In this document: piece after piece, positions 1-64,000 of the stretch
Layout: each line of letters begins with the position of its first letter
Position numbering within the stretch: the first letter of the stretch is position 1
Made by a program: the position numbers and the translations under genes
The notes under the pieces: model-generated
What the model was told of the DNA's origin: nothing
Database searches by the model: none
The model's input: the letters and a program-made list of their open reading frames with translations, nothing else
Assembly (NCBI RefSeq): GCF_030142075.1
Contig: NZ_CP126241.1
Span: 744,001 to 808,000, forward strand
Direction: 5' to 3'
DNA from: Arthrobacter sp. zg-Y20
GTDB taxonomy: Bacteria > Actinomycetota > Actinomycetes > Actinomycetales > Micrococcaceae
Length of the DNA stretch: 64,000 nucleotides

Positions 1-139
1 GCAGCGGACTGGACTGCAGCTGTGCGTGGAGGGCGACGACGTCGGCCAGCGAACCAAGCTCAACCAGCAGCGCCCTCGTCCCGGCGGGACGGATGCCGCG
101 GATGTGCCCGCCCGCGTCCGTCTCCACGGGGGAACTCAT
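1..139 (-). CDS. pxpB: 5-oxoprolinase subunit PxpB (KipI family), N-terminal fragment
   Basis: Partial gene running off the left edge. Only the first 46 codons are visible, beginning [20 protein letters not shown] and followed by [18 protein letters not shown]. This is the usual start of the allophanate-hydrolase subunit 1 (KipI/PxpB) fold, where the extreme N-terminus reads R-P-x-G-x-x-A-L-L-V-E. The ATG overlaps the TGA of the upstream pxpA by four bases (ATGA), so the two are translationally coupled. PxpB works with PxpA and PxpC in ATP-dependent opening of 5-oxoproline to glutamate in the cytosol. The identification leans on pxpA next door because so little of this gene is inside the window. 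Confidence 0.8.
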
Positions 140-894
140 ACGAAACTCTGGATGGTGACGCCGGCCTCTTCGAGCCCGGCACGGACGGCCCGGGCCATGG
201 CCACGGCACCGGGGGTGTCACCGTGCACGCAGATCGATTCAGCGGACATCGGGATCTCGGTGCCGTCGACGGCGGTGATGACGCCCTCCGTGGCCAGGCG
301 GACCATGTTGGCGGTGACCTGGCCGGCGTCGTGGATCACCGCGTTGGATTCGCGGCGCGAGACGAGCGTGCCGTCCGGGTTGTAGTTGCGGTCGGCGAAG
401 GCTTCGGTCACGCCACGCAGGCCGGCGTCGGCAGCGATGTCCAGGGCAACTGCTCCGGGCAGCAGCAGGACAGGCAGGTTTTTGTCGAAGGTGCGGACCG
501 CATCGATGACGGCGCGTGCGTGCACCTCGTGGCGCACGATGGTGTTGTACAGCGCGCCGTGCGGCTTCACGTAGCGGATTTCCGAGCCCGCCGCGCGGGC
601 CAGGCCCTGCAGTGCGCCGAGCTGGTAGAGGACGTCGTCGAACAGCTCGGTGTAGGAGCAGTCCAGGAAGCGCCGGCCGAAACCGGCCAGGTCCCGGTAG
701 GCGGGGTGGGCACCCATGGTGACGCCGGCGGCGACGGCGTCGCGGCAGGTCTGCGCGATGGTGGAGGGATCTCCGGCGTGGAAGCCGCAGGCCACGTTGG
801 CGCTGGAGACGGATTCGAAGACGGCGGCGTCGTCGCCCATGGTCCAATTGCCGAAGGACTCGCCCACGTCGCTGTTCAGATCAATGACCGTCAT
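136..894 (-). CDS. pxpA: 5-oxoprolinase subunit PxpA (LamB/YcsF family)
   Basis: 252-residue protein of the usual family length. The N-terminus [17 protein letters not shown], the [12 protein letters not shown] segment and [11 protein letters not shown] are hallmark motifs of the LamB/YcsF family, which carries the catalytic carbohydrate-deacetylase-like fold of the PxpABC 5-oxoprolinase. I chose the ATG at 894 rather than an upstream in-frame ATG because conserved family sequence begins exactly there and GGGAGG lies a few bases upstream on the minus strand. It precedes and overlaps pxpB. Function (5-oxoproline recycling to glutamate) is inferred from family membership. Confidence 0.92.
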
Positions 895-1139
895 GGTTCT
901 GCCTCCCGCTCGGTGGTGCAATGGTGTTCCTACAGTGTGCCCCGTCACGTCGGATTGTTCAACAATATGGCGATGTTCTGCCGGCAGGAGCTGCTTCTGC
1001 GGAAAGGGTACCTGCGAGGCGATCCAGCGTCGCTGGATGGGTTAGCATATCCATCCGGCCGCCGAGATATAAGGGCAATCGTTACGGGCATTTATTAATC
1101 AGACGCGGCCTTTGGGTTATTTGCTGGCAAGATGTTGCA

Positions 1140-3947
1140 GTGAATAATTTACTGGGGGATCACAACCACGTTGTTGACGCCATATTGAACCGTCTTGAGG
1201 ACATAAAAAATGGGGATACCGATGCTCCCCGTGTGCTGGTGTTGACGGGGGAATCCGGCATTGGCAAATCCCGTATCGTGCGCGAAGTCTACGAAGAACT
1301 GCGCAGAAAGCAGCCAGCACCGGGATACTGGCCCAGCATGCTGCCGGACAGTCATAAGGACGATAATTCCATCGACCCGATGGCATCCCGTAAAGTGCTA
1401 GGTCCTGACCCAACATCGTTTGAATGGCATTCGCAAGCCCTCCCATCCTTTGGCTGGTGGCATTTTGAATGCGAGATCATGGAGTCGCAGAATGCCGTCA
1501 ACGTGGTGGGTGCGGCCTACCCCCAGTTACGCGCTCATCTGCTGCCCCTGGGACTGGCCTGGAACGATCAGGCAGGTTTTTCGGACAAACTTGGCCGGGC
1601 TCGAGAGAAGGTCATTGAGGAAGTTCGAAGCACCGTCACGGATGGTGGGTTCGAGGCGTTGGGCGCATTCGGGCTAGCATTTCCCGGGCTGGGCACCCTC
1701 ATTCGGTGGGCAGGCCAGGCCGGTAACAAAATCGCAAAAGACCGTCAGCACCGCAAACAGCTCGACTCCGATGTCGCTCCGGCATCCGAATCCCACGTCT
1801 CTGTGGCACAAGAGCTTGCCGCCGCCATCCGCTCCACTGCCTTGACGGCCTCTCCGGGCAAACCAGGGCTGCCTCAAATCGTAGTTATCGAGGATATGCA
1901 CCGGATGGGCGATGATCTGGCTGAGCTGTTGACGGAATTAGGAAGGCCTGACAAAAAACATCCAGTACTCGTTATCGGGACGGCTTGGCCCGAGGGGTAT
2001 AACAATCCCGGATATAAGAATTGGGCTGCCCAGGCTATGGACGAGGGGCGGGCAGCGCCAATGATGGTGAAGCAGCTGGAGGGTGACGATTTGATCACTC
2101 TGCTCCGTCACTATGCCAAGAACACCGATGAAGACACGGCCAAGCGAGTGGTAGAGCGTATGCCCAACCCCCACTTCTTGAAGCTGTGGCTAACGATGCG
2201 CTCAACTATGAGACTCATTGCCTCCCACGACCAAGCGCTGGTGCTTAGCGAAGACGAGCTGATGAGCCTGCCCCTTGAAGTCATGGACGTGCTGCGGCAA
2301 CGCTGGCTTGAGTTACCCGAGGAAGTGCAGCAGGCCTTGATTCTTGCAGTCATAGCGAGGGCGAAGGCCTCTGATTCCGGGCCGACGGCCCTGCCGAGGT
2401 TCCTTCCCGATGTCGTGGCAAAAGCCTCTAAAGCAGCCGGATTCTCGTTCCAGGATCTAGAAGCAGGGTTTAGCTCGGCCGTGTCTCCCGGAGCATGGTG
2501 CAACACGGATGCCAACGCCCAATGGTTGCGTGAGACCGATCTGCAGGAAGTGGTTTTGAGTTACACCCGGGATTCAAGACTGGGTCTCTTGGATTCGGAA
2601 CACAAAAAACTTCAAAAGGAAACACGTGACGTTCTGATCGAGTGGATCGATGAACGACGGGAAGGGATCGAGTTGCAACTCGAGCCCGATCTGGTTGTTG
2701 CGGCGGAATGGCTCGATAGTCTTCCGCCAGCTGAGGGAGCAGCGTGGACAGATGCAGATACTGCTGCACAGTGGGCACTCGCGGAAACCGCGAACTGGAA
2801 CTATGACTTAGCCGCAGCGGTCGAAAAAGCCAGAATTGTCCTCGACAAGGGAATGCTCGATTCCGATACCAATCAGAAGGTCCGCACGAGACTCGCCCTC
2901 TGGGTGGGGGCCAGCGGCCGTTACGGGGAGGCACTCGAGTTGTATCGGGCCCTGCTCGGCGACCAGCTCCAGACTCTGAGTCCAGAAGACCCAGCGGTGC
3001 TTGCTACGAGGCACCATCTGGCGCTTAATCTGTTCAACACTGGCAGGAAGGTCGAGGCGCTCGTTGAGGAAGAACTGGTGTGGGCAGACCGCCGAAAAGT
3101 CTTGGGCGCCGAACACCCCGATACGCTTATCGCGCAGAATAACGTCGCGTGCTGGTATGCCGAAACCGGCCGCGTAGCCGAGGCAGTAGAGCAGCTGCAA
3201 GAAGTACTCATGATGGAGTCTCGTGTCCTGGGGCCCGACGCCCCGGGCACCCTGCTGACCAGACGTAATCTCGTGGCCTACCGTCGTCGAGCAGGTGTAG
3301 GAAGCTCAGAAGAGGTCATCAACGACTATGAAAATTTGCTGCTTGATCAGACGAGGGTCCTAGGCGCGGATGACGAAGATACATTAGGAACAAGGAACTC
3401 CCTGGCCTGCGAGCAAGCCGAAGCGGGCAACCTTGCGCTCGCAGTTGAGCAACTTGAAGTGCTGGCCCAGGACTCGATCGAAGCGATCGGTTCTATGCAT
3501 CCCCTCACGCTGGTGATTCGGTCGAATTTGGCGAGGTTCCTGGGGGAAGCGGGGCAACTAGGGGAATCGTTACTGCAATACCGGCAACTGTTGATAGATG
3601 CACAGGCTGCAGCTCGCGAAGATAATCCTGACACTTTGATTATTGAAGCCAGTCTTGGTAAGACCTTATTCAAAGCTGGGCAGTCAGAAGAGGCAGTGAC
3701 GCGATACAAGGGTTTAGTAAAGAAGAGCATCGGCCTTTTCGGCATAGGAGACGAAGACACCTTAGGTCGAATAAACACCCTCGGATGTTTTTTAGCGCTC
3801 ACAGGTGATCTAAATGAGGGTAAGCAGTATCTCCATACGGCTCTGGTCGAAAGAACCAGGCTGCTAGGGGATGACCATGCGGATACGGTCAAGACGCGCA
3901 ACAACTTCGAGTCCGTAGAGAGGCGGGCGGGAGTGTTGAACTGGTAG
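1140..3947 (+). CDS. STAND-like P-loop ATPase with C-terminal tetratricopeptide repeats
   Basis: About 935 residues. A Walker A (GESGIGKS, residues 37-44) sits near the start and a Walker B (VVIEDMH, ~248-254) follows after an unusually long ~200-residue insertion that includes a Gly-rich hydrophobic stretch (~168-195). From ~600 to the end there are tandem TPR-like repeats of about 42 residues; each starts L-G-x-[DE]-[HD]-x-[DG]-T-L, as in kinesin-light-chain-type TPRs. This NTPase-plus-repeat layout is typical of STAND signalling ATPases in actinobacteria, which act as regulators or phage sensors. No separate effector domain is visible. The GTG at 1140 is chosen because no ATG lies between 921 and the P-loop; it has only a weak ribosome site, so the start is uncertain. 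It is a single gene with no partner. Confidence 0.75.
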   Translation: MNNLLGDHNHVVDAILNRLEDIKNGDTDAPRVLVLTGESGIGKSRIVREVYEELRRKQPAPGYWPSMLPDSHKDDNSIDPMASRKVLGPDPTSFEWHSQALPSFGWWHFECEIMESQNAVNVVGAAYPQLRAHLLPLGLAWNDQAGFSDKLGRAREKVIEEVRSTVTDGGFEALGAFGLAFPGLGTLIRWAGQAGNKIAKDRQHRKQLDSDVAPASESHVSVAQELAAAIRSTALTASPGKPGLPQIVVIEDMHRMGDDLAELLTELGRPDKKHPVLVIGTAWPEGYNNPGYKNWAAQAMDEGRAAPMMVKQLEGDDLITLLRHYAKNTDEDTAKRVVERMPNPHFLKLWLTMRSTMRLIASHDQALVLSEDELMSLPLEVMDVLRQRWLELPEEVQQALILAVIARAKASDSGPTALPRFLPDVVAKASKAAGFSFQDLEAGFSSAVSPGAWCNTDANAQWLRETDLQEVVLSYTRDSRLGLLDSEHKKLQKETRDVLIEWIDERREGIELQLEPDLVVAAEWLDSLPPAEGAAWTDADTAAQWALAETANWNYDLAAAVEKARIVLDKGMLDSDTNQKVRTRLALWVGASGRYGEALELYRALLGDQLQTLSPEDPAVLATRHHLALNLFNTGRKVEALVEEELVWADRRKVLGAEHPDTLIAQNNVACWYAETGRVAEAVEQLQEVLMMESRVLGPDAPGTLLTRRNLVAYRRRAGVGSSEEVINDYENLLLDQTRVLGADDEDTLGTRNSLACEQAEAGNLALAVEQLEVLAQDSIEAIGSMHPLTLVIRSNLARFLGEAGQLGESLLQYRQLLIDAQAAAREDNPDTLIIEASLGKTLFKAGQSEEAVTRYKGLVKKSIGLFGIGDEDTLGRINTLGCFLALTGDLNEGKQYLHTALVERTRLLGDDHADTVKTRNNFESVERRAGVLNW

Positions 3948-4538
3948 TTGGTCTAATTTGGGCCATCAATCCGGCAGGGATTGCCCTTTCCCGCCGCCCA
4001 CCGGTCCAAGGGCGGCGACGGCGGGAAGCATCAACTGCCGAGAGTTCACGTGTCAATGCGCCAAGTTTTCCACAGTGGTGAGTCCATGGACTCACCACTG
4101 TGCTGCCCGAACCCTGGGACTGGACGTTCGGGCTCCCGTCCGCTCCGGAGGACGACGACGCCGTTCACTCGCTGTCCACGGGACCCACAAGCCGGTCAAT
4201 TGAAACGGATGTAAACGTCCGCTTTCGCCAGCGGAACCCACCTCCGGTTCCACGTTGCTTAGGCTCATCAGGGGCGGAGCAGGGGCAGGCTCGTCAGTGT
4301 GCAGATAACGCGGCCTGGCCCGCCAGCAGGCAGCATTATCTGCACTATGAACGCGTTCTCCCCTCCCGATCCGCGCCTGCCGCAGAGATTTGGGACACTA
4401 AGGGTGCTGTTGAGGGGCATGAAGGTGGTCAAACCTGAAAGAATGGGCAAAAGCCGGCTCGGGGGAGTTCAGCTGAAGAACCCGTTGTGGAATTCCCCGT
4501 GCCGACGCGCCACCGTCAGTCTCATGCAGGAGCCCTCC
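3948..4538. other. Intergenic region with no convincing gene
   Basis: About 590 bp. Short reading frames exist here on both strands but none has a recognisable domain, a convincing ribosome site or a family-like composition. The only clear structure is a long perfect palindrome at 4071-4102, listed separately. Confidence 0.6.
4071..4102. repeat. Perfect 32-bp palindrome
   Basis: The half-site CACAGTGGTGAGTCCA (4071-4086) is followed directly by its exact reverse complement (4087-4102), with no spacer. Zero loop and no T-tract argue against a normal terminator. It could be a dyad operator, a cruciform site or a recombination scar. Both flanks are non-coding. Confidence 0.9.
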
Positions 4539-4931
4539 ATGTCATCCGAATCATCCGCCTCGCCCTTCGCCATTGCCGACGGCGCCCGCGTTACCGTCTA
4601 TGGAGCGCACGGCCGCCCCGAGCTGTCCGCGTTTGTGCCCGCCACCGCGTTCCTGGCCGAGGACAGCGGACGGTTCCCGGCCGACGTCGTTGTCCTGTTC
4701 GTTTCCACGGCGGCGGACCTGGCCCACGAACTGGCCACCGCGGCGGCCTCGGTGGAGTCGGGCGGCACGCTCTGGGTCTGCTATCCCACCGCAGAGGTGG
4801 ACGGGGTGGCCCCCGACCTGAACCGCGACACCGTGGCGTCCCTGTTCGAGACGAATGACTGGGAACCGGTGGGAGACACCGTGCTCGACGGCGCGTGGTC
4901 GGCAGTGCGGGGACGCCCCGCCGGGGAGTAG
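4539..4931 (+). CDS. DUF3052-like small hypothetical protein
   Basis: 130 residues, no signal peptide. The centre reads ADVVVLFVSTAADLAHEL and then GGTLWVCYPTAE, and the C-terminus has a W-x-P-V-G-x-x-x-L-x-x-x-W-S-A-V-R pattern. This resembles actinobacterial DUF3052-type proteins, whose function is unknown to me. The ATG at 4539 is selected because CAGGAG ends six bases upstream; an ATG five codons earlier is the alternative. It stands alone, 260 bp before the sugar-transport operon. Confidence 0.65.
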   Translation: MSSESSASPFAIADGARVTVYGAHGRPELSAFVPATAFLAEDSGRFPADVVVLFVSTAADLAHELATAAASVESGGTLWVCYPTAEVDGVAPDLNRDTVASLFETNDWEPVGDTVLDGAWSAVRGRPAGE

Positions 4932-4984
4932 CTGCGCGCCGGGAGGAAATCCCCGGCACGGATGATTAAGTAGCCGGATTTCTC

Positions 4985-5014
4985 TTGTCGAAACCGACAT
5001 TATGTGGATATGTT
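4985..5014 (+). promoter_or_regulatory. Possible sigma-A-type promoter of chvE operon
   Basis: TTGTCG (4985-4990) and TATGTT (5009-5014) are separated by 18 bp in a locally AT-richer stretch upstream of chvE. This would leave a leader of about 170 nt. Consensus match only. Confidence 0.3.
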
Positions 5015-5190
5015 GTGTCCGCCTACAAATAGTTGATGGCCTGCAGTCGAAGGATCGGCGGCCCTCAACGGGCGTTACAGCGTTGTATCCGCTCGATCCA
5101 GCCGCCGGGCCAGCCGGGGCCCCCACCGCCGTCCTTTAGGCAGCCGGGTACCCGAATTCCGTCAGCAGGGTCCTTTTCGAAGGTTTCAGC

Positions 5191-6312
5191 ATGAGCAGAA
5201 TCAAAAATGTCTCGGCTATCCTCCTCGCTTTTGGCCTTGCCAGCGGCATGGCCGCGTGTGCCCCGGCGGGAACTTCGGGAGACGGGGAGGGGGAGGGTGA
5301 GGCCGCTTCCTGCAACGTCGGCATCTCCATGCCCACCCGGAGCCTGGAACGCTGGATCAATGACGGCGAAGGCCTGAAGGAAAAACTCGAGGCCAAGGAC
5401 TGCACCGTGGACCTGCAGTACGCCGATGACAAAACCGACCAGCAGATCAGCCAGATCCAGAACCAGATTGCCGGCGGCGCGGAGATCCTGGTGGTCGCGG
5501 CCATCGACGGCGAGGTCCTCGGCCCCACCCTCGAGGACGCCAAGTCCCAGGACATCCAGGTGATCGCGTACGACCGCCTGATCAACGGCACCGACGCGGT
5601 GGACTACTACGCCACCTTCGACAACTACAAGGTGGGCCAGCTGCAGGGCGAGTTCATCGAGGAGCAGCTGGGCCTGGCCGACGGCGAAGGCCCCTACAAC
5701 CTGGAACCGTTCGCCGGCAGCCCGGATGACAACAATGCGGCGTTCTTCTTCGCCGGCGCCTGGGACGTGTTGCTGCCGTACGTTGAAAGCGGGCAGTTGG
5801 TGGTTCCCTCCGGCAAATCCCCGGCCAGCAACGAGGACTGGACGTCCATCGGCATCCTCGGCTGGAAGTCCGCAGATGCGCAGGCGGAAATGGACAACCG
5901 GCTGCAGTCCTTCTACACGGGGGACAAGAAGGTTGACGTGGTCCTCTCCCCGAATGACAGCCTGGCCCTGGGCATCGAATCCTCCCTGGACGCCGCCGGC
6001 TACGAACCGGGAACGGACTGGCCGGTGATCACCGGTCAGGACGCCGACGTCGCCAACGTCCAGGCCATGCAGGGGGACCGCCAGTCAATGACCGTCTGGA
6101 AGGACACCCGCGAACTCGGCACCCAGGTGGAAACCATGGTGGACGCGATCGTGGCCGGTAACGAGGTGGAGGTCAACGACACCGACACCTACGACAACGG
6201 GGTGAAAGTGGTCCCCACCTACATCCTGGAACCGGTGGTCGTCACCAAGGACACGGTCCAGGAGGAACTGGTGGACTCCGAATTCATGTCCGCTTCCGAC
6301 GCCGGCCTCTGA
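5191..6312 (+). CDS. chvE: Multiple-monosaccharide ABC transporter substrate-binding lipoprotein
   Basis: 373 residues. The N-terminus has a basic n-region, a hydrophobic core and a lipobox-like SGMAAC, predicting a lipid-anchored exported protein. The mature part matches the ChvE-type periplasmic-binding fold: VGISMPTRSLERW, then QYADDKTDQQISQIQNQI, then LVVAAIDGEVL and VIAYDRLI, as in ChvE and xylose-binding proteins. It is followed by an ATPase and a permease of the matching type, giving a complete importer for aldose monosaccharides such as galactose, glucose or xylose; the exact sugar cannot be read. GAAGG lies eight bases before the ATG. Confidence 0.9.
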   Translation: MSRIKNVSAILLAFGLASGMAACAPAGTSGDGEGEGEAASCNVGISMPTRSLERWINDGEGLKEKLEAKDCTVDLQYADDKTDQQISQIQNQIAGGAEILVVAAIDGEVLGPTLEDAKSQDIQVIAYDRLINGTDAVDYYATFDNYKVGQLQGEFIEEQLGLADGEGPYNLEPFAGSPDDNNAAFFFAGAWDVLLPYVESGQLVVPSGKSPASNEDWTSIGILGWKSADAQAEMDNRLQSFYTGDKKVDVVLSPNDSLALGIESSLDAAGYEPGTDWPVITGQDADVANVQAMQGDRQSMTVWKDTRELGTQVETMVDAIVAGNEVEVNDTDTYDNGVKVVPTYILEPVVVTKDTVQEELVDSEFMSASDAGL

Positions 6313-6364
6313 CCCGGCCCCCTTCCGGACTGATCCCGTCCCTCCTCCGGCCCGGACCAGGGGC

Positions 6365-6397
6365 ACGACGACGGCGGCCGCTTCCCGCCGTCGTCGT
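6365..6397 (+). terminator. Intercistronic hairpin between chvE and mmsA
   Basis: A 13-bp perfect stem (ACGACGACGGCGG, 6365-6377; complement 6385-6397) encloses a 7-nt loop. No T-run follows. Such hairpins after the binding-protein gene of ABC operons commonly stabilise its mRNA or attenuate read-through, so that the binding protein outnumbers the ATPase and permease. Confidence 0.6.
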
Positions 6398-6434
6398 ACC
6401 CCCAGGCTCCGCGTAAGCGATAGCGAGAACGCGT

Positions 6435-7997
6435 ATGAGTGACGTCATCCTGCAAATGGACGGCATTGTGAAGGAATTCAGCGGGGTCCGGGCGCTCGAC
6501 GGTGTCTCCGTGGACGTGGAACGCGGCGGTGTGCACGCGATCTGCGGCGAAAACGGCGCCGGGAAATCCACCCTGATGAAGGTGCTCAGCGGGGTGTACC
6601 CGCACGGCAGCTTTGACGGGACCATCACGCTGGAGGGCCGGCCGGTCAGCTACGGCTCGATCAACGACTCCGAGCGCGACGGCATTGTGATCATCCACCA
6701 GGAGCTGGCGCTGAGCCCGTTCCTCTCCATTGCGGAGAACATTTTCCTGGGCAACGAGGTGGCGCGCGGGGGAGTGATCGACTGGCACAAAACCAACCTG
6801 GAAGCAGCGAAGCTACTGCAGCGGGTGGGGCTGGCGGAAAACCCGGCCACCAAGATCGTGGAACTGGGTGTGGGCAAGCAACAGCTGGTGGAAATTGCCA
6901 AGGCGCTGTCCAAGGAAGTGAAGATCCTGATCCTGGACGAGCCCACCGCAGCCCTGAACGACGACGACTCCGCCCACCTGCTCGGCCTGATCCGGCAGCT
7001 GCGCGACACCGGGATCACTTCGATCATCATTTCCCACAAGCTCAAGGAAATCCGTTCCATCGCGGACATCGTCACCGTCATCCGGGACGGGAAAACCATT
7101 GAAACCTTCGATGTTCAGGACAGCGACGAAATTGAAACCCGGATTATCCGGGCCATGGTGGGCCGGCCGCTGGACCACCAGTTCCCGGAACGCGAACCCC
7201 GGATCGGGGAGGAGAAGTTCCGGGTGGAGGACTGGACGGTGCACCACCCCATCGACGTGGACCGGGTGGTGGTGGACCGGGCGTCCTTCAATGTACGGGC
7301 CGGGGAGATTGTCGGGTTTGCCGGGCTGATGGGCGCCGGCCGGACCGAGCTGGCCATGAGCATTTTCGGCCGCGCCTACGGCAGCGGCATTTCCGGGCGG
7401 GTCTTCAAGGACGGCGTCGAAATCCGCACCCGCACCGTGGACGAGGCGATCGGCCACGGCATTGCGTACGTCAGCGAGGACCGAAAACGGTACGGGCTGA
7501 ACCTGATCGGCAGCGTCACCGTGAACGTGTCCGCGGCGGCGCTGGGCAAACTGGCCCGGCTGGGCATCATCGACCGGAACCGCGAATACGGGGTGGCCGA
7601 TGACTACCGCAAACGGATGAACATCCGCACCCCCAGCGTCTCCTCCCTGGTGGAGAACCTCTCCGGCGGGAACCAGCAGAAGGTGGTGCTGAGCAAGTGG
7701 ATCTACTCCGGGCCGGAAGTGCTGATCCTGGACGAACCGACCCGGGGGATCGACGTCGGTGCCAAGTTTGAAATCTACGGAATCATCAACGAAATGGCGG
7801 CGCAGGGCAAGGCAGTAATTGTCATCTCCAGTGAACTGCCCGAACTGATCGGGCTCGCTGACCGCATCTACACCATTGCCGAGGGCCGGCTCACCGCCGA
7901 AGTGCCGCGGGCCAAGGCCACGCAGGAGGAACTGATGCGCCACATGACCGCCGACCGGACCCAAGCTGACCGGACCCAAGGAGCACAAGCCTCGTGA
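6435..7997 (+). CDS. mmsA: Multiple-monosaccharide ABC transporter ATP-binding protein
   Basis: 520 residues with two fused nucleotide-binding domains, the usual size for RbsA/XylG/MmsA (GguA) ATPases. The first domain has GENGAGKST and Walker [11 protein letters not shown]. The second has the degenerate [10 protein letters not shown] loop and an intact [14 protein letters not shown] signature plus [11 protein letters not shown], a pattern typical of this sugar subfamily, in which the second site is weakly active or inactive. It lies 122 bp after chvE and its TGA overlaps the GTG of mmsB, indicating coupled translation. The C-terminus ends with a short near-repeat ([11 protein letters not shown]). 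Confidence 0.93.
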
Positions 7998-9196
7998 CCA
8001 CCACAACTCCAGAGCAGGCCATGGCCCCGCTGCCGCCCAAGCCCGGCAAGACCGGCAAGAAACGACGGCGGGTAGACCTGCGCGCGTACGGCATCCTCGG
8101 CGCGCTGGCCGTGATCATCCTGCTGTTCCAGATCCTCACCGGCGGGCGGCTGCTTTACCCGGGCAACGTCAGCAACCTGTTCCAGCAGAACGCGTACGTG
8201 CTGATCCTGGCCATCGGCATGGTCATGGTGATCATTGCCGGGCACATCGACCTCTCCGTGGGGTCAGTGGTGGCGACGGTCGGGGCCATTGCCGCGCTGG
8301 CCATGAACAACTGGGGGATGCCCTGGTGGGCGGCGGTGCTGCTCTCCCTCGTCGTCGGCGCCGTGATCGGTGCCTGGCAGGGGTTCTGGGTGGCGTTCGT
8401 CGGGATTCCGGCGTTTATTGTCACCCTGGCCGGGATGCTGGTGTTCCGCGGCACCGCCCTGATCCTGCTCACCGGCGGCACCATCAGCGGCCTGCCCCGC
8501 CCGTACACGGCAATCAGCACCGGCACGCTGCCGTCCACCGGGACCCCTGACCTGGTGACGCTGGGCATCGGGGCGCTCGCGTGCGTGGCGCTGGTGGTGC
8601 AGCAGCTGCGGGGCCGGGCGGACCTGCGCCGGCTGGACCTGCCGCGCGAACGCAACGGGTCCTTCATCTTCAAGATCGCGCTCGCCGTGGTGGCGATCAT
8701 GTACCTCTGCTATCTGCTGGCCTTTAGCCGGGGCATGCCGATCATCGTGGTCATCCTGGCCGTGCTGGTGCTCGCCTATTCGTTCCTGCTGAACCGCACG
8801 GTGTTCGGCCGGCACGTCTACGCGATGGGCGGGAACCTGAACGCGGCCATGATGTCCGGGGTGAAGACCCAGTGGGTGAACTTCTTTGTGTTTGTGAACA
8901 TGGGGTTCCTGGCCGGGCTGGCCGCCGTGGTCAGCACGGCCCGGGCCGGCGGTGCCGTGGCCTCGGCCGGCGGCGGGTTTGAGCTGGACGCGATTGCCGC
9001 CGTGTTCATCGGCGGAGCGTCGGTACAGGGCGGCGTGGGCACCGTGGTCGGCGCCGTGATCGGCGCTCTGGTGATGGGCGTACTGAACCAGGGCCTGTCC
9101 ATCCTGTCCGTGGACGCCGCCTGGCAGCAGGTGATCAAGGGCCTGGTGCTGCTGGCCGCGGTGGCCTTCGGGTTCAGCCGGCGGAAGGCGCGGTAG
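7994..9196 (+). CDS. mmsB: Multiple-monosaccharide ABC transporter permease
   Basis: 400 residues, strongly hydrophobic with roughly ten membrane segments after a ~30-residue cytoplasmic Lys/Arg-rich tail. The segment [20 protein letters not shown] is the signature of the RbsC/XylH/MmsB (GguB) permease family, and the C-terminal [20 protein letters not shown] is also typical. The start is a GTG overlapping the mmsA stop (GTGA). It completes the chvE-mmsA-mmsB importer. Confidence 0.93.
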
Positions 9197-9275
9197 GTTT
9201 TTGCCCTTTTCGCCGGCGGGGCGGGAGGCCTAATCTGGCGGGGTACTGTCCGCACTTACCTGCAAGGAGACAGCT

Positions 9276-9692
9276 ATGCCCAGCCAGATGAATCCCTACC
9301 TCAGCTTCCGGGACAACGCCCGGGAGGCGATGGACTTTTACCAGAGCGTGTTCGGCGGAACGCTGGAATCCAGCACGTTCGCCGACATGAACATGGCCGA
9401 GGACCCCGCTGAGGGGAACAAGATCATGCACTCCTCCCTGACCACCGACAACGGCTTTGTGCTGATGGCCTCGGACACGCCGTCGGGCATGAACCTGAAT
9501 GAGGGCAGCAGCTATTCCATTTCACTGAGCGGCAACGACGCGGAGGAGCTGCGCGGCTACTGGGATCGGCTGCTCGACGGCGGCCAGATGGACCTGCCGC
9601 TGGAGAGGGCGCCGTGGGGTGACCTGTTCGGGATGCTGACGGACCGGTTCGGGACGAGCTGGATGATCAGCATCGAGGGCCAGGACTCCTAG
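9276..9692 (+). CDS. VOC family (PhnB/glyoxalase-like) protein
   Basis: 138 residues. The sequence runs NPYLSFRDNAREAMDFYQSVFGG at the start, then IMHSSLT and GFVLMASD, and ends PWGDLFGMLTDRFGTSWMI. This is the PhnB-type vicinal-oxygen-chelate fold (Pfam glyoxalase/3-demethylubiquinone-methyltransferase-like group). Substrate is unknown; many such proteins are annotated only by fold. The AAGGAGA ribosome site just before the ATG is strong. It stands alone after the ABC operon. Confidence 0.85.
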   Translation: MPSQMNPYLSFRDNAREAMDFYQSVFGGTLESSTFADMNMAEDPAEGNKIMHSSLTTDNGFVLMASDTPSGMNLNEGSSYSISLSGNDAEELRGYWDRLLDGGQMDLPLERAPWGDLFGMLTDRFGTSWMISIEGQDS

Positions 9693-9702
9693 GGTCCGGC
9701 TC

Positions 9703-9972
9703 TTATCCAGCGGGAGTCTCGCGGTAGAGCACGAGGTGCTCGTGGTAAAGGACTCCATCGCGGATGTCGCCGGTTGCGGTGAAACCGGTGTCGTCCCGGT
9801 AGTCCAGGTGGGCTCCGGTGACCGTGTAGCTGCCGGTGTAGGCACTGGCCCGGTCGCCGCGTGCCTCGTCATAGCGGCCGTTGGGCAGCAGTTCCTGCCG
9901 GATGTAGCCGTCCGCCGTCACCCACATGCCGACGACGTCGAGGTCCTGGGTCTTGCTGCCGTGCGTTGCCAT
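9703..9972 (-). CDS. Atu4866-domain protein
   Basis: 89 residues, starting MATHGSKTQDLDVVGMW. The pattern VGMWVTADGYIRQELLPNGRYDEARG, then YTGSYTV, DYRDDTGFTATGD and VLYHEHLVLYRE fits the small Atu4866-type beta-rich domain, function unknown. I start at the ATG at 9972 because AGGAGA precedes it and family similarity begins there; the longer upstream frame is low-complexity and crosses the divergent promoter region. It is divergent from the XRE regulator at 10127, a pairing that suggests the regulator controls it. Confidence 0.8.
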   Translation of the reverse strand: MATHGSKTQDLDVVGMWVTADGYIRQELLPNGRYDEARGDRASAYTGSYTVTGAHLDYRDDTGFTATGDIRDGVLYHEHLVLYRETPAG

Positions 9973-10126
9973 GCTGAGTTCTCCTAGGGTCCGTGCCGGG
10001 AAGTATTGGGAGTCAGGAAGAATCGACGTAGATCCCGGCAGTCTTGGTTTCGAGCCTAGGGAGAATCCCGTCGTCGAGCATGGGTGCGCTTCACCCACCC
10101 TTGGCAGCAATCGATAGGCTGGTGAC

Positions 10127-10930
10127 ATGGGGGAAGACAATCTGGGGGCGTTCCTGCGGGCCCGCCGCAACGCTGCGGACGCAGCGTTGTATCCGTTTGC
10201 CAGGCACACCCGGCGCCGGGTGCCCGGGCTTCGGCGCGAAGAAGTTGCCGAACTGGCCGGGCTGAGCACCGACTACTACCTGCGCCTGGAGCAGGGCCGC
10301 GAGAAGAACCCGTCCGGGCAGGTTCTCACCGCCCTGTCGGCGGCACTGCAGCTGACCCGGCACCAGGACGAGCGCCTGCACCTGCTCGCCGGGCGCTCGC
10401 CGCAGCGGGTTGCGTCCCCTCGGGCGGTGGATCCCTCGCTGGCACACCTGCTGGAAACGTCCACGGATTCGGCCGCTTTCATCCTGGATTCGCTGCTGAA
10501 CATCACGCAGCTCAACCCGTTGGCGGAGGCGCTCTTCAGCGGCTTTGCGGACAAGGGGAACTTTGCCCGGAACGTGTTCCTGGACCCGGCGGGCCGGCAC
10601 TTCTTCGCCGACTGGAACCGCGCGGCCGAATCCTGCGTGGGCGCGCTGCGCACCACCATGGATTTCCACCCCGATCGGCAGGAACGGGATGCGCTGCTCG
10701 CCGAGCTGCGGACCGACTCGGAGTTCGACCGGCTCTGGCAGTTGTTTTCGATCGAGCCGAAAACACGCGAGGGCAAGGTCCTGCACCACGAGCAGGCCGG
10801 GACCATAGCGGTGACCTTCTATACCTTCCAGGTGGCAGAAGCACCGGGACAGCAACTGGTGGTGTACGAGGCCGAGGCCGACGGTTCCAGCGAGCAGCGG
10901 ATGAAATCACTGCTAGCTACGCGGTCTTGA
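10127..10930 (+). CDS. XRE-family transcriptional regulator with MmyB-like ligand domain
   Basis: 267 residues. An N-terminal helix-turn-helix (GLRREEVAELAGLSTDYYLRLEQGR, ~35-60) is preceded by LGAFLRARR and followed by a ~170-residue C-terminal domain. Together these match the actinobacterial MmyB-type regulators, whose C-terminal PAS-like domain binds a lipid-like ligand. It is divergent from the Atu4866-type gene across 154 bp and probably autoregulates that interval. TAGGCT lies seven bases before the ATG, so transcripts may be nearly leaderless. Confidence 0.9.
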   Translation: MGEDNLGAFLRARRNAADAALYPFARHTRRRVPGLRREEVAELAGLSTDYYLRLEQGREKNPSGQVLTALSAALQLTRHQDERLHLLAGRSPQRVASPRAVDPSLAHLLETSTDSAAFILDSLLNITQLNPLAEALFSGFADKGNFARNVFLDPAGRHFFADWNRAAESCVGALRTTMDFHPDRQERDALLAELRTDSEFDRLWQLFSIEPKTREGKVLHHEQAGTIAVTFYTFQVAEAPGQQLVVYEAEADGSSEQRMKSLLATRS

Positions 10931-10943
10931 TGGCCGCGCGCCC

Positions 10944-11492
10944 CTAGCCGGACTGCTCTGCCGCCCATTCCGCGACCCGGCGGGCGCTTTCCTCCTCGGA
11001 CAGGTCTTCCACCCGGCTCATCACGGACCAGCGCACCCCGAACGGGTCGCGGATACTGGCGAACCGGTCTCCCGAGACGAAGGTGCTCAGCGGCTCCCGG
11101 ATGGTCGCGCCGGCGGCTTCAGCCCGGGCTACGGTCTCATCGGCGTTGGCGCAGTAGAGGCCCATGGAGTAACAGTCCTCGTCGCCGGACGGCATCGGGA
11201 CCAGCCCGAACTGCGCGTTCGGTTCGCCCAGCTGGAGCCGCCCGGTGCCGAAGTCCAGGTCCGCATGCACCACCACCCCGCCCATCTCGGTGATGTCGAC
11301 GGGCCGGGCGCCGAAGACGTCCCGGTAGAAATCGATGGCGGCCCGGGCATCCGGTACGGCCAGGAACGGGGTCAGGCTGGTGGCACCGTGCGGTATGCCG
11401 TTGGTGGTGTGGGTTCCGGTGACGCCGGCTGGGGTCTTGCCGGTTGTTCCGGTGTTCGGTGTGCTTGAATTCGGTGTGTTTGTTGTAGTCAT
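10944..11492 (-). CDS. VOC family protein with Thr/Asn-rich N-terminus
   Basis: 182 residues. The first ~35 residues are a Thr/Asn/Gly-rich low-complexity tail (MTTTNTPNSSTPNTGTTG). The VOC domain follows: LTPFLAVPDARAAIDFYRDVFGA, later VVVHADLDFG and FASIRDPFGVRWSVM. The C-terminal ~20 residues (LSEEESARRVAEWAAE) form a helix seen in PhnB-like proteins. Start ATG 11492 chosen as it is the first ATG before the domain on this strand; the domain itself begins later, so a shorter protein is possible. It is divergent from the AraC regulator. Confidence 0.8.
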   Translation of the reverse strand: MTTTNTPNSSTPNTGTTGKTPAGVTGTHTTNGIPHGATSLTPFLAVPDARAAIDFYRDVFGARPVDITEMGGVVVHADLDFGTGRLQLGEPNAQFGLVPMPSGDEDCYSMGLYCANADETVARAEAAGATIREPLSTFVSGDRFASIRDPFGVRWSVMSRVEDLSEEESARRVAEWAAEQSG

Positions 11493-11592
11493 GGTGCCAG
11501 CGTAGGCAGCGCGGCAGGGGCCGGGCTTGAAGATTCGCGACAGGGTTTGCGGGCTCCTGGTTGAGGAAGTTCGTTGCGGGGATAGGGGAGCG

Positions 11593-12456
11593 ATGGTCGA
11601 GCAGTGGCGCGGCACCCTGTACCCGGCGCGGCTGCCGGAGTTCCACCGGATCCTTCCGGCGGCGGAACTGGCGGACCGGGTCCGCTGGGTGTGGATTCCG
11701 GAATGGAACCTTGCTCCGGGGCGGGTGTCCCGGCAGGAGGTCCTGCCCTTTCCAGCGTTGAACCTTGTGGTGGATAAGGACGGGGTCACGCTTTCCGGTC
11801 CGGCCACCCGGCGGTCCTTCCGCGACCTGTCGGGCCGGGGCTGGGCGGTGGGCCTGCTGCTGCGTCCCGCCGCGGTGCCGGTATTCACCGACGACCCGGG
11901 CAACCTGCGCGACACTGAAATTCCCGTCGATGCTCCGGACCTGCTGGCCGCGGTAGTCGCGGCGATGGCCGACGTCGTACCCTCCACGGACGACGACGAC
12001 GCCGGGGCCGGCCGCGAGGGTGCCGGGGCCGGCGTCGTACCGGTCGTCGACCCCGCTGAGGTGCGCCGCGCTGCCGCCGTCGCCGCGGCTTCCCGTTGGC
12101 TGGAAGCACACGGTCCCACTCCTGACGCCGAAGGGCGGCTCGCGAACCGGCTGGAGGACCTGATTCCGGCGGATGCGTCGATCACCCGGGTGGACCAGCT
12201 TGCCGGGCAGCTCGGCGTCTCGGTGCGGACGGTGCAGCGCCTGGCCCGGCGGTTTGTCGGGCTGCCGCCGCTGGCCATGATCCGCCGCTACCGGCTGCAG
12301 GAGGCGGCGGAACGGTTGCGGCTGCATCCGGAAACCCCCATTGCCGACGTTGCCGCCGACCTGGGCTATGCCGACCACGCGCACCTGGCCGCCGACTTCC
12401 GTGAGGTACTCGGCTTCACGCCCAGCGGCTACCGGCGCTCGGCGGCCGATTCCTAG
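11593..12456 (+). CDS. AraC-family transcriptional regulator
   Basis: 287 residues from the ATG at 11593, which has AGGGGAG directly upstream. The C-terminal ~100 residues carry the double HTH: RVDQLAGQLGVSVRTVQRLARRFVGLPP, then IADVAADLGYADHAHLAADFREVLGFTPSGYR. The N-terminal half matches the DUF6597-like sensor part of this subfamily (FHRILPAAELADRVRWVW). A D/E/G-rich linker occupies ~135-150. Divergent from the VOC gene at 10944-11492, which is the likely target. Confidence 0.88.
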   Translation: MVEQWRGTLYPARLPEFHRILPAAELADRVRWVWIPEWNLAPGRVSRQEVLPFPALNLVVDKDGVTLSGPATRRSFRDLSGRGWAVGLLLRPAAVPVFTDDPGNLRDTEIPVDAPDLLAAVVAAMADVVPSTDDDDAGAGREGAGAGVVPVVDPAEVRRAAAVAAASRWLEAHGPTPDAEGRLANRLEDLIPADASITRVDQLAGQLGVSVRTVQRLARRFVGLPPLAMIRRYRLQEAAERLRLHPETPIADVAADLGYADHAHLAADFREVLGFTPSGYRRSAADS

Positions 12457-12509
12457 GGGCACCGCAGGCGCTTTTCGGAAGTGACCGACCCTGCGATATG
12501 ACTTAACCC

Positions 12510-13754
12510 ATGATCACCACTGTCATCACGCCCTCACTCGTTCGCGGCGCCGCGGAACTCGAAACCACCGCCCGGGGGCTGCGGCCGCACCGGCTGCCCG
12601 CATCGGTGCGGGAGCGTTTCCCCGATCCGCAGCTGATGATGGCGGAGTCCCAGCCCTCCGGCGTCCGGCTGGTGTTCACGACGACGGCGCAACAGCTGGA
12701 GCTGGTCACGCATCCCACGCGTGTGGTCTACCTGGGCGCGGACCGGCCGCGGGGGTTCGTTGACCTGCTGGTCGACGGCGAACTGGTGCACAGCGACGAG
12801 CTCGCCGGCGGCTCATACACCGAGGTCAACATGTCCACCGGGGCGAGCCGGCAGGTGGAGGGGGAGTCGCACGTCAGCGCGTTTTCCTTGCCTGCGGGAT
12901 CCAAGCTGGTGGAGATCTGGCTGCCGCACAACGAGTCGGTGGAGCTGGTGGACCTGCGGTCGGATGCTCCGGTGGAGGCGTACGACTCCGGGCGGCCGGT
13001 CTGGCTGCATCACGGCAGCTCGATAAGCCACGGCTCCAATGCGGCGACGCCGTCGGGCATCTGGCCTGCGGTGGCGGCGAGGATCGGCGGCGTCGAGTTG
13101 CACAACCTCGGTCTGGGTGGCAGCGCCATGGTGGATCCGTTCACCGCGCAGGTGATGCGGGATACCCCGGCGGACCTGATCAGCGTGAAGCTGGGCATCA
13201 ACGTGGTGAATGGGGACGTGATGCGGCTGCGTGCTTTTGTGCCTGCGATGCACGGGTTCCTGGACACCATCCGCGAAGGGCATCCGGAGACTCCGCTGGT
13301 GCTCGTTTCGCCGATTTTCTGCGGCATCCATGAGGACACTCCCGGTCCGGGAGCGTTCGATCCGGCGTCCTTCGGGACGGACCAGATTCGGTTTGTGGCT
13401 ACCGGCGATCCGGCGGGTGTGGCCGCCGGCCAGCTGACGCTGCGGGTGATCCGTGAGGCATTGGAGTCGCTGGTCGAGCGCCGGGCGGAGGATCCGAATC
13501 TGTTCTATCTGGACGGGCTGAGCCTGTACGGGGCAGCGGATGCCGAGGAGTATCCGTTGCCCGACGCGCTCCACCCGGACGGTGCCACCCATCGGCTGAT
13601 CGGGGAGCGTTTCGCGAAGTATGCGTTTGCGGGTGAGGGCCCGTTTGTTGGTTTAAGCAGCCGCCGGCTCCTAACCGCCAGTCTCTCCGCGGATTCTCAT
13701 AATGAGACCCGCACTGAAGAGTCCCGGGTTCCTTCCTCTGGTGCGAGTCTTTGA
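12510..13754 (+). CDS. SGNH/GDSL-type esterase with aberrant C-terminal tail
   Basis: 414 residues. An N-terminal beta-sandwich region is followed by an SGNH hydrolase domain: block I around HHGSSISHGSNA, block II NLGLGGSAM, block III KLGINVVNGD and the Asp/His block DALHPDGATH, suggesting acyl-ester hydrolysis (carbohydrate esterase). After the usual family end (~AFAGEGPFV) the frame continues ~35 residues of unrelated sequence that overlap the opposite-strand exonuclease gene by 58 bp. This looks like an original stop that was lost when foreign DNA joined at about 13,650. No strong ribosome site is seen before the ATG. Confidence 0.85.
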   Translation: MITTVITPSLVRGAAELETTARGLRPHRLPASVRERFPDPQLMMAESQPSGVRLVFTTTAQQLELVTHPTRVVYLGADRPRGFVDLLVDGELVHSDELAGGSYTEVNMSTGASRQVEGESHVSAFSLPAGSKLVEIWLPHNESVELVDLRSDAPVEAYDSGRPVWLHHGSSISHGSNAATPSGIWPAVAARIGGVELHNLGLGGSAMVDPFTAQVMRDTPADLISVKLGINVVNGDVMRLRAFVPAMHGFLDTIREGHPETPLVLVSPIFCGIHEDTPGPGAFDPASFGTDQIRFVATGDPAGVAAGQLTLRVIREALESLVERRAEDPNLFYLDGLSLYGAADAEEYPLPDALHPDGATHRLIGERFAKYAFAGEGPFVGLSSRRLLTASLSADSHNETRTEESRVPSSGASL

Positions 13755-14662
13755 CGAAAGTCCTCTTCAGTTAGGATCTCAAGTCTTTGGCCTTGCTGCA
13801 CTAGGGCGAAAGCACGGGCCAATTTACTGCCGAAGGTCATTCCCGGACGCAGAGAACGTTCGTCATAGTCTCCCGTCACCAAAAGCGTCGTCTTCTTTGT
13901 CGGGTTCCCCGAGTTGAAGGTGCCGCCATGACGTACAACTAGCTCTTGAGCATCGCTGCGGGACCAGGAGATTTTGCCGGTGAAACAGACCACTTCCCCC
14001 GCCATAGGGCCATCGGGATCAATATCACCAGGCTCCAAGTAGGGACGAGGTGCAGTCATGGAAATCGGGCGAGCCTTACGGGAACCCGACCAGTAGCTGT
14101 TTTCTACCCTGCCTAGCCGAACCGATGCATGATCGAGTAACTCCGGGACCGTTCCTGCCCCAACTGACCTGGCGAGTTCAACGGCTATGTGCGCGCAGGC
14201 CTTTGCGTCCGCTCCGGCCTCGTGGTGATCAAAGGAGGGAATCTGCAGGGCGTCCGCTACCCACGGGAGTTTGTAGACGGGAAGGTCCAGAATCGCTCTG
14301 GCAAGAACCAGTGTGCATGCATAGTTCAGTGACGGCCAGGGTAACCCGGCGTGCGTACACGCATTACGCAGGGCTCCCAGATCGAAAGCTGCATTGTGGG
14401 CGATGACGACGTCGTCGTCCACAAAGGCAAGGATGTCGCGGAGCGAGGTGCTCCAATCCGGTGCATTGGCTACTGCTGCAGCGGTAACCCCATGGATCGA
14501 GGTGTTGAAGGCATCAAATCCTCCTCCGTCTGGCGGAGCGATCAACCAGGACTTGGATTCCAGGATGCTCCCATTGACGACTTTCGCCAGCCCAACAGAA
14601 CAGATGGATCCCCGGTTACTATTTGCTGTCTCAAAATCTATCGCCGTGAAGGACAATGCCAT
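13697..14662 (-). CDS. DEDDh 3'-5' exonuclease with BRCT domain (copy 1)
   Basis: 321 residues. Exonuclease block: D9/E11 in AIDFETAN, D94 in AHNAAFD and H147/D152 in HHEAGAD, the complete DEDDh set of DnaQ-like exonucleases. A BRCT domain fills ~222-310 (MAGEVVCFTGKISWSRSDAQ, then TKKTTLLVTGD). The arrangement resembles DNA-polymerase-III-epsilon-like exonucleases attached to BRCT in actinobacteria; role in DNA repair or defence is not known. A paralog (15749-17029) lies on the other side of an unknown gene. Its 3' end overlaps the tail of the SGNH esterase. Confidence 0.88.
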   Translation of the reverse strand: MALSFTAIDFETANSNRGSICSVGLAKVVNGSILESKSWLIAPPDGGGFDAFNTSIHGVTAAAVANAPDWSTSLRDILAFVDDDVVIAHNAAFDLGALRNACTHAGLPWPSLNYACTLVLARAILDLPVYKLPWVADALQIPSFDHHEAGADAKACAHIAVELARSVGAGTVPELLDHASVRLGRVENSYWSGSRKARPISMTAPRPYLEPGDIDPDGPMAGEVVCFTGKISWSRSDAQELVVRHGGTFNSGNPTKKTTLLVTGDYDERSLRPGMTFGSKLARAFALVQQGQRLEILTEEDFRQRLAPEEGTRDSSVRVSL

Positions 14663-14830
14663 GCTTTTTCCTACTTACGATCGAACGAGCTCGTAGCCGG
14701 GCCAGTTGCGTTGAGGTAGCCCGCCAATTGCCAGAGGAAGGCGTGACCAGGTGGATTCGTTTTCGTTTAGGAGGCCCTTCATAAAGGGCTCCGTGAAATC
14801 CTAAAGGAAGCTACGGCCGAGGGCTGTCGC

Positions 14831-15652
14831 TCAGACCCCAGCCAGTGTCGGCACTTCGCATGGCCATAAGCGAATATCAGGTCCACCGATACCGTTGAAG
14901 TAGGTGCGGTTCTTCCTTGTGCGAGCAGCTTCAATGTCGAGCCAATAGTCCAATAGGCGGACGCACCCATTCGCCACCCTTAAGGCTTCAAGCCGAGCTT
15001 CTTCCACACACGAGGCATGGGAGGTCCACAGTGACTCAGCTGGAAGCCCTGGCAGCCCGAGATCGACCAAGGGGGAGAGCTTTTTATAGGTCCCGCCTGT
15101 TCCAGCTCGTTTTGCCTCTTTGCGGCGTTCGTTTTCTGTTTCGCGCCTCATACTCTCGGCCTGAAACATCCCGTCGAGGAGGTCAATCCAAGATCCACAA
15201 AGGTCGGCAAAACGCTGGCCATCGAACAGTTCTGGCCCTGCGATATCAGCTTCCGGGCATGCAACCGCAGCTCTAGGAGTCACCAGTAGCTGACGGTTGC
15301 CGACCAGCGCTTCGAATTCTGTACGTTCGAAACGATCCCGGACCACAGCGTTAGTCGTTGATGCGCGCAAGCGTCCGTAGAAAGAGTCAACCGATACCTG
15401 CCATATCGCCCACTTGCTGTCATAGACATCTAGCACAGCGATTCCGAAGGGTTGCCCGTCTTGCATGTCTACTCCAAGTAGTCCGAGGCGCCGATATGGC
15501 ACAAGTCGATTATAGAAGTTAGCAGTGCTTTTCCTGATTAGTGACGCACGGGACTGACTAATTAGCGGGATAGGGCATCCCGCATGGAATCTGAACTTGC
15601 CGAAAGGTTCGGGTGACGGGGACAGGGAAAAGCACTCCCAGCCTTTAAACAC
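14831..15652 (-). CDS. Hypothetical protein between two exonuclease-BRCT genes
   Basis: Up to 273 residues from a GTG at 15652; a start at the internal ATG near 15469 is also possible. I do not recognise the family. Visible features: a compact first part with LGLLGVDMQDGQPFGIAVLDVYDS, a charged predicted helix in the middle (ESMRRETENERRKEAKR), and an aromatic C-terminal part (VRLLDYWLDIEAARTRKNRTYF). No transmembrane segment or signal peptide. It is encoded in the same direction as the left exonuclease and divergent from the right one. Codon use is less GC-biased than the chromosomal core genes. Confidence 0.6.
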   Translation of the reverse strand: MFKGWECFSLSPSPEPFGKFRFHAGCPIPLISQSRASLIRKSTANFYNRLVPYRRLGLLGVDMQDGQPFGIAVLDVYDSKWAIWQVSVDSFYGRLRASTTNAVVRDRFERTEFEALVGNRQLLVTPRAAVACPEADIAGPELFDGQRFADLCGSWIDLLDGMFQAESMRRETENERRKEAKRAGTGGTYKKLSPLVDLGLPGLPAESLWTSHASCVEEARLEALRVANGCVRLLDYWLDIEAARTRKNRTYFNGIGGPDIRLWPCEVPTLAGV

Positions 15653-15655
15653 GCC

Positions 15656-15676
15656 GGCTGGCGGCTGGCGGCTGGC
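15656..15676. repeat. Three tandem copies of a 7-bp repeat
   Basis: GGCTGGC repeats exactly three times directly upstream of the GTG start of the 14831-15652 gene. A 7-bp unit changes frame with each copy change, but no open frame with a start codon crosses it, so any effect would be on spacing of promoter or ribosome site. Confidence 0.85.
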
Positions 15677-15748
15677 GTAAACTGACTCAGCCTACGCATC
15701 AATGAGTACCTCCAGCTAGTGACGGTCCAGGGTGCGAGGGCTGAAGTT

Positions 15749-17029
15749 ATGGGGGAACCGGTGAGCGGTTTGAATTTCACAGCCATTGATGTCGAAACGG
15801 CCAACAACCAAAGGGCATCAGTGTGTGCCGTCGGGATTGTGCAGGTTCGCAACGGAAAGATCTCCGAGACATTCGAGTGGCACGTAACGCCCCCAACGGG
15901 CTTGGACTCATTCCACCCTCGCAACATTGCGATCCACGGCATTACGCCGGAAATCGTCCGGGCCGCTGACAACACCTGGGCGGACTCTCTCGACGCTATC
16001 CAAACGCTCGCGGAGGACCACCCGCTCGTCGCGTACAACGCACCGTTCGATAAATCAGTGCTCCATGCATCCAGCCTGTTCAGTGGGTTGACGCCACCCA
16101 GCAACGATTTCCACTGTGCCCTGGCTTTAGCCAAGCGTCTCCTGACGATGGAAAAGTACCGGCTGCCTCTCGTTGCGGCAGAACTGGGACTCGATTCATT
16201 CACCCACCACGACGCCGGTAGCGACGCCGCTGCCTGCGCACAGATTGTTCTGGCACTTTCTGAACGTCATGGCCTTCGGACGGTTGCTGACCTCTGGACG
16301 CCCGCGGGCGGCGGCATACGAACCGAGCAGTCGCTGAGGCCGAGCGCGTTCAGCAGGGGCAACAAGAGCCCTATATCCGAACTGCCGCAACCGGATCCTG
16401 CCGCGGACCCGTCGCACCCGTTCTTTGGACGCCAAGTAATCATGACAGGAGACCTCGTTTCCTACAGCAGGTGGGATGCGATGGAGAAGATCGCGAGTCT
16501 TGGTGGCATCAACGGCAAAGGCGTCACCAAAAAGACTGCGTTCCTGCTGGTGGGAGACGGCAAAACCCACGCAAGTGTGGATTTGGAAAACGGGACGACC
16601 AAAGAGAAGAAGGCAGCGGCATATATGGCCGCCGGTCAGGACCTGACCGTGCTCACGGAGTCGGATTTCCTGCAGCTGGTCAGTTCAGACGCGCCTGCCG
16701 TGTTGGAACCAGACATGGAAGCCGTATCCGACCTTAGGCCCGTGCAGACGAGAGATGCCACCACGGACGAGGCCGTCCTCCTTCCCTCGCAGCACAACGG
16801 CAGTTTTGAGGAACCCGCTGCCGCAGCTGAGTGGCAGTACGAAGACCCGGACGGACAATATGCTTCTCCTCTATCAGACAAGGGTGCCCCAACCGATGCT
16901 GACCGCTCCGATCCCTTCATGAGCGTCAGCTCGGACGCGATTCCGGAGAAAGCAGGGCAGGCCGTGACTGCATTGCTGAAGGCCGGCTCGCGAATGGGGC
17001 AACGTCTGTGGCGGGCGACTAGAAACTAG
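15749..17029 (+). CDS. DEDDh 3'-5' exonuclease with BRCT domain (copy 2, extended)
   Basis: 426 residues from the ATG at 15749 (a GTG at 15719 would add ten). Catalytic set: D14/E16 in AIDVETAN, D101 in YNAPFDKS, H154/D159 in HHDAGSD. A BRCT domain (~225-315) starts FFGRQVIMTGDLVSYSR and has TKKTAFLLVGD. A ~100-residue acidic C-terminal extension absent from copy 1 ends in a basic helix (RMGQRLWRATRN). Paralogous to 13697-14662 and divergent from the unknown gene between them. The arrangement suggests a local duplication or a composite module. Confidence 0.85.
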   Translation: MGEPVSGLNFTAIDVETANNQRASVCAVGIVQVRNGKISETFEWHVTPPTGLDSFHPRNIAIHGITPEIVRAADNTWADSLDAIQTLAEDHPLVAYNAPFDKSVLHASSLFSGLTPPSNDFHCALALAKRLLTMEKYRLPLVAAELGLDSFTHHDAGSDAAACAQIVLALSERHGLRTVADLWTPAGGGIRTEQSLRPSAFSRGNKSPISELPQPDPAADPSHPFFGRQVIMTGDLVSYSRWDAMEKIASLGGINGKGVTKKTAFLLVGDGKTHASVDLENGTTKEKKAAAYMAAGQDLTVLTESDFLQLVSSDAPAVLEPDMEAVSDLRPVQTRDATTDEAVLLPSQHNGSFEEPAAAAEWQYEDPDGQYASPLSDKGAPTDADRSDPFMSVSSDAIPEKAGQAVTALLKAGSRMGQRLWRATRN

Positions 17030-17582
17030 AACAGGCGACGCCGGGACCGGCCGCCGCCGTCAGAACCTCCCGGAACGCCGGATTCGGATGGGCATTCGGC
17101 AGCACCCGGCGTACACAGTGCAGGGCTTCCAGCGGCGGACCCTGGCCGCGCCTGCCCCGTACGGGCCGGCAACGGCCGGTTCGCACACATTGCAGCAGCA
17201 CTGATTTGCCCTCGGCATGGAAGCGTCCGACGGCGGCAGCAGTCTCCTGCAGCACGGAGCAGGGATTAGGCATTGGACTCCGCCGACGCGGAAATCCACC
17301 AGCCAGAAAGTCGCATGCTTCTCCGGGGCAATCCCGGGGACGTTGTCCGTGCCTAGTCGGCACAGGCTGAGCACTGCATCAAATGCCCAGCTCCGCCGTC
17401 CTACCCAGCGCGCCCACGCCGCCAAGCCAGACACCGTCGTCGTCCGGGTGCCGGACCAGGACATCGGTCCTGGACCAGGAGCCGTAGTCAAAGTGGGCCG
17501 TGCGTGGCCCCGCCGACCTGCCGACCGTTGCCATCGACCTGTCGCTGATGGGATGCAGACAGCTGATTGAGGTACCTGGCAT
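17019..17582 (-). pseudogene. Broken dual-specificity phosphatase-like gene
   Basis: No single frame covers the gene, but three minus-strand frames give consecutive pieces of one family. Piece 1 (from 17582) has HFDYGSWSRTDVLVRHPDDDG; piece 2 has AVLSLCRLGTDNVPGIAPE and ATFWLVDF; piece 3 has AAAVGRFHAEGKSVLLQCV, then LEALHCVRRVLPNAHPNPAF. These match the dual-specificity phosphatase domain often fused to ADP-ribosylglycohydrolases. The family's HC-x5-R active loop is destroyed: it reads QCV, and the RTPTVA-like part lies in another frame. At least two frameshifts. A decayed remnant in the island. Confidence 0.7.
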
Positions 17583-17617
17583 CCGATCGTCCTGATCAAA
17601 CTCAGAAAGAGAATATT

Positions 17618-19387
17618 ATGTCATTTCAGACGCCAAAAAGCGTTGAAGAGTTTCTAACTGCGATTCATCAACGCGACTATCTTATGCCTGCAATACAGCG
17701 CGAGTTTGTGTGGGGTCCGGATCAGATTATTAGGCTCTTTGATAGCCTAATGCGTGGTTATCCAGTGGGATCGTTCTTGCTCTGGGATGTTAAACGTGAA
17801 ACCGCGCAGTCATACACGTTTTATGAATTTTTGACTCGTTATCATGAGCGCGACAACCCGTATGCAGCCAAAGCAACGGTGCCAGCGGGGACTGGAACCA
17901 CTGCAGTCCTTGACGGCCAGCAGCGGTTGACATCCCTGAACATCGGCTTGTACGGCAGTTTTGCAGAGAAAAAGAAGTACGCGTGGTGGAATAGCTCTGA
18001 TGCTTTCCCTATAAAGCGGCTGTACATGAACCTTACTGAGGAGCCCGAAAATGAGGAGCTAGGTCTTAAATACGATCTTAGGTTCCTAACCGATAGCGAC
18101 GCAGAATCTGCCTCAAACGCTGAAGATAAGTGGTTCCGAGTAGGAACAGTCCTTGATCTTCCCGACTCGGGCCCCGCGATCATGAAGGAGCTCAATCGGA
18201 GAGGAATTAAGGCCTCAGACGAAGCTTTCCAAAGGCTGTACGATCTTTATCAGGCGGTCCGCATTCTCAAGCCGATGAATTATTTCTTGGTCAATGACCA
18301 GGATCCCGATAAGGTGCTCGAAATCTTTGTTCGAGTAAACAGCGGGGGGACGACCCTTTCGTATTCGGATTTGCTGCTCTCCATGGCCACTAACCAATGG
18401 AAGGAGCTCGACGCCCGCGAGGAAGTGCGCTCGATTGTGAGTGAGCTGAACAGCAACGCCGGACGTCAGTTCTCCTTCTCTAAAGATGTCGTTCTTAAAA
18501 CTGCACTCAGCATTGCCGGTGTGGATGTCCGTTTTAAGGTATCCAACTTCACGCAGGCAAACATGGGCAAGGTAGAAGGGGCGTGGCTAGAGATTAGGGG
18601 AGCGCTTCTTCGCGCCGCTACCCTGCTCCAGCAGTTTGGTTATAACGAGCGTAATCTCACGGCTAACAGTGTCATCGTCCCCATGGCGCAGTACCTGTAC
18701 CTTCGCCGAGCGAACGATTCGTACCTTGATTCGACTGCTGACGCACCGGATCGCCAAGTCCTACAGCGGTGGGTCACCCGGTCACTCATTAAGCGCGGGA
18801 TTTGGGGCTCTGGGCTGGATACGATGCTTCTTCGGATCCGGGAAATTCTCGTGGACAACCATTCAAGTTTTCCGGTTGGCGCGATCGAGAGCGCCATGGC
18901 TGGCGCTGGAAAGAGCTTGTCGTTCGATGCGGCCGAGGTGGACGAGCTCCTCAACCTCAAATATGCCGGGCAACGCACCTTCTCAGTACTGTCCATCCTC
19001 TATCCCGGATTGGATCTCAGCAAGAAGTTCCACGAAGACCATATTTTCCCGAAGTCTCGCTTCACGCGGAAGAAACTGGAGGCCGCGGGAATACAGAGTG
19101 ACAAGATCGAGGAGTACCTCGGAGCGGTGAATCTTCTGCCCAACCTTCAGCTCCTGGCAGGAACAGCGAACATAGAAAAGCAGGACTCCTTGCCCTCTGA
19201 ATGGATCGGGAAAGCGTTCGCAGGCCAGTCGAAGCGGGACGCTTACCTTGCTGATAATGACCTTGACGGTGTGCCGCTTGATCTGGAGGGCTTCGTCCAA
19301 TTCTTTGAAGAGCGCAAACGTCGAATGAGGGATCGTTTGATCCAGGTGCTTGGGCGCACTCTGGCTGAAGAGCAGGGAGAGTCCTAG
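17618..19387 (+). CDS. DUF262 / HNH (DUF1524-like) protein, GmrSD/BrxU-like type IV restriction candidate
   Basis: 589 residues. The N-terminus has the ParB/sulfiredoxin-fold DUF262 features: AIQREFVWGPDQIIRLFDSLMRG-like opening (22-46) and DGQQR (99-103), the motif needed for nucleotide hydrolysis in GmrS-type proteins. The C-terminal part has HEDHIFPKS and an N-containing LLPNLQLL segment, an HNH/His-Me-finger nuclease region. GmrSD and BrxU proteins with this pairing cut modified (glucosylated or hydroxymethylated) phage DNA; here both halves are in one chain. Base composition is lower in GC than the neighbours, supporting acquisition. Start at the ATG at 17618; a weak AGAAAGAGA ribosome site precedes it. 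Confidence 0.85.
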   Translation: MSFQTPKSVEEFLTAIHQRDYLMPAIQREFVWGPDQIIRLFDSLMRGYPVGSFLLWDVKRETAQSYTFYEFLTRYHERDNPYAAKATVPAGTGTTAVLDGQQRLTSLNIGLYGSFAEKKKYAWWNSSDAFPIKRLYMNLTEEPENEELGLKYDLRFLTDSDAESASNAEDKWFRVGTVLDLPDSGPAIMKELNRRGIKASDEAFQRLYDLYQAVRILKPMNYFLVNDQDPDKVLEIFVRVNSGGTTLSYSDLLLSMATNQWKELDAREEVRSIVSELNSNAGRQFSFSKDVVLKTALSIAGVDVRFKVSNFTQANMGKVEGAWLEIRGALLRAATLLQQFGYNERNLTANSVIVPMAQYLYLRRANDSYLDSTADAPDRQVLQRWVTRSLIKRGIWGSGLDTMLLRIREILVDNHSSFPVGAIESAMAGAGKSLSFDAAEVDELLNLKYAGQRTFSVLSILYPGLDLSKKFHEDHIFPKSRFTRKKLEAAGIQSDKIEEYLGAVNLLPNLQLLAGTANIEKQDSLPSEWIGKAFAGQSKRDAYLADNDLDGVPLDLEGFVQFFEERKRRMRDRLIQVLGRTLAEEQGES

Positions 19388-19391
19388 CATT

Positions 19392-19430
19392 ACTCGTGGC
19401 CCAGCCATGCATAGCGGCTGGGCCACGAGT
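19392..19430 (+). terminator. Hairpin after the DUF262 gene
   Basis: A perfect 15-bp stem (ACTCGTGGCCCAGCC, 19392-19406; complement 19416-19430) with a 9-nt loop begins four bases after the stop codon and is followed by a T-richer stretch. Likely rho-independent terminator separating the DUF262 gene from the helicase. Confidence 0.75.
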
Positions 19431-19540
19431 GGTATTTGATTTTCGAGCAGCAGCGGACTAAATCGGGTTGTAACCGATTGGTACAGGACCGCAAGCCGCG
19501 CTTCGGCGCCATACGGTGAGAGTGCGTTTATTCTTGACAG

Positions 19541-22500
19541 GTGGATGTAACTGGAGAATTCGGCGGCTTGAATCAAGGGTTGTACGAAGCCCTGCACACG
19601 CGGCACCTACAGAACCTGATAAATCAGAACCCTGAACTGCAGCCCGTTTTCCGATCCATCCCTGAGGATGAGTCTCCAGCCATTCTGGCGGACTACGTCG
19701 CATCCAGAGTTCGTGACTTCCTGACCGATACGAAGCCCGAGGGGCGTGTCAGTCTGGTTAATCAGATCCTCCAGCAGCTGGTGTCGGACACGATTCAGCC
19801 AGGCCCCCAACAACTAACCTCTCTGTTTCCGACAGAGGAACTGCGCCGTCGCCAGCTGCGCCGACCATCAACGCCGCTCAGCCAGCCGGCCCTGCTGACG
19901 AATGGTAAGGACGATCCCAACCTTGCCGCTGAAATCCGCACGGAAATGGGTTCGGCTGACACGGTAGACATGCTCTGTGCCTTCATCCGCTGGAGCGGCC
20001 TGCGCCTGCTCGAACCGGCTCTGGCAGAACTCCGGGACCGCGGTGTGAAGCTGCGGGTCCTCACCAGCACGTACATGGGCGCCACGGAACGCCGTGCCAT
20101 CGATGAACTCGCTCTGAAATACGGAGCCGAGATCAAAATCAACTACGAAACCCATGCCACTCGGCTGCATGCCAAGGCATGGCTCTTTCGGCGCAACACC
20201 GGGTTCGACACTGCCTATGTGGGCAGCTCCAACCTCAGCGCGCCGGCCATGCTCGACGGACTGGAATGGAACGTCCGGCTTTCCGCAGTCGGCACGCCGG
20301 AGCTGCTGCAAAAATTCGAGGTCACTTTCGACAGCTACTGGCAGCAGCCCGCATTTCAGACATACGACCCTATCCGCGACGGCGACAAACTCGACGCCGC
20401 CCTGGCCCGCAACGGCGGCAAGTCCACGGCGCTCCCGGCGGCAGCTACCGGATTGGAAATCCAGCCCTACGTCCACCAGCAGGAAATGCTGGAGGAATTG
20501 GACGCAGCGCGGGAAGTCCACGGTCATCACCGCAACCTCCTCGTTGCTGCGACGGGAACCGGGAAAACGGTTATCGCCGCGCTGGACTACAAGCGCCTGT
20601 GCGAAGCAGAAGGACGGCCGCTTTCCCTACTCTTCGTGGCCCACCGGAAAGAGATCCTGGAGCAGTCTCTGCGCACTTACCGCGACGTGATGCAGAGCGG
20701 CTCCTTTGGCGAGTTGTTCGTCGGTGACAATAAGCCGACCCAATGGAAACAGGTGTTCGCCAGCGTCCAGTCCCTGGCCGCCCTCGGCATCGAACAGCTC
20801 GACGCCGACGCGTTCGAGGTCGTCGTTATTGACGAGTTCCATCACGCCCAGGCGCCAACGTATCGGCGACTGATCGACCGCCTGCGTCCTCAGGAGCTGC
20901 TGGGCCTGACCGCTACCCCGGAGCGAGGTGATGGCGTCAACGTTGCGGAGCAGTTCTTTGATGGCCGCGTCGCCAGTGAACTCCGTTTGTGGGACGCGCT
21001 GGACGCCGATCTCCTTGTGCCTTTCCACTACTTCGGCGTGGCCGACGACGTCGATCTCTCCCAGGTTGAATGGAAGCGCGGAAACTACGACGTCGGTGAG
21101 CTCAGCAACCTGTACACAGGCAACGACGCGCGGGCCGCGAAGGTCATTACCGAGCTGCGGGACAAGGTCTCGTCCACGCAGCAGATGCGCGCCCTGGGAT
21201 TCTGCGTTTCGGTACAGCATGCGGAATACATGGCGAAGGTCTTCCACGGGGCAGGCATTCCCTCCGTCGCCGTATCGGGGGACACCCCGGGCGATGAACG
21301 GTCCGATGCGCTCAGGCGACTCCGGAGCCGGGAACTGAACTGCATCTTCGCGGTCGACCTCTTCAACGAGGGACTCGACCTCCCTGAAGTCGACACCATC
21401 ATGCTGCTTCGTCCGACGCAGAGTTCCACCGTCTTCCTGCAACAGCTCGGACGGGGGCTGCGCCGGGCGAAGGACAAATCGGTGCTCACAGTGCTGGACT
21501 ACATCGGCCAGCAGCACCGCGAGTTCCGCTTCGAGACCAAGCTTCGGGCACTCACGGGGCTGGGTCGGAAGCCACTGGCAAAGGCCGTCGAGGATGAATT
21601 CCCGCATCTGCCGTCCGGTTCGCAGATTGTGCTGGACCGGGTGGCACAGAAGATCATTCTCGACAATATCCGCGCCCAGCTTCGCTTTAGCAAGCGTCAG
21701 CTCATTGCGGACGTAAAGTCCCACGGTGGACTGAGGTTGGAGGACTTCCTGGAAGCATCCGGACTGAGCCTGGCAGACATTTACCGGAAGACCGGCGACT
21801 CATGGACGGCGCTGCTCCGTGGCGCCGGTCTCGTGGATCTGGCGTATGGGCCGGAGGCCGTCGTCGCGGGAAAACCGACGGTGTCCGTGGCGGAGGAGGC
21901 GCTTCTGCTTCGCCGGATGACGACCTTCCTGTGCGTGGACGATCCCGAACGGGCTGAAACGTATGCCCGCCTGGTGTCGGATGACACCCTGCGTTATGAC
22001 CGGTTGGGGGACCGGGAGCAGACGCTGGCCCGCATGCTCTTTTTCGCTCTGTGGCCGGAAGGCGGCGGTTTTGAGGATTACGACGCCGGATTGGACTTCG
22101 TCCGCGCACTGTCACCGGTTGTGTCCGAAATCCGGCAGCTTATGGAATTGGGTGTTCAGCGGTCCCGCTACTCGCCGAAAGGACTGGGCAGGGGACTGCA
22201 GTATGTGCCGCTGTACTCGCATGCCACCTACCGGCGGGAGGAAGTTCTGGCAGGCCTGGGCTACCTCTCACTGGACGGGCGCCGGGCACGCCACCGTGAA
22301 GGTGTTGCCTGGTGCGAGGATACGAATACGGATGCCTTCTTCGTCACGCTTGAGAAGGATGCCAAGGACAGGGCGGCGTCGATCATGTATAAGGACTACG
22401 CGATGAGTCCTGAGGTATTCCACTGGGAATCCCAGAACGCCACGTCTCCTGACAGCCCTACCGGTCAGCGGTATCTGAACCACAAGAAGGCAGGCAGTCA

Positions 22501-22681
22501 GGTGCTGTTGTTCACCCGGCCACGTGAAAACGACGACTCGGGTTTGACCATGGCCTACACCTGCCTGGGGCAAATGGACTACATGTCGCACACGGGATCA
22601 AAGCCGGTTGCGATCACCTGGAAGCTGCAGAGGCCGATGCCTGGGGATGTTTATGTGGATGCTAGTGCGGTGGCTCTCTAG
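19541..22681 (+). CDS. PLD-family nuclease / SF2 helicase / DUF3427 fusion protein
   Basis: 1046 residues from GTG 19541; a TTG at 19568 (LNQGLYEAL) fits family starts better, so the exact start is open. Domains in order: an N-terminal region; a phospholipase D-like nuclease with one HxK motif (HAK, 210-212, and GSSN, 228-231); a superfamily II helicase with Walker A ATGTGKT (~337-343), DEFH box (431-434), a TATP motif and a C-terminal helicase motif QQLGRGLRR; then a DUF3427-type C-terminal region. Such fusions occur in phage-defence and R-M neighbourhoods. The single HxK suggests it dimerises to form the nuclease site. Stands between the DUF262 gene and an unknown small gene. Confidence 0.88.
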   Translation: MDVTGEFGGLNQGLYEALHTRHLQNLINQNPELQPVFRSIPEDESPAILADYVASRVRDFLTDTKPEGRVSLVNQILQQLVSDTIQPGPQQLTSLFPTEELRRRQLRRPSTPLSQPALLTNGKDDPNLAAEIRTEMGSADTVDMLCAFIRWSGLRLLEPALAELRDRGVKLRVLTSTYMGATERRAIDELALKYGAEIKINYETHATRLHAKAWLFRRNTGFDTAYVGSSNLSAPAMLDGLEWNVRLSAVGTPELLQKFEVTFDSYWQQPAFQTYDPIRDGDKLDAALARNGGKSTALPAAATGLEIQPYVHQQEMLEELDAAREVHGHHRNLLVAATGTGKTVIAALDYKRLCEAEGRPLSLLFVAHRKEILEQSLRTYRDVMQSGSFGELFVGDNKPTQWKQVFASVQSLAALGIEQLDADAFEVVVIDEFHHAQAPTYRRLIDRLRPQELLGLTATPERGDGVNVAEQFFDGRVASELRLWDALDADLLVPFHYFGVADDVDLSQVEWKRGNYDVGELSNLYTGNDARAAKVITELRDKVSSTQQMRALGFCVSVQHAEYMAKVFHGAGIPSVAVSGDTPGDERSDALRRLRSRELNCIFAVDLFNEGLDLPEVDTIMLLRPTQSSTVFLQQLGRGLRRAKDKSVLTVLDYIGQQHREFRFETKLRALTGLGRKPLAKAVEDEFPHLPSGSQIVLDRVAQKIILDNIRAQLRFSKRQLIADVKSHGGLRLEDFLEASGLSLADIYRKTGDSWTALLRGAGLVDLAYGPEAVVAGKPTVSVAEEALLLRRMTTFLCVDDPERAETYARLVSDDTLRYDRLGDREQTLARMLFFALWPEGGGFEDYDAGLDFVRALSPVVSEIRQLMELGVQRSRYSPKGLGRGLQYVPLYSHATYRREEVLAGLGYLSLDGRRARHREGVAWCEDTNTDAFFVTLEKDAKDRAASIMYKDYAMSPEVFHWESQNATSPDSPTGQRYLNHKKAGSQVLLFTRPRENDDSGLTMAYTCLGQMDYMSHTGSKPVAITWKLQRPMPGDVYVDASAVAL

Positions 22682-22815
22682 CGTCTTCTCTCCTACGTGT
22701 TCGTGCACTCTGTTTGTGTGACCTTATGTATCCTTCGAAGGACCAGTGAAGACCGATAAGACGGCCGCGCCCGAGATGAATGTCCTAAGTCTTTCTGCCA
22801 ACGAAGGGTAGTGTT

Positions 22816-23517
22816 TTGAGCGATTTTCAAGGTATTGAGTACGTCGTGTTTTTTAAGGGTGCGGTCATCTACGACTCTGATGCGGCCACCGAACAAGTCA
22901 TCGAGGTAGTAGAAAAGTTCTTGAATGAGAGAGGCCTTGCAAATCGGAGAGGCTTCCCCGCAGGCATGGGTAGCGCCGCAACCGGGGGTCAACCTTTTGC
23001 CGAGCTATTGGTGTGGCTCCAAGACAACTGGGAACTAGCCGCTGCAGCACTATCTGCGGTTTGGGCGGGGATGGTTAGGGCTCGCACGGCGTGGACTAGG
23101 GTAAAAAAGGGCTTCGAACAGCGAGTCCTCGACCCATATCAGCCGGCCATCGTAGTAGAACTCCGCGTATGTACCACGGGGTTTGGGGCACAAGGAGAGC
23201 AAGAGGCCGCAGAAGCATTTCGTTCGATGCTTACTTCCGTGCCGGATTTGAGCGCATTGCTTCGTCGGGAAATCCCAAACTTCGAGCCGACTATAAGAGT
23301 TATCACCCCGGGACAGGCGCCTCGATACCCTTACGTTTATTTCAAGGTCCGGGACGTCCGTGACGCAGATGTAGCTCGAATGCTTCGTTTTTTGGACCGG
23401 AAGAACCGGCCAAGTGAACTTTCTGCCGTTCTTCTCTACCGACAGTTTGGGATCCTCACCCGCCTCGTGGAGAGTGGCGACGGCAGAGAGTTCATGCAAC
23501 TGACATATCGGTCTTGA
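22816..23517 (+). CDS. Hypothetical protein with a central hydrophobic segment
   Basis: 233 residues from a TTG at 22816, with GAAGGG about eight bases upstream. Family not recognised. A Trp/Ala-rich hydrophobic stretch (WLQDNWELAAAALSAVWAGM, near 66-90) could be a membrane or effector-associated helix. The C-terminal half is alpha/beta-like with several Val/Leu strands, and no catalytic motif is obvious. It lies 134 bp after the PLD-helicase gene on the same strand and converges on hsdR 43 bp away. A functional link to the helicase is plausible but not shown. Confidence 0.6.
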   Translation: MSDFQGIEYVVFFKGAVIYDSDAATEQVIEVVEKFLNERGLANRRGFPAGMGSAATGGQPFAELLVWLQDNWELAAAALSAVWAGMVRARTAWTRVKKGFEQRVLDPYQPAIVVELRVCTTGFGAQGEQEAAEAFRSMLTSVPDLSALLRREIPNFEPTIRVITPGQAPRYPYVYFKVRDVRDADVARMLRFLDRKNRPSELSAVLLYRQFGILTRLVESGDGREFMQLTYRS

Positions 23518-23559
23518 GTTTCAAAGAGCCAGCGCTGCTAGGCGCGCGTACAAACAGCT

Positions 23560-26500
23560 CTACTCCTGAAGCTCCTCGTAGATCAGTCCGCTGAGCATCG
23601 CCAAGAGCGCCTTCATTTTCGTCTTGTCACCCAAGGCCTGCAGGCTCAGGCTGTAGTGGCTCTCCATGGAGTTCTGCACAGCGTCACTGACTGCGTTTTC
23701 GAGATGCGGACTGCTGCCGAAATGGCTGCGAGAGTTATTGCGCGCCTGCGTCTGCAGGGTCTCGTTCTTCACCAGCTCGCGCCGCACGCCCTCCACAAAG
23801 TGCGCCACGGCATCCAGCTCTTCGCCTTCGAAAGGCAGATTCGCCTGCTGGATGATCTCCTCCCAGCTCGCAAGCACCGGGTCCTTCGTCTGCCCTGAAC
23901 CGACCTCGGTTGCCGGCCTCAGGAGTGCCTCATCGTCATCCAAGAGCGTCAACTGCGCCTGCCCCTTGTCCTTTAACGCGTACTTGGCCAGGACGACGCC
24001 GGACAGGTCCAAGGCCACAGGTGCATCGTTCACCCGAAGAACCGGAAGCAGATGCTTGTAGTAGATGGAGCGCTTCTCGAGGTCAGGATCAGCAAAGTTC
24101 ACTATCTGCGAGAGGAAATCATAAGCGCGGACAAAAGAGCCCAGATCCTTGCGGAACAGATCCAACTCGTCCTGATCGGTTTTGTCGCCGGCTGCCACTG
24201 CGGCGTTGTACCTGGTGTTGAAGCGCGACTTGGCAGGCGCCACCCATCCCGAGAGGGCGTTGTTGCCCTCTACCCGGATATACGCCTGCACCAGGCTATC
24301 AACTTCCGAATCTAGGTAAATCTGAGCGGCATCCAGCTTGTTCTGCAGGTCGTGCACCACGTTGGGATCCGAGGTGCCCTCCAACCGGGCCTGACGGAAG
24401 TAGGGCTTGAACGACTCCAGAATCTCTTCAGGCTTGTTCACGAAGTCGAGCACGAACGTCTGGTCCTTACCGACGGCGGTGCGGTTCAGGCGGGACAGCG
24501 TCTGTACCGCGGATACACCTGAGAGTTTTTTGTCCACGTACATCGCCACCAGCAGCGGCTGGTCGAAACCGGTCTGGAACTTATTGGCCACCAGCATGAC
24601 CTGGTACTCGTCCGTGGAGAACGCCTCGGGCAGAGTCCGTCCCTTGAGGCCAGAGTTCATGTTGATCTCGGTAAATGCCTCCACTCCGGAGTCGTAGTCG
24701 TTCACTTCACCGGAGAAGGCGACCAGCGTGCCCAGATCGGAATAGCCGGCGTCGGCGATGTATTTGTCGATGGCGAGCTTGTATCGGACGGCTTCTTTCC
24801 TTGAACCGGTGACCACCATGGCCTTCGCTTTGCCGTCCAGGCGCCAAGCGATGTTGGCGCGGAAGTGCTCCACGATGACCTGGACCTTCTGGCTGATGTT
24901 GTACGGGTGCAGCTTTACCCAGGTCATCAGCGACTTCAGAGCCTCGGACTTCTCCACCTTGCTGTCTTCGGAGTCATAGTCGCGGCCGTTGTGTGCCAGC
25001 CGGTACGCCACCTTGTAGCTCGTGTAGTTCTGCAGCACATCGAGGATGAAGCCCTCCTCAATGGCCTGCTGCATCGAGTACAGGTGGAACGGCTCGGGAA
25101 GGCCGTCGGCTCCCGGGCGGCCGAACAGCTCCATGGTCTTAGCCTTCGGAGTGGCGGTGAACGCGAAGTAGCTGATGTTCTTGGCTTCTGCCCGCTCGGC
25201 CATCTCCGCGGCCAGGTAGGCCTCAATATCGATCTCGCCGCCGTCGTTGACGTTTTCGAGTTCCTCCACCGAGAGGGCCTGCTTGACCTTGTTGGCTGTG
25301 GAGCCGGTCTGGGACGAGTGAGCTTCATCGGCGATGATCGCGAAGTTGCGCCCCCGGAGAGCGTGCGATTCAGCAATCGCCTTCAACGCGAAGGGGAAGG
25401 TCTGGATGGTGACGACGACGATGGGAGTCCGGGCTATCAGGGCCTCAGCGAGTTCGGCGGATTTGGAGCCGCCGGTGCCCTTGATGGGAACCACGACGCC
25501 GGACTTGTGCTCGATCTGGTAGATCGCGTCCTGCAGCTGTGAGTCCAGCACGGTACGGTCCGTCACGACGATGACCGAGTCGAAGATCTTCTCGTTCTTC
25601 TCATCGTGCAGAGAGCTCAACTGGTGAGCCGTCCAAGCGATGGAATTGGTCTTGCCCGAACCGGCGGAGTGCTGCACCAGATACCGGTGCCCGGGACCTT
25701 CGGAGCGTGCCGTTTCGATGAGCTTGGTGACGACATCCCACTGGTGGTAGCGGGGGAACAGCAGCGACTTGCTGATAACGCGTTCACCCGTGACCGGATC
25801 GGTTTTGTCGCTGACCTGCAGGTGCAGGAACTTGCCGATGATGTTGAGCCAGGGGTCGGGCTGCAGCACCTGTTCCCAGAGGTAGCTGCTGGCGGATCCG
25901 GTGGGATTGACCGGGTTGCCGGCATGGTCGCCGTCGCCGAGGTTGAAAGGCAGGAAGCGGGTCGCCTTGCCTTTCAGCTCCGTGGTCATCTGGATTTCGT
26001 CGTTGCTGACGGCGAAGTGCACCAGGGCGCGGCGTCCGAAGGCCAGCAGCGGCTCTTCCCTGTTCTTCGCGTTCCGCGGCAGGCGGTCGTTGCGGTACTG
26101 GGCGACGGCGTCGTTGATGTTCTGGGTGAAATCGGTCTTGAGCTCGATGGTGGCAACGGGCAGCCCGTTCAGGAACAGGACCAGGTCGATGCTCTTTTTC
26201 GTGTCAACCGTGGAATAGTGCACCTGGCGCATCACCCGCAGCCGGACCTTGCCGTAGCGCTCCAGCGTTTCGGGGTTCAGGCCCATGGCGGGTTTGAACT
26301 GGCACATGTCGAACTTCGCGGCCACATCCTTGAACCCGGTGCGCAGCACGGAGAGCATCCCGGCTTCCTTGGTGGCGGGTTTGTCCAGCACCTTGCACAG
26401 ACGGTTGAGCAGGTTGTGCTCGGCCAGCGTCCGTTCGGCCAGGGAGTCACCGGGTTTGAGGACCTTGGCCAGCTCATGGGGCTGGGTGTCCTGCAGCCAG

Positions 26501-26640
26501 CCGATGATGTCTTCGGGTACGACAGCGCGTTCGGCGTCGTAGAGGTCACTCGCCTTGCGGTTAGGCTCGTAGATCCATCCCTTGGCCGCGAGTGCCTGGC
26601 AGATTTCCTCTTCGAACATCACTTCGTTGTGCTGTGCCAT
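23560..26640 (-). CDS. hsdR: Type I restriction endonuclease subunit R
   Basis: 1026 residues. An N-terminal PD-(D/E)XK nuclease site is visible (D152 in IDLVLF, E166-x-K168 in IELKTDF), followed by a SF2 translocase with HSAGSGKT (~324-331), ADEAHSSQ and TATPKAKTM, and a C-terminal helical region. This is the HsdR motor/nuclease of a type I system, which translocates DNA and cleaves far from the recognition site. It begins 12 bp after the mrr-like gene and is the last gene of the hsdM-hsdS-mrr-hsdR operon. Confidence 0.95.
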   Translation of the reverse strand: MAQHNEVMFEEEICQALAAKGWIYEPNRKASDLYDAERAVVPEDIIGWLQDTQPHELAKVLKPGDSLAERTLAEHNLLNRLCKVLDKPATKEAGMLSVLRTGFKDVAAKFDMCQFKPAMGLNPETLERYGKVRLRVMRQVHYSTVDTKKSIDLVLFLNGLPVATIELKTDFTQNINDAVAQYRNDRLPRNAKNREEPLLAFGRRALVHFAVSNDEIQMTTELKGKATRFLPFNLGDGDHAGNPVNPTGSASSYLWEQVLQPDPWLNIIGKFLHLQVSDKTDPVTGERVISKSLLFPRYHQWDVVTKLIETARSEGPGHRYLVQHSAGSGKTNSIAWTAHQLSSLHDEKNEKIFDSVIVVTDRTVLDSQLQDAIYQIEHKSGVVVPIKGTGGSKSAELAEALIARTPIVVVTIQTFPFALKAIAESHALRGRNFAIIADEAHSSQTGSTANKVKQALSVEELENVNDGGEIDIEAYLAAEMAERAEAKNISYFAFTATPKAKTMELFGRPGADGLPEPFHLYSMQQAIEEGFILDVLQNYTSYKVAYRLAHNGRDYDSEDSKVEKSEALKSLMTWVKLHPYNISQKVQVIVEHFRANIAWRLDGKAKAMVVTGSRKEAVRYKLAIDKYIADAGYSDLGTLVAFSGEVNDYDSGVEAFTEINMNSGLKGRTLPEAFSTDEYQVMLVANKFQTGFDQPLLVAMYVDKKLSGVSAVQTLSRLNRTAVGKDQTFVLDFVNKPEEILESFKPYFRQARLEGTSDPNVVHDLQNKLDAAQIYLDSEVDSLVQAYIRVEGNNALSGWVAPAKSRFNTRYNAAVAAGDKTDQDELDLFRKDLGSFVRAYDFLSQIVNFADPDLEKRSIYYKHLLPVLRVNDAPVALDLSGVVLAKYALKDKGQAQLTLLDDDEALLRPATEVGSGQTKDPVLASWEEIIQQANLPFEGEELDAVAHFVEGVRRELVKNETLQTQARNNSRSHFGSSPHLENAVSDAVQNSMESHYSLSLQALGDKTKMKALLAMLSGLIYEELQE

Positions 26641-26652
26641 ATGTTCTTCCCC

Positions 26653-27588
26653 CTAGAACTTGTCGAAAAAGTCCTGATCGACTTTCTTGACGACGACGGT
26701 GCGGTCCACCTGGACGCCGACCCCGTATTCGAACATCAGTGTCGCAAGGCGCTGTCCGTCGATCAGGATAAGTGTGTAGTGCGCGGTATCCCGAGCTACA
26801 GCCCGGGCACCGCTGGTGAAGCTGGATGTGGTGATAAAGATGCCCTTGGTGGCTCGAAACTGCCCCAGCGCACCGCTGAACGCCTGGACCTCGGGCGCGC
26901 CGACATTGTTTCCTTCGGAATACCGCTTGGCCTGCAGATAAACCCGGTCGAAGCCCAGGGCGTCCTGCCAGACGATGCCGTCCACGCCCTTGTCCCCGGA
27001 ACGCTGCGTAGGTTTAAGGTTGTCCTCCCGGTCCGTGCCATAACCGAGAGCCCGAACCACAAAGGGGATCAGGTGCTCGAAGGCATCGGGGGAGAGCTCC
27101 AGCAGGTTGCGGTAGATCTCCTCGATGACCACCTGATTCAGCTGCGCGGCCGACTGCTCCAATGCTTCGGATGGATCAGATTCGACGACTGCGGCACCGT
27201 CTACGTCGATGCCTGGCACTGGGACCGCTGAGGCAGCCTTAGGCCGGCGCGAAATTTCCTGATACACACGGTATGGCTCATATTCCCGCAAGGACTGATG
27301 AGTGAGCTGGGTACTCTCGTTAGCGCGCCGCAGTCCCTCATCGCTGATCCGGTACTGCCCCCGGGCCTGACGGACCAGGAGGCCCGCCTTCATGGAGTCG
27401 AAGACGGCCCAGTTGATGCGGTTGGCCCAGCGCGCTTCTCCGGAGGACATGACTTCCGCCATGTCCTCGGCGGAGAGCTTCTCTCGCTCAGCGACAGCTG
27501 TCCGGATCTCTGCGTTACGCCGGACCTGCCCGTCGGCCATGATCCGAATAACGGGGTCTACGAACCCATGCCACTGGGGCAATGCCAT
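26653..27588 (-). CDS. mrr: Mrr-family restriction endonuclease embedded in the type I operon
   Basis: 311 residues from the ATG at 27588. The first ~100 residues are a winged-helix-like Mrr N-terminal domain (WANRINWAVFDSMKAGLLVR). The catalytic domain has FEHLIPFVVRALGYG, then GDKGVDGIVWQDALGFD (D203) and YLQAKRY (Q219-A-K221): the G-x-D...QxK nuclease core of Mrr. The gene starts two bases after the hsdS stop and ends 12 bp before hsdR, so it belongs to the operon. Mrr proteins cut methylated DNA in other bacteria; here it may act as an independent type IV activity or as an accessory to the type I complex. Confidence 0.88.
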   Translation of the reverse strand: MALPQWHGFVDPVIRIMADGQVRRNAEIRTAVAEREKLSAEDMAEVMSSGEARWANRINWAVFDSMKAGLLVRQARGQYRISDEGLRRANESTQLTHQSLREYEPYRVYQEISRRPKAASAVPVPGIDVDGAAVVESDPSEALEQSAAQLNQVVIEEIYRNLLELSPDAFEHLIPFVVRALGYGTDREDNLKPTQRSGDKGVDGIVWQDALGFDRVYLQAKRYSEGNNVGAPEVQAFSGALGQFRATKGIFITTSSFTSGARAVARDTAHYTLILIDGQRLATLMFEYGVGVQVDRTVVVKKVDQDFFDKF

Positions 27589-27590
27589 GC

Positions 27591-28844
27591 TTACACCGCT
27601 CCTTCGCGTACATCGATTTTGCCGGTGACTGCTGCGGAAATCAGGGCGGAGCGGCGCTCTTGTAGGAGACCTATAAGCCGCCGGCACCGATCTTGCACTC
27701 CACTTAGCGCGGATAGGCGTTGTTGTACCGTCTTTACTATTTCTCTCTGTTCCGATTCTGGTGGGAAGGGCATGACCATTCTGCCCAGCTTGTCGGACGG
27801 TAAATGCATGAGAGTAGCACCGGAGCACTGCATAGCCACGTAGCCAGAAGCCCGCGCTATGACCATGTAAAGGTGGAAGTATTCAGAGCACGCGTCTCTC
27901 TGGGGGCGGACTCGATTTAGAGATTTTTCGAAGCCATAGTCGGAGACGGTTGCGTCAACTACCACTGACTGTCCGATCGAGCCGCCTTCAACCACTAGAA
28001 CGTCGCCAGGACGTAGGGACAAGTTGCTCACCTCCGCGGGAGAGAACCACATTTTGTTTGTATCGTCCGCGACCATCCCGTCCGGCTGCACACTTGCGGC
28101 TTTCAGATAGGGGCGAAGAACGTCCAAGGCGGTTTCTTGCTCGCGCTGACGCATCTTACCGAGTACGATTTCGTAGAATCTTCGAACAGGACCGATCTTC
28201 CAGTGAGTTGGGATAGCACCAAGCCACGGAACGCCAGAACTCTTGGTGGAGGCGGATGGGTCGAGTCCCTTGGTGACGGCTTGGGTGATGACGGCCTGGC
28301 GCTTTTCGGCCAGCAACTCGATGAGCCGCTCCTGTTTGTCGATCAGGTCATCGATCTGCAAGATTTCGCGGTCAAGGAATTCGGCAATGGCGAGCTGCTC
28401 TTGAAACTCGAGTCTTGGCACGCCGTACTGCCCTAAAGATCCCACATCTATCCGGGAAAATCCCGAGACATCCGGATCCGATGCGCCAAGCCCTCCCATC
28501 GTGGATTTCATGAAGTTGGACAACTCTTCGGAGCGCAGCATAAATTCTAGGAATTTGGGATGCGAATTCCGGGTTGGGCGAAGTACAAGGTAATCGGGAC
28601 TAACGATTCCTCGTTCCGTGCTGATTCCGAGAGATCCCCTGTAGGCATTGAAGCGGTTGAGTACTAAATCGCCAATGTCGCAGATCTTGTACTTGTCAAA
28701 GCTGTCCGCGCGCGGAGGTTTGTCACTTATGAGCTCACGCCGCACAACACCTAGTGTCTGCGACACTGACAGCAGCGGTGGCATGGACCTGTCACCGAGT
28801 CGGTCATCAATTTCGCGCCATAAGTGACGTAGCTGGGTATTCAC
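27591..28844 (-). CDS. hsdS: Type I restriction-modification specificity subunit S
   Basis: 417 residues. The two-target-recognition-domain plan is visible. The first domain spans ~1-165, the central conserved helix carries EFLDREILQIDDLIDKQERL and LLAEKRQAVITQAVTKG, and the second domain starts GVPWLGAIPTHWKIGPV. The C-terminal helix is RRSALISAAVTGKIDVRE. HsdS sets the recognition sequence by pairing two half-sites. ATG overlaps the hsdM stop (ATGA). Base composition is lower in GC than hsdM or hsdR, as is usual for exchanged recognition domains. Recognition sequence cannot be predicted from this. Confidence 0.92.
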   Translation of the reverse strand: MNTQLRHLWREIDDRLGDRSMPPLLSVSQTLGVVRRELISDKPPRADSFDKYKICDIGDLVLNRFNAYRGSLGISTERGIVSPDYLVLRPTRNSHPKFLEFMLRSEELSNFMKSTMGGLGASDPDVSGFSRIDVGSLGQYGVPRLEFQEQLAIAEFLDREILQIDDLIDKQERLIELLAEKRQAVITQAVTKGLDPSASTKSSGVPWLGAIPTHWKIGPVRRFYEIVLGKMRQREQETALDVLRPYLKAASVQPDGMVADDTNKMWFSPAEVSNLSLRPGDVLVVEGGSIGQSVVVDATVSDYGFEKSLNRVRPQRDACSEYFHLYMVIARASGYVAMQCSGATLMHLPSDKLGRMVMPFPPESEQREIVKTVQQRLSALSGVQDRCRRLIGLLQERRSALISAAVTGKIDVREGAV

Positions 28845-30820
28845 CGTTCCACCTTGGCCAACAGCGTCGTGATCTCCGCGATGAGTTGGTTCAGATCGAC
28901 GTCGATTTCCTCCAGTGAGCGCGGTGCGATGTACTTGTAAAAGTGTCGGGTGAAAGGGATCTCATAACCGACTTTAGTTTTGGACTCATCGATCCAAGCA
29001 TCTGGAACATGCGGAAGGACTTCGCGCTCGAAGTAGGTCTGGATGTCCTCATTCAATGGCACGTTCTCAGTGTCCCGCAGATTAGGATCCGGCTCGGGGT
29101 TGCCCATGGGGCCCGTGCAGATGTCCGCGGCTTCATCACGTTCCGAGAGTCCAGCCAGTACGGCTTTGAAGACCGGTGCTGGCAGCTTGAATCCTGCGCT
29201 GTTCAGTAGCGGTTTCAGGACCTTCAGGAATGCCTCGCGGTTCTTGTACACGTGGCGGTGTTCCTCGACAGCGGACCGGAGAACCTTCTCCAGGATGTCC
29301 CGGTCCTGGGCAGCCAGCTTCAGGACAGATTTCTGCGCCGAGACCGCGTTGACGCGCTCGGTCTCAAACGCGAAGTTCAGCCGTAGCGGGCGTTCTACGG
29401 TAATAGTGGAATAGCCAAAGTCGCGGTTGTCGAAGATTTTGGAGGTTTCGCCGTCGTCCTCGAACGCTCCGTAGAGCTGGACAATTCGGTTGATATCCTC
29501 CGGGCTAAGTTCTTTGCGCTTTGATCCGAGGCTCTTGCGCATCTTGCGGTAGAACTCCACACCGTTGATGAGTTGGATTTTGCCCGCACGGCCGGGAGCT
29601 TTCTGCTTCTTGGCGTTGGACAGGATCCAGACGTAGGTGGCGATGCCGGTGTTGTAGAACATGTCCGTCGGCAGGGCGATGATCGCTGAGACGAGGTCGT
29701 TCTCGATCAGATAGCGGCGGATCTCAGATTCGCCGGAGCTAGCGCCGCCGGTGAACAGCGGGGAACCGTTGAGGACTATGCCGATGCGGGAGCCACCCTC
29801 GTGCACCGGGCGCATCTTCTTTACCAGGTGCAGCAGGAAAAGCAGCGATCCGTCGCTGACACGGGGAAGGCCCGGGCCGAACCGGCCGTCGAACCCGTTC
29901 AGCTCATGTTCGCGTTGGATCTGCGGCTGGATCTTTTTCCACTCCACCCCAAACGGGGGATTGGAAAGCATAAAGTCGAACTGCTCGCCGATATTCTGGT
30001 CATTCGCCAGGGTGTCGCCGACGGAGATCTTGGTGATGTCTTGGCCCTTGATCAGCAGGTCGGCCTTGCAGATGGCGTAGGACTCGTCGTTGATTTCCTG
30101 GCCATAGGCCACCAGTGACGCGCTCGGATTGTGCTCGTGCAGGTGTTCCTGGGCGACGGTGAGCATGCCGCCGGTGCCTGCGGTGGGGTCGTAGATGCTG
30201 CGGACCACGCCGGGTTTGGTGAGAACTTCGTCGTCGTAATTCAACAGCAGCTTCACCATAAGCTGGATGACTTCGCGCGGAGTGAAGTGCTCGCCGGCGG
30301 TTTCGTTGGATGCTTCTGCGAACCGGCGGATGAGCTCCTCGAACATCAGACCCATCTCAATGTTGCTGACGGTGTCCGGATGCAGGTCAATCGTGTCGAA
30401 GGCTTTGGTGACGTGGTAGAGCAGGTCCGATGCATCCAGCTTCTCGAGCGTTTTGTAAAACTCGAACCGTTCGAAGATATCCCTAGTGTTCTCCGAGAAT
30501 CCCTGGATGTAGTTCTCGATGTTTGCCTTGATGTTGCTGGGGTCATTCAACAGGCGGTCAAAATTGAAGGGCGACGTGTTAAAGAAGCTGTACCCCGCGG
30601 CCTTCTGCAGGAAGGTGTCCAGCGGAATGTTCAGGTCCTTCTTGGCCTCCTGTTCCGCAAGGACCGCTTCCTTGGTCTCCTCCAGGACGCAGTCAAGGCG
30701 GCGCAGGATGGTGAAGGGCAGGATCACGGACCCGTACTGTGCGGGTTTGTAGGTGCCTCGCAGGATATTTGCGATGCTCCACACGAGGTTGGCATTGTTG
30801 TTGCCGGCCACTGCTACCAC
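28841..30820 (-). CDS. hsdM: Type I restriction-modification methyltransferase subunit M (probable frameshift at start)
   Basis: 659 residues in the open frame from a GTG at 30820. DPTAGTGGML (~211) is the SAM-binding motif I and NPPFGVEW (~287) the N6-adenine methyltransferase catalytic motif IV. It overlaps hsdS by four bases. The real start is probably the ATG at 30860: AGAGGGGGA is a strong ribosome site before it, and removing one C from the C8 tract joins MSTSTPPIPSAQK directly to the open frame. As sequenced, that ATG is out of frame by one base. Either a sequencing error or a phase-variable OFF state. Confidence 0.93.
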   Translation of the reverse strand: MVAVAGNNNANLVWSIANILRGTYKPAQYGSVILPFTILRRLDCVLEETKEAVLAEQEAKKDLNIPLDTFLQKAAGYSFFNTSPFNFDRLLNDPSNIKANIENYIQGFSENTRDIFERFEFYKTLEKLDASDLLYHVTKAFDTIDLHPDTVSNIEMGLMFEELIRRFAEASNETAGEHFTPREVIQLMVKLLLNYDDEVLTKPGVVRSIYDPTAGTGGMLTVAQEHLHEHNPSASLVAYGQEINDESYAICKADLLIKGQDITKISVGDTLANDQNIGEQFDFMLSNPPFGVEWKKIQPQIQREHELNGFDGRFGPGLPRVSDGSLLFLLHLVKKMRPVHEGGSRIGIVLNGSPLFTGGASSGESEIRRYLIENDLVSAIIALPTDMFYNTGIATYVWILSNAKKQKAPGRAGKIQLINGVEFYRKMRKSLGSKRKELSPEDINRIVQLYGAFEDDGETSKIFDNRDFGYSTITVERPLRLNFAFETERVNAVSAQKSVLKLAAQDRDILEKVLRSAVEEHRHVYKNREAFLKVLKPLLNSAGFKLPAPVFKAVLAGLSERDEAADICTGPMGNPEPDPNLRDTENVPLNEDIQTYFEREVLPHVPDAWIDESKTKVGYEIPFTRHFYKYIAPRSLEEIDVDLNQLIAEITTLLAKVER

Positions 30821-30839
30821 TTTCTGTGCTGACGGAATC

Positions 30840-30847
30840 GGGGGGGG
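30840..30847. repeat. Homopolymer G8/C8 tract in the hsdM start region
   Basis: Eight consecutive G on the + strand (C on the coding strand). It lies between the SD-supported ATG at 30860 and the hsdM open frame. Seven or ten C would place the ATG in frame; eight or nine do not. Confidence 0.9.
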
Positions 30848-30912
30848 TGGACGTGCTCATGGCGGTCCCCCTCTGTCGTGCAGCGTTCTTTTCATGCACG
30901 TACTCGTACTGA

Positions 30913-30940
30913 ATTCTACGTGGCATCCCGGCGGGCATAA
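30913..30940 (-). promoter_or_regulatory. Possible hsdM-operon promoter
   Basis: On the minus strand TTATGC (30935-30940) and TAGAAT (30913-30918) are 16 bp apart, about 50 bp upstream of the ATG at 30860. The -10 is a good match to TATAAT-like boxes; the -35 is poor. Confidence 0.4.
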
Positions 30941-30962
30941 CGCGGGTTCAGAGAGGAGCCTT

Positions 30963-30996
30963 CCCGGGACACTAGGGAGCACACCGTTGTCCCGGG
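30963..30996 (-). terminator. Hairpin between the STAND gene and hsdM
   Basis: CCCGGGACA (30963-30971) pairs with TGTCCCGGG (30988-30996) over a 16-nt loop, about 60 bp after the stop codon of the upstream minus-strand gene. Possible terminator of that gene; no clear T-run. Confidence 0.4.
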
Positions 30997-31053
30997 CAAA
31001 CCACAATTATTCTTGGCACTTTGGAACGAGTCCCCGCATGGTCAATGCGTTCG

Positions 31054-34000
31054 CTACCGGCTGTAAGGGGCAAGACCTTCATTTCCGGCGACTACCATAG
31101 CGTCGACCAGCGCCTGCCAATCCTCAAGTTTGCTGAATTCATCGGCGGTGTTTCGAATTTCCTTTAGCCATTCATTCGAGTACCAGGTCTGTTTTACGAT
31201 GATTAGGCCGTCTCGGGTGCAGAGCTCTGTGATCCAAGCGAGACCGTGGGTTACCTGTTCGGATAACGGGAGCTTGCGAAGGATTCGAATGAGTGCATCA
31301 ACACACTTAGTTCTGCCGTGACCAAGCAAAACCCACTGATCGATGAAACCGAGAAGGTCTTCGCCCTTAACCCAATCGATGGGTGGCCCATTGAGTTCCC
31401 TATAGAGGCCTTGAACCCAAGAAAGTGGTTCGGGCAGAAGTGCTGCGGCTGCCCAGTCACCCCAGTGGCTATCCCGGTAGGGGTTGGGGTCCCGACGGGT
31501 ATACGTGAGGGCCTGGTCAAGGACCGAGGGCCAGAGATCGCGCGCCGCTTGTGCGCGCCTATCGTTCTCCGCGCCGGCAGCCGTGAGGCCGTGGAGAAGT
31601 CCGGACAACAGGCCAGCGTGCGCGCTGAGGGCATCGAGGTGCTCGATGATGGGTTGAGGGTCTTGGGAAATCGCATAGTTGTCGAGAAGTGCGCGGGCAC
31701 CGACCAGGGCGTGGGTCCCGCGGTGGTCGGCGCGCCGTCCACGGTCCTCATCGCTCAGCATAGTCCGGCGTTGGATGTCGAGGAACTGAGCGAGAAGCCG
31801 ATTGGCTTCGGCGGTGTGGCAGTGACGGTTGGCGGCGGCATTCCCAAAGCCTCGAATGGCAGCATCGAGCATTCTGAGATCGATGGAGGTGCCATCGAGC
31901 TCTTGAAGCCGGGCTGAGATATCACCGTCGATGTAGGCATTCCGCGGGCGTTGTGAGGGCTTCTCCCATTCACCGAGCTCAGCCCCTCGCGCTGTTTCGA
32001 GGAGCCAGCCGAGCGCAGTCTCGTGAATGCAAGGCTCCCCATGGCACGGCGTGGCCCAGACGACGTCACACCCGCGGGATAGATAGAGTCTGGTTTCGAG
32101 TGGTGCGTTGCAAGCAATGGCCATCCCGGCAGCGAAAAGATCTTCTGTGCTTGCTCCGATGGGAGAGAGGAGGCCGGCCAGAGCGGGCGTTAGGAATGCC
32201 GGGAGAGCGTTGGCCACCGCGCGGTCGGCGCCAAGATCGAAGTACTGATCTTCTCTTCGCTGGTCGTCCGAGGCTTTGAAGGATAGGGCCACATCGAACA
32301 CAAGTTGGGCTACGAACCTGGATTCGTTACCGAGGGCTGCAGCTTCGCCGGCGACAGCCCGTTGAACGGCGACCCGAACGACGTGCGCGGCGGCGTTAAC
32401 CGGCTGCGACGGCATCATGTCGGTGTCCGCTTCGAGGAGCTCGCGCGCAGTTGTGAGGTCTTTGGCTATCTCTGCTGATGTGGGTGGCACATAGTCGGCG
32501 TCGTGCTTTGCAGAACCCCAGTAGCGGTTCTGCAGTCGCAGGCTGGTGTTCACCTGTTCCTCGTAGATGGCGTGCTGAGCCTGCGCCGCCTGAAGATCCT
32601 CCGGCAGGTTGACCTGAAGATAAAGGCGGTCGCCCTGCTGAGTGACCTCGTACCGGTCTGCGTCGAGACTCGCGGCCCAGTTTTTTGTAAGCTCCTCCGG
32701 TATGCCAAGACCGGATCCGTTGGCGACGAGGAGATCACCGACAGCTTTGAGCGCCTGAGTACGTTCCCCATTTCCGCTCGTCATGAGGGTCACGGAAACT
32801 TCGCGAGGAGACCATTGGCGTCGTTCTTGGTGTTTCAGATCGTCGGTATGAGGGGCGAGGCCGTTGGACTCACCAGCTAAGCGTGCAAATTCGAGTTGCC
32901 ACACGATCGGTTCAGCTAGGAACCGGTCGAGCTCGTCCTTGACCTTGTCGAGGTGTCTGGTTAGAAGACCGAACAACATCCCGGGCACGGCGAGATTCTC
33001 GCAGCCCTCAAGGAGGGTCTCGAGGACTTGTTCCGGAGACTCCCCGGCGTCGAGCCAGCTCTCGGCGACACGTTCCATGGCGAGGAGAGCGCTCATCCCG
33101 GAATACGGCCCTACCGAGGTCCCGCGATACCAGCTCCACACATGGTCGTCGCCTACGTAGAGCCGTCGGGCACCGTCCAGATTGAGTTCCACCCCGGATT
33201 CACGCTCATCTTGGGAACCAGGCTTGTAGTCGACAGCTACCTCGAATGGAGCTATGTCCAAGCCAGCGAGGGTACAGACACGGAATTGGGCGCCGTGGTT
33301 GAGGATCTTGTTTAGGACACGGGCTGAAGTCTTGGACGAGGCCGTATTAAAAAGTGCCCAGAAACCGCCGTAGTAGTACTCGTAGAACGGTGAGGGGAAG
33401 CCTTTCCACCGGCCGTGGTGGTCCCGGACCCCATCTCCGTAATGCCAGCCGGTGTCTTCCTCGTCGATGTAGTAGGCCTCCATCAGTTGGGCTAGTAGCT
33501 CCGGGTCATGCAGGGCGATGGCCCGCGCGCTCAGGGGAGAGTCTGCGGCGGGCGCAAGGGAGGCAGGGGCGTCCTCGGCGATCGCAAGGAGGTATCGCTC
33601 GATACTGTCGTCGATGTCTGGCCCGAGAAGTGCTAAGCACTCGATGTACTCCTCCCTGGTGACCTCGTGCGGGAGCTCCTTCCTAAGTACATGGCTGGGC
33701 CTAAAACCCAGCCCCGCTAACGGGTCATCTTCATCATCGTTCTGAGCCTGCACTGGTGGCGGGAATGATCTCCAGTAAGCGACTAGGCGGTCCCGCAGGT
33801 CAATACGAAGCTGGTTGCCAGCGGGCACGTGAAGCATTACGAGAGCCTGCAGCCAGCTGGCGAGGAGCTCGAACGATGGTGTCGACAGCAGCCAGGGTTC
33901 GGGGTCGTCGAGAAGAATTCTGACGATTGGTGCGGCCACGAGGGGATCCACGAGGCCGTTGACTCGGTGGCGTTGTTCGACAACACGAACGACGGTGTCG

Positions 34001-36144
34001 AGATTGATAGGGGAGGATTGGTTGCCAAGTTCGGCCTTCAGGCACTCGTATGCGTTCGGGTTGTCGAGGAGAGCTTCAATTGGAAGATCCGACCAGCGTG
34101 GTCCGAACTGGCTTGCGATAGCGCTGAACTCCTGGACCATGCGGGCAAACACCTGGGGCGCACGGGCTCCAGGCGCGCGGAGTTGTCCCTTACAAGCGAG
34201 AGTCGCGGCTGAGAGGGCCCATCGTGGACCTCCCGCGATCCGAAGCGTGTCGGTCACTCGCTGTGCGCGAACCAGGAGTACAGCGGTGGCGTACCGACGT
34301 ATTTCGTCGTGGGCGAACTCGGGACGACTCAAGTACGGGCTGGCTGGGGTCAACAGGTGGTCGCGGCGCAATGCGTCAACTGCGGCGGGAACGAGGATCA
34401 CCGTGGGATGCCGGTCCGAGGGAAGGTTGAGCGTTGCGGCAGCAACGGCTAGGAGGGTCTGCTCGCGTGCTTCGGCGGAGCCTGCTGCTGGGTCATCTTC
34501 CCTGCGGACGATTTTGCTCCAGATGAGGCTAAGACAATCCCAATCGCTCAAGGGACCTTTGAGCCTGATTCCGGTGCGGGCCAAGAGGTCGAGGACGACC
34601 AGGCGTCGTAGCAGCGATACTTCGGGCAGGGAACGCAGGACGTTGCGCAGCAACGGGAAGTGTTCTGCGACTGTTGCGATGTCGGTGTTGCCGAGCGGCT
34701 CCATGATGAAGGAGTTGGCGTTCTTACTGAATCCGAAAGTTACCTGTTCGTTGACGAACTCTCGCGCGGTATCTGCGGCAACCGCGATGACACCGACGCC
34801 TGCCTGTGCGGCTGCGAGGACGAGGTCGCTGAGGAGGCTGGCGGAGCGTTCGAGAGCGGCGTCCGCAGCGTCAATCACAAGCACCCGGGTCGGGGCGGAA
34901 AGCTCAGCGAGAACTTCGGTTAAAGATACGCCGACAGCAGCGCTGAACTCCATGCTCGTTTGGGGGAGAGCGCGGAAGTTCACGACGATTGCCTCGAAAC
35001 CCGCGGGGTCTTCGGCTTCGAGCTGTGCAATGCAGGAGAGGGTTAGTGCGCTCTTTCCGGTGCCGGACTCGCCTGACACAACGAGCGCCGCGGTATCGGT
35101 TCCAGTCTTTCGGATCGCAGCGATGAGACTGTCGCGGCGGTCGGCGAACGCAATTTCGAGTGAGCCGGAAGTCGTGGACTCACTTCCGAGGGTGGCTCGG
35201 ACACTGGCAGCTGCTAGTCTGCGGTGCTCTGAGAGCGCCCTGAAAGCTCGGTTGTTGCGCGTTGCGCTGGTCTTTAGGAGTGCGTGAAGGTCTCGCCGGA
35301 GAAGGTTCAGATCAACGACGGCCCCTGTGGCGTCGTATCGGGTCGCTTCGGCTTCCAGCCGATTTCTGATGGTTATGCCGTCGGATGTGTCTGCTGCAAC
35401 GAGGTCGAGCGCGGTTGCAGCTGCCGTGCGGTCACGTTCGTCGGGGCTTTGCACTCGGAAACTCAGAATACGGAGACGAGACAGAAGTCTGAACGCTAAT
35501 CGGAGAACCTCCGCCTCTGTGCTCGTCTCCTCTGTGACAAGTGTGACCATTTGAAGGAAGTGGTCGAAGCGTTCGCGGACCTTTTTCGACCATCTCTTGT
35601 TCACGTCCAGGGATGCTTGGAATGAGGTCGCGTCAGCGGTGCTGCGAGCGATGTCACATACAGTGGCGAGACTCTCCCACTGATTGGACCAGCCAGCGAC
35701 TGCCACAGCGACCTGGTGTGTGTAAGTATCGAATTTCGCTATCTCGGCTAGGAGTGAACCCACCAGTTTTACTGTCTGTTCGTCACTCTGAACGAAGTTC
35801 GGGGTGGCTCGGCATGCTACCGCAACGGTGACTTCGGTCGTTCCATCAGAGCACTCGAGAAGTAGGTCATCGACCGGATGAGCCGGCCCCGTTTGGAATG
35901 AGAGACGCCGGAGGGGTAACTCTGATGCTTCCGTTCTGCGTTCTCCTGCCAGGAGACTAGCCATGTATATGGCCGCGATGCGGTGCGCAAGGGACACCCC
36001 GCCGCCTCCGGTCGCGTAGGTGCTTGATCCGGATGCGGATTCGGCCCGAAGCGGGGCTGTGGCAACGGTACCTTCGTCAAGGCGTTCATCGGGTTTGCTC
36101 GGCGGAGGTGCGCTCTGGGGGTTGGTCGAATCCTCCGTCGTCAC
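31054..36144 (-). CDS. Large STAND-type NTPase (~1,700 residues) with possible degenerate nuclease-like N-terminus; candidate defence protein
   Basis: About 1,696 residues. Start GTG at 36144 is favoured because AGAGGAA precedes it; an ATG seven codons earlier has no ribosome site. After a disordered Pro/Ser-rich ~45 residues comes GGGGVSLAHRIAAIYMASLL, then PVDDLLLECSDGTTEVTVAV. This layout resembles the Cap4/Mrr-like nuclease domains of antiviral STAND (Avs-like) proteins, but the usual QxK is replaced by ACRATPNF, so it may be inactive as a nuclease. A P-loop (GESGTGKSAL, ~358-367) and Walker B (VLVIDAADA) mark the NTPase; the remaining ~1,200 residues are helical, with no named repeat family visible. 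Encoded upstream of the hsd operon on the same strand. Confidence 0.8.
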   Translation of the reverse strand: MTTEDSTNPQSAPPPSKPDERLDEGTVATAPLRAESASGSSTYATGGGGVSLAHRIAAIYMASLLAGERRTEASELPLRRLSFQTGPAHPVDDLLLECSDGTTEVTVAVACRATPNFVQSDEQTVKLVGSLLAEIAKFDTYTHQVAVAVAGWSNQWESLATVCDIARSTADATSFQASLDVNKRWSKKVRERFDHFLQMVTLVTEETSTEAEVLRLAFRLLSRLRILSFRVQSPDERDRTAAATALDLVAADTSDGITIRNRLEAEATRYDATGAVVDLNLLRRDLHALLKTSATRNNRAFRALSEHRRLAAASVRATLGSESTTSGSLEIAFADRRDSLIAAIRKTGTDTAALVVSGESGTGKSALTLSCIAQLEAEDPAGFEAIVVNFRALPQTSMEFSAAVGVSLTEVLAELSAPTRVLVIDAADAALERSASLLSDLVLAAAQAGVGVIAVAADTAREFVNEQVTFGFSKNANSFIMEPLGNTDIATVAEHFPLLRNVLRSLPEVSLLRRLVVLDLLARTGIRLKGPLSDWDCLSLIWSKIVRREDDPAAGSAEAREQTLLAVAAATLNLPSDRHPTVILVPAAVDALRRDHLLTPASPYLSRPEFAHDEIRRYATAVLLVRAQRVTDTLRIAGGPRWALSAATLACKGQLRAPGARAPQVFARMVQEFSAIASQFGPRWSDLPIEALLDNPNAYECLKAELGNQSSPINLDTVVRVVEQRHRVNGLVDPLVAAPIVRILLDDPEPWLLSTPSFELLASWLQALVMLHVPAGNQLRIDLRDRLVAYWRSFPPPVQAQNDDEDDPLAGLGFRPSHVLRKELPHEVTREEYIECLALLGPDIDDSIERYLLAIAEDAPASLAPAADSPLSARAIALHDPELLAQLMEAYYIDEEDTGWHYGDGVRDHHGRWKGFPSPFYEYYYGGFWALFNTASSKTSARVLNKILNHGAQFRVCTLAGLDIAPFEVAVDYKPGSQDERESGVELNLDGARRLYVGDDHVWSWYRGTSVGPYSGMSALLAMERVAESWLDAGESPEQVLETLLEGCENLAVPGMLFGLLTRHLDKVKDELDRFLAEPIVWQLEFARLAGESNGLAPHTDDLKHQERRQWSPREVSVTLMTSGNGERTQALKAVGDLLVANGSGLGIPEELTKNWAASLDADRYEVTQQGDRLYLQVNLPEDLQAAQAQHAIYEEQVNTSLRLQNRYWGSAKHDADYVPPTSAEIAKDLTTARELLEADTDMMPSQPVNAAAHVVRVAVQRAVAGEAAALGNESRFVAQLVFDVALSFKASDDQRREDQYFDLGADRAVANALPAFLTPALAGLLSPIGASTEDLFAAGMAIACNAPLETRLYLSRGCDVVWATPCHGEPCIHETALGWLLETARGAELGEWEKPSQRPRNAYIDGDISARLQELDGTSIDLRMLDAAIRGFGNAAANRHCHTAEANRLLAQFLDIQRRTMLSDEDRGRRADHRGTHALVGARALLDNYAISQDPQPIIEHLDALSAHAGLLSGLLHGLTAAGAENDRRAQAARDLWPSVLDQALTYTRRDPNPYRDSHWGDWAAAALLPEPLSWVQGLYRELNGPPIDWVKGEDLLGFIDQWVLLGHGRTKCVDALIRILRKLPLSEQVTHGLAWITELCTRDGLIIVKQTWYSNEWLKEIRNTADEFSKLEDWQALVDAMVVAGNEGLAPYSR

Positions 36145-36300
36145 CGCTGTTCCTCTCAGATCCATATGCGTCTTGTCTATTGTGCCGTGGAACTAGTCCG
36201 TCGGTGATTATTCTCGGCCGCGGGTTTCGCCAGCTACTACTGATGCTTACGCTCCACACCATCTGGACGCTGGGCGACGAAGCCGGGTAAACCGGAGGGC

Positions 36301-37242
36301 ATGGGACAGATCCTCATCCGACAGCCGGTTGGCATGTGCGTGGACGTCATGGTGGAGACTGATGGAAAGGTGCCGCTCGTAGAGTGCAAGCTGGCTTCCA
36401 ATCCGCAGATCCGACGCGAGATCGTCGGACAGATGTTCGACTACTCCTCACGACGGTGGAAGATAGGCATCGAGGACCTTGACGCTCGGTGGCAAGACCG
36501 GGCCCGTCAATCCCCGTTCCCTGCCGACGACGGCGTCCGGCTGCGTGACGCCGTTACCAAGAGTCTCATGCAGGGGCTTTGGATTGTGTTGGTCGGTCGA
36601 GGCGATCAACGAGCAGCCGCTGAAGCGGATGACCGAATACCTCCGCCATGTCGGGACGGGACGCGTCGATGATTGCCGTCGAATACGCCCGGCTTAGGAA
36701 GGGCTCGATTGAGATGCTGATGGCACAGACCTAAGGTGAGGAACTGGCGGAAGCGAAAGCATCGTCGGCCACCCGCGATCGAACAGCGTGGGACGCAGAG
36801 CCTTATCGGGAGTGGCTGGATGGGTACGAACAGGTGTCGGTCCCAAACTTCGTTGCGTTTATCGACGAGGCCGCAGCACTGGGGTGGATTTCGAAGGCTC
36901 CAAAGCAGTCACTCGTCGGGCGGGTTGAAGATCCACGATGCGCAGGGCGGACGGCTCGGCACCGTGACTCTCCAGGGCGCCTCGGTGGAGTTCAATCTCA
37001 TTCCCATGTCCCGGCTGCCCGACGGCGAGTGGCCAGCGGATGCCGCAGTTGAGCTTCTGAGTGAGCGGGAAAAACACGTCGGGGTGCTGACTGGCGTCCA
37101 CCGCAATCTGCGCGCCAGCAGGTTCGCCACCCGGCGGCCCAACATGTCGCTGGCATCGCTGGACGAGGAATCCGTGCGCCGCGGGCTGTCTGCGCTGACG
37201 ATCCTGCGGGAAAGTTCGGAAAGCACCCCGCCAGTGTGTTGA
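36301..37242 (+). pseudogene. Decayed PD-(D/E)XK nuclease-like gene
   Basis: Pieces in several frames read as one protein. 36301 onwards: VDVMVETDGKVPLVECKLASNPQIRREIVGQMFDYSSR, which has an E-x-K nuclease-like core (ECK). Then AINEQPLKRMTEYLRHVGTG in a second frame, and MIAVEYARLRKGSIEMLMAQ ending in a stop. Then EQVSVPNFVAFIDEAAALGW, and from ~36910 a fourth piece, DAQGGRLGTVTLQGASVEFN to the end. At least three frameshifts plus one stop. This relic of an actinobacterial nuclease-domain protein lies just before arcA, marking the right edge of the island. Confidence 0.7.
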
Positions 37243-37340
37243 CTGACAAAGCCGCAAAGCCGGAGGTCAACAGCAACGATTCGGTCCCCGCCCCTCCGTC
37301 TGGAAGGATGCTCCTAAGCCTGCTGATAAAGGAGTCACCC

Positions 37341-38612
37341 ATGCCTTCCCCCGTCCCTGCCGCCCCAGAGGGCATTGCCTCCACCTACGGCGTCCACTCC
37401 GAGGTCGGCAGACTCCGCAAGGTCCTGGTCTGCGCCCCAGGCCTGGCCCACGAGCGGCTCACGCCCACCAACCGGGAAGACCTGCTGTTTGACGACGTGA
37501 TGTGGGTGGAAAACGCCCAGCGCGACCACGCCGACTTCGTCACCCAGATGACCGACCGCGGCGTCGACGTCGTTGAACTCCACGACCTCCTCGGCGCCAC
37601 GCTGGACATCCCCGAGGCCCGCACCTGGCTCTTGGACCGGAAGATCATCGCCAACCGGGTCGGCCTCGGGCTGGTCGCCGGCACACGTGCGTTCCTGGAT
37701 TCGCTCACCGGCGCGGAGCTGGCGCGCTACCTCATCGGCGGGCTGACGACGTCGGACGTTCCCGACGACTACCTCGGCAGTTACGTTGCCCTGGTCCGCG
37801 AATCCACCGGTCGGCCCGAGTACCTGCTGCCGCCGCTGCCCAACACCCTCTACACCCGCGACACCACGTGCTGGATCGGCTCCGGGCTGACCATGAACCC
37901 GCTGTACTGGCCGGCCCGGCACGACGAGACCCTGCTGATGCAGGCCATCTACCGGTTCCACCCGGACTACGTAGGCGCGAAAATCTGGTGGGGCGACGCG
38001 GAAAAGGACTGGAGCCAGGCTTACCTGGAAGGCGGCGACGTCATGCCCGTGGGCAACGGCACCGTACTGCTGGGCATGGGGGAGCGGACCTCCCGGCAGG
38101 CCATCACCCAGCTCGCGCAGGCCCTGTTCAAGGACGAAGCGGCGGAGCGGATCGTCGTCGCCGGCATGCCCAAGCTGCGCTCCGCGATGCACCTGGACAC
38201 CGTGTTCACCTTCGCGGACCGGGACCTGGCCACCATCCACCCGGCCATCGTGGACGGCATCCACCCCTTCACCATCCACCCCTCGGACAAGGCCCCCGGG
38301 ATGGAAATCCGGGACCACCGGGACCGCCGCTTCGTGGACGTGGTCGCCGAAGCCATGGGTTATCGAAAGCTGCGCCTGGTGGAGACCGCCGGGGATTACC
38401 ACGCCACCGAACGCCAGCAGTGGGACAGCGCGAACAACGCCGTCGCCCTGGAACCGGGCGTGGTGTTCACCTACGACCGCAACACCCAGACCAACGCGGC
38501 GCTGCGCAACGCCGGCGTCGAGGTCATCCCGATCGTCGGCGCCGAACTGGGCCGCGGCCGCGGCGGCGGGCACTGCATGACCTGCCCGATCATCCGGGAT
38601 CCGCTGGATTAA
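37341..38612 (+). CDS. arcA: Arginine deiminase
   Basis: 423 residues. [19 protein letters not shown] opens the family; [30 protein letters not shown] and the C-terminal [14 protein letters not shown] (nucleophile Cys, about residue 411) are the deiminase signatures. It hydrolyses arginine to citrulline and ammonia, the first step of the ADI pathway; no arcB/arcC/arcD is in the window. The ATG at 37341 has AAAGGAGT upstream; longer in-frame starts lie in remnant DNA. It is the first intact gene right of the island. Confidence 0.95.
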
Positions 38613-38673
38613 CGACGACGGCGGAAGCGGCGGAGCGGGGGCGGTCCGCTGGCTAGAGGTTACTCAGCTCCAT

Positions 38674-38760
38674 ACGACAAGACCAGACCCCTGCTGGCGC
38701 AGCCTATCTATCTTCCACCCCGACTACTCGGCTCGAATACCTGACGGGGTGACGCGGAAG
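38674..38760 (+). pseudogene. Relic of a second arcA copy
   Basis: Same-strand stretch ~60 bp after arcA. From ACGACAAGAC to GACGCGGAAG it can be aligned with arcA 37921-38002 (ACGACGAGAC ... GACGCGGAAA). I count roughly 70% matches with a few small gaps, including TTCCACCCCGACTAC versus TTCCACCCGGACTAC. No reading frame is kept. The 329-bp gap (38613-38941) otherwise shows nothing recognisable. Confidence 0.45.
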
Positions 38761-38941
38761 CGCGCATGACACTTCTCCGGACTGATGGCGACGGACCAGG
38801 CACGTAATGCGTGCTGGCCCGGTCTCCGGCCTATTCCAGATTTCGCTCCGATAGATCACTTATGTGAGGAATCGGCAGCCCACCACCTGCCTCGAGACGA
38901 AGCGATCTCAAGTACGATGAATAGTTGAACCAGTTGCAGGC

Positions 38942-39325
38942 TTAGTTGCTTATCATGTCCATGTCTTTATCCAGGGACTCAGCGACCTTTGTGACGGCAC
39001 CCTTATCGCCGCTAATGCGCCATTGCTTGCCGCGAATAACCCAAAGCTCGACCGAGTAGTCACTGGGGATATCCTCGTAAACTGACGATACTGCCTCAAA
39101 CGAAGCTACCTCTTTTGCCGCGCTCGGGTACCAAGAGGCATATATTTCCTCACCGCAGTCCACACTCTCATTTCCCGCATCCTCCATGATCGGCTCATCA
39201 CACTCGTAGCCCATCTCTTCGATCACGTCGCTCAGGTCTTCAACGGAACTGGGGGAGGCGGAACCACAGGCAGAAAGAGTTGCCATCATTGAAACTCCAA
39301 TTAGCCCAGCAGCAAGACGGCGCAC
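38942..39325 (-). CDS. Small putative lipoprotein, unknown function
   Basis: 127 residues. The signal MRRLAAGLIGVSMMATLSAC ends in an LSAC lipobox, predicting lipid anchoring at the outer face of the membrane. The mature part is acidic with two further Cys (YECDEP, SVDCGEE) that might form a disulfide. GTG start at 39325, preceded by GGAGGAAA. Family not recognised. Base composition is distinctly lower in GC than the neighbours. Nothing nearby suggests a pathway. Confidence 0.75.
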   Translation of the reverse strand: MRRLAAGLIGVSMMATLSACGSASPSSVEDLSDVIEEMGYECDEPIMEDAGNESVDCGEEIYASWYPSAAKEVASFEAVSSVYEDIPSDYSVELWVIRGKQWRISGDKGAVTKVAESLDKDMDMISN

Positions 39326-39519
39326 GCATTTCCTCCAATATTGAGATACTCACCATCATTGTAACTAGGTCTTCGGTTCTCGTCTGCCGGGTTGTGGGAG
39401 AACGGGGGGTATGGCCGCCGAAGTGCTTTCGCCGACTGACCTAATGCTCCAAGGAAATCTTCCCGGCATCTTTGGAATGAATAGACGAGATTGGACTCGC
39501 CACGGAGAAGTCATCCGAG

Positions 39520-40698
39520 GTGTCTGAAAATGCGAATAGAGTTCTCGTCATGACGAAACCCTCGAACTATGAGATTCATGCATGGCGTCGCCTTCAGATG
39601 GCTAAGCCCCGTCCGATGTCGCGGGTAATGAAAAAAGCCAGCGAGCAGGTGGCCAACGGAGCTGTCGGTCTCGGTAAGCGTGCCGGGCAGTATCTAGAGG
39701 ATCGTCCAGGAGCGAAGGCGGCGTTTTCCAAGGGTCAGGAAATGGTCGGCAAAGGCGCCGGAGTCATTCGGTCCGGTGCCCGGAAAACTGCAGAGGCCGT
39801 TCCCGAAGCGATGACGGAATGGGGTGGCGCGGCTCTCGACTCCGTGACGGGGATGCTTGCACGGGCCGCACGGATTGGGCTCTCCCCGCGCCGGGTGGTT
39901 GAAGCCCACCAAAAGCGGGGGCATGATGTGTCCTCGCTCTTAGAGCTGCGTCATCTGGATCTCGAGCAGATCGACGCCGTGAGGGGTCGGGGATTGAACC
40001 TGTACTACCCGATCGCGGCGGCACTCTCAGGTATGGGCGCGGGACTGGTCATCTCGGGCGGGGCCTTGGTCGCAGTCGCCTCAGCCGGTGCTGCGGCGGC
40101 ACCGTCCGGCGTTGCGGTGGCCGGGGCCATAACGGGTGACGCCGCCGTTGTTTTGGGATTGGCCTCCCGTTCAGTGGGACATGTATCGCTGTTTTACGGC
40201 TATGACCCTGAAGAGCCCAGTGAAAAGTTGTTTGTGATGTCCGTGGTGAATGCAGGCACGGCGATGTCGGCCAGTGCGAAGACCGCAGCCTTGTCAGACA
40301 TTTCTCGCCTCACGCAGGCACTCGTCCGTGGCAAAGCGTGGAAAATCCTGGATAAATCGGTCCTTGCGCGGGTTTCTCACCAATTTGCGAAGGCATTCGG
40401 CGTCCGCTTCACGAAGCAGTCACTGGGAAAGGTGGTGCCGGCTGCGGGGATCGTCATCGGCGGAGGATTCAACTGGGCAACGCTGGAATCTATTGTCGAC
40501 GCTGCGGACACCGCTTACAGGCGGCGATTCTTGCTGGAGAAGTACCCGCACCTGATGGATGAAGACACCGTCAGCGTGGTCGTTGAACCAGAAGCCGGCG
40601 ACGACGCTGACGAAATCATCAGTGTGCTTGGGGAATTGGCTGAAGCGGGGGGCCCCGACCTCCACTATCCCGACGGCGACACCTTCCGCACCCAGTAG
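39520..40698 (+). CDS. EcsC-family protein
   Basis: 392 residues starting at a GTG (39520), with GGAGAAG ~12 bases upstream. A basic, helical first ~130 residues is followed by LYYPIAAALSGMGAGLVISGG and a Gly/Ala-rich hydrophobic block to ~215, then GYDPEEPSEKLFVMSVVNAGTA, the usual core of the EcsC family; the C-terminus is acidic. EcsC proteins are named from the Bacillus ecs locus but have no established biochemical function. Encoded nine bases before the PAP2 phosphatase gene, so possibly co-transcribed. Confidence 0.78.
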   Translation: MSENANRVLVMTKPSNYEIHAWRRLQMAKPRPMSRVMKKASEQVANGAVGLGKRAGQYLEDRPGAKAAFSKGQEMVGKGAGVIRSGARKTAEAVPEAMTEWGGAALDSVTGMLARAARIGLSPRRVVEAHQKRGHDVSSLLELRHLDLEQIDAVRGRGLNLYYPIAAALSGMGAGLVISGGALVAVASAGAAAAPSGVAVAGAITGDAAVVLGLASRSVGHVSLFYGYDPEEPSEKLFVMSVVNAGTAMSASAKTAALSDISRLTQALVRGKAWKILDKSVLARVSHQFAKAFGVRFTKQSLGKVVPAAGIVIGGGFNWATLESIVDAADTAYRRRFLLEKYPHLMDEDTVSVVVEPEAGDDADEIISVLGELAEAGGPDLHYPDGDTFRTQ

Positions 40699-40707
40699 GA
40701 TCGACTG

Positions 40708-41319
40708 ATGCCCGAAACCCTGCAGCAGCACACCCCGCAAGCCTCCGCCGCCCCCACCCGCGTGGCCCGCATCGTCACGGAGGTCACCGCCCCGACCGTC
40801 CTGGTGGGGATACTCCTGCTGCTCCAGCCCCTGCTCACCCCGAGCGTGACCTGGCTGCAGGGCATCCTCGCGGCGCTATTCACCGTCGGGCTGCCCTTCG
40901 CCGGGATCCTGGTGCTGAAACACCGCGGCAAGGTGAGCGACCACCACATCGGCGTGCGCAGCCAGCGGGCTCCGATCCTGGGTGCTTCCGCAGCATCCAT
41001 GCTCATCGGTGCGCTGGTCCTGGTCCTGCTGGACGCCCCGGCGGAATTGTTCGGCGAAATTGGCGGCGTTTTCATCGGCATGATGCTGTGCCTGGTAGCG
41101 AACCTGGTGTGGAAGCTCTCGGTGCATTCCGCCGTCGCCGCCTACGTCGGCTTGGCCCTGCTGGCACCGGTCCCGGAGCTCGGTGCGGCGCTGGCTCTGC
41201 TGCTGGCCTCGGCCACGGGCTGGTCGCGGATAAAGCTCGGCGCGCACACCCCCACGCAGGTCCTGGCCGGTCATGCCGCCGGCTGCCTGGCCTTCGCCGC
41301 GGCCCTGTTGCTGCCCTGA
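40708..41319 (+). CDS. PAP2-superfamily membrane phosphatase
   Basis: 203 residues with about six membrane helices. The phosphatase motifs are partly preserved: KLSVHSA (motif 2, His) and GWSRIKLGAHTPTQVLAGH (motif 3, R/H). Motif 1 (K-x6-R-P) is only weakly visible around LKHRGKVSDHHIGVR. PAP2 proteins dephosphorylate lipid phosphates such as undecaprenyl diphosphate or phosphatidate; which one is not readable. It starts nine bases after EcsC, so likely co-transcribed. Confidence 0.8.
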   Translation: MPETLQQHTPQASAAPTRVARIVTEVTAPTVLVGILLLLQPLLTPSVTWLQGILAALFTVGLPFAGILVLKHRGKVSDHHIGVRSQRAPILGASAASMLIGALVLVLLDAPAELFGEIGGVFIGMMLCLVANLVWKLSVHSAVAAYVGLALLAPVPELGAALALLLASATGWSRIKLGAHTPTQVLAGHAAGCLAFAAALLLP

Positions 41320-41361
41320 CCGCCGGCGTCACCGCGAGCCTGAGCGGCGCTGGTCGTGAGA

Positions 41362-41775
41362 TCAGCCAGCCGACGGGCTTTCTGCAGCACCGGTGAAGCG
41401 GCCTGGCTGCACGTTGTTCCTCTCCACAGCCTTCTGGGCGGCAATGTTCCGTCCATGAAGGACCAGCGCAATAACGATCAGCGGGACGTGAATCGCGGGA
41501 AGGTTCTTCGCCAGCCACTGCGGGAGATAGATGTCGGTGACCGATCCGGTTTCGTCTCCCAGATCCCGCGCCACCGCCGTAAGCGGGCAATGAAATCCGT
41601 TGCCGGCGAAGATCAAGGTCTCAGCAGCGACCACCGCGGCCGCGGCCCCTGCCCTGCGGTCAGAGCGTTTCCGTATTCCGGCGATCAGCACGTAAAGCAT
41701 GCAGCCCTCAACGGTTAACCACACGAACGTGTGAAACGCCTTCACCGCCCGGAGCAGCAGCCTGCGCTTATGCAT
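41362..41775 (-). CDS. Small membrane protein, unknown function
   Basis: 137 residues with three or four hydrophobic segments (FHTFVWLTVEGCMLYVLIAG; AAAAVVAAETLIFAG; HVPLIVIALVLHG). Conserved-looking GNGFHCPLTAVARDLGDE and VTDIYLPQWLAKNLPAIH lie between them. Similar proteins occur in actinobacteria without a named role. It converges on the PAP2 gene; no ribosome site is obvious. Confidence 0.7.
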   Translation of the reverse strand: MHKRRLLLRAVKAFHTFVWLTVEGCMLYVLIAGIRKRSDRRAGAAAAVVAAETLIFAGNGFHCPLTAVARDLGDETGSVTDIYLPQWLAKNLPAIHVPLIVIALVLHGRNIAAQKAVERNNVQPGRFTGAAESPSAG

Positions 41776-41955
41776 GCCCCATTATCGTGTCGGTTCGGCG
41801 AGAGCGACCACCTTCGCTCCTCAGGCGCCCCCGCCCACTCGCCACGCCACTGCCCCCCCACCGACTCCCACCCCAACGTGCGATAAAGTCGGTTCAGTCT
41901 CTTTCCATAGACGCAACTTGTGAAACACGGACGCGTGAAACAACAGGGGGAAGCA

Positions 41956-42444
41956 ATGCCAATGCGTTTTCGGAAGCCGAAGCGGGCAACCTCGAAAGCG
42001 GTAGTCGACGCCCTGGAGCTGGACGAGCACGTCACCTTCGATGACCTGCTCGCCGCCGTGACGAAAACGCACGGCAAACCCATTGAACTGCGCGACATTG
42101 ACTCCTCCGTGATCCCGTCCGTCACCGGGCTCTGGATCGAGAAGGAAACCAAGTCCATCATCCTGCTGCCCTCCGGCGACCACCGGCTGCACCGCACGCA
42201 CGCCGCCTGCCACGAATTCGGGCACATCCTGCTGCGTCACCGCGGCTGCGGGGGAGTGGAAACCACCATGCCCTCGGTGTTCCAGCACGTCGGCAGCCGG
42301 CAGGGCATCCGCCGGATGCTCGCCCGCTCGTTGGACTGGAACGAAACCGAACGCGCCGCCGAACAGGTCGCCTACCTGCTCTCCATGGCCCTGCTGCCCG
42401 AGGACTGCGACAGCGACAACCCCTTTGAACGAACCTTCCGGTAA
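41956..42444 (+). CDS. ImmA/IrrE-type metallopeptidase
   Basis: 162 residues from the ATG at 41956, which has AGGGGGAAG upstream. HEFGH (in HAACHEFGHILLRH) is the zinc-binding site of the ImmA/IrrE (COG2856) family; a C-terminal helix with EQVAYLLSMALLPED carries the usual third-ligand glutamate region. Such proteases normally cut a cognate XRE repressor to induce genes or mobile elements. No XRE gene is adjacent here; the nearest in the window is ~31 kb away. Confidence 0.85.
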   Translation: MPMRFRKPKRATSKAVVDALELDEHVTFDDLLAAVTKTHGKPIELRDIDSSVIPSVTGLWIEKETKSIILLPSGDHRLHRTHAACHEFGHILLRHRGCGGVETTMPSVFQHVGSRQGIRRMLARSLDWNETERAAEQVAYLLSMALLPEDCDSDNPFERTFR

Positions 42445-42597
42445 TTACCCTGTAAATCCTGCCCGGCCGCCGCGCTGTGGGCAGTGGTTCCCCTGCCGGG
42501 GAGGGCGGGCCCTGCTCAACCTGGTTGTCCACCTTGGTTGCGCACCCCCTCGGCAGCACCAATCTGCCCGCGTCGCTCCCAACCCCGCCCATCTCGG

Positions 42598-42626
42598 TTG
42601 ACCCTGCCCGGACGCCTCCATAGCGT
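42598..42626 (+). promoter_or_regulatory. Promoter of GH3 gene 1
   Basis: TTGACC (42598-42603), 17 bp, TAGCGT (42621-42626). The same box pair and nearly the same spacer occur at 46611-46639 before the paralogous gene, which supports it. Would give a ~170-nt leader. Confidence 0.7.
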
Positions 42627-42800
42627 TCCCCCATCACTCGCCGCACCCGCACTGACGGGGCCGGCAGGTCAGCGGCCGGGGCACCCCGTGGGGGACGCAG
42701 GGGAGCCCCGGCGGCGTATTGTCCGCACGCCAGTGGCGGCGGATTCCAGCGGTAGCCGCCGCGCCCAGGGGGTGAACGCGGCCCGTATGAGGGAAGCACC
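42627..42800 (+). ncRNA. Conserved leader of GH3 gene 1
   Basis: Transcribed leader closely matching 46640-46817 over most of its length; the last ~55 bp before the start codon are nearly identical in both. A stem (GCGGCGG 42736-42742 with CCGCCGC 42756-42762) precedes the ribosome site. May be a cis-regulatory RNA, or shared only by duplication. Confidence 0.45.
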
Positions 42801-45557
42801 ATGGAACCAAAGCGAAGTATCAACCAGTCACCCCGCCGCCGGGCCACCCGGTCCCGGCCAACCCCACACATCTTCCGCAAAGCCATCCCCAAGAGAAGCA
42901 TCCGCAAGAGAACCACCGCCCTGCTCGCCGGACTGCTGATGGCGGGCAGCTTCCTGCCGGTGGCCGCCGTGGCCGCCGAACCGGCGCAGACCGGCGTAGA
43001 CATCCTGCAGGCCGCCCCGCCGGACATCTCCCAGTTCCCCTGGGGCGATCCCAGCCTTTCCCCGGACCTGCGGGCCACCCTGGTGGTTGCCGCCATGTCC
43101 CTGGAACAGAAGGTGGAACTGCTGGTCCAGAGCGGCGGCACCGGGGTTCCCGAGTTCGGCATCCCGCCCATCCGCAGCAAGGACGGCTGCTGCGGGCTGG
43201 CCCTGGAAACCGAACCCAGCACCTCCCTCCCGGTGGGGCTGAGCCTGGCATCCGCCCTCGATCCCACCCTCGGCCGCGCCTACGGTGCCGTTGCCGGGGA
43301 GGAAGCCCGCGCCACCGGCTACAACACCATTGCCGGCCCCACCATGAACCTGGGCAAAACCCCCTACAACGGCCGGCTCTGGGAGGCCTTCGGCGAGGAT
43401 CCGCTGGTCAGCGGGGACAGCGCCGTCGCCCAGGTGCAGGGCGAGCAGGGCGCCTCCGTCTCCGCCCTTCCCAAGCAGTACATGCTCAACAACTTCGAGA
43501 CCCGGCGCGGAAACGTGGACGTGCTGGTGGACCAGCGGACGCTGCAGGAAACCTACGTCCGGCCCTGGGCGCAGATGGTGGAGGAGTCCGATCCCGGCTC
43601 CATCATGTGCTCCTTCAACAAGGTCAACGGTGAGTACGCCTGCGGCAATGACCAGCTGCTGAACCAGATCCTCAAGACGCAGACCGGGTTCGCCGGGTTT
43701 GTCACCTCGGACTTCAACGCCGCACACAGCTTCGCGGACTACGCCGCCGGGCTGGACGTCTCCGGGCCGGGGCTGGAATTCTCCGGCCCGAACCTGCTGG
43801 CCGCGGTACAGAACGGCACCGTGTCCGAGGCGCGGGTGACCGACGCCGCCCGCCGGGTGGCGCGCACCATGTTCGCCAAGGGCATTGTGGACAACCCGCC
43901 CATCGACACCTTCGTGAATCCGCAGCCCACCGATATTCCCATCCCGGCGAACATGCTGGACGCGCACGACGCCATTGCACAGAGCGTCGCCGAGGCGGGC
44001 ACGGTGCTGCTGAAGAACGACGGCGCCCTGCCGCTGGCAGCGGGCACTCCATCCATCGGGGTGATCGGCTCCGACGCCGACTGGTACATCGACGGCGGCG
44101 GCTCCGGTGCCGTGCCGACCCCGGCACGGCTGACCACCATCCTGGACGGCATCACCGCCCGGGCCGGGGACGCAAGCGTGGAATACGCCCGCGGCACCGA
44201 CCCGGTGGGCCTGGGCGACACCATCCCCGGCCCGCCCCCGCTGCCCAGCGGAGTGCTGACCGACGTGAATGCCGAATACCGGCTCGGGCTGAACAACTTC
44301 GAGGGAACCCCCACCCTGGCCCGCACCGAACAGCAGGTGAACCTGCGCACCGGCATCTCCGCGGACGAGATCAACACCTCCCAGGTGCCCGGCGTGGGTG
44401 GGGAGCTGGCCGCCTCGCCCATGACGGCGGTGTGGACCGGCACCATCGTGGCGCCGGCCACCGGGAACTACACGTTCTCGCTGACCCACCTTGGCACCGC
44501 CCGGCTGTTCCTGGACGGTGCGGAAGTGATCAACGAGCCGGCGGACAACCTGGCCACGCAGGAAATCGGCGTGAACATGGCCGAAGGCCAGCGCATTCCG
44601 ATCCGGATCGAATACATCACCGACGCCCCGAACCAGTTCAACGGCGGACTGAACGACCAGCCGGGCGCAATGATCCGGCTGGGCTGGACCCCGCCGGGCG
44701 GCGTGCTGCAGCCCTCCATCCAGGAGGCCGTGGACGTTGCTTCCCGCAATTCCGTGGCCGTCATCGTGGCCCGGGACTACACCGGCGAGGCCGCGGACCG
44801 CGGTTCCCTGACCCTGCCGCAGAACCAGGACGCGCTGATCAGCGCGGTCACTGCGGCGAACCCGAACACCGTGGTCGTGCTGGCCACCAGCGGCCCGGTG
44901 ACCATGCCGTGGATCGACGCGGTACCCTCCGTCCTCGAAGCTTGGTACCCCGGGCAGGCGCAGGGCCGGGCGGTGGCGTCCGTGCTGTTCGGGGACGTGA
45001 ACCCCTCCGGCAAGCTGCCGGTCACGTTCCCGGTCAGCGACCAGCAGGCGTCTGCGGTGACCCCGCCGTATCCGTTCAACTTCCTCACCACGGTGTCCCC
45101 GGTGGTGCCGTACGCCGAAGGCGTTTTTGTCGGCTACAAGGCGTACACCACCCAGGGCGCGGTGCCGCTGTTCCCGTTCGGGCACGGGCTCTCCTACACC
45201 CGGTTCGACTACGCGAACCTGTTCGCGACGCCGGAGGTGGACGCCGACGATCCGGACGCCGAAGTGGCGGTGCAGGTGACCAACATCGGCACCTATCCGG
45301 GAGAGGAAACCGTGCAGGTGTACGTGGGGAACCTGCCCACCGGCGTGCCGACGCCGGCCCGGCAGCTGGCCGGCTACGGCAGCATTTCGCTGCCGGCCGG
45401 CGGGATCGGGACGGTGAATATCGACCTGGATCCGCAGTCCCTGCAGTACTGGGACGTCAACGCGGGCGGCTGGGTCACCCCCACCGGCCAAGTGCCCATC
45501 TACGTGGGCCGCTCCGTGGATGACATCCGGCTGGCCGGGTTCATCACGGTGGTCTAA
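42801..45557 (+). CDS. Secreted GH3 beta-glycosidase with PA14 domain (copy 1)
   Basis: 918 residues. A long basic n-region and hydrophobic core (TALLAGLLMAGSFLPVAAVA) form a Sec-type signal; no lipobox. The GH3 N-domain has SKDGCCGLALE, GEDPLVSG and the nucleophile Asp at ~304 in VTSDFNAAHS. A PA14-like beta-barrel (~500-640; GTIVAPATGNYTFSLTHLGTARLFLDG) is inserted in the C-domain, which ends in a fibronectin-III-like fold. GH3 enzymes hydrolyse beta-glucosides/xylosides. The usual KH before NN reads KQ (225-226). AGGGAAG precedes the ATG. Confidence 0.92.
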   Translation: MEPKRSINQSPRRRATRSRPTPHIFRKAIPKRSIRKRTTALLAGLLMAGSFLPVAAVAAEPAQTGVDILQAAPPDISQFPWGDPSLSPDLRATLVVAAMSLEQKVELLVQSGGTGVPEFGIPPIRSKDGCCGLALETEPSTSLPVGLSLASALDPTLGRAYGAVAGEEARATGYNTIAGPTMNLGKTPYNGRLWEAFGEDPLVSGDSAVAQVQGEQGASVSALPKQYMLNNFETRRGNVDVLVDQRTLQETYVRPWAQMVEESDPGSIMCSFNKVNGEYACGNDQLLNQILKTQTGFAGFVTSDFNAAHSFADYAAGLDVSGPGLEFSGPNLLAAVQNGTVSEARVTDAARRVARTMFAKGIVDNPPIDTFVNPQPTDIPIPANMLDAHDAIAQSVAEAGTVLLKNDGALPLAAGTPSIGVIGSDADWYIDGGGSGAVPTPARLTTILDGITARAGDASVEYARGTDPVGLGDTIPGPPPLPSGVLTDVNAEYRLGLNNFEGTPTLARTEQQVNLRTGISADEINTSQVPGVGGELAASPMTAVWTGTIVAPATGNYTFSLTHLGTARLFLDGAEVINEPADNLATQEIGVNMAEGQRIPIRIEYITDAPNQFNGGLNDQPGAMIRLGWTPPGGVLQPSIQEAVDVASRNSVAVIVARDYTGEAADRGSLTLPQNQDALISAVTAANPNTVVVLATSGPVTMPWIDAVPSVLEAWYPGQAQGRAVASVLFGDVNPSGKLPVTFPVSDQQASAVTPPYPFNFLTTVSPVVPYAEGVFVGYKAYTTQGAVPLFPFGHGLSYTRFDYANLFATPEVDADDPDAEVAVQVTNIGTYPGEETVQVYVGNLPTGVPTPARQLAGYGSISLPAGGIGTVNIDLDPQSLQYWDVNAGGWVTPTGQVPIYVGRSVDDIRLAGFITVV

Positions 45558-45565
45558 CCCGGACG

Positions 45566-45598
45566 CAGGGGCCCGGAGCGCTACGCTCCGGGCCCCTG
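45566..45598. terminator. Convergent terminator after GH3 gene 1
   Basis: A perfect 15-bp stem (CAGGGGCCCGGAGCG, 45566-45580; complement 45584-45598) with a 3-nt CTA loop and TTTT on the + side, between convergent genes; probably works for both strands. Confidence 0.85.
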
Positions 45599-45603
45599 TT
45601 TTC

Positions 45604-46539
45604 CTATCCGGGCAGGACCGTGTCCGCTGCCAGGGCCTGCCGGAGCCGGGCGCCGATGAACTCCCGTGCCGCGCCGGCGTCGTCAATCAATCCGGCCATG
45701 TACAGGAAAGGATGCACCTGCCCGCCGAAGCGCACCGCGGTGGTGGGCACGCCCGCCTCCCGCAGCTGACGGGCATACGCCTCGCCCTCGTCCCGCAGCG
45801 GATCGCACTCGCCGGTGATCACGGTTGCCGGGGCCACACCGGAAAGATCTGGATTCCGGGCAGGGGAGAGCCGGATATCCTCCAGGTCCGCACCACCGGC
45901 GTAGGTGTCCACGAAGTACTGCATGTCCCGCCGGGTCAGGAAGTGCCCGTCCGCGAACTCGGCGTAGCTCGCCGTGGAGCCGACGCGGGCATCGGTCACC
46001 GGATAAACCAGCACCTGGTGTGCCAGCGGCGGCATGTGGCCGGCCAACTGCTGGGCGGTGACCGCTGCCAGGTTGCCGCCGGCACTGTCCCCGGCCACGG
46101 CCACCCGGTTCGAATCGATGGCCAGCCCCGACTCCCCGGAGAGCAGGGCAAGGGTGACCGCTTCGGCGTCGTCGGCTGCCGCGGGAAACACGTGCTCGGG
46201 CGCCTTGCGGTAATCCACGCTGACGACGATGGCGCCGGAATGCCGCGCGAGGGCGCGGGCCGTCGTGTCTGCGATCTCCAGATCGCCGAGGACCCAGCCG
46301 CCGCCGTGGAAGTAGGCGACCGCCCCGGGCAGCGTCCCGTTCGGCGCGTCCGGCGAATAGACCCGGACCGGCACCCCGGCAATAGTCCGGTCCCGGACCG
46401 AAAACAGGTCAACAGCGGCGCCGGTCAGGGGCAGGGCATTCTCCAGATCAGCGCGGTTCTGCTCGGCCGTCTGGGTGTCCAGCGGCGGAGCGCCCTTCAG
46501 AAGGTCGAGAAAAGCCTGTGCCTGGGGGTGAACCTGCAT
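45604..46539 (-). CDS. Alpha/beta-hydrolase, HSL-type esterase
   Basis: 311 residues. HGGGW (oxyanion-hole motif of the hormone-sensitive-lipase family), GDSAGGN (nucleophile Ser), the E/D in ECDPLRDEGE and the H in GQVHPFLYM complete the catalytic triad. A helical cap begins at ~1-40. Probably hydrolyses short acyl esters. Encoded between the two GH3 genes on the opposite strand, so a joint role in deacylating plant polymers is possible but not shown. Confidence 0.92.
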   Translation of the reverse strand: MQVHPQAQAFLDLLKGAPPLDTQTAEQNRADLENALPLTGAAVDLFSVRDRTIAGVPVRVYSPDAPNGTLPGAVAYFHGGGWVLGDLEIADTTARALARHSGAIVVSVDYRKAPEHVFPAAADDAEAVTLALLSGESGLAIDSNRVAVAGDSAGGNLAAVTAQQLAGHMPPLAHQVLVYPVTDARVGSTASYAEFADGHFLTRRDMQYFVDTYAGGADLEDIRLSPARNPDLSGVAPATVITGECDPLRDEGEAYARQLREAGVPTTAVRFGGQVHPFLYMAGLIDDAGAAREFIGARLRQALAADTVLPG

Positions 46540-46610
46540 GTGGTGCTCCTGGCGTCGCCGGATGGGACAAGCAATCTAGCACGCCCCGCAGCCAACCCCG
46601 CACATCTCGG

Positions 46611-46639
46611 TTGACCCTGCCCGGACGCGTCCATAGCGT
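46611..46639 (+). promoter_or_regulatory. Promoter of GH3 gene 2
   Basis: TTGACC (46611-46616), 17 bp, TAGCGT (46634-46639); same boxes as at 42598 before GH3 gene 1. Confidence 0.7.
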
Positions 46640-46817
46640 CTCCGGCATCACTCGCCGCACCCGCACTTTCGGTCCGGCAGTCCAGCGGCCGGGGCGGCCT
46701 CACCGGGGGATACACCGAGCGCCCCGCCGTGCCCTGATCCGCCCGTAACACACGGCGGATGTCCAGCGGTAGCCGCCGCGCCCAGGGGGTGAACGCGGCC
46801 CGTATGAGGGAACCACC
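46640..46817 (+). ncRNA. Conserved leader of GH3 gene 2
   Basis: Counterpart of 42627-42800; only a few differences in the last ~55 bp. The same stem pattern (GGCGG ... CCGCC) lies ahead of the ribosome site. Confidence 0.45.
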
Positions 46818-49565
46818 ATGGAAGAAAACCGCAGCACCGGCGGGCCGCCCCGCCGTCGTCGTACATCCACCTCCCCGAACCCCGCCAAAATCCTGCGAAG
46901 GGCCATGGCGCTGCTGGCCGGGACACTGCTCGCCACCACCAGCTTCCTACCGGCTGCCAGTGCTGCCGGCTTCCCGGCCACGGTCCCGGCCACCGTTCCA
47001 GCGGTCAACCTGGACGCCCCCGAACCGCAGCAGATCGAGGACCAGCCCTGGCGCGATGCGTCGCTGTCCCCGGAGCTGCGGGCCCTGCTGGTGGTCAACG
47101 CCATGACCCTGGAGCAGAAGGTCAACTATCTGGTCCAAAGCGGCGGCCCCGGCGTGCCCGAGCTCGGCCTGCCGGCCATCCGCAGCAAGGACGGCTGCTG
47201 CGGCCTGGCGCTGGAAGACACCGTGACCACGGCGCTGCCGGTCGGCGTCGGCCTGGCCTCCACCTTCAACAACACCTACGCCCGCGCCTACGGGGCAGTG
47301 GGCGGGGAGGAAGCCCGCGCCACCGGCTGGAACGCGCTGGCCGGGCCCACCATGGACCTGGTCAAGACCCCGTACAACGGGCGGATGTGGGAGGATCTGG
47401 GCGAGGATCCGCTGCTCAGCGGGTCCATCGCCGCCTCACAGGTGCAGGGCGAACAGGGCGCGGACATTTCGGCGCTGGTCAAGCACTACAACCTGAACAA
47501 CTTCGAATCCCGGCGCGGGCACGTGGACGTGGAGGTGGACGAGCGGACCCTGCAGGAGACCTACACACGGCCATGGGAAACCGTGGTCCGCGACGCCGAT
47601 CCGGGCGCCATCATGTGCTCCTTCAACAAGGTCAACACCGAGTTCGCCTGCGGCAACGCGCCGCTGCTCAACGGAATCCTCAAGACCCAGCTCGGCTTCC
47701 GGGGGTTTGTCTCCTCGGACTTCAACGCCGCGCACAGTTTCGCGGACTACGCCGCGGGGCTCGACGTCGCCGGGCCGGGCCTGGAGTTCTCCGGGCCGGC
47801 GCTGCTGGCGGCAGTGCAGAACGGGGAAGTGTCCGAGGCGCGGGTGACCGACGCCGCCCGGCGGGTGGCCCTGACCATGTTCGCGAAGGGCATCTTCGAC
47901 AACCCGCCTCCGGGATCCTTCGTGAACCCGCAGCCCACCGAGGTGCCGGTGCCCGCGAACCAGCTGGACGCGCACGCCGTGATTGCCGAGGACATTGCCG
48001 AGGACGCCGCGGTGCTGCTGAAGAACGACGGCGCGCTGCCGCTGGCCTCCACCACGCCTTCAGTGGCGGTGATCGGTTCCGACGCCGATTGGTACATCGA
48101 CGGCGGCGGCTCCGGAGCCATTCCCAACCCGGCACGGCTGACCACCATCCTGGACGGGATCACCGCCCGGGCCGGGGACGCCACGGTGGAATACGCTGCC
48201 GGCACCGACCCGGTGTCGCTGGCGGACACGCTGCCCGGCGCCCCGCCGATCCCCAGCACCGTGCTGACCAACGTGCAGGCCGAGTACCGCAGCGGGATCA
48301 ACAACTTCACCGGCGAGACGGTGGTGGCCCGCTCCGAACGGCAGATCAACCTGCGCACCGGTATTTCCGCGGACACCATCAACACCTCCCAGGTGCCCGG
48401 ACTGCCGGTTCCGCTGGTTTCCGCGCCCATGTCCGTGGTGTGGACCGGAACCCTGGTGGCTCCGGCCACCGGAGACTACACCCTGACCATGGCGCATCTG
48501 GGCACCGCCCGGCTGTACATCGACAACACCCTGGTCAGCACCGGGGAGCCGGCGCCGTACAACCAGACCGAATCCGCGATCAACCTGGCCGCGGGGCAGG
48601 AAGTGCCGATCCGGGTGGAATACACCACGGACGCCCCCAACCAGTTCAACGGCGGCCTCAATGACCAGCCCGGCGCCATGATGCGGCTGGGCTGGTTCGC
48701 CCCGGAGAACGCCCTGTCCCCGTCCATCCAGGAAGCGGTGGACGTCGCCTCGCGCAACTCGGTGGCCGTCGTCGTCGCCCGCGACTACACCGGGGAGGCA
48801 GCCGACCGCGGCACGCTGACCCTGCCGCAGGACCAGGACCGGCTGATCCGGGCCGTGTCCGCGGTGAACCCGAACACCATTGTGGTGCTGGCCACCAGCG
48901 GACCGGTCACCATGCCGTGGCTGGATGCCGTGCCGTCAGTACTGGAAACCTGGTATCCCGGGCAGGCACAGGGCACCGCAGTGGCCTCGCTGCTGTACGG
49001 GGACGCGAACCCGTCCGGCAAGCTGCCGGTCACCTTCCCGGTGTCCGAACAGCAGGCCACGCAGGCCGGGCAGCAGAACACCTTCTACCTGATCAACGAG
49101 GTGGATCCGGTGGTTCCGTATGTGGAGGGCGTGTTTGTGGGCTACAAGTCCTACACCACGCAGGGCCTGACGCCGCTGTTCCCGTTTGGGCACGGGCTCT
49201 CCTACACGCGGTTCCAGTACGGGAACCTGCTGTCCACCCCCGTGGTAGACGCGGCGGATCCGGCGGCGGAAGTCTCGGTGCAGGTCACCAACCTGGGCAC
49301 CCGCGAGGGGCAGGAAACGGTGCAGGTGTACGTGGGGAACCTGCCCACGGTCATCCCGACGCCGGCCCGGCAGCTGGCCGGGTACGCCAGCATCACGTTG
49401 CCTCCCGGCGCGGCCGGGACGGTGAACATCTACCTGGATCCGCGTTCCCTGCAGTACTGGGACACTGCGGCGAACGGCTGGGTGACACCGACCGGTCAGG
49501 TGCCCATTTACGTGGGCAGCTCCGTGAATGACACCCGGCTCGCGGGGTTCATCACGGTGGAGTAG
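46818..49565 (+). CDS. Secreted GH3 beta-glycosidase with PA14 domain (copy 2)
   Basis: 915 residues, colinear with copy 1 (42801-45557). Signal peptide MALLAGTLLATTSFLPAASA after a basic n-region. GH3 motifs SKDGCCGLALE, GEDPLLSG, the intact KH (222-223, VKHYNLNNFE) and nucleophile Asp ~301 (VSSDFNAAHS). PA14 insertion (~495-640) and a C-terminal fibronectin-like domain follow. Because KH is intact here and altered in copy 1, the two may differ in substrate or activity. Both share the same upstream control region. Confidence 0.92.
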   Translation: MEENRSTGGPPRRRRTSTSPNPAKILRRAMALLAGTLLATTSFLPAASAAGFPATVPATVPAVNLDAPEPQQIEDQPWRDASLSPELRALLVVNAMTLEQKVNYLVQSGGPGVPELGLPAIRSKDGCCGLALEDTVTTALPVGVGLASTFNNTYARAYGAVGGEEARATGWNALAGPTMDLVKTPYNGRMWEDLGEDPLLSGSIAASQVQGEQGADISALVKHYNLNNFESRRGHVDVEVDERTLQETYTRPWETVVRDADPGAIMCSFNKVNTEFACGNAPLLNGILKTQLGFRGFVSSDFNAAHSFADYAAGLDVAGPGLEFSGPALLAAVQNGEVSEARVTDAARRVALTMFAKGIFDNPPPGSFVNPQPTEVPVPANQLDAHAVIAEDIAEDAAVLLKNDGALPLASTTPSVAVIGSDADWYIDGGGSGAIPNPARLTTILDGITARAGDATVEYAAGTDPVSLADTLPGAPPIPSTVLTNVQAEYRSGINNFTGETVVARSERQINLRTGISADTINTSQVPGLPVPLVSAPMSVVWTGTLVAPATGDYTLTMAHLGTARLYIDNTLVSTGEPAPYNQTESAINLAAGQEVPIRVEYTTDAPNQFNGGLNDQPGAMMRLGWFAPENALSPSIQEAVDVASRNSVAVVVARDYTGEAADRGTLTLPQDQDRLIRAVSAVNPNTIVVLATSGPVTMPWLDAVPSVLETWYPGQAQGTAVASLLYGDANPSGKLPVTFPVSEQQATQAGQQNTFYLINEVDPVVPYVEGVFVGYKSYTTQGLTPLFPFGHGLSYTRFQYGNLLSTPVVDAADPAAEVSVQVTNLGTREGQETVQVYVGNLPTVIPTPARQLAGYASITLPPGAAGTVNIYLDPRSLQYWDTAANGWVTPTGQVPIYVGSSVNDTRLAGFITVE

Positions 49566-49612
49566 CTGCTGGTGAGCTGACAGCAGGAGTGCAAGGCGGG
49601 AGTGCAAAGCAG

Positions 49613-49642
49613 GGAGCCCGGGGCGTTTTCGCCCCGGGCTCC
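49613..49642. terminator. Terminator hairpin after GH3 gene 2
   Basis: GGAGCCCGGGGCG (49613-49625), loop TTTT, complement 49630-49642: a 13-bp perfect stem between convergent genes. Confidence 0.8.
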
Positions 49643-49680
49643 TGCCGCGAGGACCCGCTTTCCGCGTCGAGGACCAGCGG

Positions 49681-50931
49681 CTACTTAGAGCACAAGACCG
49701 TGTCCAGGGCCTGCGTCACGGACTTGTAGTTCTCCAGGACCAGCTCCTCGTTGGCCGGGTCACCGATGGCTGCGGGGAGGGACGTGACGGCAATGGTGAA
49801 GGCAGTGCCGTCGGCGGTCACCCCGTTGCGCGTCTCGTAGCCCTGGATGTCTCCGCCGTGGCCCCAGATCTCGCCGCCGCAGCTCAGCGGGTAGCGCTCC
49901 AGGCCGAGCCCGTACTGGGCGCCCGGAAACAGGGTCTCGTCCGAGGGCACCGTCTTTTGCATTTCGGCCATTGACGCCTCGGAGAGCAGGCGGCCGTCGA
50001 CCACGGCCCGGTTGAACTCGTTCAGGTCGCTGGGACTGGCGATGATTTCCCCGGCCGCCCAGGCCCAGGAGGGATCCAGCTCGGTCACGTCGTATCGCTG
50101 GAGGTCGGCCTCCATGTGGTAGCCGGACGGGTGTGCCCCCCGGAACTCCTGTTCGCCCTGGGCCGGGAAATAGGTGTGCTGCAGGCCGAGGGGTTCGATG
50201 ATGCGGCGGGTGATTTCCTCGCCGAGGGGGCGCTGCGTCACCTTTTCCACGAGCAGCCCGAGCACGATGTAGTTTGTGTTGGAGTATTCCCAGCGTTCCC
50301 CGGGGCTGAACAGGGCCGGCTGCGCCAGGGCCATGTCCATCAGGTCCCGGGGAGACTTGTAGGAGTGCTGCATCTGCTTGAAATCAACGGCCAGTGCGTC
50401 CGTATACTCGGGCAGCCCGCTGGTGTGCTGCAGCAGCTGCCGGACGGTGATGTTCGCGCCGTCGATCCCCTCGCCGTGCAGCAGGCCGGGCAGGTACTTC
50501 TCAATGGGAGCGTCCAGCTCCACCTGTCCCTGCTCCACCAGCTGCAGCACGGTGACGGCGGTGAACATTTTCGTGTTGCTGCCAATGCGCACCTCCCCGT
50601 CCACCGGAACGTCCTCCCCGGTTTCGACGTTTCCGACGCCGGACACAAAATCTTCATGGCTGCCGTCCGGATGCGTCAGCGAGGCCAGGGCTGCGGGAAA
50701 CCCGCGGTCCACCAGTTGATCCAACTGCGTTTGGATCACTGTGTTGCCGGCAGCCGCGGTTGGGGCGTCGGTGGTGTCGGCGGCGGCAACGGAGCTGATG
50801 CCCCACCAAGCGCCGGCACTGACCGTGCCGGCAGCCAGGAGGCCGGTCGCCGCGAAGGCAACGGTGCGCTTGAACGACGACGGCGCCCTGGTCTCGTGGG
50901 TGGTGGCCGCGGATTCTGTTTCGGGATTCAT
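49681..50931 (-). CDS. Secreted serine hydrolase (class C beta-lactamase / DD-peptidase-like)
   Basis: 416 residues from the ATG at 50931 (GGAAGGAA upstream). A signal anchor (TVAFAATGLLAAGTVSAGAWWG) leads to a penicillin-binding fold: GSNTKM (Ser-x-x-Lys), YSNTNY (Tyr-x-Asn), and WGHGGDIQG (His-x-Gly). This is the serine-type D-Ala-D-Ala carboxypeptidase/esterase group; whether it acts on peptidoglycan or esters cannot be told. It is divergent from the sensor kinase gene 170 bp away, which might control it. Confidence 0.9.
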   Translation of the reverse strand: MNPETESAATTHETRAPSSFKRTVAFAATGLLAAGTVSAGAWWGISSVAAADTTDAPTAAAGNTVIQTQLDQLVDRGFPAALASLTHPDGSHEDFVSGVGNVETGEDVPVDGEVRIGSNTKMFTAVTVLQLVEQGQVELDAPIEKYLPGLLHGEGIDGANITVRQLLQHTSGLPEYTDALAVDFKQMQHSYKSPRDLMDMALAQPALFSPGERWEYSNTNYIVLGLLVEKVTQRPLGEEITRRIIEPLGLQHTYFPAQGEQEFRGAHPSGYHMEADLQRYDVTELDPSWAWAAGEIIASPSDLNEFNRAVVDGRLLSEASMAEMQKTVPSDETLFPGAQYGLGLERYPLSCGGEIWGHGGDIQGYETRNGVTADGTAFTIAVTSLPAAIGDPANEELVLENYKSVTQALDTVLCSK

Positions 50932-51100
50932 GGTGGCGTTCCTTCCGGTTATGGCGGGGCACCTGGTGCTCGTTGCCCTCGGTTGGTGGTGAGAACCAGC
51001 CTTCCCGGAAGCGGAACGCAGCGCCCCCGGCCTGCGAACAGGATCGGACCTGTTCTCGCGGATAGGGCGCCCTCCGTCTGGGGTAAGCGAGAATGATCCG

Positions 51101-52330
51101 ATGCTCATCAATTCCGGCCCGGCCCCGGCCCAGGCCCAGGCCCAGCCCCAGCCCCGGGCGCGGAAGGCCCGCTGGAAGTTCGCGCCCACCGTGCTCATTG
51201 TTTTGCTGGCAGTGGGATATGTGTGGGGCGTCCTCACCTTCGAGGCGGATTCGGTTAAAGGTCCGCTGGATTTGATGCCGGTTCTGCTGATGCTGGCCCA
51301 GGCAGCGGTATTGCCCGCACGCCACCGTTTTCCGTTCGGTGTTCTCCTTTTGGTCACCGCCCTGGACGGCCTCACATTGTTGTTTTCCGCGGGCGAGGTG
51401 GGCACCGGAACTCTTGCGGTAATAGTTGCCGTGTATGCCTATGTCCGTGAAACCGCCGGCCCGAAACGTTATCTGGTGCCGGCAGGGCTTGCCGCGGCCG
51501 CCGTCGTCGTGACGATGTTCGCCGTGCAGGCCAGCGCCGTGGTTCCTGTCGAACTCATTCCGACCTTTGCGGCGGCACGAACCGCTTTGGTCTTTGGGCT
51601 GGGAGTGGTTGCCGCCGAGATTATCGGCGGGCGGGTCCGGCTCTTGGCGGCCCTGCAGGAGCGGGCCGAAGCCGCGGAACGCGAAAAGGAACGCCTGGCC
51701 GAAGAGGCCGTGCTGCGGGAGCGGACACTGATGGCCCGGGAACTGCACGACGTCGCGGCCCACCATCTGACCGGCATCATTGTCAGCGCCCAGGCTGCAC
51801 AGGCACTGCGGACCTCCGACCCTGAGGAAGCCGGCGAATACATCCGCCAGGTGCAGCGCGCCGCGAGGACCACACTGGACAGCCTCCGCCAAACGGTGGG
51901 GCTCCTGCGGCCCGACGCCGAAGGCGAGCTTGCGCCCGTTGCCTCCATGGAGAACCTTCCGGCGCTGGTGGCCGAAGCATCGCAGGCGGGGACCCAAGTC
52001 CGCTTTGAAGAGTCCGGGACGCCGCGGGAGCTCCGGCCGCTGGCGGGGATCGCGGCGTACCGGATGGTCCAGGAGTCCCTCGCCAATGCGCTGAACCACG
52101 CTCCCGGTGCATCCCGTGCTGTCCGCGTGGACTACGGGCCGACGTCGGTGCGGCTGACGGTTGCCAATGACGCGCCGTCGGCTAAACCGCGGCAGGGATC
52201 GCGTTCCGGGTACGGTTTGATCGGCATGGCCGAGCGTGCGGAACTGATCGGCGCAACCCTGCGCACAGGGGCCGATGACGACGGCGGCTGGACCAATACC
52301 CTGGTGATTCCCTATGAGGACGAGACATGA
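51101..52330 (+). CDS. Two-component sensor histidine kinase (NarL/HisKA_3 type)
   Basis: 409 residues. Four or five membrane helices (~28-180), a short coiled coil (ERAEAAEREKERLAEE), a HisKA_3 phospho-acceptor box (LMARELHDVAAHHLTG, His216), and a C-terminal HATPase with YRMVQESLANALNHAP and GYGLIGMAERAEL. A Gln/Pro/Ala repeat (AQAQAQPQP) lies at the N-terminus. Its stop overlaps the ATG of the response regulator (ATGA), so the two are made together. Confidence 0.92.
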   Translation: MLINSGPAPAQAQAQPQPRARKARWKFAPTVLIVLLAVGYVWGVLTFEADSVKGPLDLMPVLLMLAQAAVLPARHRFPFGVLLLVTALDGLTLLFSAGEVGTGTLAVIVAVYAYVRETAGPKRYLVPAGLAAAAVVVTMFAVQASAVVPVELIPTFAAARTALVFGLGVVAAEIIGGRVRLLAALQERAEAAEREKERLAEEAVLRERTLMARELHDVAAHHLTGIIVSAQAAQALRTSDPEEAGEYIRQVQRAARTTLDSLRQTVGLLRPDAEGELAPVASMENLPALVAEASQAGTQVRFEESGTPRELRPLAGIAAYRMVQESLANALNHAPGASRAVRVDYGPTSVRLTVANDAPSAKPRQGSRSGYGLIGMAERAELIGATLRTGADDDGGWTNTLVIPYEDET

Positions 52331-53001
52331 CGATCACAGTAGCCATTGCCGACGACCAAGCGATTGTGCGGGCCGGACTCCGGGTAATCCTGGAAGCCGG
52401 CTCCGACGTCGAGGTGGTGGGTGAGGCCAGCGACGGAAACGAGGCCGTGGCGCTGGTGCGCGAGCTGCGCCCGGACGTCATCTGCATGGACATCCGGATG
52501 CCGGGCCTCAACGGCATCGCTGCGACGCGGACCATCACCGGCGATCCGCAGAACACTACGGGGGTGCTGATGCTCACCACCTTCGAACTCGATGATTATG
52601 TTTTCGGTGCCCTCGAAGCCGGAGCCTCCGGGTTCCTGCTGAAAGGAGCCGACGAGGACGCCCTGCTGGGTGCAATCCGTTCCGTCGCCCGCGGGGACGG
52701 CACCCTGGATCAGCGTCTGACCCGCCGCGTGCTGATTGAGTTCGCTAACCGGACCGCCGGGCCGCGCAGCGCGCCGGCGTCGCTGGTTGTGCCGCTGACA
52801 GCGCGGGAGACCGAAATCCTGACGCTCCTGTGTGAAGGGCTGTCAACGCAGGAGATCAGTGAGCGGCTGTTCGTGGAGGCCACCACCGTGAAGTACCACG
52901 TGGCGGGAATCTTGACGAAAACCGGGGCCCGCGACCGGATGCAGGCCGTGGTGTGGGCGTTCCGGAACGGCGTTGTGCCCCTGCCCCGGGTTGGCGGCTG
53001 A
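52327..53001 (+). CDS. Two-component response regulator (NarL/LuxR type)
   Basis: 224 residues. The receiver domain has acidic D9/D10, the phospho-acceptor Asp55 (CMDIRMPG), the Thr/Lys switch residues, and a LuxR-type HTH at the C-terminus (LTARETEILTLLCEGLSTQEI then TVKYHVAGILTKTGARDR). It is translationally coupled to the kinase. Target genes are unknown; the divergent serine hydrolase is the obvious candidate. Confidence 0.93.
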   Translation: MTITVAIADDQAIVRAGLRVILEAGSDVEVVGEASDGNEAVALVRELRPDVICMDIRMPGLNGIAATRTITGDPQNTTGVLMLTTFELDDYVFGALEAGASGFLLKGADEDALLGAIRSVARGDGTLDQRLTRRVLIEFANRTAGPRSAPASLVVPLTARETEILTLLCEGLSTQEISERLFVEATTVKYHVAGILTKTGARDRMQAVVWAFRNGVVPLPRVGG

Positions 53002-53042
53002 CGGGGGAAGCGTCCGGGGAGCGTCAGCGGGGTGCGGCCGGG

Positions 53043-53570
53043 TCAGCGGGCGAGGTGGTCGCCTCGTTTCCGCGGCCGGTCCGACTTCTTTTTCGGCGCC
53101 GCTTTCCGGGCTGCACGTTCCGCTCCGTGCTCGCCCGGTCCGCGGTACAGCACGTCCCGCCGGCCGTCGCTGAGGATCCGCAGTTCCCCGACCAGGCCCC
53201 GGCGCAGTTCCATGAGCTCGAACTGATAACGTGCGGGATCGTCGCCGGCCACGCGCAAATACCGGGTGCATGCTGCGGCCATGCGCATCAGCACTTCGTT
53301 GGCTCCGGACCGGGTGTGTACCTGTGCCAGGGTTTCGATCACTTTCTCCCGGAGGTCGGCCACTGCGGACCGGGCTCGGTCCACCTCCGGCCCCGGGGTT
53401 GCCGCCCGCGGCTCTATGGGCGCCAGGGTCTGCTTCAGGTGCAGGTACGTCACCAGCTCGTTCAGGGCGCGCGACCCCTCCCGCCGGTCGACGGACGCCT
53501 TGGCCAGCCAGCCGGTGGCAAAGCCGACCGCAAGCACCAGCACCACGGTCAGAACAAGCAGCCAGTCCAT
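53043..53570 (-). CDS. Membrane-anchored hypothetical protein
   Basis: 175 residues. A single N-terminal anchor (WLLVLTVVLVLAVGFATGWLA), then a long helical region with an Arg/Glu-rich pattern and a Lys/Arg-rich C-terminal tail (RKAAPKKKSDRPRKRG). Family not recognised. It converges on the response-regulator gene. Confidence 0.65.
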   Translation of the reverse strand: MDWLLVLTVVLVLAVGFATGWLAKASVDRREGSRALNELVTYLHLKQTLAPIEPRAATPGPEVDRARSAVADLREKVIETLAQVHTRSGANEVLMRMAAACTRYLRVAGDDPARYQFELMELRRGLVGELRILSDGRRDVLYRGPGEHGAERAARKAAPKKKSDRPRKRGDHLAR

Positions 53571-53849
53571 AACGCGCCTCCGAAGCTCACCCGATCACCG
53601 TGCGTGCGCCGGTGGCGCCTGGTCACAGGGGGATGGAAGCTACGTGCCCGGGCGGGGACAAGCCAGAGAAGCCGGGGGAGCAGAAGAGCTGCGGGCCTCG
53701 AATCGGCGGTCAAGGTGCCTCAACTACTTGGATTCGGACGGCTGATGAGAATCTGGTTACTGGTCGGTAACATTTCGGCCCGCGGGCTGCTACTGTGTCA
53801 CTCGATGCGTTCGCATCCACTTTCACACGCTTTCTTTCCTGGGGGATCC

Positions 53850-54632
53850 ATGTCATTTCTGCCTCGCGCCCGTTCACTATCGTTAGGCGCGGTCACCCTG
53901 ACTGCGGTCCTGGCCCTCACCGCTTGCGGTGGCGGGTCGGAAGGGTCCGAGCCGACGGCGTCCGCAACGCCGTCGCCCACCAAATCCACCGCATCGGCTT
54001 CGCCGACGCCGACCGTTGTTGCCAACCAGGCCTGCAAATCAGCCGGAGTCACGCAGACGGTCAAGCAGACAGCGACGCCGACGCCGTCCAGCAGCACGAG
54101 GGGCTCGACCGCCAAGGCATCGGCCACCGCTTCGCCGTCGTCCTCACCCACGACCATAAAGGCGTCCCCCTCGGCGACGCCCAGCGCGCAGAGCACCGTG
54201 TATGTATGCACGGAAAATGACAACGGCAAGCTCGTCTGGATGACTAAAGACGATTCCACGAAGATCCTTGCCGCACGCCAGGAAAAGGCCGATAAGGAGG
54301 CTGCTGACAAGAAAGCAGCCGAGGAAGCGGCGGCAGCTGCCGAAGCGGCCGAACAGCAGCGCCTTGCCGACGAAGCCGCCGCCGCTGCGGCTGCCGAAGC
54401 CCAGCGGGTAGCGGATGAGCACGCCGCCGCCGCTGCTGCCGAAGCCCAGCGGGTAGCGGACGAACAGGCACGCCAGCAGTATGTTGCACCGCCCGCCCCG
54501 GCCTACGTTTACTACGCGAACTGCAAGGCCGTTCAGGCCGCAGGTGCCGCGCCCCTGTATGCGGGCCAGCCAGGTTATGAAACTCCGCGTCTGGACCGCG
54601 ACGGTGACGGCGTTGCCTGCGCCGGTGACTGA
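53850..54632 (+). CDS. Lipoprotein with LVWM module and C-terminal excalibur domain
   Basis: 260 residues. Signal with lipobox LTAC, a Ser/Thr/Pro-rich linker, then the module VYVCTENDNGKLVWMTKDDS, an Ala/Glu/Lys-rich coiled coil with a 14-residue direct repeat (AAAEAQRVADE), and at the C-terminus the calcium-binding excalibur motif (NCKAVQAAGAAPL ... DRDGDGVAC). Predicted to sit on the cell surface. The LVWM module is shared with the proteins at 54824 and 57483. GGGGGA ribosome site before the ATG. Confidence 0.82.
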   Translation: MSFLPRARSLSLGAVTLTAVLALTACGGGSEGSEPTASATPSPTKSTASASPTPTVVANQACKSAGVTQTVKQTATPTPSSSTRGSTAKASATASPSSSPTTIKASPSATPSAQSTVYVCTENDNGKLVWMTKDDSTKILAARQEKADKEAADKKAAEEAAAAAEAAEQQRLADEAAAAAAAEAQRVADEHAAAAAAEAQRVADEQARQQYVAPPAPAYVYYANCKAVQAAGAAPLYAGQPGYETPRLDRDGDGVACAGD

Positions 54633-54673
54633 CCGCGGCGTCGTAGCAACCAGTTTCGGCAACCCCTAGATGT

Positions 54674-54708
54674 TGCCCTTGGAGCCGCCTAGCGTGGTTC
54701 CAAGGGCA
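54674..54708 (+). promoter_or_regulatory. Inverted repeat upstream of the 54824 gene
   Basis: TGCCCTTGGA (54674-54683) and TCCAAGGGCA (54699-54708) are exact reverse complements 15 bp apart, with TAGCGT between them, a likely -10. A similar, less perfect element lies at 57377-57412. Possible operator. Confidence 0.55.
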
Positions 54709-54823
54709 GCCCCCGCCGGAGCTCACGGAGCCTCGAACCCGGACGGTAGCTGCTGCAACAGACGCCGGACCAATCCCAACCGTCAGCGGCGGGAGCGCAC
54801 CGGCACCGTCCCGCCGAGGCCCT

Positions 54824-55996
54824 ATGTCCCACCAGCCCACGCCCGACCAGCCGGATCCCGAGTCCGTTTCCTCCGCCGGCCCGTCGGCCAATGCCCGACC
54901 CTCACCGCTCCGCAATCCCCGCACCGCTTGGCCAGTCCTCGGAGTGGTGGCGGCACTGCTGTGGGTTGCGGTACTTCAGGGAGTTGGCGGGGTAGCGGTG
55001 TGGATCCTGGCCGCCGGAGTCCTGCTGCTGTGCAGCGCCCTCTATGCCCTGGGTTTCCGGCGCCGCAGCTGGGCCGGGCTGAACACGCTGCAGCAGCGGA
55101 AATTCGCCCTCTCGGTCAGCGGCGTGGTGCTGGTGATGGGCGTGGTTGCGGGGGTGATGTCCGTGCCGCAGCCGGCACGCACCACCAACGACGGCGCCGC
55201 CGCGGCCCCGCCGCCCCCTGCGACGCAGCCGCAGCCGTCTTCGCCCGAGACCGCAGACCCGCGGCCGCAGGATGTCCGCGCCGATGTGCAGGGCGCTCGC
55301 CTGCCCGCGGACACACCGGAAAGCAGCCCGGCGGCCGAAGCCGCACTGGCCAACTCGCCGTGCACCGCCGACGGTGCAACGCGGCTGCAGCGCGAGATCG
55401 AATACCGTTGCACGGCCAACACCGCAGGGGAGCTGGTTTGGATGGATAGGGCAACAGCGGACCTGCTTGTCGAAGCGCGGGCCGTGGCGCAACGCGCTGA
55501 AGCGGACAGGCTCCGGGCCGAACAGCAAGCCCGGGAAGCCGCGCGCCGGGCCGCCGAACAAAACCCCTCCACCACCCTGCCGCCTGCACCTCCGCCCGAA
55601 GTTCCGGGCGAGCCAGGACCTCCGGATCCGCCGTCCCCGCCTGACCCCACCGAACCGGCAACGCCGGACCCGACGACGCCAACCCCGGCACCGGGCACGC
55701 CACCGCCGGGAACACCGGACCCGGGAACTCCCGCCCCGGGCACGCCGGACCCGGTAACGCCACCGCCTGCCCCCGGTACGCCGGACCCCACCGTACCGCC
55801 GACCCCGCCGCAGCCGGACCCCACTGTGCCGCCGGACCCCCGCGTGCCCCCGAACCCGCCCGCACCTCCGGATCCGACTGTGCCGCCGCCGTCGGGCCGC
55901 TCGGTTACGCCTCCGGTGTCGCCCCCGGCGCCGACCCGGGACGCGGACACCGACCAGCAGGACCTGGAGGCAGCGCAGACCCTGGCACCGGTTTAG
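54824..55996 (+). CDS. Membrane protein with Cys/LVWM module and Pro-rich tail (copy 1)
   Basis: 390 residues. Two or three N-terminal membrane helices (~33-105), then CTADGATRLQREIEYRCTANTAGELVWMDRATA-like module (C~183 to ~215), a short coiled coil rich in Ala/Glu/Arg, then ~130 residues of Pro/Thr/Asp repeats (PGTPDP, PDPTVPP) that could cross the cell wall. It has no known catalytic motif. Paralogous in plan to the gene at 57483. Stop overlaps that of gcdH (convergent). GAGG precedes the ATG, but the ribosome site is weak. Confidence 0.75.
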   Translation: MSHQPTPDQPDPESVSSAGPSANARPSPLRNPRTAWPVLGVVAALLWVAVLQGVGGVAVWILAAGVLLLCSALYALGFRRRSWAGLNTLQQRKFALSVSGVVLVMGVVAGVMSVPQPARTTNDGAAAAPPPPATQPQPSSPETADPRPQDVRADVQGARLPADTPESSPAAEAALANSPCTADGATRLQREIEYRCTANTAGELVWMDRATADLLVEARAVAQRAEADRLRAEQQAREAARRAAEQNPSTTLPPAPPPEVPGEPGPPDPPSPPDPTEPATPDPTTPTPAPGTPPPGTPDPGTPAPGTPDPVTPPPAPGTPDPTVPPTPPQPDPTVPPDPRVPPNPPAPPDPTVPPPSGRSVTPPVSPPAPTRDADTDQQDLEAAQTLAPV

Positions 55997-57186
55997 CGGA
56001 ACGCTGCCATTCCGGTGAGGTGCTGGCCCAGGATGAGGGTGTGGACCTCGTCGGTGCCCTCGTAGGTGCGCACCGATTCCAGGTTGTTGGCGTGGCGCAG
56101 CGGCGAGTAGTCCAGGGTGATGCCGTTGCCGCCCAGCAGGGTGCGGGCCTCGCGGCAGACGGCAATGGCTTCGCGGCAGTTGTTCAGCTTGCCCAGCGAG
56201 ATCTGGTGCAGGCCCAGCGTGCCGGCGTCTTTCTTCCGGCCGATGTGCAGGGCGAGCAGGAAGCCCTTGTTAATTTCAAGGGCCATGTCCACCAGTTTCT
56301 GCTGGGTCAGCTGGTACCCGGCCAGGGGTTTGTCGAACTGCATCCGGGTCCGGGAATAGGCCAGCGCGTCTTCGAAGGCATCCCGGGCGGCGCCCATGGC
56401 ACCCCAGATGATGCCGTAGCGGGCCTCGTTCAGGCAGGAGAACGGCCCTTTGAGGCCCACGACGCCGGGCAGGACAGCGTCGGCGGGCAGGCGGACGTCG
56501 TCGAGCCGGACGTCGCATTGGATGGAGGCGCGCATGGAGAGCTTCGGTTCAATGGGGGTGGCGGTGAAGCCGGGGGTGTCGGTGGGAACCACAAAGCCGC
56601 GGATGCCGCCGTCGGTCTGCGCCCAAATCACGGCTACCTGCGCCACCGAGGCCAGTCCGATCCAGCGTTTGGTGCCGCTGAGGACCCAGTCGCCGCCGTC
56701 GCGCCGGGCGAAGGTGCTCATGCCGGCGGGATCCGACCCGGCGGTGGGCTCGGTGAGGCCGAAGCAGCCGATCGCCTCGCCGGCGGCCATAGCCGGCAGC
56801 CAGCGCTGCTTCTGTTCCTCGGAGCCGTGCTTGTGGATGGCGGACATGGCCAGCGAGCCCTGCACCGAGACGAAGGTCCGTAGCCCGGAGTCCCCGGCCT
56901 CCAGTTCCGCGGCGGCCAGCCCGTACTCGACGGCGGAGCGGCCGGCACAGCCATAGCCCTCCAGATGCATGCCGAGCAGCCCGAGCCGAGCCAGCTGAGG
57001 GACGATCTCCAGCGGGAACTCCGCGTCCTCGTACCAGCGGGCGATGTTCGGCTTGATTTCGGCGGCCACGAAGGCGCGGACGGTGTCGCGCAGTGCGATC
57101 TCCTCCGCGGTCAGGAGGCCGTCGAAGTCGATCAGGTCTCCGGGAACCGGCAGTGAGCTATCCGGGAGGGAGTCAACAGTTGTCAC
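55993..57186 (-). CDS. gcdH: Acyl-CoA dehydrogenase, glutaryl-CoA dehydrogenase type
   Basis: 397 residues. FGLTEPTAGSDPAGM is the FAD/substrate loop of acyl-CoA dehydrogenases, YEGTDEVHTLILGQHLTG carries the C-terminal catalytic Glu (~377), and ANNLESVRTYEGT matches glutaryl-CoA dehydrogenases, which decarboxylate glutaryl-CoA to crotonyl-CoA in lysine/tryptophan breakdown. GTG start at 57186. It overlaps the 3' end of the 54824 gene by four bases in opposite orientation. Confidence 0.88.
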   Translation of the reverse strand: MTTVDSLPDSSLPVPGDLIDFDGLLTAEEIALRDTVRAFVAAEIKPNIARWYEDAEFPLEIVPQLARLGLLGMHLEGYGCAGRSAVEYGLAAAELEAGDSGLRTFVSVQGSLAMSAIHKHGSEEQKQRWLPAMAAGEAIGCFGLTEPTAGSDPAGMSTFARRDGGDWVLSGTKRWIGLASVAQVAVIWAQTDGGIRGFVVPTDTPGFTATPIEPKLSMRASIQCDVRLDDVRLPADAVLPGVVGLKGPFSCLNEARYGIIWGAMGAARDAFEDALAYSRTRMQFDKPLAGYQLTQQKLVDMALEINKGFLLALHIGRKKDAGTLGLHQISLGKLNNCREAIAVCREARTLLGGNGITLDYSPLRHANNLESVRTYEGTDEVHTLILGQHLTGMAAFR

Positions 57187-57376
57187 GGGGAGGCCTTCGC
57201 GTTGGCAGGGTAAAGAAGGGCATGAGGAATGCTAGCGGAGCGTGCGGGGATTAGCCTGCAAAGGGGCGGCGTCGAGGCGGGGACGTCGGGGTGCCGGTCG
57301 CACCGGGGCGGCGGCGGGGCGACGGCGCCGTCGTTGCCGGTCGCGGCGGGCGATGTTCGCCCCACCCCTAGAGGTT

Positions 57377-57412
57377 TGCCCGTGGCCGCGCCTACCGTTG
57401 ATGCCAAGGGCA
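57377..57412 (+). promoter_or_regulatory. Inverted repeat related to the one at 54674
   Basis: TGCCCGTGG (57377-57385) and TGCCAAGGGCA (57402-57412) flank a TACCGT -10-like box; order and spacing match the element before the 54824 gene. Less symmetric than that one. Confidence 0.45.
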
Positions 57413-57482
57413 CTGGCCGTGGACGGGTGCATGGGGTCCGGACGGCCGCTGCTGACGAGCTGAATCTCCTCCTCGAGGCGCT

Positions 57483-58604
57483 ATGCTCTACGACCCCACT
57501 CCGCCGCGCGGTCCGCGCCGGCGCCGCCCGCAGGTCCCGGGCCAAACCCCGCGCTCGGCCTGGCCCGTCGTCGTCGGCGCCGCAGTTCTGCTTGGCGTAG
57601 CGGCGTTTTTCGGGGTGATGGGCCTGGCCGTCTGGATCCTGGTGGCCGGTTTCCTGCTGCTGCTCACGGGGGTGTACGCGCTGGCGCTGCACCGGCAGTC
57701 ATGGGCCGGACTGGACACCGGCAGGCAGCGGAAAGCGGCGTTGGCCGGCAGCGTCGTCGTGCTGGCTGTCGGTACGGTGGCCACCAGCATGGCCGCCCCC
57801 TCGGTGGGGACCGAGCGGCCCGCCGCGGCACTGGGCGTTATCGCACCGCTCGAACCTGGGCCGTCCCCGCAGCGCGGCGGCCTGCTGGAACGGGCACCCA
57901 GCCCGCAGGTGGATGTGGACCCGCCGACGCCGCCGCGCAGCAAGGCAGCGAGCCCGCCGTCGCCGACCGCCGGGCAGGAGGCATCGCTGATGAACCGGCG
58001 CTGTTCCCCGGACGGGGCCGCGCGCACGCAGGGCCGGACGGCCTACCGCTGCACCCGGGACATGGCCGGGAAGCTGGTGTGGATGGACCGGGCCTCTGCG
58101 GAGCGGATCACTGCGGCGCGTGCCGCCACCGACCGGCTCAACCGGCAGGCAGCCGCGGACCGTGCGGAAACTGAACGGCTGCGGGCCGGACTCGACGCAG
58201 ATCGGCAGGCCGCCGAACAGCGTGCAGCAGCGGAGAAGGCGGCGGCTGAGCAGGCAGCGGTGGAGAACGCCCGTGTTGCCGCCGAGCGGGCGGAGGCGCA
58301 CCGCCAAGCGGATGCCGCGCGCCGGAACGCAGCCCGGGAGCACACCAGCCAGCCAGTGCCGACGCTGCCCGCGGCACCGCCAGTGCCGGCGGAACCACTG
58401 CCTACGGATCCGCCCACTCCGCCGCCGCCATGTCCGACCCCGCCTGCTCCGGCACCCACTCCAACCGCAACGCCCACACCAACGATGGTCCCCGTTCCGG
58501 TCCCGACCGCCCCAACGCCGCCGTCGACCCCATCGCCGTCCGTACCATCGCCGTCGGGCACCCCGCCGGCAGGCACCCCACAGTCCCCAACCAGCGGCAC
58601 CTAG
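57483..58604 (+). CDS. Membrane protein with Cys/LVWM module and Pro-rich tail (copy 2)
   Basis: 373 residues. Two or three N-terminal membrane helices (~25-100), then CSPDGAARTQGRTAYRCTRD followed by GKLVWMDRASAERI, a long Ala/Glu/Arg coiled coil (~200-290), and a Pro/Thr-rich tail (~295-373). Same order as copy 1 at 54824 (TM, Cys module, coiled coil, Pro tail) but a longer coiled coil. Ribosome site GAGG before the ATG. Role unknown; likely cell-envelope structural. Confidence 0.75.
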   Translation: MLYDPTPPRGPRRRRPQVPGQTPRSAWPVVVGAAVLLGVAAFFGVMGLAVWILVAGFLLLLTGVYALALHRQSWAGLDTGRQRKAALAGSVVVLAVGTVATSMAAPSVGTERPAAALGVIAPLEPGPSPQRGGLLERAPSPQVDVDPPTPPRSKAASPPSPTAGQEASLMNRRCSPDGAARTQGRTAYRCTRDMAGKLVWMDRASAERITAARAATDRLNRQAAADRAETERLRAGLDADRQAAEQRAAAEKAAAEQAAVENARVAAERAEAHRQADAARRNAAREHTSQPVPTLPAAPPVPAEPLPTDPPTPPPPCPTPPAPAPTPTATPTPTMVPVPVPTAPTPPSTPSPSVPSPSGTPPAGTPQSPTSGT

Positions 58605-58646
58605 GCACCGCCGCCGGAACCCCTAAGTGGCCCGCATCACAGTACG

Positions 58647-59840
58647 ATGGCCAGCATGACTGAGGCCTATCTGATTTCCGGCGTCCGTACTCCCGTGGGC
58701 CGCTACGGCGGTGCCCTGTCCTCCGTCCGGCCCGACGATCTGGCTGCGCTGGTGCTCGCCGACGTCGTCGCCCGCGCCGGACTGGACCCCGCCGACGTGG
58801 ACGAGGTGCTGCTGGGCTGCACCAACCAGGCCGGAGAGGACAACCGGAACGTGGCGCGGATGGCGACCCTGCTGGCCGGATTCCCGGACACCGTGCCGGC
58901 CATGACCGTGAACAGGCTCTGCGCCTCCGGGCTCAGCGCGATCCTCTTGGCTTCCCAGATGGTGAAGTCCGGGGCGGCGGATGTGGTGGTGGCCGGGGGA
59001 GTGGAGTCGATGTCCCGTGCGCCATGGGTGCTGGCCAAACCGGAGAAGGCGTTTGCGAAGCCCGGGGAGCTGGCAGACTCGGCCATCGGCGCCCGGTTCA
59101 CCAACCCGAAGTTCTACGACCTGCCCGGCACCACTTATTCCATGCCCGAAACCGCGGAGGAACTGGCCTCCCGGGAAAGGATCAGCCGGGAAGACTCGGA
59201 CGCCTTTGCGCTGCGCTCGCACACCCGGGCGCTCGCCGCCGTGGAGGAGGGCCGGTTCGCGGCGGAAATCGTGTCGGTGGAAACGAAAAAGGGCGTGGTG
59301 AAGACCGATGAGGGTCCGCGCCGGGAGACCAGCGCCGAGGCGCTGGCGAAGCTGCGGCCCATCGTGCGGCCCGACGGCGTGGTGACCGCCGGGAACGCCA
59401 GCTCGCTGAACGACGGCGCGTCCGCCGTCGTCGTCGCCAGCGCCGACGCGGTGCGCACGCTCGGGCTGCACGCCCGCGCCCGGATTGTGGACGGCGCCTC
59501 CGCCGGGGTGGAGCCGGCGGTCATGGGCATCGGCCCGGTGCCGGCCACCCGGAAAGTGCTGGACCGGACCGGCTGGTCGCTGGGGGACATCGGTGCGGTG
59601 GAACTGAACGAGGCGTTCGCCGCGCAGTCCCTGGCCTGCATCCGGCAACTCGGCCTGGACGAGGAGCTGGTGAACCGCGACGGCGGGGCCATTGCGCTCG
59701 GGCACGCGCTCGGTTCGTCCGGGTCGCGGATCACGGTGACCCTGTTGAACCGGATGGAGCGCGAGGGTGCATCGCGTGGCCTGGCGACTATGTGCGTGGG
59801 GCTCGGCCAGGGTGTGTCGATGCTGTTGGAACGGGTGTAG
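58647..59840 (+). CDS. Acetyl-CoA C-acetyltransferase (thiolase)
   Basis: 397 residues from the ATG at 58647; 58656 is an alternative. Nucleophile Cys92 in NRLCASGLSAI, GGVESMSRAPWV, NEAFAAQSL, GHALGSSGSR and the second Cys in MCVGLGQG give the full thiolase set. It condenses or cleaves acetyl-CoA units in beta-oxidation, ketone or beta-ketoadipate metabolism; it may relate to gcdH nearby, but they are not an operon. No ribosome site is clear; TACGAT six to eight bases before 58656 hints at a leaderless transcript. Confidence 0.93.
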   Translation: MASMTEAYLISGVRTPVGRYGGALSSVRPDDLAALVLADVVARAGLDPADVDEVLLGCTNQAGEDNRNVARMATLLAGFPDTVPAMTVNRLCASGLSAILLASQMVKSGAADVVVAGGVESMSRAPWVLAKPEKAFAKPGELADSAIGARFTNPKFYDLPGTTYSMPETAEELASRERISREDSDAFALRSHTRALAAVEEGRFAAEIVSVETKKGVVKTDEGPRRETSAEALAKLRPIVRPDGVVTAGNASSLNDGASAVVVASADAVRTLGLHARARIVDGASAGVEPAVMGIGPVPATRKVLDRTGWSLGDIGAVELNEAFAAQSLACIRQLGLDEELVNRDGGAIALGHALGSSGSRITVTLLNRMEREGASRGLATMCVGLGQGVSMLLERV

Positions 59841-59851
59841 CCACTGGCAGC

Positions 59852-59886
59852 AAAGCGGCACCCGGCCTTTGGGCGGGTGCCGCTTT
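59852..59886. terminator. Terminator after the thiolase gene
   Basis: AAAGCGGCACCCG (59852-59864) pairs with CGGGTGCCGCTTT (59874-59886), 9-nt loop, T-run at the end. Serves convergent genes. Confidence 0.85.
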
Positions 59887-59939
59887 GTCCTCGGACGGCC
59901 GACCAGCGCGCGTGGTGGTGGTGCGTGTACGGAGGGAGC

Positions 59940-60596
59940 CTAGCCGAGGGGGCTGGGGCGCAGCCCGGCCAGTTCCCGGCCGAACTTCACCGCGGCGGTT
60001 TCCGCTTCCTCCTTCAGGGCGGCGGCCATGTCCTTGAACGGATCCAGGGCGGGGTTCATGCCCACGAGGGTGAAGGGGCGCTCGACAACGCGCAGGTCCA
60101 GGCCCCAGACGTCCGCCAGTACACGGCGCAGCCAGGGGGTGGAGTGGTCCCACCCCTCCTTGGGAGTGCCCGGGTTGTAGTTTCCGCCCAGCGAGGTGAC
60201 CAGCACGGCCGGCTTGCCGCGCAGTGCGGTGCCCTCCGGGCTGATCCGGGGATCGGTGTAGGCGAGGTCGAACCAGGTCTTGAAATGCTGCGAGACGCCG
60301 AAGTTATACAGGGGAACGGTGAACAGCAGGGCATCGGCACCGGTCAGTTCGTCAGCCAGTTCGGTGGCGAAGCCGAGGGCCCGGTGCTGCTCCTCGGTGC
60401 GGGCCTCTTCCGGAGAGAAGCCGCCCAGGACGGCGTCCTGCCAGACCCCGGTGGGGATCGGTTCAGCGGCAAGGTCGCGGCGTCGAACGCTGGAATCAGG
60501 GTGAGCGGTAGTCCACTGCTCCTCGACGAGGTCGCCGAGGGCACGGCTGGCGGACGTGGCGGGCAGGATGCTGGCATCCAGGCGGAAGAGAGTCAT
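59940..60596 (-). CDS. FMN-dependent NADH azoreductase-type flavoprotein
   Basis: 218 residues. N-terminal LFRLDASILPATSASRALGD and FTVPLYNFGVSQHFKTWFDL fit the AzoR/flavodoxin-like quinone reductase fold, with the loop SLGGNYNPG. It reduces azo or quinone compounds using NADH and FMN. Divergent from the HxlR regulator across 79 bp that contains an operator-like sequence, so it is likely induced by electrophiles or quinones. Confidence 0.88.
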   Translation of the reverse strand: MTLFRLDASILPATSASRALGDLVEEQWTTAHPDSSVRRRDLAAEPIPTGVWQDAVLGGFSPEEARTEEQHRALGFATELADELTGADALLFTVPLYNFGVSQHFKTWFDLAYTDPRISPEGTALRGKPAVLVTSLGGNYNPGTPKEGWDHSTPWLRRVLADVWGLDLRVVERPFTLVGMNPALDPFKDMAAALKEEAETAAVKFGRELAGLRPSPLG

Positions 60597-60614
60597 GGGG
60601 GTCTCCGATCAATA

Positions 60615-60629
60615 AGTTCCTTAGTAACT
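60615..60629. promoter_or_regulatory. Putative HxlR operator
   Basis: AGTTCCTTAGTAACT is an imperfect dyad (12 of 14 paired positions) between the divergent azoreductase and HxlR genes, resembling sites for HxlR-family repressors that flank their target promoters. Confidence 0.5.
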
Positions 60630-60675
60630 CTGTTTTCCAGAGCGACTAGGCTGACTGTAGCGGTAGAATCGCCGT

Positions 60676-61026
60676 ATGGATAGAGGCCCCGTTTCAATGC
60701 ACACATGTGATTCCGCGGTCAGCCTTGCCTTCACCATCCTGGGCAAGCGCTGGAACGGGATGATTGTGGATGCCCTCAGCGCCGGGCCGTTATCCTTCGC
60801 GGCCCTGCGGCGATCCGTGGAGGGAATCAGCGACGCCGTACTCTCCGACCGACTCACCGAGCTGGCCGAGGCCCTGCTGCTGACGCGCGTTGTGGAGCCC
60901 GGCCCGCCGATCTCGGTGGCGTACACCCTGACGCCCAGCGGCGAGCAGCTGGTGCCGTTGCTGCGGCAACTGGGGCAGTGGGCAACAGCTCACCTTCCCC
61001 AGCCGGAGGAGCAGCCCGAGCGGTGA
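60676..61026 (+). CDS. HxlR-family transcriptional regulator
   Basis: 116 residues. CDSAVSLAFTILGKRWNGMIVDAL is the HxlR signature, with a Cys near residue 11 that redox-sensing HxlR proteins use; ISDAVLSDRLTELAEALLLTR is the winged helix. Probably controls the divergent azoreductase gene. No ribosome site is clear; TAGAAT lies six bases before the ATG. Confidence 0.9.
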   Translation: MDRGPVSMHTCDSAVSLAFTILGKRWNGMIVDALSAGPLSFAALRRSVEGISDAVLSDRLTELAEALLLTRVVEPGPPISVAYTLTPSGEQLVPLLRQLGQWATAHLPQPEEQPER

Positions 61027-61079
61027 CCGCCCGGCGGGCCGGCGACAAAACCTCCGCAACGGGCCGTAGGCTTCCCCGC

Positions 61080-61472
61080 ATGACTGCTTCGATCTCCCAC
61101 ACAACCTTTGACAGCCTCGACCCGTACGCGCAGTCCGTGTTCTGGGCACAGGTGCTCGACTTCCATGCAGATCCGAAGGAGCCCTTTGGGCCCGGCGACG
61201 ACGAGTGCATGATCTACTCGCCCGACGGCTCCCAGCGGCTGCTGTTTATCAAGGTGCCGGACCGCAAACAGGTCAAGAACCGCCTGCATCTGGACCTGCA
61301 GCCGGGCGAAGCGGGCGGCCGCGATGCGGAGCTCGCGCGGCTGCTGACCCTGGGCGCCACGCAGGTCGACGACCAGCGCCGCCCGGATGGAACCGGCTGG
61401 GTGGTACTGGCCGACCCGGAAGGCAACGAATTCTGCATCCTGCGCAGCCACGCGGAACGGTACGCCGTCTAG
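61080..61472 (+). CDS. VOC family (glyoxalase-like) protein
   Basis: 130 residues from the ATG at 61080, where family similarity begins. TFDSLDPYAQSVFWAQVLDF opens the domain; RLHLDLQPGE and WVVLADPEGNEFCIL close it, a glyoxalase-like domain typical of actinobacterial small VOC proteins. Substrate unknown. Follows HxlR by 53 bp, so may be part of the same transcript. Confidence 0.8.
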   Translation: MTASISHTTFDSLDPYAQSVFWAQVLDFHADPKEPFGPGDDECMIYSPDGSQRLLFIKVPDRKQVKNRLHLDLQPGEAGGRDAELARLLTLGATQVDDQRRPDGTGWVVLADPEGNEFCILRSHAERYAV

Positions 61473-61544
61473 GTTTCCGGCGGAGAAAGCAGCGATCCCG
61501 CGGAGTAGGCTGTGCTCATACCAGGTCTCTAATTGGGGGGAAGA

Positions 61545-62159
61545 ATGCAAAAGGGAAGCATTGCCGTGCTGTTGCTCGCCGCGGCTGTCGGATTAGCGGG
61601 ATGTTCATCCTCCGCCGAGGCAGCCAAGGAATCCGCTCCGGCCACGCCTTCCCGGAGCGCGTCGTCGTCCGCCGCGACAACTCCGCCGGCCCCGCCGTCG
61701 CCCGCCCCCACTCCGACGCCGACGCTAACGCCCCCGCCAACCCCTTCCCCGCCGGCGCCGGCCACCCCGGCCGAGCCCGTCACCGCCATAGCCATTGCCC
61801 AGCAGCTGCAGGCAGTTGTCCCCGGCATCACCTCGGTCACTGAAGTAACGCCGGAGAATGACCCGGGCGGATTCATCGGCCAGCCGGGCTATTACACCTC
61901 GGCGGCGTGGATCGCCGACGCCTCCGCAGCCGCGCCGGAGAACAGCGTTGTTGGAGGGGCTGTGGTGGAAGTCTTCGCCACCGAAGCAGAAGCCCAGTCG
62001 CGCTTCGCCCAGCTGCAGGAGCACTTGGCCCTGGGCGCCGCCTACAAACGGGAATACATGTATCTGCAGGGAACGGCGCTCCTCCGCGTGACCGGAAAGC
62101 TCGGCGACGAATCGGCCGCCCTTTATGAGCAGGCCTTCTATGCGCTCGGTATCGGCTAA
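61545..62159 (+). CDS. Lipoprotein with Pro-rich linker, unknown function
   Basis: 204 residues. Signal ending in LAGC (lipobox), a Ser/Pro/Thr linker, then a ~115-residue globular domain. The domain alternates Val/Ala strands with helices (TEAEAQSRFAQLQEHL) and resembles other small extracytoplasmic proteins without a named family. Start at the ATG at 61545 because GGGGGGAAGA precedes it. Followed 33 bp later by another hypothetical gene. Confidence 0.7.
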   Translation: MQKGSIAVLLLAAAVGLAGCSSSAEAAKESAPATPSRSASSSAATTPPAPPSPAPTPTPTLTPPPTPSPPAPATPAEPVTAIAIAQQLQAVVPGITSVTEVTPENDPGGFIGQPGYYTSAAWIADASAAAPENSVVGGAVVEVFATEAEAQSRFAQLQEHLALGAAYKREYMYLQGTALLRVTGKLGDESAALYEQAFYALGIG

Positions 62160-62192
62160 ATCTTAATCCAGGCATCAAAAGGGGGAATTGCC

Positions 62193-62597
62193 ATGGCATT
62201 GTTCAGCACCAAACCGATTGTGGAGAAGAAGGAACAGTGGACAGCGCCTCAGCCTCCGCAGGCGGTCCTGGCAACCCTGGCCGCGGCCTTTTCCTTTCAC
62301 GGTGAAGATGTCCGGCGGGAAAAGTCCTCGGTGGAGGTGCACCTCGGGTCCAATGCGGAATACCGGATGTGGGGCAACATGACCGAAGAAGGGCGCAAAC
62401 ACCTGCCGATCGCCCTGACGTTCACTGCCTCCGGATTCGGCACGGGCACTGCGGTGGAGGTGTATGCCCGAGACACCTTCGGTTTCCGCATGGGAAGCGG
62501 CAAGTCCTTCGGGGTGCCGGAAACGTTCAACCGGCGGATAGAGGAATTCCTCAGTTACGCGGCCGGGACGCTCGGCATAACCCGGCCCGTCTCCTGA
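62193..62597 (+). CDS. Hypothetical protein
   Basis: 134 residues, soluble-looking. Alternating beta segments (ALTFTASGFGTGTAVEVYA) and a final helix. Not recognised. GGGGGA ribosome site ahead of the ATG. Separated from the lipoprotein gene by 33 bp; may be co-transcribed. Confidence 0.65.
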   Translation: MALFSTKPIVEKKEQWTAPQPPQAVLATLAAAFSFHGEDVRREKSSVEVHLGSNAEYRMWGNMTEEGRKHLPIALTFTASGFGTGTAVEVYARDTFGFRMGSGKSFGVPETFNRRIEEFLSYAAGTLGITRPVS

Positions 62598-62626
62598 CCC
62601 GTCCCTTCCCCGCCACCCATCAGTTT

Positions 62627-63433
62627 CTAGCCCCGCACCAGCCCGAGCACCCGCCGCAGGATCTCCTCCCCGGCCAGCACTCCACGGGCCGCGGTGACCT
62701 GCAGGTGCCGGTCGCGGTAGCCGGCGTCGTCCAGCTCGCCGTGCGCGGGGCGGAAGGCGACGTCGGCGGCCTGGAGCATCGGCCGGTCCAGCAGCGAATC
62801 CCCGGCAGTGATGATGCGCTCCGCCCCGGTCCGGCGGGCAACCTCGGCCACGGCATCCTGCTTGGTCACGGGCACCGGCACGCAGTACAGCTTGCGGCCC
62901 TGCAGCGAGACAGTCCAGCCGCGCTCCGTACACCAGGTCTCCAGCTCCAGCAGGAACTGCCCCGGCAGTGCCGCCCGGTCCACCACGGCGTAGGCAAACA
63001 GGTCCTCAGCCGTGCGCAGCTTCAGCGTCCAGGCCGCGAACTCCGGGCGGGCCAGATACGCCGACACCTCGGCCAGGGGAGCGCAGCCGCCGGCCACCAG
63101 GGAACGGACCTTGTCCTGCCAGTCGGCGTCGGGCTCCCCGTGGTGCAGGATCACCCCGCCGTTGGTGGTCACCGCGTACTCCGGTGACGGAGCGGGCAAC
63201 TGGATCCGCCGGTACTGGGCCACCGTGCGCGTGGTCACGGGAACAAACACTGCAGCCTCCGCGGCGGCCACCAGCAGGTCCTCGGCCGCACGGGTCATAA
63301 AGGACAGCGGTTTGCCCTCGTACACCTCGGAGACCACCAGGCCCGGCGCGGCGGCATCCTCGGTGTCCAGGAACAGGGCGTTGGCGGAATAGATCAGTGT
63401 CCGGTCCAGGTCCGAGGCGAAGAGGGTCCTCAC
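62627..63433 (-). CDS. HAD-family hydrolase (tellurium-resistance-associated biosynthetic operon type)
   Basis: 268 residues from the GTG at 63433, which overlaps the upstream stop (GTGA). FASDLDRTLIYS has the DxD nucleophile, VTTRTVAQYRRI the motif-II Thr, AGDSLLDRPML the motif-IV acids. Sequence and the PELOTA/StiP-like gene immediately upstream suggest the phosphoribosyltransferase/ATP-grasp/HAD module found with ter genes. Substrate unknown. Confidence 0.8.
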   Translation of the reverse strand: MRTLFASDLDRTLIYSANALFLDTEDAAAPGLVVSEVYEGKPLSFMTRAAEDLLVAAAEAAVFVPVTTRTVAQYRRIQLPAPSPEYAVTTNGGVILHHGEPDADWQDKVRSLVAGGCAPLAEVSAYLARPEFAAWTLKLRTAEDLFAYAVVDRAALPGQFLLELETWCTERGWTVSLQGRKLYCVPVPVTKQDAVAEVARRTGAERIITAGDSLLDRPMLQAADVAFRPAHGELDDAGYRDRHLQVTAARGVLAGEEILRRVLGLVRG

Positions 63434-64000
63434 GCGTCGGCCCCCGAGGCGGCTCCGGAACCGGCTGGAGCCCCTGCGCCGGCCGCTGCACCGGCAACAG
63501 CCTTGCCGTCCGCACCCACCGCCCCCGCGGTGAACAGGGGATGGATCAGGCCCACGCAGCTGAACGGCAGGTCCGGGACTTCCTCCACCGGCACGCCGCG
63601 CTGTTCGGCCAGCAGCAGCACATGTGCCACGTCGGTCCGGGCCGCCGGATGCACCAGTACTTTCCACGGCACCCGGCGCAGCAGCACCCGCGTGGTCTCG
63701 CCGACCCCGGGCTTCACCAGGTTCACGTTATGGATGCCGTACTCCTCGCTCAGCCGTTCCACCGCGGCCCAGCCGACCCAGGTGGGTGTCCGGTCGGTGC
63801 CGGCCAGCTCGGCGGCATGCGCGACGGCGGCGGTCCGAACGGCGTCGAAATGCGCGGACACGGCGGTCAGGAAGTCCCGGGAAACGTCCGCTGCGGCCAG
63901 GTGGGAGTAGAACTTCGCGCCGTGGAAATCCTCCGGTCCAATGAGTTCCTTGTTGAACACCGTGCGGGATACCAGGCCCGAAACGGTGGAATTCAAGCAG
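63430..64000 (-). CDS. PELOTA/StiP-like protein, C-terminal part
   Basis: Runs past the right edge, so the N-terminus is missing. Visible ~190 residues: VSGLVSRTVFNKELIGPEDFHGAKF, then WVGWAAVERLSEEYGIHNVNL, then a PELOTA-like segment VLLRRVPWKVLVHPAARTDVAHVL and VEEVPDLPFSCVGLIHP. The C-terminus is a Gly/Ala-rich tail. In ter-associated biosynthetic operons such genes sit next to HAD, phosphoribosyltransferase and ATP-grasp genes. It overlaps the HAD gene by four bases. Confidence 0.65.
   Translation of the reverse strand, partial: CLNSTVSGLVSRTVFNKELIGPEDFHGAKFYSHLAAADVSRDFLTAVSAHFDAVRTAAVAHAAELAGTDRTPTWVGWAAVERLSEEYGIHNVNLVKPGVGETTRVLLRRVPWKVLVHPAARTDVAHVLLLAEQRGVPVEEVPDLPFSCVGLIHPLFTAGAVGADGKAVAGAAAGAGAPAGSGAASGADA

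What the first reader, a model, noticed from the sequence alone, without database searches (positions are those of the whole stretch)
31054..36144. Candidate undescribed STAND defence protein with a possible degenerate nuclease-like N-terminus
A ~1,700-residue single gene beside a type I R-M operon. It has a Cap4/Mrr-like beta segment with DD but, in place of the usual QxK, ACRATP, then a P-loop NTPase and ~1,200 residues of helical sensor region. This combination resembles Avs-type sensors but with a changed N-terminus, so it might use a different effector activity or act only as a sensor. Family naming is inference; no search was run.
Basis: partly seen in the sequence, partly recalled or inferred. 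Interest (0 to 1): 0.72.

Follow-up and report, generated by a model that had tools for sequence, protein, structure and literature searches.

The report
Avs4-like sensor with degenerate nuclease
A large bacterial immune-sensor gene, distantly related to a known phage sensor, carries in its killing position a nuclease-like domain whose cutting residues have been lost yet which still seems to be kept by selection, so it may act in some way other than cutting DNA.

Summary
Window 31054-36144 (minus) is one intact gene (1,696 residues) in a slot whose cargo differs between related genomes. Its NTPase and sensor regions are distant homologues of Avs4: a 17-sequence family profile matches Avs4 (PDB 8dgf) at E=7e-26 over about 900 residues, although a profile of its own clade reaches only E=0.04.

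The N-terminal domain is probably a restriction-endonuclease-like module. Nine of nine proteobacterial relatives keep the catalytic D...QxK; 10 of 11 actinobacterial rows, this gene included, keep D but have [AG]xR. An aspartate invariant in the QxK rows is missing too. The domain is under purifying selection (dN/dS 0.17-0.19 in the best pair, 0.34 in another). It sits in an exchangeable effector slot: a relative whose body is 79% identical to another clade member's carries a trypsin-like domain there.

Best reading: an Avs-like phage sensor whose effector is a retooled, probably non-cleaving nuclease domain. Function, trigger and mechanism are inferred. Inactive nuclease-like domains in such systems are known in kind, so this is a new variant. 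Both structure predictions were too poor to use.

The parts
31054..36144 (-). The gene: 1,696-residue STAND protein (GTG start; an ATG at 36165 would give 1,703)
   Evidence: open frame; GAGAGGA before the GTG
35296..36030 (-). N-terminal effector-slot domain (residues 46-290), probably restriction-endonuclease-like, degenerate active site
   Evidence: 20-row alignment; profile match in catalytic register to Mrr-type nucleases, 0 of 200 column shuffles as high, but hhalign probability only 5.9%
35866..35871 (-). D99 D100, retained acidic pair; D99 aligns with the catalytic Asp of Mrr
   Evidence: invariant in 20 of 20 rows; alignment
35809..35817 (-). A117-C118-R119 in place of catalytic Q-x-K
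   Evidence: [AG]xR in 10 of 11 actinobacterial rows, QxK in 9 of 9 proteobacterial rows and in Nonomuraea
34066..35178 (-). STAND NTPase region (residues 330-700)
   Evidence: sub-threshold AAA_22/AAA_16; homologous to the Avs4 NTPase through the family profile
35050..35073 (-). Walker A GESGTGKS (K371)
   Evidence: G41 K42 S43 invariant in A2 and A6
34861..34884 (-). Walker B VLVIDAAD (D432)
   Evidence: D103 invariant in A2 and A6
31057..34068 (-). C-terminal sensor region (residues 700-1703)
   Evidence: Avs4 homology through profile A6 to about residue 1119 of the 1587-residue Avs4 chain; weak local Avs4 match
33121..33132 (-). Sensor motif W-Y-R-G (residues 1012-1015)
   Evidence: W683 and R685 invariant in 17 of 17 rows of A6

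Best explanation
This is a single-gene anti-phage STAND sensor related to Avs4. A phage protein (by homology perhaps the portal) binds the C-terminal repeats, the P-loop NTPase then drives oligomerisation, and the clustered N-terminal domains become the effector. In Avs4, and presumably in this gene's QxK-bearing relatives, that effector is a metal-dependent nuclease. In this actinomycete group the nuclease-like domain has lost the QxK of the active site, keeps the acidic pair, and has its own invariant residues (Y50, the TGGGG run, P122, R199, besides R119). It most likely still engages DNA, or a partner, without cutting by the usual chemistry. Shown here: homology, domain boundaries, motif replacement, constraint, effector-slot swapping, variable-slot context. 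Inferred: anti-phage function, trigger, oligomerisation, and the non-cleaving action.
For: Body homologous to Avs4: 17-row profile A6 vs 8dgf E=6.9e-26; profile of 8 proteobacterial relatives 3.6e-19. N-domain: the combined profile aligns to Mrr-type nucleases with D99 on the catalytic Asp and A117-C-R119 on QxK; 0 of 200 column shuffles score as high. QxK in 9 of 9 proteobacterial rows and Nonomuraea; [AG]xR in the other 10 of 11 actinobacterial rows. An Asp invariant in 10 of 10 QxK rows (position 237) is Asp in 0 of the 9 [AG]xR rows with a letter there. Constraint: N-domain dN/dS 0.17-0.19 against 0.22-0.25 for the rest (L012/L006). Effector slot: the L005 body is 79% identical to the L011 body but starts with a trypsin-like domain and follows a Trypco2 gene. 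Slot: both flanks found in 3 of 3 same-genus genomes held on both sides, with different cargo; neighbours are type I, type IV and HEC-05-type defence genes. A winged-helix-like extension precedes the domain in 3 of 8 full-length [AG]xR members (L006, L012, L013, the first two near-copies), compatible with work on DNA.
Against: No function was tested. The clade profile alone matches Avs4 only at E=0.04 and this protein matches the Avs4 models only at E=0.0022 and 0.0069; the link runs through relatives. The nuclease link rests on a low hhalign probability (5.9%, E=0.0064); the [AG]xR rows alone give no match, and the shuffle control was not backed by a control with unrelated real families. None of 20 members matched a nuclease family in Pfam except one RuvX match at E=0.25. 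A second pair with unsaturated synonymous sites gives a weaker dN/dS of 0.34 (L004/L011). No fold could be confirmed.
Confidence: 0.5

Rival explanations
1. The domain is still a nuclease with a shifted active site: D99/D100 with Q91, R119 or another residue do the chemistry, and the protein kills by cutting DNA as Avs4 does.
For: D99, D100, Q91 and R197 are kept in every row with a letter there; other nuclease families of this fold have replaced the lysine (recalled, no call).
Against: Q and K are both lost in the 10 [AG]xR rows together with the Asp at 237; the only acid or lysine invariant in those rows and not in the others is D245 (9 of 9 with a letter; 2 of 10 in the QxK rows), far from the motif.
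Confidence: 0.2
2. The domain is an adaptor: the oligomerised pseudo-nuclease recruits a separate effector encoded nearby or elsewhere.
For: The trypsin-bearing relative follows a separate Trypco2 gene; one relative has a small gene with a sub-threshold HARE-HTH match just upstream (L004); one neighbour pair is alike in two loci (L007 and L096, 34% identity).
Against: An all-against-all comparison of flanking frames of 10 loci and the window (pairs of at least 45 bits, both frames up to 1200 residues) showed no gene recurring beside the gene in three or more loci: apart from shadow frames of the gene itself there were transposases, a methylase resemblance and two further pairs. Flanks were limited in length.
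Confidence: 0.2
3. The domain carries a new catalytic activity unrelated to nucleic-acid cleavage, centred on the YxTGGGG run, R119 and P122.
For: Y50, the four-glycine run and P122 are invariant in the 10 [AG]xR rows and not in the QxK rows.
Against: No domain of known activity matched convincingly; no direct evidence.
Confidence: 0.1
4. The domain is a decaying relic and the gene is a sensor without effector, or a decoy.
For: Broken relatives exist (L003 in several frames; L010 ends beside an IS256 element); dN/dS of 0.34 in one pair.
Against: dN/dS 0.17-0.19 in the L012/L006 pair and residues kept strictly among rows only about 30% identical argue against decay.
Confidence: 0.07

Closest known systems
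Avs4 (AVAST type 4; PADLOC PDLC02169, NCBIfam NF041815, PDB 8dgf)
   Same: Large protein with STAND NTPase and long C-terminal sensor; homology over about 900 residues through the family profile; N-terminal nuclease in Avs4 by its NCBIfam description
   Different: Far below the Avs4 model cut-off (15.3 bits against 1500); active-site Q and K lost; trigger unknown
PDC-M54A (PADLOC phage-defence candidate)
   Same: L021, L004 and L008 match over the N-domain and NTPase at E 3e-12 to 7e-8 (3 of 4 scanned; L006 does not)
   Different: This protein itself does not match at E<=1; no paper found under this name
NACHT-associated inactive restriction endonuclease 1 (Pfam PF22722)
   Same: By its name, an inactive nuclease associated with an immune NTPase; sequences fetched with it align in register with this N-domain
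   Different: No member of 20 matches PF22722; most of the sequences fetched with it and aligned keep a Q-x-K-like motif themselves, so they served as the active-site reference, not as inactive examples
Trypsin-STAND proteins and Trypco genes (eLife 2020, PMC7159879, passages seen)
   Same: L005 has a trypsin-like domain, a Trypco2 neighbour and a body 59% identical to the window protein
   Different: A protease-type domain, not a nuclease-like one, in the effector slot

Membership tests
Avs4 | NTPase plus sensor homologous to Avs4 | tested here: met
   Family profile A6 vs 8dgf E=6.9e-26; clade alone only 0.04
Avs4 | Passes the curated Avs4 model | tested here: not met
   15.3 bits against cut-off 1500; PADLOC Avs4 E=0.0069
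Avs4 | N-terminal nuclease with intact catalytic residues | tested here: not met
   A-C-R in place of QxK
Avs4 | Activated by phage portal protein (recalled) | not testable with these tools
   needs experiment
STAND NTPase | Central P-loop NTPase with Walker A and B between an effector and a repeat sensor | tested here: met
   GKS and Walker B Asp invariant in 17 of 17; Avs4 homology; Pfam AAA hits are sub-threshold
PD-(D/E)xK / Mrr-type nuclease | Catalytic D ... (E/Q)xK | tested here: not met
   D kept, Q and K lost in this protein; intact in 9 of 9 proteobacterial rows and Nonomuraea
PD-(D/E)xK / Mrr-type nuclease | Restriction-endonuclease fold | tested here: inconclusive
   profile match in register, 0 of 200 shuffles as high, but probability 5.9%; models at pLDDT 42.6 and 49.2 only show a helix-strand-strand-strand-helix-strand order
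Cap4 nuclease (PF14130) | Match to the family | tested here: not met
   no member of 20 matches PF14130 in Pfam; N-domain profile against frames of the four fetched loci not significant (best E 0.068)
PDC-M54A | Match to PADLOC model | tested here: inconclusive
   3 of 4 relatives match, this protein does not

The most novel reading that the evidence does not exclude
A clade of Avs4-related immune sensors has converted its nuclease effector into a selected, non-cleaving 'pseudonuclease' that stops phage by binding (for example clamping DNA as an oligomer, or switching a partner), and this module is swapped for a protease in a sensor that is otherwise nearly the same.
Probability: 0.4. Interest if true: 0.68.

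Novelty: new variant of a known kind. Interest (0 to 1): 0.48.

Why it matters
The nuclease activity of Avs1-Avs4 is described as the cause of their altruistic cell death (PMC12931631, passage). A related sensor that keeps the domain under selection without its catalytic residues asks what else that domain does. The natural pair with 79% identical bodies but different effector domains (L011 nuclease-like, L005 trypsin-like) makes effector and sensor separable in one experiment. It also extends Avs4-type sensors into actinomycetes, where this gene is not recognised by the PADLOC and NCBIfam models I ran.

Tried and rejected
Structure: two AlphaFold jobs, on the window N-domain alone (pLDDT 42.6) and with the one admissible relative (pLDDT 49.2). 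Both were too poor, so no fold search was run. Viral relatives: five scans of IMG/VR with different queries found none, and none were found in 50,697 phage records at E<=1e-5. Cap4 membership was tried and not supported. The N-domain profiles against PDB sequences gave only weak, unrelated hits. A conserved partner gene was sought and none recurred in three or more loci. The PDC-M54A search rang in 33 of 197 genomes, mostly as short P-loop matches, and not in the window's own genome. The Avs4 model rang in 0 of 19 genomes and 0 of 14 controls, so it says nothing. Considered and rejected: simple relic (with the 0.34 pair told in the report); the ATG at 36165 as the start (a ribosome-binding site favours the GTG). 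What I say was not found in print rests on literature searches only, in open-licence papers; all papers used were seen as passages, none in full.

Full report
What is there. The gene at 31054-36144 on the minus strand is a single open frame of 1,696 residues from a GTG that has GAGAGGA upstream. I number residues from the ATG at 36165 (1,703 codons). It lies in a 3.53 Mb single-contig genome. It is rare: 0 of 58 related genomes, 5 of 295 other genomes of the class (of which two hold only a part) and 3 of 395 of the phylum (two genomes are shared, and the third holds only a part) have a match. Among 72,556 plasmid records 7 match; among 50,697 phage records none do.

Context. Downstream on the same strand are HsdM, HsdS and HsdR of a type I system, with an Mrr-type (type IV) endonuclease gene between HsdS and HsdR. 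Further left are a PLD-helicase gene matching a type IV enzyme and a GmrSD-type gene matching HEC-05. In the three same-genus genomes where I held the region on both sides (G012, G018, G026), a stretch matching window 17.0-17.5 kb and one matching 37.1-38.6 kb lie about 30, 36 and 37 kb apart, and no match of 150 bases or more at E<=1e-10 falls between about 17.5 and 37.1 kb of the window. For two more genomes (G008, G014) I held only the right side. So the gene sits in a slot whose contents differ between relatives.

The body is Avs4-related. Alone, the protein matches curated Avs4 models only weakly (E=0.0022, 15.3 bits against a cut-off of 1500; PADLOC E=0.0069). A profile of nine actinobacterial bodies reaches the solved Avs4 (8dgf) at E=0.04, second behind a GTPase. 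A profile of eight proteobacterial relatives reaches it at 3.6e-19, and one of all seventeen at 6.9e-26, aligned to Avs4 residues 206-1119 of 1587. The proteobacterial relatives were found by following one weak plasmid hit of the N-domain (E=4e-3); the Phyllobacterium protein aligns to the window protein over about 700 residues at 24% (E=9e-15 in a one-to-one comparison). Of the 18 plasmid records I used 9, one of them already in hand. P-loop lysine and Walker B aspartate are invariant in 17 of 17 bodies.

The N-terminal domain. The alignment has 20 rows. Nine of nine proteobacterial rows read QxK. Of eleven actinobacterial rows, ten, this protein included, read [AG]xR and one (Nonomuraea, L022) reads QxK. 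Three incomplete relatives left out of the count, L002, L003 and L016, read ACR, ACR and GVR. L005, which has a trypsin-like domain there, and L009 and L014, which lack the region, are outside the count. D99 and D100 are kept in 20 of 20. Besides R119, the residues Y50, the TGGGG run, P122, L134 and R199 are invariant in the ten [AG]xR rows, and most of these are not so in the QxK rows. An aspartate invariant in 10 of 10 QxK rows (position 237) is aspartate in none of the nine [AG]xR rows that have a letter there. On a tree built without the motif columns the eleven actinobacterial rows share one side of a branch with support 100/100. The motif label needs two changes on that tree, and one change in 49% of 200 bootstrap trees; Nonomuraea is among three long rows whose place is unsure.

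Is it a nuclease fold? A profile of the 20 rows aligns with a profile of 19 Mrr-type sequences (18 rows from the 20 loci fetched with Pfam's NA-iREase1, one of which is the window's own Mrr, plus that Mrr again as seed), with the aspartate and the QxK in register. None of 200 column-shuffled targets scores as high (observed 26.1, best shuffle 19.9); for the ten QxK rows alone the observed 22.7 is also above all 200 shuffles (best 21.6). Against this, the hhalign probability is only 5.9% (E=0.0064), the [AG]xR rows alone give no match (score 12.9), I ran no control with unrelated real families, and among 20 members only one weak nuclease-type Pfam match appears (RuvX, E=0.25). The two predicted models are poor, and I use them only to note that the order of elements, helix, three strands, helix, strand, is the one expected. 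I hold the derivation from such a nuclease as likely, not proven.

Constraint. For the pair L012/L006 dN/dS is 0.17-0.19 in the domain and 0.22-0.25 in the rest. For L004/L011 (dS 0.80, one method only, the other failed) the domain gives 0.34, still below one but weaker. Pairs with this protein (0.11 and 0.14) have saturated synonymous sites (dS above 2) and are only supportive.

The slot is exchangeable. The L005 body (Streptomyces plasmid) is 79% identical to the L011 body and 59% to this one, but its first 230 or so residues are a trypsin-like domain (Pfam PF00089, 22.4 bits against a cut-off of 20.6) with a Trypco2 gene upstream. The His, Asp and Ser expected of an active protease appear to be present by eye (sequence). 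Conversely, the window-type N-domain sits at 55% identity in L010 in front of an NTPase region that blastp does not align to this one, although a profile extends some way into it; that gene ends beside an IS256 element. Three of the eight full-length [AG]xR members (L006, L012, L013, the first two close copies) have a winged-helix-like extension in front of the domain (sub-threshold Pfam matches in L006, the one scanned).

How it works. By analogy with Avs proteins the C-terminal half should recognise a phage protein and the NTPase should assemble the effector domains. Passages of PMC12931631 that I saw state that Avs1-4 use nuclease effectors and sense terminase, portal or another phage protein; the original Avs paper is not held. 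With Q and K gone the usual chemistry is unlikely, so I favour a non-cleaving action on DNA or on a partner. Passages of PMC7159879 describe effector positions filled by inactive enzymes in bacterial conflict systems and propose dominant-negative or binding roles, which is precedent for the idea. A passage of PMC10853773 names an inactive restriction-endonuclease domain in another system, and Pfam holds a family named as a NACHT-associated inactive one. The idea is therefore not new in kind. The combination with an Avs4-type body, and the split between QxK and [AG]xR relatives, is what I did not find in print.

Verdict. It is a new variant of a known kind, with a concrete and testable oddity. 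Mending the draft (counts by phylum, the 0.34 pair, the two extra neighbour pairs) did not require a change of odds.

Noticed in passing
window 26653-27828 (-): An Mrr-type (type IV) endonuclease gene lies between HsdS and HsdR of the type I operon; the longest frame overlaps HsdS, and the domain match suggests the real start is about 80 codons later.
   Followed up: partly
window 17048-17532 and 37095-38624: Conserved flanks of a roughly 20 kb slot whose cargo differs in three same-genus genomes, next to an arginine deiminase gene.
   Followed up: partly
window 17567-19387 and 19541-22681 (+): HEC-05/GmrSD-type gene and a PLD-helicase type IV enzyme, further defence genes in the same slot.
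   Followed up: no
window 36301-36672 (+): Small divergent gene beside the STAND gene with a weak match to candidate PDC-S11 (E=2.6e-4).
   Followed up: no
L022 6836-10079: The Nonomuraea copy keeps QxK, but the nuclease-like domain and a P-loop protein are in two adjacent frames: a two-gene form or a broken gene.
   Followed up: no
L003 9959-10840: Amycolatopsis copy of the N-domain scattered over several frames, a broken relative.
   Followed up: no
L007 4782-5420 and L096 13744-14409: Frames near the gene in two loci are 34% identical to each other; identity and role unknown.
   Followed up: no
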